Shown in pieces: positions 1 to 27,211 of a stretch of 27,211 nucleotides of DNA (position 1 is its first letter; each line of letters opens with the position of its first letter). The translations under genes were made by a program, and so were the position numbers. The notes beneath the pieces were generated by a model. That model ran no database searches. It saw nothing but the letters and a program-made list of their open reading frames with translations, and had not been told where the DNA came from. The stretch is taken from positions 1-27,211 of the IMG/VR virus record IMGVR_UViG_3300027852_000145. One strand, given 5' to 3'. The stretch comes from a virus.

Positions 1-777
1 TCCTGGGTAGTATTCATAATCCTTATCCACCCCAAAGAACGGCAGGAAGGTCCTGTAATCATTTGCATGGGCAAGCCGAACCTGCCCCGCGTATTTGTAA
101 CAGCACTCATAGATGACCCCGGAAGGCTTTTTAACTGGATCTGGAGTCCATGTGGTATCTGGCTTTCCTCTCCACCAGAGTAAGCTATCAACAATTTTTA
201 TATGGTACTTATTCACCTCGTATCCGCTGCCGTTATAGACTCTTGCGATTAGCCTCGCTATGCTTATCAACTCCTTCCTATCTGTAGCTTTATCTAAGGC
301 CCTCAATTCATCATCAATACCAGAAGCCTTGATGAACTCAATTACAGCATCCAGTTGGTTCGCTTCACTTTCAGCAAATGCAGACACCATTTGTTCTGCG
401 GTGTGATACCCGACCATCCGGTAGTTAAGCCCTAATACTTGACCCAACCCCCAGGAGCAACTTAACAGAGCCGCTTCAGGGTGATACTCATAAGCCTTTA
501 CCAGTCGTGCATAGTTGTTTTTATAATTCCGCCGCCACTTGGGATAGGCCAGTCCTTTTTTAACCGCATCCCGGCGCAATGCTCTCGGTAAAGAGCGGTA
601 GTAACAATGCTCTTCAAACAGGCGGATTACTCCATGCTTGTCAAAACCAACGCCACGCGACTCTGTATCCAATATGGAATGAATAACATCTTCGCCGACA
701 CCGATTTTATACCCGATTCTTGGTATATCGTAATCAGTAAGTTTTTTGCCCCGGCCTGACCAAGGATACGCGCTCAT
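1..777 (-). CDS. N-acetylmuramidase endolysin (DUF3380 type), C-terminus beyond window
   Basis: This frame is open from ATG at 777 to the window edge, giving 259 residues without a stop. The translation fits the DUF3380 N-acetylmuramidase family, which cleaves peptidoglycan glycan strands. A candidate catalytic Glu39 lies in DTESRG, followed by LFEEH at 53-57, the family-typical SWGLGQVLG at 108-116, and YNGSGY at 181-186. The muramidase domain appears complete by about residue 205. Residues 206-259 begin a linker or second domain, possibly wall-binding, whose end is not visible. The start is supported by AAGGAG about nine bases upstream. That ribosome site lies inside the first codons of the divergent plus-strand gene. 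No signal peptide is seen, so export probably depends on the holin. Family assignment is from recognised motifs only. Confidence 0.85.
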   Translation of the reverse strand, partial: MSAYPWSGRGKKLTDYDIPRIGYKIGVGEDVIHSILDTESRGVGFDKHGVIRLFEEHCYYRSLPRALRRDAVKKGLAYPKWRRNYKNNYARLVKAYEYHPEAALLSCSWGLGQVLGLNYRMVGYHTAEQMVSAFAESEANQLDAVIEFIKASGIDDELRALDKATDRKELISIARLIARVYNGSGYEVNKYHIKIVDSLLWWRGKPDTTWTPDPVKKPSGVIYECCYKYAGQVRLAHANDYRTFLPFFGVDKDYEYYPG

Positions 778-785
778 GTTATAAT
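756..785 (+). promoter_or_regulatory. Candidate sigma70 promoter for the plus-strand nuclease gene
   Basis: A perfect -10 hexamer TATAAT lies at 780-785, with CTGACC (4 of 6 matches to TTGACA) at 756-761 and an 18-base spacer. Transcription would begin near 791-793, at the ATG at 793. The mRNA would then be leaderless or nearly so. The element straddles the start codon (775-777) of the divergent lysin gene. This is sequence evidence only. Confidence 0.45.
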
Positions 786-792
786 GCTCCTT

Positions 793-1272
793 ATGCCAAA
801 TAGACTCATTGATCGTACTGGCCAAATCTTTGGCCGCTTGACTGTTATTGTCAGAGCCAAAAATAAAAATGGCCGCACAGCCTGGAAATGCCTTTGCGAT
901 TGTGGAAACGAACACATTGCTCTAGGGGATAACCTTAAAGGTGGAAGCGTTCAATCCTGCGGATGTCTCGCTATTGATAGCGTCAGAGAAAGAAGTATTA
1001 CCCATGGCATGGACGGAACCCCCGAATACAGGTCATGGTGTTCGATGAAAAGGCGCTGCCTTGGTCCAAATCACCATAAATACCCAGATTATGGGGGTCG
1101 TGGCATTACTATCTGCGATAGGTGGGTAAACTCCTTCAGCACCTTCTATTCTGATATGGGGCCTCGGCCTGAAGGCAAGACCCTTGACCGCATTGACGGC
1201 AATGGTTCGTATACCCCCGAGAACTGCCGATGGGCTACTTCTTTAGAACAAAGACACAACCGAAGTAGATAA
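793..1272 (+). CDS. Homing-endonuclease-like phage protein (GRGI/CRWAT family), plus strand
   Basis: This is the only convincing plus-strand gene. It encodes 159 residues from ATG 793; an in-frame ATG at 784 would add three but falls inside the candidate -10 box. The N-terminus has the common phage module GQIFGRLTVI, then a probable zinc ribbon (Cys33, 35, 37, 56, 58). After it come YGGRGITICDRW and LDRIDGNGSYTPENCRWAT near 99-148. Such proteins recur singly in phage genomes and are usually annotated as HNH-like or AP2-type free-standing homing nucleases. No classical HNH triad is evident, so cleavage activity is unproven. It is wedged between two lysis genes, 8 bases from one stop, with its 5' end over the lysin ribosome site. 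This placement suggests a selfish insertion. Confidence 0.7.
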   Translation: MPNRLIDRTGQIFGRLTVIVRAKNKNGRTAWKCLCDCGNEHIALGDNLKGGSVQSCGCLAIDSVRERSITHGMDGTPEYRSWCSMKRRCLGPNHHKYPDYGGRGITICDRWVNSFSTFYSDMGPRPEGKTLDRIDGNGSYTPENCRWATSLEQRHNRSR

Positions 1273-1280
1273 CACGCCCC

Positions 1281-1514
1281 TCATCTACCTGGCTTCCTGT
1301 TAACTGGTCTTGCTGGTGGCTGCTTGGCCTTTGCCTTCAATCGCATTTCCATTTCATTAAGCTGGACCTGCATACGGATTATTTCTTGTTGCCGAGCCAA
1401 CAAAACATCTACGGCTGACAATCTTTGGTCTTGCTCTCGCTGCCAATCAGCTGCATAGACCAAAGCACAACCCATAGCCCCGATAAGGATCTTAATAATG
1501 GTCTCTGTTTTCAT
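1281..1514 (-). CDS. Small one-helix membrane protein of the lysis cassette (spanin-like)
   Basis: The protein has 77 residues. A hydrophobic segment at about residues 6-22 is followed by a Glu/Gln/Arg-rich stretch likely to form a coiled coil, and then a Pro/Arg-rich tail. This is the layout of inner-membrane spanins (Rz type), but it is much shorter than lambda Rz, and no nested Rz1-like lipoprotein frame was recognised. The ATG at 1514 is chosen over the GTG at 1520 because it forms an ATGA overlap with the stop of the upstream peptidase gene. Its position between a peptidase and a muramidase supports a lysis role, possibly as spanin or holin partner. No sequence family was recognised with certainty. 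Confidence 0.6.
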   Translation of the reverse strand: MKTETIIKILIGAMGCALVYAADWQREQDQRLSAVDVLLARQQEIIRMQVQLNEMEMRLKAKAKQPPARPVNRKPGR

Positions 1515-2032
1515 AGCCACTTATCCCAATCATCAGTTGGCTTCTGTTTACCCGGACTCCTGCGCCATCTTGATTCTGCCAATCGAAGATAAGGGGATAG
1601 AGATACATCCCTCGGAGATAGGTGGGAAGGCCTGCCGTGGAGCAGGTCTAAACCACCAACAGAAAAAGCTGTCAGCACTAACTCAGAGCAGAAATACTTA
1701 TCATCTGCAGGCTCATCACGCCTGGATAAAAATCTGGCGATAGCTCCAAAATCGTAATCCTTTCCGATTTGCTGCATTAAAAAAGTCTTAACCGCCTTCG
1801 TATTAAACTCGGGATCTATATCGTAAAAGTCTATCTTGGTTTTAGGGTCATGCCCTTCCCAAGGATCGCTGATGCGTCTTACGCCGCCTATATGCCACGC
1901 CTCAATTACTGTACCCGTATCCAGTTGGACGGCAACATGGGAATATATACTCCGAGTCTGCCATCTAATAGCCTTAGATACCCAGCCGCGTCCTTGGTAT
2001 AAGAGAATCCTCATTTTCTTGCTAAGGGCCAC
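1511..2032 (-). CDS. YiiX/YaeF-like permuted NlpC/P60 cysteine peptidase
   Basis: The 173-residue protein looks like the circularly permuted papain-like fold of the YiiX/YaeF group in the NlpC/P60 superfamily. SHV contains the candidate His32, VIEAW follows at about 42-46, and YFCSEL carries the candidate nucleophile Cys115 with Glu117. Family members act as amidases or peptidases on peptides or lipids. In this lysis cassette a role on peptidoglycan cross-links or in releasing anchored components is plausible but inferred. The GTG at 2032 is preferred because GAGGTG lies at proper spacing; the ATG at 2014 has no good ribosome site. It overlaps the previous gene by 11 bases and the next by 4, implying coupled translation. 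No signal peptide is seen. Confidence 0.72.
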   Translation of the reverse strand: MALSKKMRILLYQGRGWVSKAIRWQTRSIYSHVAVQLDTGTVIEAWHIGGVRRISDPWEGHDPKTKIDFYDIDPEFNTKAVKTFLMQQIGKDYDFGAIARFLSRRDEPADDKYFCSELVLTAFSVGGLDLLHGRPSHLSPRDVSLSPYLRLAESRWRRSPGKQKPTDDWDKWL

Positions 2033-2252
2033 ATTTCACCTCAATATCCTGGCGAAGAATTACCAGCGCCGCCATGCTAGCAACATGATCAGCCTCAACT
2101 ATCTGCTGTAGCTCTTCCAGCTTCTCAGCTTGAACAGGATGAATGTTCTGCATCTCCCGAGTGAAGGTGATCACCTGAATCTGTAGCACAATAGTTGCCA
2201 CCAACAGCACTGTAACCACACCCCACAAAATAAATTGCGGCTTACCAGTCAT
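2022..2252 (-). CDS. Small one-helix membrane protein, possible spanin or holin partner
   Basis: The protein has 76 residues. A strong hydrophobic helix at about residues 8-26 is followed by a roughly 50-residue, mostly helical hydrophilic domain ending in KCGP. This fits an N-in, C-out inner-membrane protein such as a short i-spanin or an accessory holin. The start ATG at 2252 has an excellent AGGAGG site and overlaps the stop of the holin gene as ATGA. With the 77-residue membrane protein downstream, the cassette contains two small one-helix proteins. The sequence cannot show which of them, if either, spans the envelope. No family was recognised. Confidence 0.6.
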   Translation of the reverse strand: MTGKPQFILWGVVTVLLVATIVLQIQVITFTREMQNIHPVQAEKLEELQQIVEADHVASMAALVILRQDIEVKCGP

Positions 2253-2563
2253 GTGGTCCTCCTCTCTTTGCGCAGATATTTATATAAGACATCTTCTAGG
2301 AGCTTGTACCCGACAGATGCAATGGCCGCAGAAGCCCCCAGAACCGCCAGAATCGGCGCATCAGGGATCAATAGCAGCACAGCCCCACTGCTGGCGCCCA
2401 GCCCTCCAGACACCAGTCCTTGACCCAGGATCTGCCTTACCTTGTGGTCTTTGTCCGCAACCAGCATCTGACCCATACCAATAACCGCACCTACAAACCA
2501 AGTCGCTAAGTGAGTAGCCCATCCAGACAATGCGCTTTGCGTTATTATTTCTTTTTCCGGCAT
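2249..2563 (-). CDS. Holin
   Basis: This is a 104-residue protein with a short polar N-terminus (MPEKEI). Hydrophobic segments lie at about residues 16-37 and 50-92, the latter probably two helices rich in Gly and Ala. A basic C-terminus ends in RKERRTT. Size and layout are typical of phage holins with two or three membrane helices, which make inner-membrane lesions that trigger lysis. The open frame extends upstream to 2608, but ATG 2563 is preferred: it has AAGGA upstream, and the extension would be read through the terminator hairpin. It is the first gene of the lysis cassette, and its stop overlaps the next start. The exact holin class is uncertain. Confidence 0.7.
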   Translation of the reverse strand: MPEKEIITQSALSGWATHLATWFVGAVIGMGQMLVADKDHKVRQILGQGLVSGGLGASSGAVLLLIPDAPILAVLGASAAIASVGYKLLEDVLYKYLRKERRTT

Positions 2564-2585
2564 TATTGCTGTCCTTGAGAAGCAC

Positions 2586-2606
2586 AAAAAGCCCCAAAAA
2601 TGGGGC
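2586..2606 (-). terminator. Intrinsic terminator between virion genes and lysis cassette
   Basis: A six-pair stem is formed by GCCCCA at 2591-2596 and TGGGGC at 2601-2606 with an AAAA loop. On the minus strand it is followed directly by TTTTT (2590-2586). It lies in the 122-base gap between the last virion gene and the holin. It would reduce or stop late transcripts unless they are antiterminated. On the plus strand no comparable U-tract follows. Confidence 0.75.
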
Positions 2607-2685
2607 AATGTGTTATATTTTCGGAATGGATGACTATACTGCTAGAGCGATTCTCGGCCCTCTCGGTGTCTTATTGCTTATTACT

Positions 2686-4368
2686 TTATTTCGTGGCGGT
2701 AAACAAACCCTGTCCCGCCGCTGGGACCAGGAAGGGCGTGGACTTCCGTATGTAATCGGCCATAAACTGGGCATGTGGTGGTCTAGACGATAACAGTCCC
2801 TGCATTAAGGCTGACCCCTTCTGTGAATACATTGGCATGAGAGGTGCGGTAAATAATCCACCAAGTCCGCCAGTGATTGGATTGGTCATCAAAGACCTAC
2901 CTGCCGTGCCAGAGTCAGGAACCTTGTTTGGTAGTGTTGCCTTTGCTTTTTCAGACAAGCCCTGCATCAAGGCGGTGCCCTCCGCAAAAGCACGTTTATC
3001 CTTGCTTTTATCAAGAGCGCGAACAGCATTTTGTAATTGAGCTGGAGTGAACAAACCCTCATCAGCGCCTAACCCTCCTGCCGCTCTCTGCACTCGCTTA
3101 AAATTGGCATAACCCGTATTGATCTTTTTCAGCTCTGCTGCATATTTTGGGTTGTTTCGAGCCAGCATGTCATCAAATGATTTTAGGACGGCCCCAAATG
3201 CATCTCCCAAGTCGCGCTGAAAAGGGTCTTGGCTATCACTAAATTTTTCAGCGTTCTTTCTTACGCTCTCTTGAATTGCCTTTAATGATTCACCTGACAT
3301 TTTACCATAAGGAGTGATTCGCTTAACTGTGTCGTAATTAATCCTTTTCCTAAAGATTTTAGCCAACTCTTCTGGGAGACCGTTATCAACCATATCTACA
3401 ATACGATCAAACTCACCCTGGAATTGATCGTCTATCTTTCCAGACATTTTGGATAACAGGCCATCATAGGCATTGCCAAGCTCTTTTCTTGCATAGGCAA
3501 CTGCCTGACGGGACTCCATGTTTCCTGGCACTTTTTTATCTATGGGTGCAAGAGATCGATTGATAGCAGCGTCATTAAACTCTTTATACCCACGCATTCT
3601 GGCGGTTTCAATCGTCTTTCCAGTAAACGGAACACTGGTAAGTTTATCTTCAACATCTTTCCACATCCCCCCCAATCTCTGCCCAACAGTGGTTTTAATG
3701 CCTTCCAAATTTAATGCCTTTACCCCTTTGTCAATCTGAGGCGCAACAACTCTGGCAACACCGCCAGTAATAAGAGGAACAGCGCCACCACCAACGGCGC
3801 CTAGTTGTGCCTGGGCTCCCTTTTCGCTCCATAAATCATCTGAATAAGCTGGCTGGCCTAAGACCGCCAGACCAGCACCACCCATAGCATTAGCAGCAAC
3901 TCTACCGCCAAGACTCGCAGCTTGGGGGATGCGGGAAGCAGCAGCAACATTAGCTGGGTTAAACACATTACCAGCCAGCCTAGCCCAATCAATCCCTGCC
4001 TCTCCTGCTTGCGCTCTGCTCTGCTGGTATGCCTGTTCTTGCTGTTTGATCTGCTGATCAATGCCTCCGGCAGGCAACGGGTCTCCAAGCCCGTACTGCG
4101 CTGCTTTATTGTGGAGCCAGTTAACGCCAGATACTAAGGGGTCAGGCAAAACCTTGCTCAGTAATTGAGCGGAGGCATCCAATGGATCACGCAGCCCCTT
4201 CACAAACCCACTAGGAGGCGCTGACGCCCTGGCAGGCGGCTGTGGCTGGCTTCCAGCTCCTTGGTAGTTATTCTGCGCGTATGTAAGCACATCCTGCTCA
4301 GAAGATCCTTCTGGAGCAGTTATCTCGTACTCATTACCATCTGGTGCTGTAATGACAAATACCGGCAT
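2686..4368 (-). CDS. Large internal/ejection-type virion protein
   Basis: The 560-residue protein starts with a short module seen at the N-terminus of many phage virion proteins (APDGNEYEITAPEG, about residues 8-21). Next come a Pro/Gln/Ala-rich linker and a Gly/Ala-rich stretch near 130-200 that may interact with membranes. A largely helical body with many Lys, Arg and Glu completes it. Size, position at the end of the structural operon and composition suit a podovirus internal or DNA-ejection protein, but no specific family was recognised. ATG 4368 has GGAGGAAG upstream, just after the previous stop; the open frame continues upstream to 4428 without a better start. The gene ends 122 bases before the holin and a terminator follows. 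Confidence 0.6.
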   Translation of the reverse strand: MPVFVITAPDGNEYEITAPEGSSEQDVLTYAQNNYQGAGSQPQPPARASAPPSGFVKGLRDPLDASAQLLSKVLPDPLVSGVNWLHNKAAQYGLGDPLPAGGIDQQIKQQEQAYQQSRAQAGEAGIDWARLAGNVFNPANVAAASRIPQAASLGGRVAANAMGGAGLAVLGQPAYSDDLWSEKGAQAQLGAVGGGAVPLITGGVARVVAPQIDKGVKALNLEGIKTTVGQRLGGMWKDVEDKLTSVPFTGKTIETARMRGYKEFNDAAINRSLAPIDKKVPGNMESRQAVAYARKELGNAYDGLLSKMSGKIDDQFQGEFDRIVDMVDNGLPEELAKIFRKRINYDTVKRITPYGKMSGESLKAIQESVRKNAEKFSDSQDPFQRDLGDAFGAVLKSFDDMLARNNPKYAAELKKINTGYANFKRVQRAAGGLGADEGLFTPAQLQNAVRALDKSKDKRAFAEGTALMQGLSEKAKATLPNKVPDSGTAGRSLMTNPITGGLGGLFTAPLMPMYSQKGSALMQGLLSSRPPHAQFMADYIRKSTPFLVPAAGQGLFTATK

Positions 4369-4369
4369 C

Positions 4370-5449
4370 TCACTTCCTCCGAATAGACCAGCCGTCCTGG
4401 GTTGCGGGATCGACCTGCCCTCCACCACCTAAGTAGCTAGACAGATCATTCTGATCGACATAGGACCAAACAGCCTCTTGAATTTCCATGGATGACTTAT
4501 TAGCTCGCTGCATACGTCTCACCATGCGGGACAAGTCTGCATCGCGCTTGGCTTTAGACTTCTTCCATGCAAGGATAGCCCTGTTGCCTTCTGGCGTGTT
4601 GCCGTAGTTGGCAGAATACTGGGTAAATAGATCCATCTCTTTCTCAGAGACCGCGCCCTTGGTTTCAGCAACCCTAGCCATGATCTGGTCACCAAGTAGA
4701 ACGCGCAACTCTTCAGATGACCCAATCTTATCCCAGTCAACACTAAACCCCATCCTGCCGGCCAGCCTTTTGCCCTCCATGATCGACTGTTCAAGCGGCC
4801 CAGTTGGAACTTTCTCAAGTAGCTTAATAGCTCGCTCATAGTTGCCGATGTCCTTCTGTGCGCTATGACCCTGCGACAGAACCCCGGCATTAAATTTACG
4901 CGCTCCAGTGGCCCTGGAAAGAACGTCTTCACGCTTGATCTCCTGATCGGTTGGTAGGCGCTGTTTAGCGGTATTGACCTGTATTGCCCCAGCAGTCTTG
5001 AGCCGTTCCTGACCTGCTATGTAGTTAGGGTCATATTCCCACTGACCATCGACCCCGGCCCTCATCCCAGTCGGAAGTTTTGGCTGAGTAGGCGCATATT
5101 TTTGCTTAAGCATAGACTCAGCAATGCCGGGATATGCCTGGGCTATCTGGCCTATTTGCGGGTTATCTGCAAACAGTGCCGTCTGAGCATGTCTCTGACT
5201 CTGCGCTCGACCCATCTGCCCCCGCATCTGTTGCATCCGCAAGTCGCGCATTTGCTGTTGGGCATCAAACTGCTGCTGCTGCATAGACCTTTGCTGTTCC
5301 TGCTGCTGCTGCGCCATCTGAAGTCGCTGCTGCTGGCCCAGACCAAGCAATCCGGACTGAATGCCCCGGCCTATATTGCCCTGTGCGCCCAGAATCCCGG
5401 CTCCCATCTGGAAAAGAGGATTCTGCAAGTAATCATATTTGTTAGCCAT
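4370..5449 (-). CDS. Gln-rich virion/internal protein
   Basis: The protein has 359 residues. The N-terminus has a Gly/Leu-rich segment (about 15-38). It is followed by a strongly Gln/Met/Arg-rich region at about 39-85 encoded by CAG/CTG-type triplet runs. The remainder is helical and charged. Proteins of this type, with low-complexity Gln stretches, are common beside podovirus internal virion genes. The function is inferred only from position between two other probable internal proteins. The start ATG at 5449 shares one base with the previous stop (TAATG), and the next gene starts two bases after this stop. Confidence 0.55.
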   Translation of the reverse strand: MANKYDYLQNPLFQMGAGILGAQGNIGRGIQSGLLGLGQQQRLQMAQQQQEQQRSMQQQQFDAQQQMRDLRMQQMRGQMGRAQSQRHAQTALFADNPQIGQIAQAYPGIAESMLKQKYAPTQPKLPTGMRAGVDGQWEYDPNYIAGQERLKTAGAIQVNTAKQRLPTDQEIKREDVLSRATGARKFNAGVLSQGHSAQKDIGNYERAIKLLEKVPTGPLEQSIMEGKRLAGRMGFSVDWDKIGSSEELRVLLGDQIMARVAETKGAVSEKEMDLFTQYSANYGNTPEGNRAILAWKKSKAKRDADLSRMVRRMQRANKSSMEIQEAVWSYVDQNDLSSYLGGGGQVDPATQDGWSIRRK

Positions 5450-6348
5450 TATCTAAACCCCCATCCTGAAGTAGGAGCCATCATGGTTCCCATTGGAACG
5501 GAAGGAGCACCGCCGCCGAACAACCCACCCGCCCCACTCATAGCCATCATCGGGTTACCGGACATCATTCCCAGGCCCATCATCCCGGCCCCAAGGACAT
5601 TTCCGAACATATTGCTCGGTTGTTTTGATGTGCTTGTAGTCGTTCCATACCCGGCGCCACCACCCAATAAGCTGTTGTATCGGCTCAATCGATCCCAAGG
5701 CTCGGTCTGCTCAAAATCATGTCTAGCAACAGCCTCATCGATGCCCCGCTGGTCTTCAGCTCGCATCTGACCGCCTATCTGCTGCTGTACCTGACCAGGC
5801 ATCATTCCAAGCTGTGCCATCTGAGGAGACATTCCCATGGCCGCGCTCTGCGCCTGCAAGCCCTGACCATATGCTCCGCCATACAAGTCAGCCAAGGAGC
5901 TACCAAGAGCCTCCTGGGTGCCTCTGGCGGCTATTCCCTGTGCTACCCCATGTCTGCTGGAGCCGGTTTGTCCTGCGCCCATCATCTGGTCTCTGATCCC
6001 GGGCATAAGTTGCTCATTAAAGTTACGGCCAAGCCTGTTCTGGATAACATCGGCTTGGGCAGATAGATATGGGTTGTTGGCTACATCAGGAGCCTGCAAG
6101 GCGCTCAACTGTGCCTGCTGGGCCGCTCCGACCTGGTTACCCAACCCCCCCCCGGCATAATCCAACTGGGACTGCATGCCCTGTTGCTGAAGCGGGTCCA
6201 TGCCGGCATAGGTCTGGCCTGGGAAAAATTGCTGTGGTTGGCCCGACAACTCTTCAGCTCCACCGAAAACATTCCTTAGATGTGGCTGGACCCCGGCCCA
6301 AGGAGAGGATGTTTGAGTTGATGTCTGTTTGCTGCTCTTGCCGCCCAT
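5449..6348 (-). CDS. Gly/Met/Gln-rich virion protein
   Basis: The 299-residue protein has a polar Ser/Thr/Lys N-terminus (MGGKSSKQTSTQTSSPWAG), a Gln/Ala-rich helical middle, and a Gly/Met-rich hydrophobic C-terminal tail from about residue 240. Proteins with this composition lie next to GNAT-like and internal virion genes in many podoviruses. They are thought to be internal or ejected, possibly membrane-interacting through the Gly/Met tail. That role is an inference. The start ATG has GGAGAT seven bases upstream. It is one base from the previous stop and overlaps the next start by one base. Confidence 0.55.
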   Translation of the reverse strand: MGGKSSKQTSTQTSSPWAGVQPHLRNVFGGAEELSGQPQQFFPGQTYAGMDPLQQQGMQSQLDYAGGGLGNQVGAAQQAQLSALQAPDVANNPYLSAQADVIQNRLGRNFNEQLMPGIRDQMMGAGQTGSSRHGVAQGIAARGTQEALGSSLADLYGGAYGQGLQAQSAAMGMSPQMAQLGMMPGQVQQQIGGQMRAEDQRGIDEAVARHDFEQTEPWDRLSRYNSLLGGGAGYGTTTSTSKQPSNMFGNVLGAGMMGLGMMSGNPMMAMSGAGGLFGGGAPSVPMGTMMAPTSGWGFR

Positions 6349-6349
6349 G

Positions 6350-6787
6350 TTATATCTCCACCGTGAAGTTTAGTTGGTGTTCAAATTCATTGTGTTCCAC
6401 TCTCTTTAAAGCTCGCAGCCAGCCCTTCCGTCCACCACCAGCCATGCCCTTACATCCATGCGCCTTAGCGTACCTCTTAAACAAGCCCCACGCCTGCGGT
6501 AACCACTTACCTAAGTTGCGTCCACCAACCAGATAAATCGTGAATTCCTTATACCCGGTAGGGTGCGGAGTTATGTGGGTGATGAATACGCAGTCTATAA
6601 TCTCCGCCTGACTGCAGGCCACCCAGCATTGCCACTCCTGCTTTATACAATTATCAAGAACATCATTAGCCGAGTAATATTTATCTGCCCCCGTGCGCTC
6701 CAGCGGCTTCTGGATGAGGTTTATAAGTTGATCCTGGTAGGAACGGATGTGTTCAGGCAATAAGCCTGATACTACAGTCTCAGTCAT
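6350..6787 (-). CDS. GNAT-fold-like phage protein in the virion operon
   Basis: The protein has 145 residues. The pattern WVACSQAEIIDCVFITHI, then a strand FTIYLVGG, then KYAKAHGCKGMA-type helix-strand with GRKGWLRAL, resembles the GNAT-like proteins found beside internal virion genes in many podoviruses. That group includes T7 gp13-like positions. The acetyl-CoA P-loop is not clear, so an enzymatic role is doubtful; a structural or chaperone role is equally possible. ATG 6787 overlaps the upstream stop by eight bases (ATGACTGA) and has no clear ribosome site. This suggests re-initiation and rules out the longer frame beginning at 6820. Confidence in the fold is moderate. Confidence 0.5.
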   Translation of the reverse strand: MTETVVSGLLPEHIRSYQDQLINLIQKPLERTGADKYYSANDVLDNCIKQEWQCWVACSQAEIIDCVFITHITPHPTGYKEFTIYLVGGRNLGKWLPQAWGLFKRYAKAHGCKGMAGGGRKGWLRALKRVEHNEFEHQLNFTVEI

Positions 6788-7751
6788 CAACCAGTAAAAG
6801 ATCAAAGCCAGCCGAAACATCAGATACCCCGCCCTGTGAATACGCGGTTATATACAGGTCTGTTTTTTCTGCGTAAGAAGGTAATAATTTGTATTCTTTA
6901 TCAAATACAGAAGCCCCCGCAAGAGCTAGCCCAAATGCTAATTTTAATTTAGGGGCATATCCATTTGTGTTGTCTTGCGACCATAATTTACAAACTGCGC
7001 CGTCTGGACTGTTAGCAGACGACTTGTTCAGCGTTCCATACACATAGAATAAATATGCCGTTTTCCCTGCCGGAACGGTATAAACAGACATCAGAGTTTG
7101 ATTGTTCCCCGCCAGGATAGTTGCATAATCTTGGGTATCTCCAACATTATGAACTGATATGTCGTCTCCTGCGGTTACAGTGTCGTTAACCTCCAGCCTG
7201 TACGATCTTTTTAGCGCAGTAGACAAAGTGACCGGCGTTGAGCTATCAGAGCCATCTAAAACCACTGATTGAACCACCTTAGCCCAACTCGTATCCAATC
7301 CCTCTACTTGTACAGACAACCCTCTGTCTGCTGCTTGGTCAGTTGCTTGTGATATATGCGTAATATCTGCTGTTGCAGGTAAAACTAAAGTCCCACCTCC
7401 GTCTGCAACAACCTCTGTAGTACCTGATGCTACTGCAATATTCTCACCAAACTTATTTACTATCGAGTGGCCAGGGATAAGGCCCTTTGCAACATCTAAA
7501 AGGAATTGTCCTGAACTCATTAATATCCACCTATCGTTAACTCGTACATAAAGCCCCTCGCCAGCCCCAGGGTCCCAGTCTGTACCATCTGCATACACCA
7601 CCATGCCATCTTCCAACTTGGCAGGCTCCGCATGCAGTTCATCATGGGTGTGAGTCTGGTCCAAAGATGCTGCGATGCGTGGAAGTTCCCGCATAATATA
7701 CTCTGGGATCTCGGCGGGGTTCTGAGGACATTGCTCTGGAACATACTTCAT
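6780..7751 (-). CDS. Tail/fibre-type virion protein with jelly-roll-like C-terminus
   Basis: The protein has 323 residues. The N-terminal 80 residues contain a module common to phage structural proteins (ELHAEPAKLEDGMVVYADG, then GLYVRVNDRWILM). It is commonly found attached to fibre or decoration domains. Residues from about 95 are beta-rich with many Thr, Val, Asp and Gly. The C-terminal part (from about 220, SVYTVPAGKTAYLFYVYG) resembles a jelly-roll or receptor-binding type domain. It follows the hub gene with an ATGA overlap and precedes the GNAT-like gene. A tail-fibre or decoration role is inferred; no enzymatic motif is seen. Confidence 0.55.
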   Translation of the reverse strand: MKYVPEQCPQNPAEIPEYIMRELPRIAASLDQTHTHDELHAEPAKLEDGMVVYADGTDWDPGAGEGLYVRVNDRWILMSSGQFLLDVAKGLIPGHSIVNKFGENIAVASGTTEVVADGGGTLVLPATADITHISQATDQAADRGLSVQVEGLDTSWAKVVQSVVLDGSDSSTPVTLSTALKRSYRLEVNDTVTAGDDISVHNVGDTQDYATILAGNNQTLMSVYTVPAGKTAYLFYVYGTLNKSSANSPDGAVCKLWSQDNTNGYAPKLKLAFGLALAGASVFDKEYKLLPSYAEKTDLYITAYSQGGVSDVSAGFDLLLVDD

Positions 7752-9292
7752 CTTTTGCCAGCCCTGGCATATTCAACATCGTAACCAGTTAAAGCCCAAC
7801 TGACATCGGCCTCGGTAGAGTACCTGATAGCGTGTCGCACTCCTGTAACCCGACAGTCAATTTTACGGCCTGTACTGGGATTAAATGAATACGGCCCTTC
7901 CCATGTTACCGTGTCCTGTATGCTCATCTGTGACCCAACCCACACATCAATATCAACATCACCGCTCTCGATGTGCGGATAAACTTGCGTGATAGTGTGA
8001 AGGTCTGAGCAGTTACCAAGATCCAAACCAATCCGCTCTGCGTAACAATACGGATTTACGGAATCAAACTGGTGTTCATTGTCAAACTGGTACAGTTTTG
8101 TATTAGCCGTACACCCAACCAAAGATGCCGAAACAGGTGAATAGCTGCGTGAACCCCACACCCCATCCCAAGTATCCCATGTGGCGTATGGAAGAGTGTC
8201 CCAGGTGTACACCGAGTCGGCCACGATCCCAGGAGCAATAAAAGTAGTATCGCTCGGCAGATCACGACTGCCCCATGTGTTATCTTCGTAGTTCCAGACC
8301 AGCGCCTTGTTTGGGTAGGTCTCTCCTCCCTCCGGATAGCACACCCACACTTCAGATGCCGCGTGGTGCTGCGTGACAAAACAGTTTGCATAATTATCTG
8401 AATCAATAGCCGACTTCAAGAAGTCCTGATTAACCTTGTCGTTCACAGTGCGGGAGTTTTGCCCATCATGGACATAGCACTTACCGCCTGAAGCCAGAAC
8501 AAAATGCTGGCCGCTGGCAAACTCTACCGCACAATCCTGTGCTAAAGCTCCGGTTAAGCCGCTAATCCGGTAGAACCTATGTACGCTTATACCACCGACC
8601 CACTGAACGCCATAGACGGCATCCTCCTTGTAGATCATCAACGCATCCCTGAGCTTTACCGCATCAACCAACAGCCCTGGAGTCTCTCCAAGCTGATTCT
8701 CTCCAGCATCGTTAGTGGTTGACGTTTCATCCCAATCAGTCGGGATAGATCCACTTGTATCAGATGCTGACCACTTGACCATGTAGGGATAGTTAGTGCC
8801 GCTCTTTGTAATGTCCAGCGCGAACAGGAATCCCTTGTATGACCGAATAACCTTCGCTTTCCAGTTACTATTCCAGCCAGTGATTTTTTGCAACATAGTC
8901 GAGGTGTTGGTGGGCAACCACATCTGCGGATCGTCATTGACATTATTAATAACCGGAATGCCATTTATTGTGCAGCCGTTCCACCTGGCCGTGCCTTTCG
9001 AGTAGTCGCCCCCACTGGATCTGGTTATGTCGGTATGCGATGCGCCATCATAAACATAGACCTTCGCAGTAGACGGATAAAGCCAGAAATAAGAAGCACC
9101 GGACGCGACCGCCATTAAATAATGAGGGACTACGGTTGGCGTAGTGAAATCATCATGCCCAGAGAACGAACCCACCTGACCATCGGCACAGCGCATATTA
9201 CCAAGCGCAGTCCATGCATTTGTGGGTAGTTGCCATGGAGCAAGATCGGAATTAAGACCAATCGCGCCAAGATTTTCAATTTGAGCTAACAT
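7748..9292 (-). CDS. Tail hub/nozzle protein (beta-propeller-like, P22 gp10-type)
   Basis: The 514-residue protein is beta-rich with repeated Trp/Tyr-containing blades, including MRCADGQVGSFSG, GIPVINNVNDDPQMW, YRISGLTGALAQDCAVEF and GQHFVLASGGKCYVHDG. This organisation is typical of podovirus hub or nozzle proteins that cap the portal vertex and keep packaged DNA in place, such as P22 gp10 and functional analogues of T7 gp12. Length is close to P22 gp10. It lies downstream of the adaptor and fibres as expected for a short-tail machine. Its ATG at 9292 has only a weak AGAGAA site, and it overlaps the next gene as ATGA. The exact family remains to be matched. Confidence 0.6.
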   Translation of the reverse strand: MLAQIENLGAIGLNSDLAPWQLPTNAWTALGNMRCADGQVGSFSGHDDFTTPTVVPHYLMAVASGASYFWLYPSTAKVYVYDGASHTDITRSSGGDYSKGTARWNGCTINGIPVINNVNDDPQMWLPTNTSTMLQKITGWNSNWKAKVIRSYKGFLFALDITKSGTNYPYMVKWSASDTSGSIPTDWDETSTTNDAGENQLGETPGLLVDAVKLRDALMIYKEDAVYGVQWVGGISVHRFYRISGLTGALAQDCAVEFASGQHFVLASGGKCYVHDGQNSRTVNDKVNQDFLKSAIDSDNYANCFVTQHHAASEVWVCYPEGGETYPNKALVWNYEDNTWGSRDLPSDTTFIAPGIVADSVYTWDTLPYATWDTWDGVWGSRSYSPVSASLVGCTANTKLYQFDNEHQFDSVNPYCYAERIGLDLGNCSDLHTITQVYPHIESGDVDIDVWVGSQMSIQDTVTWEGPYSFNPSTGRKIDCRVTGVRHAIRYSTEADVSWALTGYDVEYARAGKR

Positions 9293-9295
9293 TGA

Positions 9296-10201
9296 TTAAT
9301 TCTCTTTCCAGAATTCAACTTGCCCGTAAATTTCAGTTACTCCTAAGTTACACGCAAGACCAAATCCTGTACCAGCTACAGATGTAGCCTTATGCTGAAC
9401 TATGAAATCTTTTGCAGAAGCTATGGTAAAACGCCCCTTGATGATAGATCTTGAAACCCCACCCCCAGTCCCTGGATGCGTTGCTGTACCTACTTTCTCT
9501 ACGGCAGTGTCACTATTATTATATAGTTGGATTACATGCTTACCGCAAGCATAGCCAGGAGCGGATATAGAAAACCTATAAGTGCCTGCCGCTAAAGTAA
9601 TAACATTGGCGGATAAGGTTGCATGCCCCCCTGCATCAGCGACCTCTGTATTAAAAACAGCGGTGCTGAATGAAGTAGTAGACGCTGACCCAGAAGTACC
9701 AGCAGTTTGCTGCTCTTCTATATGAATATAATCCTCGGTCTTCACCGCATCAGTATAGGCTTTGATACTCTGCTGAGTTGCCAACTGCGTTGCGCTATCA
9801 GTAGCCATATCATCTTCATCAAGCACGGCTGTACCAGATACGGCAGTATTCAATACCGGAGAGGCCAGCTTCGCGTTAGTGGTAATCCCTGAACCATCTG
9901 CCGTCACCGACTTGGATGCTTCAACAGTGCCAAGCGTGGTTATATCATTGTAGTTTAGTTCAGCCGCAACAGCGGTAACCCCATCAAGGATGTTCAGCTC
10001 GGCAACTACAGATGTAATTCCATCAAGCGTATTTAACTCCGCCTCGGTTGCGGTCATCGGGATACCGGCAAAGTTTACAAAAGAGTTTGTCAGACCCTTC
10101 TTGATGTTTCTCAGGTGGCCGGCGCCTTCCGTTGGGTCTTCGCTCTGGCCTGGATAGTTAAGGTTTAGATCTGATATATATGTGACTGTTTCTAAGCTCA
10201 T
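9296..10201 (-). CDS. Tail fibre protein with AELN-LDG repeats and C1q/TNF-like tip
   Basis: The 301-residue protein has an N-terminal segment common to fibres (LNYPGQSEDPTEGAGHLRNIKKG). Then come three tandem copies of about 15 residues (AELNTLDGITSV, AELNILDGVTAV, AELNYNDITTLG) near 54-92. This repeat is widespread in phage tail fibres. Residues from about 180 (VITLAAGTYRFSISAPGYA ... VTEIYGQVEFWKEN) look like a C1q/TNF-type jelly roll, a common trimeric receptor-binding tip. It probably binds the host surface. The start ATG at 10201 has GAGGCGG upstream. A 44-base gap separates it from the upstream fibre gene. Confidence 0.72.
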   Translation of the reverse strand: MSLETVTYISDLNLNYPGQSEDPTEGAGHLRNIKKGLTNSFVNFAGIPMTATEAELNTLDGITSVVAELNILDGVTAVAAELNYNDITTLGTVEASKSVTADGSGITTNAKLASPVLNTAVSGTAVLDEDDMATDSATQLATQQSIKAYTDAVKTEDYIHIEEQQTAGTSGSASTTSFSTAVFNTEVADAGGHATLSANVITLAAGTYRFSISAPGYACGKHVIQLYNNSDTAVEKVGTATHPGTGGGVSRSIIKGRFTIASAKDFIVQHKATSVAGTGFGLACNLGVTEIYGQVEFWKEN

Positions 10202-10245
10202 AGCCGCCTCTTTTATGGGGGGAAGTAAATTTGCGTTATTTTAAC

Positions 10246-10758
10246 TTATGGGTAAAACGAACACTCAATAGATAGCCACGTATTAGTTGTTGCCCCTACA
10301 GTTGTAATAACGCCATCAGACCTAACCAATAGCTGCACTGCGGCGTTACCAGCTTCTAGTCCTGCGAATATCCTGTATTCTGAGGGCCGGTAAGATGCAG
10401 GAAGGGTTGTTACCCCAGTATTTAATGTCCCGTTTTTTATCAACCCCTTAACATCAATTCTGCCATCAGGCATCTTGCGGTATTGAGCTGCAGCATACAG
10501 ACCCCCATAATTCACCCAGCTATTCAATAACGAACAACTATTCCAGCCCTCTCCGGTGCGGGTGACATCGCCATCCACTTCTAATTCAGATCCGGGTGAA
10601 GTCGTTCCTATGCCCACGTTACCGCTTGCATCAATGGTCACTGCTGTTGAAGTTGCGTTGTCGTCTATCCCGACCTCTTTATAGGTTTTGGTGTTAACGT
10701 CATTAAGCCAATCAGCCTCAATGCAGGTTACTTGATCAGTAAAAGTAGTATCAGTCAC
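10246..10758 (-). CDS. Short tail fibre/collar-type protein
   Basis: The 170-residue protein carries the motif AVTIDASGNVGIGTTSPGS at about 39-57, which is very common in phage tail fibres and often precedes intramolecular chaperone or tip domains. The C-terminal part is beta-rich and ends in WLSIECSFYP, typical of a fibre tip. It is likely a second receptor-binding or collar protein. The start is GTG at 10758, with AAGGTG at good spacing, and it overlaps the previous stop by eight bases. After its stop, 44 bases hold no gene. Confidence 0.62.
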   Translation of the reverse strand: MTDTTFTDQVTCIEADWLNDVNTKTYKEVGIDDNATSTAVTIDASGNVGIGTTSPGSELEVDGDVTRTGEGWNSCSLLNSWVNYGGLYAAAQYRKMPDGRIDVKGLIKNGTLNTGVTTLPASYRPSEYRIFAGLEAGNAAVQLLVRSDGVITTVGATTNTWLSIECSFYP

Positions 10759-11002
10759 AAGTCACCTTTTCCTGTTCTGTCCAAACGTCTGAAGCCTCGG
10801 ACTGCTCTGACCAACTATCTGACGCGCCAGATTCCTTCGACCATGAGTTTGCCGCTGAAGCCTGAGCCGTCCAAGTATCTGCCGAGTCTGCTTGTTCATC
10901 CCATGAATCCGTAGTTTCTTGATCAACAAGCCAACAACATTGTCCAGCCACCGAGATCCCGGCAATAGCGATCCCGGCCTTGGTGGCAATGAAGTTAGCC
11001 AC
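10751..11002 (-). CDS. Small Trp-repeat virion-region protein
   Basis: The protein has 83 residues. A small-residue, weakly hydrophobic N-terminus (about 7-20) is followed by a strict ten-residue repeat with Trp at 24, 34, 44, 54, 64 and 74. The consensus is roughly D-S-W-S-E-Q-S-x-A-S. Similar Trp-repeat proteins are found near fibre genes of other phages, but no function is known to me. GTG 11002 is supported by GGAG seven bases upstream and overlaps the adaptor stop by eight bases. The overlapping 80-residue frame starting at 11004 is rejected because the repeat and start signal belong to this one. It may be a fibre-attachment or decoration component. Confidence 0.7.
   Translation of the reverse strand: MANFIATKAGIAIAGISVAGQCCWLVDQETTDSWDEQADSADTWTAQASAANSWSKESGASDSWSEQSEASDVWTEQEKVTCD
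10763..10912 (-). repeat. Five tandem 30-bp coding repeats (decapeptide, Trp-anchored)
   Basis: Codons 31-80 of the Trp-repeat protein form five in-frame units of ten residues, each with Trp in the fourth position from the unit start (W34, 44, 54, 64, 74). The DNA copies have diverged, so the unit is conserved mainly at protein level. Confidence 0.8.
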
Positions 11003-11597
11003 ACATTATCTCCATGTTCGTTCCAGCCCGATTTTTTTGGTCTGAGGAATACAGGGCCGCTATTCCTGCCGTCAACAGGCTTGTCCAGACAGGCAATCGC
11101 TCATCGTTCTTAATGAACGGCTCGGCCTCCAATAAAGAGGCGTATAGCAGTAAATCGGGCGCATTAGCCATCCACCAGTTTGAGGTATTACTAACGCTCA
11201 ATGGAGCAAACCCCTGGTAACAAACCAGCTCCACCACTACCCCAGATGCGAGCTGTGGAATTATCCGCAACTGATCAGCCTCAATAGACCAGTAATTAGT
11301 ATCTCCTGAATATTCACCTGATTGGTCTAGCATGGTAGGTGGCCGGTACTCTACCCTATCACCTGCAACCCTGACAGACCGCATGCCCTGGAATCTCGCT
11401 GGTAATTGTATGTAGGGAGTAGTAGTAGATGTAGTGATTCGATGCCTGGTCTCCATCGGCATAATGCGTAAATCAGGGTGACGGTTCAGCCGGATCTCGG
11501 CCAGGGTGATAAGATTCACTATCTGACTGGTCAGATCAGTTCGATCAAGCCAGTCAGCTATCGCCGCTTGTAATTCTGAATATGTGGTCAGTGCCAT
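10995..11597 (-). CDS. Head-tail adaptor protein (SU10-type/P22 gp4-like position)
   Basis: The 200-residue protein opens with TYSELQAAIADWLDRTDL and then FV/LITLAEIRLNRHPDLR, a pattern characteristic of phage adaptor proteins. These bind below the portal and link it to the tail hub. A beta-rich centre (residues about 60-125) is followed by helices near 145-190, matching the expected helical core with an embedded beta domain. Length is in the normal range. It overlaps the end of the fused methyltransferase gene by 44 bases, the start ATG being inside that gene. In the canonical order the adaptor would be close to the capsid gene; here a five-gene cassette is interposed. Confidence 0.7.
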   Translation of the reverse strand: MALTTYSELQAAIADWLDRTDLTSQIVNLITLAEIRLNRHPDLRIMPMETRHRITTSTTTPYIQLPARFQGMRSVRVAGDRVEYRPPTMLDQSGEYSGDTNYWSIEADQLRIIPQLASGVVVELVCYQGFAPLSVSNTSNWWMANAPDLLLYASLLEAEPFIKNDERLPVWTSLLTAGIAALYSSDQKNRAGTNMEIMCG

Positions 11598-12588
11598 TTT
11601 CCAACCTCTGGTTTGAAATCAATTCAACAAAGTTTAAAGGATACACCTCGCCTTCAAACCGCATTATCCATGCCTGTTTGTCATCGCACATAACCGGATA
11701 TAATCTGACCGGGCGATTCGCCCATCCAACATCCAGCCCTTTCCCTCTTTCCACAACATCCAATAGAGGGGCTCTAAAGTACCTGTCACCCCACTCAAAA
11801 TCCTGATCTAACGCCACATTCATGCTTCCGGGCAACGGACGCACACCCAATATCGTCTGTAGTTCATCTATACGCCGTTCATTAGCATACAAGAACGCCT
11901 TAGAAGCACCGCCGGCGCCTTTTATGTGTTTTCCTCTGCACTCCCTTACCGGGATGTCTTTGCGCCTTAAACGCCATACCACCCGAGTTGTCTCATGTAG
12001 GGCTGGACCTTCGTATTCGATTTCAAAATATTTGCTCGCAGTTTCCCTAATCCGGTCTTCCGTGTAACCTGGATGGATTGCTGGGTGTACGTTCATCTGC
12101 ACTACCCTGTCATCTGCCTCGGTAGGATTTTCCCACACCACCACGTCAGCCAATGTCCACAACCAGTACCAGATGCTTTCATGGTCTCCACCTGTATTCT
12201 GGTAGATATGGTGGTATAGGCTCATCATTAAAGCTACATCATAATGACCTAGATGATGATACTGATACCCTGCCTCGTAGCTTAAGAACCGCGCATCAAA
12301 TCCTTGCTCCACGGCTGACTCGTTGTTCAACGCGGGTAAGTCTACATGCCCAACCCCACGAACATCCCGGCTCCGGTCCAGACCAACAACCCTGCCGCCT
12401 CTTGATGCGGCAAGGAATGACCAGTAACCGAAATCACACCCAATATCCAAAACATTCTTACCTTTAAAATCAGGCAGAACACTAAGCAGCGCGTTGAACT
12501 TCTTCTCCATCCTGCCTGGGGGCTTCTCCAAACAATCAAAAGTAAATACCTGGTAATCTGCGGCTTCGCGTATTTCAGCGTTCTGCAT
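11554..12588 (-). CDS. SAM methyltransferase fused to DUF120 (CTP-dependent riboflavin kinase)-like domain
   Basis: The protein has 344 residues in two parts. Residues 1-210 are a class I methyltransferase: VLDIGCDFGYWS at 46-57 (SAM-binding motif I), acidic GLDRS at 69-73, and DVALMMSLYHHIY near 117-129. Residues about 217-340 match the DUF120/archaeal RibK pattern: GKHIKGAGGASKAF (219-232), LGVRPLPGSMNV (247-258), and a C-terminal FVELISNQRLENG. RibK uses CTP to phosphorylate riboflavin; whether this domain is catalytic or only binds a nucleotide or sugar nucleotide is unknown. It is the last gene of the carbohydrate cassette and overlaps the deacetylase by 14 bases and the adaptor by 44. 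The methyltransferase call is strong, the DUF120 call moderate. Confidence 0.7.
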   Translation of the reverse strand: MQNAEIREAADYQVFTFDCLEKPPGRMEKKFNALLSVLPDFKGKNVLDIGCDFGYWSFLAASRGGRVVGLDRSRDVRGVGHVDLPALNNESAVEQGFDARFLSYEAGYQYHHLGHYDVALMMSLYHHIYQNTGGDHESIWYWLWTLADVVVWENPTEADDRVVQMNVHPAIHPGYTEDRIRETASKYFEIEYEGPALHETTRVVWRLRRKDIPVRECRGKHIKGAGGASKAFLYANERRIDELQTILGVRPLPGSMNVALDQDFEWGDRYFRAPLLDVVERGKGLDVGWANRPVRLYPVMCDDKQAWIMRFEGEVYPLNFVELISNQRLENGTDHIFRITSGDS

Positions 12589-13099
12589 TATAGGTTTCCT
12601 GTTCCATATTTATCTTATATCTAGCTAGAAGCGCCACCCACTTCGGCTCTCCACCGTCAGAAGGTGAGCAATGGTTATAACACTCAAGGGCTTTCTGCTT
12701 CTGTTCCCGTTCTTCCTCAGAGAGTGTCTGAATAATCTCACCACCAAAGGTCCATAACTTACACTCAGTATGAGCCTTAACATACTCATGCACCTGCTTG
12801 TGGTGCAAGTGGCCGTATTCCCCGTCTGCACCATGCGTTACCACATGCTTGTATCTGGATAGATCCAGAAAGTCCATATGCTGCAACGGCTCATTTGCGG
12901 GAGACTCTAAAAAGGGAATCAGAACTGGATAACCACCCAACACCCTTACCGCATTAAAGAACTTAATCGCCCTCTCGGGATCTCGCATCGGCACTGTGCA
13001 ACAAATAACGTCCGGTTTATATCTGGCAATCAGTCCACCACACCACAATGACTCGTCGTCTGGATGAGCAACCACGACAGCATCTATTTTAATTGCCAT
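12575..13099 (-). CDS. PIG-L/LmbE-like zinc deacetylase
   Basis: The 174-residue protein begins with the hallmark AHPDDES at residues 11-17 (candidate zinc ligands His12 and Asp15) and has the second signature GEYGHLHHKQVH at 93-104 with His97/His100. PIG-L/LmbE enzymes remove acetyl groups from N-acetylglucosamine-type sugars on lipids, thiols or antibiotics. It is somewhat shorter than typical members (about 220-250), but both motif regions are present. The substrate is unknown; the flanking glycosyltransferases and methyltransferases suggest a sugar that is attached, deacetylated and methylated. Its ATG at 13099 lies within the preceding gene (16-base overlap), and its end overlaps the fused methyltransferase. 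Confidence 0.85.
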   Translation of the reverse strand: MAIKIDAVVVAHPDDESLWCGGLIARYKPDVICCTVPMRDPERAIKFFNAVRVLGGYPVLIPFLESPANEPLQHMDFLDLSRYKHVVTHGADGEYGHLHHKQVHEYVKAHTECKLWTFGGEIIQTLSEEEREQKQKALECYNHCSPSDGGEPKWVALLARYKINMEQETYNAER

Positions 13100-13611
13100 A
13101 GCCCAAAATCCTTTCCTTCTTCATCAGAAACTATTGACTCCAAAGGCTCTCCCAAAAGGGGTCTTAAGTCTACTCGGTTGCCTGCTATCGCATATAAGCT
13201 ATCACCGACATTACGATGATGACTCCCTGTGTTCGTTTCTTCGTGGTTATAATCGGCTAATAGGTACTCTCCATTGAACTGACTAAGTATGGCGTCAATG
13301 CCTTTCAGATCGTGGTGCCTCATCACATCCTTGCAGATGATCAGGTCACAAGGCCGCATCTTGTCTGTAAGCAGGTTGATTTCTGATAGTTTCCAGCCTC
13401 TTGGTTCCGCCCTTATCTTGGCCACTTCACGAATATTGTCGTCATACCCATGGTAGTCAACTCCCAGATCCGCAAAACAGAGCCAATAAAGATCTCCGCA
13501 CCCAGCGTCATTGATTGTTTTAATCTCATACTTTGAGACTATCTCAGTCAGAAAGCGCCTTAGTTTCTGCGTGGCCTTCAAAGAAGACCCTGGTCCGCAA
13601 TTACTCGTCAC
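13084..13611 (-). CDS. Class I SAM-dependent methyltransferase
   Basis: The 175-residue protein contains INDAGCGDLYW at 33-43 (SAM-binding motif I), VDYHGYDDN near 51-59, and CDLIICKDVMRHHD around 88-101, corresponding to motif IV of small-molecule methyltransferases. A conserved DYNHEET follows. This layout suggests methylation of a small molecule or sugar rather than of DNA; no DPPY-type motif is present. It is compact for the family. The start is GTG at 13611 with GGAAG upstream, overlapping the GT2 stop by 11 bases. The N-terminal segment from about residue 1 to 15 is short, so a missing cap domain is possible. Confidence 0.75.
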   Translation of the reverse strand: MTSNCGPGSSLKATQKLRRFLTEIVSKYEIKTINDAGCGDLYWLCFADLGVDYHGYDDNIREVAKIRAEPRGWKLSEINLLTDKMRPCDLIICKDVMRHHDLKGIDAILSQFNGEYLLADYNHEETNTGSHHRNVGDSLYAIAGNRVDLRPLLGEPLESIVSDEEGKDFGLWQLK

Positions 13612-14221
13612 GTGCAGCTTCCAGCATTGGATTAACTACTTCTCTCCACTGCCCCCCAGATGCAGATTTTGGACCCTGTGAATGCTGACCACGCACATTG
13701 ATAAATAACGGCTTGTCGATCTTTACGCAGTCGTGGTTCTTCCATAACTCCAGATAGTATTTCCAATCCTCTCCGGTATTCATATCAGGATCAAACCCAA
13801 TACCCTTCACAATCTCCCTGCGCACAAAATGTCCCATCTGTAGCGTTAAATATGGGTCAAAGGCTAGCAGTTCTTTATAACTGGTGATCTCTGGAACCTG
13901 ATACCTCCAGGCAACAATACCCTGGCTGTACTCCATTATCCGTCCAAAGACGGCATCATGCCCCGGCTGGAAGTTCTTGAAGCAGTCAGGGTGTAATAAG
14001 TCATCAGCATCCAGAAAAAAGATCCATTCGGCTTTTGATTCTGCTACTGCCTGATTCCTTGCTTGAGACCTCCCTGATTCTCCTTGAGTATCATCAACCA
14101 CTATAATATTAATGGTTTCGAACGGCCCCTTATTAAGCGTGGCAACCCGCACCGAGTTCATTGCTTTCTGGTGCAATTCTTCGTGGCCTGGACCTACAGG
14201 TATAATGATGTCTAAATTCAT
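13601..14221 (-). CDS. Family 2 (GT-A) glycosyltransferase
   Basis: The 206-residue protein shows the GT2 pattern: N-terminal strand DIIIPVGPG, NIIVVDD at about 38-44, GRSQARNQAV at 50-59, and the metal-binding FFLDADD at 68-74. TGEDWKYYLELW comes later as the catalytic-region acid. GT2 enzymes transfer a sugar from a nucleotide donor to an acceptor. There are no membrane helices, so it acts in the cytoplasm. It overlaps the previous gene by 89 bases, a far larger overlap than others here, and the next by 11. Donor and acceptor are not deducible; a virion protein or a phage-made glycan are the likeliest acceptors. Confidence 0.82.
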   Translation of the reverse strand: MNLDIIIPVGPGHEELHQKAMNSVRVATLNKGPFETINIIVVDDTQGESGRSQARNQAVAESKAEWIFFLDADDLLHPDCFKNFQPGHDAVFGRIMEYSQGIVAWRYQVPEITSYKELLAFDPYLTLQMGHFVRREIVKGIGFDPDMNTGEDWKYYLELWKNHDCVKIDKPLFINVRGQHSQGPKSASGGQWREVVNPMLEAARDE

Positions 14222-15569
14222 TCAGATTCTCACTGAGTTGATTTAAAATATCCCAGCCCTTTTTGCGTCTAAACAATCGGACTGAGTTATAAAAAGGCAT
14301 AGAGTCACCCGCCAAGCCAAATAGAAAATGTGGATTTGGATGCAACATACACCAGCAGGAAACCCCTAAGCCTCCCGCAAGGTGAACAACGCTGGTTGGA
14401 ACAGATATCACTAGATCCAATTCTGCTACCAGCGCAGCAGTATCGTCATAGTCCGATGTTTGTAATGCCCACGGGAAGTCATGGATCTTAATGCCGTGCT
14501 TACGCTCAAGAGCCTGAATTTCTTCGGTCTTGTCTTTGTACTCCAGATTCACCCAAGTCACATCTTGCTTGAGTAACGGCAGCAGATTTTCTAACTCTGT
14601 ACTGCGGCTCTCTTTCTGCGTAGTTTGAACCCCACCTGTCCAGGCAATACCTATCTTAGGCTTATATCCAAGAGACTCAAACAACGCCCTCCATTGAAGC
14701 CGCCGCATAGGGTCGGCCACCAGAAACGGTTTGCCGGTAAACTTATGTGGTTCATCCCTGAAATATTCTTGTATTTTAGACAACGGACAGGATGCATCAA
14801 GCTCCCTATTCTCTGCCCACCCCATATCATCCTGTGGCCCGTATCCATGTGATTCTAGGATGAGTGATCTACCCAACAATTTAGCAATCTTGGGGTTGAC
14901 GTGCAGGGTGACGCTCTTGCAAATTCTTCTCGCGTCCTTAACTGCAGCGGCAAAGGCTATCTGGTCACCCAGTCCTTGTTCCCCGTAAACCACAACTCTC
15001 TTGCCATGTGAGCCATCCCATTCAGGCTCGCCATTGTAATTCTTGATATTCCTGAACTCAGAGATACCCATCCCGGCGTTATAGTTGGGCCAACCGTCTT
15101 TAAAGTTACCCTTCATCAGGTAAGAAAAACCAAGGTCTACCCTCGATTGGTTGGTCTCTTTCATCGCCAAGGCTTTCTTGGCCCAGTGGATGGCCTTGTC
15201 AGGCTCTGTGCGATGCACAGCACAAGTCGCTATGTTCTGAGTAGCGATAAACTCCGCCAGCTCGTTCTGCTGCGCCTTGGCTAGTTTGAGCGCCTTTCTG
15301 AAGCATGCCTCTTCCTCATCGTAGAAGTGAAGCTCACCAGCGGACTTACCCATGTTTATCCAGCCTTCAGGTCTTTTTGGCTCTAATTGGGTAACTCGTT
15401 TATAGATCGTGTATGCAATGGACTGCTTGCCGGTCTCCAGCATGATCTGACCGAAACAGAACAGGCCCATAGGGTCACTTGGAAAACGCTCCATGTGAGG
15501 CTCTATTGCCTGCATTGCCCCAACCCAATCCTGCTGATTGATTAACTGCTTAGCCAGTTCCAGGCTCAC
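14133..15569 (-). CDS. TPR-glycosyltransferase (GT-B, GT9/GT41-like)
   Basis: The 478-residue protein has three or more tetratricopeptide-like helical repeats at about residues 1-155 (for example CFRKALKLAKAQ and AIHWAKKALAMKE). A GT-B glycosyltransferase domain follows. VVVYGEQGLGDQIAFAAAV lies at 192-210, KIGIAWTGG at 305-313, and ISVPTSVVHLAGGLG at 388-402, which is the donor-binding region of GT9/GT41-type enzymes. TPR-linked transferases often glycosylate proteins, which would suit modification of virion proteins, but the substrate is unproven. Residues 450-478 overlap the next gene and are unlike the rest (many Arg, Cys, His), suggesting an extended reading frame after loss of an earlier stop. 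It overlaps the upstream gene by four bases. Confidence 0.8.
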   Translation of the reverse strand: MSLELAKQLINQQDWVGAMQAIEPHMERFPSDPMGLFCFGQIMLETGKQSIAYTIYKRVTQLEPKRPEGWINMGKSAGELHFYDEEEACFRKALKLAKAQQNELAEFIATQNIATCAVHRTEPDKAIHWAKKALAMKETNQSRVDLGFSYLMKGNFKDGWPNYNAGMGISEFRNIKNYNGEPEWDGSHGKRVVVYGEQGLGDQIAFAAAVKDARRICKSVTLHVNPKIAKLLGRSLILESHGYGPQDDMGWAENRELDASCPLSKIQEYFRDEPHKFTGKPFLVADPMRRLQWRALFESLGYKPKIGIAWTGGVQTTQKESRSTELENLLPLLKQDVTWVNLEYKDKTEEIQALERKHGIKIHDFPWALQTSDYDDTAALVAELDLVISVPTSVVHLAGGLGVSCWCMLHPNPHFLFGLAGDSMPFYNSVRLFRRKKGWDILNQLSENLNEFRHHYTCRSRPRRIAPESNELGAGCHA

Positions 15570-15904
15570 GAATGCCTGCCGTCAGTAACCTTCAGGTACG
15601 GATATTCGGTATTGATAATCTGCAGCACGCGCTTTGATTCAGTCGGGTCTCGGCTGAATACATTTAGCCCATGATCCTGCAATATCTTCTCGATAACGCT
15701 ATTGGGTATAGATGCGTAGTGCCAGAACTCATTCTTAATGCCCTTCTTCGAGTAATCCTCATCTTTCCTTAGTTGCCTATTGCGCTCAAGATATGGCTGC
15801 ACATCCTGCACCGTCTCAATGATCGTCGAGCCAGTTGCAGCGTCAAGCGAATGGTATTGAGTGGTGTGAGTATCTGGATCGTGATCAATGATTCGTCTAG
15901 TCAT
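15566..15904 (-). CDS. Conserved small protein downstream of the capsid gene
   Basis: The 112-residue protein resembles small proteins that follow the capsid gene in many phages. It has a polar, probably helical N-terminal half, then FWHYASIPNSVIEKIL (about 62-77), HGLNVFSRD, and a C-terminal EYPYLKVTDGR, the usual ending of this group. Its function is unknown; a head-completion or assembly role is inferred from position. The ATG at 15904 has no ribosome site. It follows directly on the U-tract of the terminator hairpin, so translation may depend on readthrough RNA or on ribosomal protein S1 binding the U-rich leader. It overlaps the TPR-glycosyltransferase start by four bases (ATGA). Confidence 0.65.
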   Translation of the reverse strand: MTRRIIDHDPDTHTTQYHSLDAATGSTIIETVQDVQPYLERNRQLRKDEDYSKKGIKNEFWHYASIPNSVIEKILQDHGLNVFSRDPTESKRVLQIINTEYPYLKVTDGRHS

Positions 15905-15931
15905 AAAAAGAGAGGGGCGGTTAAGCCCCTC
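15905..15931 (-). terminator. Intrinsic terminator after the major capsid gene
   Basis: A perfect seven-pair stem is formed by GAGGGGC (15912-15918) and GCCCCTC (15925-15931) with a six-base loop. On the minus strand it is followed by TCTTTTT, which abuts the ATG of the next gene. It would let capsid mRNA be more abundant than that of the glycosylation cassette and tail genes downstream, or need antitermination. Confidence 0.85.
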
Positions 15932-15951
15932 CCTAGCTCCTTTCCCAGCTA

Positions 15952-16923
15952 CTAACTGGTGGTGGTGGTATGAATCATGGAGTTGGACTTCGGACTGTTC
16001 ACCCGCAAGGTGTACTCAGCGAGTAACTGCTTACGCATGGAGTCGCCAGTCTTCGCCAGATCCTTCATCTGGATCGGACGTAAGTAGCAAGCGTCCATCG
16101 AGGCAGTATCAATGACATAAACCACCTTAGACGGCACGAACCTGGATGGAACGATATTGACCGTACCAAAGTCCGAAACGTACACATCAGCCGCGCCGAT
16201 GATGGTGGCCTGGCCTGCCTGTGGGTTATCACGATACTGAGTAGCGATACCGCCGAACCCAGAAATCCTCTGCTTATTGAAAGATCCGCAAAGCACCATG
16301 TTTGGATCACCACCGTTGTCCCAGCAGTTTGAAATGGCGTCTTTCAGGTTCTGCTCGGTTAGGGTGCCGGGTGTACCATCGACAACCGCAGTAGACGGGA
16401 AGCTGGAAGTTATAGTTACTACAGATGCGGTAGTACCAACACCCAGCTTTTTCTGGTTATCCCACATGAAGGTGCCGAGTCCGGCACATGCTCTTGCGGT
16501 TGCAGCAGATGCGTTATCACCTGCCTGCAGCCCACAAAGGGTCTTCTCGATGTCACGCTTTAGCTCTTTGCCGCGCTTGACAATCTGATAGCTCAATTCT
16601 GATCGTCTGCCTGCGGAATCCATCGCCTCTTGGGTGCCGGAAACACGCGGCACCTTGTCAGAAATCTGACAGACATTGGCGATACGAACAGTCGCCACTG
16701 CGGTATCAGTAGTGGCATCATCGCCTTCCAATACCTTGTTGGCGGTCGTAGCGTCTTCCAGAACATCGGTTTGCCACTCGGTCAGGGTACTGGAGCATTT
16801 CCCCCGGCCAATATTGGACATAAGAGGGACATCTGTTGGCGAAATATCATAAATCATATTCGCCAGATCCTCCCGGTTGCCTATTGCTTCATAAGTCTTA
16901 AAAGTACCTGTTGGAACAGCCAT
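15952..16923 (-). CDS. Major capsid protein (DUF5309/SU10 type)
   Basis: The 323-residue protein matches the DUF5309 (SU10-like) capsid pattern. It has an N-terminal GNREDLANMIYDISPTDVP, GRGKCSSTLTEWQTD at about 39-53, QISDKVPRVSGTQEAMDSAG near 85-104, and RGKELKRDIEKTL. The HK97 fold is expected. No protease gene and no long N-terminal delta domain are seen; scaffolding comes from the separate upstream gene. The start ATG at 16923 has AGGAGA upstream and overlaps the scaffold stop by one base (TAATG). A strong terminator follows its stop codon, as befits a highly expressed gene. Confidence 0.88.
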   Translation of the reverse strand: MAVPTGTFKTYEAIGNREDLANMIYDISPTDVPLMSNIGRGKCSSTLTEWQTDVLEDATTANKVLEGDDATTDTAVATVRIANVCQISDKVPRVSGTQEAMDSAGRRSELSYQIVKRGKELKRDIEKTLCGLQAGDNASAATARACAGLGTFMWDNQKKLGVGTTASVVTITSSFPSTAVVDGTPGTLTEQNLKDAISNCWDNGGDPNMVLCGSFNKQRISGFGGIATQYRDNPQAGQATIIGAADVYVSDFGTVNIVPSRFVPSKVVYVIDTASMDACYLRPIQMKDLAKTGDSMRKQLLAEYTLRVNSPKSNSMIHTTTTS

Positions 16924-17990
16924 TACATTTCTCCTAGTAGGTGCTTTTCAACATAACTGGCTGCGGCCCCAAGAGATCCATCTTTCTGAAACTTCTTGTA
17001 GTCCGCTTTAGCCTGCTCAGTTGATAGCTCAGCCTTTGATTTTGATTTACCAGACTTCAAGACCTTTTTACCTATGGAGACTACCTTCTTCTTCATCTCC
17101 GGTCTGGCCTTTTGCTGGCGGTCATACAGCATTGCTTTACGAGCCAGACTCTTGTCAACGGCGCTTAAACTGCCCTGAATAATCTCATCAGGATAACCTT
17201 GAGACGCCAGATACTTATTCATCTCTGCCGTTTCCTTGGTCCGCACCTCTTCATTGGCCCACTCTGGAATTACTTCACCAATACGCTGGTTCTCTTGCTC
17301 AGCCCACTTCCCCCTCTCAGTTTCGGTCTGCTGCGCTATGCCCTGCTGGTACTGGTAATACTCCTGTGCAAATTGCTGTTTTACGGCACTGATGCCGTTT
17401 AGACGTTCCGTGTAGTCCTGCTTAATGGCTGCATACTCTGCTGGATCTTGAACCCGCAACTGTTCCATCTGTGCGTTATCCAAGCCGCCTACTAGCTGAC
17501 TCTCGACAGCTTCAATCATTTTGCTAGCAGTGAAAAAACGCTCCTCCACCGCTTGCTTCTGTTGCTGTGCCTCTTCCTCAAAGGCTTTTCTTGCGCTGAC
17601 TATAGCATCTTGCTCTGCCTTTACTTTTTCACTTGCCTGATACGAGTCTTTCCACTCGCCCAGTGCTACCTCATGTTTCTGACCATCTGCCCCGGTAACG
17701 GGTAGAGTCAGGTTGTACAATTCAGATACATCTGTTCCTAGATGTTCGGCCAATTGCTGCACAGATGCGATCTGTATCTCTTCAACCTCTTCATCATTAG
17801 AAACAACATCTGCTGTCTCTTCAGCATCACTCTCCTTGGTCTCTTCATCCTGCTCTGTAGCAACCTCTTGCTCTTGTTCCTGCTTCTGAACTGGCGCGGT
17901 CTCCTGCTGTGGAGCCTCTTCAGCTTCCAAGAATCCTGCAATACGGTCCTCTACGGACTGCTGTTGTTCATTCATGACGTTCTCAGCCAT
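16923..17990 (-). CDS. Head scaffolding protein
   Basis: The 355-residue protein begins at ATG 17990, with GAGGAGA upstream and an eight-base overlap with the previous stop. The open frame reaches 18035 but without a better start. Residues about 15-90 are very acidic and Glu/Gln-rich, followed by long helical coiled-coil-prone stretches. The C-terminus is basic and Lys-rich (KKKVVSIGKKVLKSGKSKSK, near 300), ending in a short helix. Acidic, Gln-rich helical proteins with a basic C-terminal end, encoded directly before the capsid gene, are typical scaffolds; the basic end usually binds capsid. No protease motif was seen. Confidence 0.8.
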   Translation of the reverse strand: MAENVMNEQQQSVEDRIAGFLEAEEAPQQETAPVQKQEQEQEVATEQDEETKESDAEETADVVSNDEEVEEIQIASVQQLAEHLGTDVSELYNLTLPVTGADGQKHEVALGEWKDSYQASEKVKAEQDAIVSARKAFEEEAQQQKQAVEERFFTASKMIEAVESQLVGGLDNAQMEQLRVQDPAEYAAIKQDYTERLNGISAVKQQFAQEYYQYQQGIAQQTETERGKWAEQENQRIGEVIPEWANEEVRTKETAEMNKYLASQGYPDEIIQGSLSAVDKSLARKAMLYDRQQKARPEMKKKVVSIGKKVLKSGKSKSKAELSTEQAKADYKKFQKDGSLGAAASYVEKHLLGEM

Positions 17991-18237
17991 TTTCACTCTC
18001 CTCAATTTCGGCTTGCGCCAGTTTCCCAGTATCAATATCGGTCAGGTATGACCGCTCCAGCTCATTCAATGCCTTCAGCATGTTCCAAGTCGCCTCTCGG
18101 CCAGCAACATCATCAGCATTTGAACCCTCCCACTTGTTATGTAGGTTCTGCCGGATAGAATCGATGCGCTCTTTCTGATCTTCATAGATACGCCGCGCTC
18201 TCACGCCAATATCTAATTCTTGTTCTCTCGTAGGCAT
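17983..18237 (-). CDS. Small helical head-region protein
   Basis: The 84-residue protein is highly charged and probably all-helical (ARRIYEDQKERIDSIRQ, ATWNMLKALNELERSYL). It lies immediately upstream of the scaffold and overlaps it by eight bases. No family was recognised; an assembly or scaffold-accessory role is inferred from position. A GAGAGG sequence lies 11 bases upstream of the ATG, but within the loop and 3' arm of a small hairpin, so access by ribosomes may be restricted. A second AGGAGG occurs further upstream. This may limit its expression or tie it to upstream transcription. Confidence 0.6.
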   Translation of the reverse strand: MPTREQELDIGVRARRIYEDQKERIDSIRQNLHNKWEGSNADDVAGREATWNMLKALNELERSYLTDIDTGKLAQAEIEESENG

Positions 18238-18260
18238 AAAAGAACCGCCTCTCAGCGGCC
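18238..18260 (-). terminator. Weak terminator-like hairpin overlapping a ribosome site
   Basis: On the minus strand CCGC (18258-18255) pairs with GCGG (18248-18245), extended by two G-U pairs, with loop TGAGAG. TTCTTTT follows and runs into the ATG at 18237. The loop and 3' arm hold the only nearby Shine-Dalgarno-like sequence. It could be a weak terminator or a translational control hairpin. Confidence 0.4.
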
Positions 18261-18281
18261 TCCTAATGGAATAATTGGGGT

Positions 18282-18310
18282 GTTAATTCGGTTTTATTTA
18301 ATGAATTAAC
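18282..18310. repeat. Perfect 8-bp inverted repeat with 13-bp AT-rich spacer
   Basis: GTTAATTC at 18282-18289 is the exact inverse of GAATTAAC at 18303-18310. It lies in the AT-rich gap upstream of the head-assembly genes. It could be an operator or an RNA stem-loop. No regulator is known for it, and no convincing promoter was found beside it. Confidence 0.6.
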
Positions 18311-18356
18311 GGGAAAATGTTTCGATAATATCTCTTTTAGTATGTTTTATGGCTCT

Positions 18357-18422
18357 TCAAGACTTCTTTTTAAAAATCCTATCGTAGTTGTCCTTGTACT
18401 CTTTGCTTGGTGCTGGGGTAAT
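18357..18422 (-). CDS. Candidate tiny gene (21 codons) with no ATG/GTG/TTG start
   Basis: The gap between the repeat protein and the small head protein holds a short frame ending in SKEYKDNYDRIFKKKS and TGA. It resembles tiny basic phage peptides (consensus SKEYRDNYDRIF plus lysines) that are common near head genes. An in-frame TGA lies two codons upstream of the ATT at 18422, so ATT is the only possible near-cognate start. AGGA lies seven bases before it, an ideal spacing. Alternatively, an ATG at 18429 in another frame would be joined by a one-base slip at the CCCC run, giving MTHYPAPSKEYK and so on. The function is unknown, and the call rests on resemblance and start-signal spacing. Confidence 0.4.
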   Translation of the reverse strand: MTPAPSKEYKDNYDRIFKKKS

Positions 18423-18445
18423 GTGTCATTCCTCGATATGGCATC

Positions 18446-19333
18446 TTATACAGCCAGGAGCATCAAGATCATCTCCTCTTCCTCGGTCATCAATTCATGA
18501 TCAAGTGTTTTCCGGATCTCATTGACCGGAAGCATGTCTTCAGGGTCATCGAATATAGATACATAGGCCCCATTGAAATTCAGCTTTATCCTGCGCTTCT
18601 TTGGCTTGGCCTTGGTCTTGTTAATGTGCTGATATAACTTAACCGCTTCAGCGTAAGACGCAACCTCAACAAGCGTTCCATTGATATTTGCAAACTGGCG
18701 CTGACGCTTACGATATCCGCCACCACCTCCGCCAGCAGGTGCAACCACTGCGGTAGCCCCGTCTAGGGCAGGAGAAGAAACCTCAGAAGCTGATTCCACA
18801 TCACTGGAGTACAGTATGTGAACCTGCGCAAGAGCTGGAGAACTAACCTCAGACGCAGACTCGATGTCGTCCGCCAGAAGAGAATCTTCCCCATCTATTG
18901 CAAGTGCCGGGGAAGACAGCTCGGACGCGCTCTCGATATCAGTAGCATTGAGCGCATGTATCTGCCCTATTACTGGTGTCGTTACCTCACTGGCCGATTC
19001 AATGTCATTAGCTAGTAAGACATGATCCTCAGAGGCCGCTGGTGAGCTGACCTCAGAAGCTGACTCTACATCATTGGCTAGTAAAGCATGTATTTGCCCA
19101 ACAGCCGGAGAACCAACCTCAGAAGCGCTCTCTACATTGCTGGCATTTAATACGTGTACTTGACCTATTACCGGAGCAGAGACCTCAGACGCAGACTCGA
19201 TGTCGTCTGCAAGACATACATCTGCACCGCCGGCAGCCTCAACCAAAATAACGCCACTACCGGGGACCAGGTATTCACCAGAAGTGGTCGGCTCAATAAG
19301 AACACCACTGCCAGGTATTACCCGTTCAGTCAT
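18446..19333 (-). CDS. Virion-region protein with seven tandem ESASEV repeats
   Basis: The protein has 295 residues. The N-terminus contains a duplicated ten-residue element (VIPGSGVLIE at 5-14, LVPGSGVILV at 22-31). Residues about 44-190 are seven tandem repeats of 22 residues (one of 24), consensus IESASEVSSPALGQVHALLA. They are followed by a Gly stretch (about 201-206), a basic patch GYRKRQRQF, and a helical C-terminus with MTEEEEMILMLL. Repeats of this kind occur in prophage and phage structural proteins, but I know no function. It is encoded between a beta-helix protein and the head-assembly genes, overlapping by one base upstream (TAATG), so a decoration or fibre role is inferred. No catalytic motif is seen. 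Confidence 0.75.
   Translation of the reverse strand: MTERVIPGSGVLIEPTTSGEYLVPGSGVILVEAAGGADVCLADDIESASEVSAPVIGQVHVLNASNVESASEVGSPAVGQIHALLANDVESASEVSSPAASEDHVLLANDIESASEVTTPVIGQIHALNATDIESASELSSPALAIDGEDSLLADDIESASEVSSPALAQVHILYSSDVESASEVSSPALDGATAVVAPAGGGGGGYRKRQRQFANINGTLVEVASYAEAVKLYQHINKTKAKPKKRRIKLNFNGAYVSIFDDPEDMLPVNEIRKTLDHELMTEEEEMILMLLAV
18764..19201 (-). repeat. Seven tandem 66-72-bp coding repeats
   Basis: The copies start at ESAS residues 46, 68, 90, 112, 134, 158 and 180, spaced 22, 22, 22, 22, 24 and 22 codons apart. The DNA of the copies has diverged (mostly third positions), so the unit is maintained by selection on protein. The sixth copy follows a two-codon-longer fifth unit. 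Confidence 0.85.
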
Positions 19334-20691
19334 TAGCTGACCTCAACCTTTGGGCAAACGTAGACATCTGTGCTCGGTTTAGCTAGGCAGATATAAACAG
19401 TAGTCGGACCTTCTTTGCCTGTATTGGTGGTTGTCACCGCGCACTGCTGTTTATTCTCATTACTGAAGCCTCCAGTCCCTGTCCAGCTTTCCGAGGAAGA
19501 TGCTTGATTGGCTGGGGTAGCTAAAATATCTGCCGCTCTATCATCCTCAAAATGAAAGGCTGCAGTTGTGTCATCCGGATACTCAACTTCAATCCAAATT
19601 TCATCATCTTGCAGATCGGTAGCTGAATCAAAAACAATATGAACGGTGAAGGTTGCAGCAGATGATGTGTCTGCTACTAGATCAGCCAACTTTATTCTCA
19701 AAGGCGCTCTAAACTCTACAGCATTTGCATTCGACTCCATCAACCAACTTTGTGCGCTGGATGCGGGAGCATAACCACCTGTTCTATAGATGCTGGTATC
19801 TACCGTCACTTCACCTTCATGCTCATGAAGATCAATGCGACTAACCGTATTGGCGCTATCTACATTCTGTGCATGGACCAAATCAGGTTGGAAGGTTTTT
19901 ATAGGAGTATTAGAAAATACCGTTGTATCGGCATGCAGTCTGGCGTTTTCAATATAAACCGTGTTTATATTTTGACTAGTCGCACTCTCATCGTGCTTAA
20001 TTAAATAATCTGCTGCTACGCCACTAAAATCACAGCCGCGCAGGTTCAATGAATTTGCATTGTTACCTATATTATCGAGATTAAAAATGGTGAATCCAGC
20101 AGGTAAAGTGGCATCGGTTATCGTAAAAGTACAACCTATGAAGGAGATATTTATACGATACATGCTTGTTGCACCAAACCACACAGTCCCAGCTACACTT
20201 GTGCAGGGTAGAGGAAAAGTACACTTTTTAAACAGTGTATTGGAGCTACCACCTAAAGCATATACAGAAGGGTAAGACTGCCCAGCAGGCCAATCAAAAA
20301 TGCAATCATGGTATTTTATTGAATTATTAGCTGTGTTATTAGGATAAAAACGCACACCAATAGTCATGTGTATTCCATACACATACATCATGCTGGTGCT
20401 GTTCAGATATAAATGATAGCTCCCTGTTGTATAGAGTTGTGACGTGGTTGCTTGTTCGTATGCTTCTGTCGTCCAGTTGATAGATATGATTATGCAAGGA
20501 GATGCAATCGTACCGGGGAAAGACAGTGTTTTATGGGCAGCGTATGGTTCTGAGTTAGCGCTATCTACATTCAAAGTGTCGCCCGCAGACATCACCCCAA
20601 TTGCACCAGCCCACGTTGATTTGGCTAGGGCTTTAGTGGAACCGTCATTGGAATCACTACCATTTACACTCGATAACCATTTAGTTGCCAT
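19333..20691 (-). CDS. Right-handed beta-helix virion protein
   Basis: The 452-residue protein starts with KWLSSVNGSDSNDGSTKAL, the family-typical opening of phage pectate-lyase-like beta-helix proteins. Many short repeated strands follow (residues about 50-260). They include FKKCTF, ISFIGCTFTI and LNLRGCDFSG, characteristic of parallel beta-helix coils. The last 150 residues look like a separate beta-domain, ending in VYVCPKVEVS. It could bind or degrade a polysaccharide or act as a decoration protein; no catalytic residues are identifiable by eye. It is unusual as a beta-helix protein in the portal-capsid interval rather than with the tail fibres. ATG 20691 has a strong GGAGGAGG site and overlaps the previous stop by one base. 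Confidence 0.65.
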   Translation of the reverse strand: MATKWLSSVNGSDSNDGSTKALAKSTWAGAIGVMSAGDTLNVDSANSEPYAAHKTLSFPGTIASPCIIISINWTTEAYEQATTSQLYTTGSYHLYLNSTSMMYVYGIHMTIGVRFYPNNTANNSIKYHDCIFDWPAGQSYPSVYALGGSSNTLFKKCTFPLPCTSVAGTVWFGATSMYRINISFIGCTFTITDATLPAGFTIFNLDNIGNNANSLNLRGCDFSGVAADYLIKHDESATSQNINTVYIENARLHADTTVFSNTPIKTFQPDLVHAQNVDSANTVSRIDLHEHEGEVTVDTSIYRTGGYAPASSAQSWLMESNANAVEFRAPLRIKLADLVADTSSAATFTVHIVFDSATDLQDDEIWIEVEYPDDTTAAFHFEDDRAADILATPANQASSSESWTGTGGFSNENKQQCAVTTTNTGKEGPTTVYICLAKPSTDVYVCPKVEVS

Positions 20692-21212
20692 CAGTCCTCC
20701 TCCAACTCTGGCACATAGCTATCGACATCGGCCTTAAGGGAGCGCCATTTATCAGCAAGGGTCCGAATACGGGCCACCTTGGCATCATTGATAGACAAGA
20801 GGTTTTTTAGCTGGGCATCAGTGACATTATCCAGCAGCTTCACTGCACGAAAAACAATGAGTGGGTTTCGATGGCGTAGACAGTACTTCAATACTTTCCT
20901 AACAATTGCTGCATATGAACTAAACCGAGGGGGGATTAAAACTCCTTGATCATCCCGCAAGGGGTTATTTCCATTTATGATCTCATTAATGTCATGATCC
21001 ACCTCATTCTGCGCTAATCCGGCAAGCAACAGCCCCTCCTGCACCACCAAATCAGCATCAGCATCAAACCCAGCAGGCATAAAATTCTTACTTATCCTAT
21101 GCGTGGTTGTCTCACCGACATCATCAAGCACAGTACACTGATATCGAATATGTCTGCGCCCGTCTTTCTGGACACGGTCAGATCTAATATGTGATGAGGT
21201 TATGGAGGCCAT
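20691..21212 (-). CDS. Conserved phage structural-region protein
   Basis: The 173-residue protein begins with a short beta-rich region (RRHIRYQCTVLDDVGETTTHRISKN-type strands at about 18-45) and continues with helices to the acidic C-terminus ELEED. Proteins of this size occur between portal and capsid in podovirus-like genomes and are annotated as structural, without defined function. No enzyme motif is visible. The start ATG at 21212 has AGAGG about ten bases upstream; the stop overlaps the next start as TGATG. Confidence 0.5.
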   Translation of the reverse strand: MASITSSHIRSDRVQKDGRRHIRYQCTVLDDVGETTTHRISKNFMPAGFDADADLVVQEGLLLAGLAQNEVDHDINEIINGNNPLRDDQGVLIPPRFSSYAAIVRKVLKYCLRHRNPLIVFRAVKLLDNVTDAQLKNLLSINDAKVARIRTLADKWRSLKADVDSYVPELEED

Positions 21213-21228
21213 TAGTTAATTACCTCTA

Positions 21229-21603
21229 TTAAGCGGCATCACGTATAGTTATGCTGATTGCGTCCAGAGTGAACGTGTTCGTATCAGTTACGCCCTGGGA
21301 TGAACTAAGCGCACCAGTAGCCAGTAAGAGGCTTGATCCGTCAGTAAGCGCCCAATGAGTTGCTGTACCTGTCTCGGTCACCGTTCCATCAGTTATTGCT
21401 GGAACAACTACCCTACGGCCATCTACGACCCCAGCTTCAGGAGCTGGAGTGTTCAGCCCGGTCTTATTTCCCAAGCTATAAGTACCGTCCACCGTGGCTT
21501 GACTATAAGTTGTGGGCTCCTGGGAGCAGATGTCGATGCGCGTACCATTGGTATCTAAGTAATCTAGGCCACCGTCAAATGCCTCGTCATTAATGTATGC
21601 CAT
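21229..21603 (-). CDS. Conserved small virion protein
   Basis: The 124-residue protein opens with MAYINDEAFDGGLDYLDTNG and TRIDICSQEPTTYSQAT, an arrangement common to a family of small phage virion proteins encoded next to portals. It is beta-rich and ends in TFTLDAISITIRDAA, suggesting a compact beta-sandwich. It might be a decoration or minor structural protein. Its start has AGAGGA eight bases upstream, shortly after the portal stop, and it precedes the 173-residue gene by 16 bases. Confidence 0.6.
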   Translation of the reverse strand: MAYINDEAFDGGLDYLDTNGTRIDICSQEPTTYSQATVDGTYSLGNKTGLNTPAPEAGVVDGRRVVVPAITDGTVTETGTATHWALTDGSSLLLATGALSSSQGVTDTNTFTLDAISITIRDAA

Positions 21604-21616
21604 GCTGTTGTTCCTC

Positions 21617-23935
21617 TTATCTCAATGTTGAAGCTAATTGTTTGGCTCGGTCTGATCCGTTCTCATCAAACCAGCTTAGAATGCTAGCCCTCTGTTCATC
21701 GCGCTTCTGCTCTGACTCCACCATCATCTTGGACAGTGCCTCAATGTGTTTCATAGTGTCACTAGTCACCTTTTGCTCGACATCCATGATCTTGGTCTCA
21801 AGTTGAGTAGCTGATTCAAGGTCGGCTTTGTACTTATCCAGCTCGGCCTTGGTGGCATCGATCTCTATCTGTGCGCCCTCCTTGTATTCCTTTAAATCCA
21901 TCTCCCTGGATCTCATCTCGATATCAACCTGGGTCTTCACCGTGTCATTCCGCGCCTGCATAACCTGGGACTGCTCGTTTACTGCCATGCGCTGTAAATC
22001 CATCTCACCCTTCATCTGCTCCATAATCAGCTTCAGTTCAGACTCACGCTCCTTGGACTGAGCTAGTGCCATCTTGATCTGGCCGTCAATCTGGTTCTTC
22101 TCCCGGGAGACCATGACCTTTTCCTGCTCCAGTTGTAATTTCTGCTGTTCCAACTGCATCTTGAACTGAGCCGCTTGCTGCTCTGGAGTAGGCCCCTTCT
22201 CTTGTGGTTGGTAGGTGGAAGGGTCTGCGAAATACTTGTCCACACTCTCTCCATGCGACTCTACTCGGTCTGTGATGGCTGCGTGGATATGCTGGGGTAG
22301 CACATACTCGTAACCCTCGGATATGGCGGTCTGCTGTAGCTGCATGATGTCGTTATTGGCCAACAACTTGCGCTCTCTGCTGTGGTGACCAAGACCAACC
22401 ACTACCTTGCACTTGCGACCCTCTCTCCAGTGACCTGGTTCTACATCGATCCACTTATCGCCCACCTTGATTTGAAAAGACTCGTCTTGATTCTTATGCA
22501 ATAACTCATGGATATCTTGAAACAATTCCTTGAGACCGATCTCGGCAATAATGCGAGCCATAAGCTCAATCCGCATCCTGGCCGCATCGTATGCTTGGGC
22601 AATCACGCCGGTATTGATGTTAGCCAAGGCGTTGGAGTCCAGCCCCATCACCTCATCACCAATACCTGTGCGCTGCTTCATCATGTCATCCAACACCTCA
22701 AGCAAACCAAAGCTCTCAGGCGGCACGGATGGGTGAGTGATAGACATCATATGCTCACCAGGATTACCATTGCCCTTGGTGCGTACTACGCCGCCAGGCC
22801 GGGAGGTCAGTAGATCGTCCAGGTTCACACTTTCATTAACGCCCATACGGACGTTATTTGCTAAGTACATATTGTCCAGAATGCCGCGCATCAGCACGGT
22901 CCGGATCTCTTGAATATCAGATACTAGGTCGGCAAGGGACATGCCATAGAATTTGTGGGTAAGCAACACAGGAGATGCTGCTACAAAGGGAACACGGTCT
23001 ACTTCATCGATGTCCAGTAATTTGGAGCCGGTGCCTACTGAGGCTAATGTAACCTTCAGCAGTTCGGCGATGCCGTCATCATCACGGTCTATCCGGATGT
23101 AGCACTCGGTAACCCAAACAGTCCGCATGGATGGGTTCTCGCCGCTAAACCCGTCCTGCTCATCCGAGAGATGCCGGCGAGCCAGCCGCTCCTCGCTCTC
23201 GGTGTCCCCATCTGCAGGCAGTGCCTCAACTAGCTTGCGGTCATACCCTGCTTCGATCAGGTCAGATACCGTCTTCTGGACCTTGTGGAAAGTAAACCCT
23301 GCGTCCTTGGGATTTGGTGAACTAGCATCCCTGGAAATACCGAATTCTTCTGGTGGAATTACATCACACTGGATGCTGCCTTTCTTACGCTGAACCTTAA
23401 GCGTGATGTCCCATCCATCTTCTGTCTGCTCTCCATCGATCAACTCATACGTGAGCGAGTCATCAAGTAACAGCTTTTCCAGTTCCATCTCGTCCAGTCC
23501 CTTGTACTCCTCGCGCTCCCATACCGGATCTTCCCACCATGATTTGATGATTCCAGTCTTGGATATCAGAGCGTCCTTGATAAACGAATACAGAACCAGA
23601 AATCCCTCGTTGTCATCATAGAACACACTGCGAACTGCATCAGTCTCTAGTTTGCACTGCTCCTCATCGTCCTTACCGGATGGTTTGAACTCAACCGCAT
23701 TATCAGCCTCAACAAATATCCGCATCAGACTCGGCAATACTGACTCTACTGTGTCCAGTACATCCCTAGTAGCAACATTGGACCGATTCTTGACTTCCTT
23801 CACATGGTCACTCATATCGCCCAGGTAGTAGTCCATCGCTTTGGACCGCTCGGTTACTAGATCGCCCTCAGATGTGGCATGATCCAGCTCGGACTCACAG
23901 ATGGAGACTACTTCGTCGTCAGATAGTCTTGGCAT
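21617..23935 (-). CDS. Portal protein (SU10-type)
   Basis: The 772-residue protein begins MPRLSDDEVV at ATG 23935; the open frame extends to 23998, but that extension overlaps another small gene. The N-terminal half has the hallmarks of large podovirus portals: SKAMDYYLGD, NRSNVATRDVLDTVESVLPSLMRIF at 52-76, DALISKTGIIKSWWED, VIPPEEFGISRDA. A segment with MSLADLVSDIQEIRTVLMRGILDNMY follows. Residues about 590-745 form a long Gln/Lys/Glu-rich coiled coil, the expected barrel or C-terminal helix. The portal forms the dodecameric ring for DNA entry and exit. A good ribosome site is not evident; GAGGAAGG lies about ten bases upstream. Confidence 0.85.
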   Translation of the reverse strand: MPRLSDDEVVSICESELDHATSEGDLVTERSKAMDYYLGDMSDHVKEVKNRSNVATRDVLDTVESVLPSLMRIFVEADNAVEFKPSGKDDEEQCKLETDAVRSVFYDDNEGFLVLYSFIKDALISKTGIIKSWWEDPVWEREEYKGLDEMELEKLLLDDSLTYELIDGEQTEDGWDITLKVQRKKGSIQCDVIPPEEFGISRDASSPNPKDAGFTFHKVQKTVSDLIEAGYDRKLVEALPADGDTESEERLARRHLSDEQDGFSGENPSMRTVWVTECYIRIDRDDDGIAELLKVTLASVGTGSKLLDIDEVDRVPFVAASPVLLTHKFYGMSLADLVSDIQEIRTVLMRGILDNMYLANNVRMGVNESVNLDDLLTSRPGGVVRTKGNGNPGEHMMSITHPSVPPESFGLLEVLDDMMKQRTGIGDEVMGLDSNALANINTGVIAQAYDAARMRIELMARIIAEIGLKELFQDIHELLHKNQDESFQIKVGDKWIDVEPGHWREGRKCKVVVGLGHHSRERKLLANNDIMQLQQTAISEGYEYVLPQHIHAAITDRVESHGESVDKYFADPSTYQPQEKGPTPEQQAAQFKMQLEQQKLQLEQEKVMVSREKNQIDGQIKMALAQSKERESELKLIMEQMKGEMDLQRMAVNEQSQVMQARNDTVKTQVDIEMRSREMDLKEYKEGAQIEIDATKAELDKYKADLESATQLETKIMDVEQKVTSDTMKHIEALSKMMVESEQKRDEQRASILSWFDENGSDRAKQLASTLR

Positions 23936-24089
23936 TTTTAGCTGGCCTTCCTCGTTTGGGTTTCTGTTCCAACTTATCAATCCGCTGCTGTAACTCATGA
24001 ATCAGTTGAATCAAGCGGGTAATCTCGCCTATCTGCTTGGTGCTTTCTTCATCCAGGCGGTTAAGCATTCTAATTTGTCCGATTTTCAT
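23919..24089 (-). CDS. Small coiled-coil protein with AT-hook-like tail, between terL and portal
   Basis: This 56-residue gene is easy to overlook. It starts at ATG 24089, overlapping the large-terminase stop as ATGA, and its stop lies inside the portal start (17-base overlap). Residues 1-42 have a heptad-like helical pattern (IGEITRLIQLIHELQQRIDKLEQ), and residues 43-52 carry KPKRGRPAKN, very like a DNA minor-groove AT-hook. This suggests a small DNA-binding or packaging accessory protein that dimerises by its coil. The role is inferred only from this and from its position between terminase and portal; no family was recognised. Confidence 0.65.
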   Translation of the reverse strand: MKIGQIRMLNRLDEESTKQIGEITRLIQLIHELQQRIDKLEQKPKRGRPAKNAKTI

Positions 24090-25366
24090 ACTATTCCCAG
24101 TTCAGGGTAATCCAGTGGTTCCCAGTTATTCCTGGTCGGAACGTACCCCTGAGCAAACTGCATAAAGGCATCAGCGCCATTTGATGCCCAATCATGGTGT
24201 GGAGTCTGTTGGAACACATCGTCTTCTTCTTTGTACTTGTAACGGTAGTTGCACAGCGCCTCATAACCTTTTTCAACGCGCTTACCCCTCTCATCGTCGC
24301 CTTTATGAAACCAGCACTTGGGAAATACATCTCTGGCCGCTTCGATAGCTGCGTTCTTGTGTGGAGTCCGATCCACTATAACTGTCGGTCTTACTCCGCC
24401 ATCTTCAAACTGTTCCTTAATGTTCCGTTTCATCCCTAAGCGATCATGATCAGCGTCATGTGGCAGATGGTGGTTCCCGTATAGATAATCTCTAGCGCGT
24501 ATGAAGCGCACATAATGCTCGACCTCTTCAAGTCGCCCTTGGAAGTAGTCAATGAAGTGATACTCACCACCACCAACATCCTGCATAAACCAGATAGCGG
24601 TGTGGTCGTTTTTGCCGATATCGAAAAACGTATGAACCTCGCAGTTTTTCTCTATCTGGATGAATTTGTGCCTGCTGTCTTTGTGGACTTGGGTGATCTG
24701 GCTACCAAAGATTGCACCAGTTGCCAGTTGCTTCAGTTCACCTAACCAGATATGCCGATACTTTTCATAATCGGTCTTTTTCATATTCTCCATCTGTCGC
24801 TGCAGGACATCGGGGAAATATGGGTTTTCATCGTAGTTGATTTTACGCACCCAGGAATCAGGTGGTGGCTCATTCACTACAAACATCTGGTGGATGTGGT
24901 CAAACTTAAATCTGGTGTTGTACGTCACCCAGACTTCAGATCCTTCTTGCCGGATAGTTGGGTCAATGATATCCCAACTGGATTCTGTGAGACTATGCGC
25001 CTCCTCAATCCAACAGATATCTATTGCCTCAGTGGATTTAATCTCTTCTGTGTTGTGCTTGACACCCAAGAAGATAAACTCAGTTCCATTAATTCCCAGG
25101 ATCTTGTCATTGGTAACCGAATAGAATTTATTAAGCCCCATCGCATCTATCTGGAGGCTCAGGAGCTTATGTACCGACTGCTTAATGCTCTTTTGGAGTT
25201 CACGAGTACAAAGTACCCGCATAGGCCGCTCAAGACCTCTGATTAGTAATTTGCGTGCTGCCGTCCATGATTTTGCAGATCCACGACCACCCCACATGAC
25301 TTTATAGCGATGCGGGTTATCCAGATCCTTGAATGCTTTCGGGAACCGGATGTTAATTTCATTCAT
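24086..25366 (-). CDS. terL: Terminase large subunit
   Basis: The 426-residue protein is the ATPase-nuclease motor that packages DNA. Walker A is GGRGSAKS at 26-33, Walker B is IDICWIEEA at 115-123, and the coupling motif is VWVTYNT at 145-151. The nuclease domain starts near residue 245 with FFDIGKNDHTAI (candidate metal-binding Asp249), and a late ASNGADAFMQF region supplies another acidic residue. This is the PBSX/Terminase_3-like type and is of typical length. The start overlaps the small-terminase stop by eight bases with no clear ribosome site, so translation is probably coupled. Confidence 0.95.
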   Translation of the reverse strand: MNEINIRFPKAFKDLDNPHRYKVMWGGRGSAKSWTAARKLLIRGLERPMRVLCTRELQKSIKQSVHKLLSLQIDAMGLNKFYSVTNDKILGINGTEFIFLGVKHNTEEIKSTEAIDICWIEEAHSLTESSWDIIDPTIRQEGSEVWVTYNTRFKFDHIHQMFVVNEPPPDSWVRKINYDENPYFPDVLQRQMENMKKTDYEKYRHIWLGELKQLATGAIFGSQITQVHKDSRHKFIQIEKNCEVHTFFDIGKNDHTAIWFMQDVGGGEYHFIDYFQGRLEEVEHYVRFIRARDYLYGNHHLPHDADHDRLGMKRNIKEQFEDGGVRPTVIVDRTPHKNAAIEAARDVFPKCWFHKGDDERGKRVEKGYEALCNYRYKYKEEDDVFQQTPHHDWASNGADAFMQFAQGYVPTRNNWEPLDYPELGIV

Positions 25367-25706
25367 GGATTATTTTGAATAGCCCACCAAGGTCGCCAGT
25401 GTGTTCCTGTTCGATCTTATCCTTCCATCCCATGTTTTTAAGCGCGAAGATCGCACCAGACGCATGATTGGTGGTCAGAGCGATCCTTTCATACTCTGAC
25501 TCCATCATGAGTTTGGTCAGAGCAATCAGTTCCTTGAATTCTTCTCGCTTGCTGTAATCGTAGAAGTTCTGCCTGGAGGTGAAACCTAGTGCCAGTATCA
25601 AGCCGGTATACGTCGGCTGCTCCTTCTCCCTTTCGCATTTATCAAAATATGCATACAGCCGCTTATCGTACTCTTCAGGGCTGGCTACTAAGCGTTGTCT
25701 AGGCAT
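25359..25706 (-). CDS. terS: Terminase small subunit (P22 gp3-like DNA-packaging protein)
   Basis: The 115-residue protein fits the P22 gp3-like small terminase family, which recognises packaging sites and feeds DNA to the large subunit. It has a helical region with FDKCEREKEQPTYTGLILALGF (about 21-42) forming a helix-turn-helix-like unit, then SRQNFYDYSKREEF. A later part carries NHASGAIFALKNMGWKD and a final GGLFKIIHE. It sits directly upstream of terL as usual. The ATG at 25706 has no obvious ribosome site, and the leader contains an intrinsic terminator, so its expression may depend on readthrough. Confidence 0.85.
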   Translation of the reverse strand: MPRQRLVASPEEYDKRLYAYFDKCEREKEQPTYTGLILALGFTSRQNFYDYSKREEFKELIALTKLMMESEYERIALTTNHASGAIFALKNMGWKDKIEQEHTGDLGGLFKIIHE

Positions 25707-25718
25707 AAGATTCAGGCA

Positions 25719-25756
25719 ATAAAAAACCCGCGCTCCTTGTGGAGAACAGGTTTTGT
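25719..25756 (-). terminator. Intrinsic terminator upstream of terS
   Basis: An outer stem pairs AAAACC (25723-25728) with GGTTTT (25749-25754), and an inner stem pairs CTCC (25733-25736) with GGAG (25741-25744), separated by a symmetric internal loop. On the minus strand TTTTTTATTG follows. It lies between the candidate late promoter and terS. Confidence 0.65.
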
Positions 25757-25794
25757 TTGGTTAGGGTCAAGAACCCGTGTACTAATTAACCCCG

Positions 25795-25823
25795 AATATA
25801 GCCTACTTTTTGTCGGATTTCTA
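25795..25823 (-). promoter_or_regulatory. Candidate late promoter
   Basis: On the minus strand, TAGAAA (25823-25818; 4 of 6 to TTGACA) and TATATT (25800-25795; 5 of 6 to TATAAT) are separated by exactly 17 bases. Transcription would start near 25788 and meet the terminator within about 40-65 bases. This resembles a Q-type late promoter with a short leader RNA. Confidence 0.45.
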
Positions 25824-25835
25824 TTTTTTATGCCT

Positions 25836-26435
25836 TCACTCCTCCAATATCCCAATACCTACCAACCTGGCACCCACATCATTCCTGGCCTGCATGACAA
25901 ATCCATAGATTATCTCCCGCATCTCGCAAACAGACTCATACCACTGCTCGTAAAACTGCTGCCGAGGTATATCTATCTCTTTCGCCATCCGGGTAATACT
26001 GATCCCCTTGTTCCTTTGCGCTGTGAATCGACAATCACCCAGAACCAAGATAGCAATGTCATAGGCTGTCTGGAGTGTCTTGGCTTTCGCTGCACAGCCG
26101 CCGCCTGGGTTCTTCCAAGTATGCGCGGCAAGATACTTGGCCAGTGGCTTTATCTGGCGGTTTATGCCGTAGATGTAACGATAGGTGGGACCGGCTGGAT
26201 TAGGGGCTTTAGATAATTCCACTGTGATTGTCATAGCCAAGTCGTACAGGGTTCTCGGATCTGTCAGTGAAAGGCAGCTCTGCTGGATCTGGTCATGGGA
26301 CAGGATCTCGGTTGCATTCCTGATATCCGGATTATCGAAATACCTGTCTGCCCAGGATACAGCATCGTCTGTAGACTTGATGTCATCGCGCCACCAAGCC
26401 GGTAAAGTAATCACAGTGTCATCAATTACAGCCAT
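25836..26435 (-). CDS. Q-like candidate late regulator/antiterminator
   Basis: The 199-residue protein resembles lambdoid-like Q-type or related late regulators in two ways: a helical C-terminal part with a helix-turn-helix-like ITRMAKEIDIPRQQFYEQWY (about 148-167), and its location directly upstream of the late promoter-terminator pair. An N-terminal WADRYFDN-type segment and a central region (YRYIYGINRQIKPLAKYLA) are of unknown function. Antiterminator identity is an inference from position plus a weak sequence impression; an ordinary phage transcription factor is the alternative. Its start overlaps the previous stop by 14 bases, and AAGGG touches the ATG. Confidence 0.45.
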   Translation of the reverse strand: MAVIDDTVITLPAWWRDDIKSTDDAVSWADRYFDNPDIRNATEILSHDQIQQSCLSLTDPRTLYDLAMTITVELSKAPNPAGPTYRYIYGINRQIKPLAKYLAAHTWKNPGGGCAAKAKTLQTAYDIAILVLGDCRFTAQRNKGISITRMAKEIDIPRQQFYEQWYESVCEMREIIYGFVMQARNDVGARLVGIGILEE

Positions 26436-26610
26436 CCCTTATTCCCAGCCTACGCTTGCAATTTTCACATCTACACCCATTGTCCGGCATCCTCCATAAA
26501 CCAATTATGGTGCTGCTTTGTTTAATCTCACCACCAAGTATCAGTTTCACTATTTCAGCCCAAGATACCTGTATGGAATCATTGTAAAACGCACTTTTCA
26601 TCTGCTTCAT
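26422..26610 (-). CDS. Small protein with C-terminal Cys motif
   Basis: The 62-residue protein has a helical N-terminal part (SWAEIVKLILGGEIKQ, about 16-31) and a C-terminal GCRCENCKRRLGIRDGC with a CxCxxC-like group (Cys46, 48, 51, 61) that could bind zinc. It overlaps the upstream stop as ATGA and the next start by 14 bases. No family was recognised; such small Cys-rich proteins near phage regulators may bind DNA or RNA polymerase, but that is speculation. Confidence 0.5.
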   Translation of the reverse strand: MKQMKSAFYNDSIQVSWAEIVKLILGGEIKQSSTIIGLWRMPDNGCRCENCKRRLGIRDGCN

Positions 26611-26891
26611 TTGAGCTTCATCAACTGCACCCTAGCCTTGATCAATTCACTCTTCTTTGTCTTGATAGTTTCATAGGCCCGTTTAATATCATCTTTCTGC
26701 TTGTTTGCTCCTGATTCCAGCTTACGCAACAGCAGTTTTACATCGCCTTCCAAACCAATGATTTTCTGATTCAATAACCCGCGTTCTGTTAACTGTATAT
26801 TCGGGTTCATGCTGTACCCTGAAGGCAGCGAGGCCAGAATGATTTTCTCAGCTACCCTGTCGGCGCAGATGTATTGATCATATGCGTGCAT
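26607..26891 (-). CDS. Small coiled-coil protein of unknown function
   Basis: The 94-residue protein has a polar N-terminal part and a long charged helix (residues about 40-94, for example VKLLLRKLESGANKQKDDIK) likely to form a coiled coil, with a basic C-terminus. The start ATG has AGGAG at good spacing. It is translated in line with the next gene through an ATGA overlap. Function unknown. Confidence 0.6.
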   Translation of the reverse strand: MHAYDQYICADRVAEKIILASLPSGYSMNPNIQLTERGLLNQKIIGLEGDVKLLLRKLESGANKQKDDIKRAYETIKTKKSELIKARVQLMKLK

Positions 26892-26922
26892 TGTTCTTCT
26901 CCTGTCGCGCTAAACACTCATG

Positions 26923-27138
26923 CTATGAGTCATGATGGTTAACCCAGAGATCATAGTGAAAATCAGCCTTTTCCTGCTCAAATTCAAATGATGTCATAGG
27001 GGTGCCACGCATCTGCATTAGTTTAATCAAAATGTGTTCGTTGGCTGTTTCTGCCTTCCCTGTTCCGTTGTCCATTACCGAGCGGACAATATCAATAATT
27101 TCTTCATCATTACTGCGATCAATGTGATTCAAGCTCAT
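26923..27138 (-). CDS. Small hypothetical acidic protein
   Basis: The 71-residue protein is rich in Asp, Glu and His and largely helical (EEIIDIVRSVMDNG near 12-25, TSFEFEQEKADFHYDLW near 49-65). The ATG at 27138 has AGGAG at good spacing. No family or membrane segment was recognised. It is the furthest-upstream gene seen whole in this window. Confidence 0.55.
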   Translation of the reverse strand: MSLNHIDRSNDEEIIDIVRSVMDNGTGKAETANEHILIKLMQMRGTPMTSFEFEQEKADFHYDLWVNHHDS

Positions 27139-27211
27139 AACAAATCTCCTACTGTTATCAGTACTCAGTGGTCAAGGGTGCTGGCTTTCTTATTCACGGG
27201 GTATCAACTCG
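27139..27211 (-). other. Leader region at the right edge, end of an upstream gene possible
   Basis: These 73 bases contain the AGGAG ribosome site of the first small gene. Two minus-strand frames close here (TAA at 27192-27190 and TGA a few bases away), so an upstream gene probably ends just inside the window, but too little is left to identify it. No convincing promoter was seen. Confidence 0.4.

Follow-up and report, generated by a model that had tools for sequence, protein, structure and literature searches.

How homing genes that oppose their neighbours come to be expressed is an open question, and it is raised by a plus-strand gene found at one end of a 27,211-nt virus record (hereafter the window, by which we mean the whole stretch of DNA that was analysed). 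The record belongs to a podovirus-like phage (portal PHROG 1216, capsid PHROG 1328), in which the 35 other ORFs taken as genes are all on the minus strand. The reading that we favour, at a probability of roughly 0.6, is that this is an antisense, free-standing, homing-type nuclease gene of the PHROG 374 family, that it was inserted in the junction between a spanin-like gene and the lysin gene, and that it is expressed as a leaderless mRNA from a -10 box of its own. If this is correct, one stretch of DNA would serve as the spacer between the Shine-Dalgarno sequence (SD) and the ATG on one strand and as a -10 box on the other, with the start signal of the host gene left unbroken. This overlap in the window, as well as a series of occupied and empty sites around a relative (L228), makes the question testable.

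The plus-strand gene and the lysis cassette

The contig end of the window is a lysis cassette, which comprises a holin, an endolysin and, between the two, a small protein followed by C92-like and spanin-like proteins. The holin (2249-2608, minus strand) is matched by PF04550 (E 5e-8) and PHROG 175 (E 8e-14). The permuted-papain (C92-like) protein (1511-2032, minus strand) has matches to PF05708 (E 2e-4, under the cut-off of that family) and to PHROG 1128 (E 4e-30), whose enoyl-CoA hydratase-like label is at odds with the Pfam hint. The spanin-like small protein (1281-1520, minus strand) shows a weak match to the Rz-like PHROG 1152 (E 0.15). Finally, the endolysin, an N-acetylmuramidase (1-777, minus strand; Pfam PF11860, E 2e-34; PHROG 1224 endolysin, E 9e-53), has its start codon at 775-777 and its ORF continues past the contig end, while its SD, AAGGAG (787-792, minus strand), is 9 nt from the ATG. 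The closest match of this lysin among named phages, at 43%, is in Aurantimonas phage AmM-1, and the surroundings of related lysins in six named phages differ from those in the window.

The spanin-like stop and the lysin start are 503 nt apart, which is the largest of the 34 gaps between the 35 minus-strand ORFs (the second largest has 208 nt, and 26 of the 34 have 20 nt or less), and this gap is occupied by a single plus-strand gene (793-1272). Neither promoter nor terminator patterns were found on either strand of 786-1280; likewise, no terminator pattern was seen in 778-1280, and no promoter pattern for the lysin in the gap.

The plus-strand ORF spans 784-1272, but its first ATG, which would add MLL (784-792), was rejected as the start, as 11 aligned relatives begin near the ATG at 793. 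Since relatives begin with a sequence similar to MPxFIDRTGQ, the ATG at 793 is the likely start of a protein of 159 aa that ends with the stop at 1272. No SD was found upstream of this ATG, which is 15 nt from that of the lysin. At the other end, the convergent stops are separated by 8 nt (1273-1280), with the spanin-like stop codon beginning at 1281, as had been described in an earlier note on this DNA. The same note had also proposed that the 5′ end of the gene covers the lysin AAGGAG. This would be so only if the start were at 784; with a start at 793, the SD (787-792) lies immediately next to the gene, outside it. As the gene is upstream of the lysin SD, the translation signals of the lysin are intact.

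Family and predicted fold of the protein

The protein (translated from 784) matches PHROG 374, “HNH endonuclease”, with an E of 9e-69, and tblastn against 50,697 named phage records detected relatives in 1113 of them, with less than 60% identity in all except 8. AlphaFold2 produced a model with a pLDDT of 82.0 (12 sequences), and another of the C-terminal 90 residues with a pLDDT of 91.7 (67 sequences) and a bba core. According to the model, to conservation and to VIA, the bba-metal core corresponds to residues 130-158 (1180-1266, plus strand) and includes D132-R133, Y140, N144 and N156; strands are modelled at 130-133 and 145-148 and a helix at 150-158, the pLDDT of the block being 87-97. When structures were compared with VIA-align, PacI (3ldy) was the top match both for the whole model (Z 6.0, 73 residues; the next had Z 4.8, on the N-terminal part) and for the C-terminal model (Z 6.1, rmsd 2.6, 75 residues; next row Z 3.6), while other HNH domains and I-HmuI (Z 2.0) were among the weaker rows. 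Foldseek returned no match with an E below 0.001 (PacI came up with the core model alone, at E 1.6), and its top ranks for the whole model (kinases, ribosomal chains) were taken as noise. As the Z for PacI is under 8 and the Foldseek results are not significant, the support for a bba fold is moderate. The designation of the gene as a nuclease in the earlier note is upheld by the PHROG 374 match and by a bba model with PacI at the top, but not by Pfam, NCBIfam or PDB sequence searches with the protein and its family, in which no HNH match was found, nor by the canonical first-strand catalytic His, which is absent.

In place of this His, the residue after D132 is an Arg, with a frequency of 1.00 in 192 aligned sequences, in which position 132 itself is D in 80% and E in 20%. 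In the same sequences, Y140, N144 and W147 have a conservation of 1.00, N156 of 0.98 and Y100 of 96%. PacI itself has D92, R93 and Y63. Because PacI, as described in PMC4081073, uses a tyrosine as general base in place of His, the sequence is most readily interpreted as having a PacI-like active site, with Y140 or Y100 as candidate tyrosines; in such a variant, the metal ligands would be an Asp and an Asn. Additionally, residues 31-58 (883-966, plus strand) resemble, by their conservation, a Zn-ribbon with cysteines at 33, 35, 37, 56 and 58. C35, C37, C56 and C58 are present in at least 99% of the 192 aligned sequences, and C33 in 89%, and this cluster may bind Zn.

The protein has a tail of just 3 residues after N156, compared with a median of 53 in the 192 sequences, as would be expected if it were the decaying remnant of an antisense homing gene, with its C-terminal part lost and its activity gone. 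We consider this quite improbable, since the frame is intact, the highly conserved residues are kept and 44 of the 192 tails have 20 residues or fewer; moreover, the tails of three nucleases that occupy a common site in other phages (L228, L415 and L417, see below) are also short (18-22 residues, counted by eye). By eye as well, the C-terminal tails in L040, L067, L068 and L075 look AP2-like, whilst those of other relatives look HTH-like or are absent; a Pfam scan of L040, the one member of these four that was scanned, gave no AP2 match.

The HNH homing endonuclease I-HmuI is intron-encoded. For the gene in the window this possibility was rejected, given its antisense position in an intergenic gap and the lack of Rfam matches at the gathering threshold on both strands of the window.

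Promoter boxes at the nuclease start

A -10 box, TATAAT (780-785, plus strand), is located at -13 from the nuclease ATG and, with the TG at 777-778, forms the extended -10 TGTTATAAT. It is preceded, with a spacer of 18, by a weak -35-like sequence, CTGACC (756-761, plus strand; 4/6). The earlier note had pointed out both boxes, as well as the location of the lysin start codon in the spacer between them, and all three are indeed present. TATAAT is the complement of the spacer between the lysin SD and its ATG. Transcription starting 7-8 nt past the -10 would fall on 792-793, i.e., on the nuclease ATG. Leaderless sigma-70 genes are marked by the lack of an SD and by a -10 located about 12 nt upstream of the start codon, and here TATAAT is at -13 and an SD is absent. 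Judging from the sequence, a leaderless nuclease mRNA is plausible, and this layout recurs in part of the antisense relatives.

By themselves, the boxes are not above chance, as their counts are close to those expected. For instance, TATAAT appears 8 times on the plus strand of the window (7.5 expected), TGNTATAAT once on the plus strand and never on the minus (0.46 expected per strand), and 3 promoter-like sites are found on both strands of 1-4000, compared with 5.6 in shuffles. Antisense -10 boxes are also found upstream of 2 of the 34 minus-strand genes in this phage, one of which is the lysin. These counts would suit an alternative in which the gene is likewise an antisense homing gene, but TATAAT arose by chance in the A/T-rich lysin spacer, so that the nuclease is scarcely expressed or depends on distant plus-strand transcription. 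Such a situation has a precedent in segD of T4, for which, according to PMC2988022, a promoter was not found, the amount of transcript was taken to be vanishingly small and distant transcription was suggested. The placement of the box relative to the start codon, in turn, is backed by relatives, though not by the third of the batches described below.

The -10 box in relatives of the nuclease

The box was searched for in 192 genes, that of the window among them, whose start could be defined and from which duplicates had been removed; they were gathered in three batches. The first two batches together had 188 loci among the matches listed, of which 31 were dropped (partial, or with a start more than 15 codons off) and 14 were duplicates, leaving 143; the third batch had 79 loci among the matches listed, and 49 were kept after removing 24 duplicates, 4 partial genes and 2 with a far start. 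The relatives gathered in this way sample the family in the neighbourhood of the query. Orientation was assigned from the ORF strand in the 2.5-kb flanks, on the basis of ORF lengths and not of a gene finder, and resulted in 38 antisense, 124 sense and 30 unclear genes. A hexamer was accepted as a -10 when at least 5 of its 6 positions agreed with TATAAT, with A2 and T6 required, and was called near when found at -14 to -11.

When the window is left out, a -10 at exactly -13 is observed in 3/37 of the antisense genes, 0/124 of the sense genes and 2/30 of the unclear ones (Fisher for antisense and sense, 0.011), and a near -10 in 4/37, 1/124 and 3/30, respectively (Fisher for antisense and sense, 0.010). 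The genes with the box at exactly -13 are those of the window, L004, L052, L228, L252 and L278, and the identity between them is 36-50%. In the first two batches, this box was present in 6 of the 69 genes without an SD and in none of the 74 with one. Among all genes without an SD, again leaving out the window, 5 of 98 have it at -13 (single-offset p 2.7e-4), the highest count at any other offset being 3; after correction for 95 offsets, the p for this peak is about 0.03.

The batches did not behave alike. A near -10 was observed in 2/8 antisense vs. 0/44 sense genes in the first batch, which includes the window, and in 3/19 vs. 0/49 in the second (p 0.019; for exactly -13, 2/19 vs. 0/49, p 0.075), but in 0/11 vs. 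1/31 in the third. The excess was therefore replicated in the second batch only and, as no antisense gene of the third has a near -10, the -13 layout must be considered a minority trait. In all, 33 of the 38 antisense genes, including the window, lack a near -10. In the first two batches, a box is missing both at the near distance and at -40 to -15 in 18 of 27 antisense genes, and boxes at -40 to -15 are not more common in antisense genes (4/27) than in sense genes (25/93).

The third batch and the 33 antisense genes without a near box agree with a chance TATAAT in the lysin spacer. By contrast, the restriction of the -13 excess to genes that lack an SD and have an antisense or unclear setting argues against it, as does the recurrence of the layout in L004, L228, L252 and in L417, which shares its site with L228. 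With both sides considered, we regard a chance box as unlikely, although far from negligible, and the leaderless expression of the nuclease from its own -10 as the better explanation.

The settings of these relatives are diverse. In L004, the ORFs on both sides of the nuclease are on the minus strand, antisense to it; at its 3′ end the nuclease gene runs 34 nt into the preceding ORF, and its TATACT overlaps the end of the SD of the next gene and the spacer between this SD and the ATG. In L252, the nuclease is found between the portal and scaffold genes and overlaps the 3′ end of the portal gene by 47 nt. In the named-phage regions around relatives, as picked from the match lists, 10 of the 10 annotated ones are in the sense orientation (an eleventh record carried no annotation). 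Additionally, [AT]CC at -5 to -3 was noticed, by eye, as common to the four antisense genes with the box at -13.

Occupied and empty sites

The nuclease of L228, which is 48% identical to that of the window, is antisense and has a -10 at -13. With the P22-like capsid protein of L228 as a query, 39 loci were obtained, including the contig of L228 itself under the name L434. Three of them (L434, L415 and L417) are occupied, with the nuclease antisense between the capsid gene and the next gene, and the distance from the capsid stop to the next ATG is 517, 527 and 515 nt, respectively. In 24 records the same next gene is present without the nuclease, with a spacing of 2-41 nt in the 21 whose start was located. 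The remaining loci either have another or an undetected next gene and no nuclease (8) or end at the capsid stop (4). The earlier note had named the same arrangement in every relative as the observation that would argue against an insertion; what is found at this site is 3 occupied and 24 empty records, which supports an insertion in the case of L228.

The nucleases of L228, L415 and L417 are mutually their two best matches in the set (53-55%), as is expected of site-specific homing genes, and their 3′ ends extend antisense into the capsid gene. The leaders of the empty sites L416 and L418 (39 and 41 nt) are nearly as long as the stretch from the nuclease ATG to the next ATG in L417 and L434 (about 45 nt), and the -10 of this group may have come either with the insert or from the host leader. 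The boxes in the occupied sites, identified by eye, are TATACT at -13 in L434, TAGACT at -13 in L417 (4/6) and TAAGAT at -15 in L415 (4/6); an antisense -10 is also found in 2 of the 21 records without the nuclease in which the start was located.

For the window phage, we infer the insertion, as its lysin was not found in any of the records searched. A pattern scan of viral contigs gave no relatives carrying this lysin. Other routes to relatives, through the C92 protein (one relative, 30%), the portal and the capsid, gave 96 loci in all, and the lysin was absent from the records of the 18 that were searched (0/18). In G004, no comparable lysis cassette was found downstream of the homologue of g299 (the 299-aa ORF at 5449-6348, minus strand). 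DNA searches with L228, L252, L004 and L008 showed no flanking synteny among the matches listed (16, 3, 42 and 3 records, respectively); these matches were short (1-3% of the query) and mostly in the nuclease, with one in a lysozyme/spanin region. In bacterial genomes, the family was found in 3 of 385 of one class, including the centre that was chosen for carrying it, which is too few for statistics.

The gene adjoins the lysin, and in L008:3518-4630 the start of a nuclease that is 53% identical meets, head to head and antisense, that of a GH108 endolysin, a lysin of a different family. There, the nuclease ATG abuts the likely endolysin ATG in a shared CATATG, and there is no -10 at -13. This association with lysins could be expected of a resident phage gene with another role, such as a packaging nuclease or the timing of lysis through antisense RNA, that was never inserted. 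Such a role seems very improbable to us: the family is scattered across unrelated phages and neighbours, it is present or absent at one same site in the L228 lineage, and the nuclease is unmatched in 17 of the 18 related or loosely related records mentioned above, with two partial matches in the other one.

A model for expression and spread

In the model that we propose, the nuclease gene was inserted backwards into the late operon of a podovirus-like phage. The extended -10 located in the spacer of the lysin would direct the synthesis of an RNA that starts at, or within 1-2 bases of, the nuclease ATG, and this RNA, starting at 793, would be translated as a leaderless mRNA, leaving the lysin start and SD uncovered. 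The lysin would be produced by read-through from the operon. The nuclease, in turn, would be produced as long as its own promoter is unoccupied; later, late transcription would cross this promoter, produce RNA antisense to the nuclease and shut its expression down. The nuclease could then spread by cutting phages without the gene at or near the junction.

The earlier note had suggested that each of the two genes could interfere with the expression of the other, which now appears overstated. A transcript from 793 would spare the lysin start and SD, and interference should be expected mainly in one direction, as read-through antisense to the nuclease. A more general proposal is that, in this family, antisense nucleases have repeatedly made a leaderless promoter out of the leader in which translation of the late gene downstream is initiated, and that late transcription silences this promoter; we put this forward tentatively, as something that may well not hold.

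Comparison with known systems

Searches of the open-access literature brought up no homing gene that is antisense and has a leaderless promoter. The only T4 homing gene opposed to its neighbours, according to PMC2988022, is segD, between capsid genes 23 and 24. As in the window, it is a free-standing nuclease gene in an intergenic junction and against its neighbours; however, segD is a GIY-YIG gene for which that text reports no promoter, while the gene in the window is HNH/PacI-like and has a candidate leaderless promoter. Leaderless initiation has been proposed, in PMC11855218, for the HNH genes hidden in the methylases of the mycobacteriophages ShiLan and Pacc40, which have no intron and no RBS. 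Pacc40 gp60 contains a match of the nuclease family of the window (47%). Unlike these genes, which the same paper places out of frame inside the host gene and on its strand, that of the window is antisense, intercistronic and has a -10 of its own.

With PacI, its best structural match, the nuclease of the window shares the replacement of the catalytic His, although PacI itself is a restriction enzyme. With I-HmuI it would share the bba core and a homing role, but no intron was detected at the window nuclease. The catalytic residue of I-HmuI, given as H75 in PMC12724721, appears to be replaced by the invariant Arg, as far as the positions can be matched by inference. The same paper reports PacI-like HNH genes in 2/268 Skunavirus, a class that was assigned by HHpred and that is likened here to the nuclease of the window by its description, not by its sequence.

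Two other arrangements were noticed in relatives. L230:1380-3759 has an antisense-type nuclease gene with an extended -10, TGTTATAGT, at -12, and next to it are small ORFs that resemble membrane proteins and lipoproteins, which may form another lysis cassette. In L350 and L363, GTCAACTCA ... TGAGTCAAC is found directly 5′ of the nuclease ATG; this element, with ACTCA/TGAGT as an inverted repeat and GTCAAC as a direct repeat, is a possible operator.
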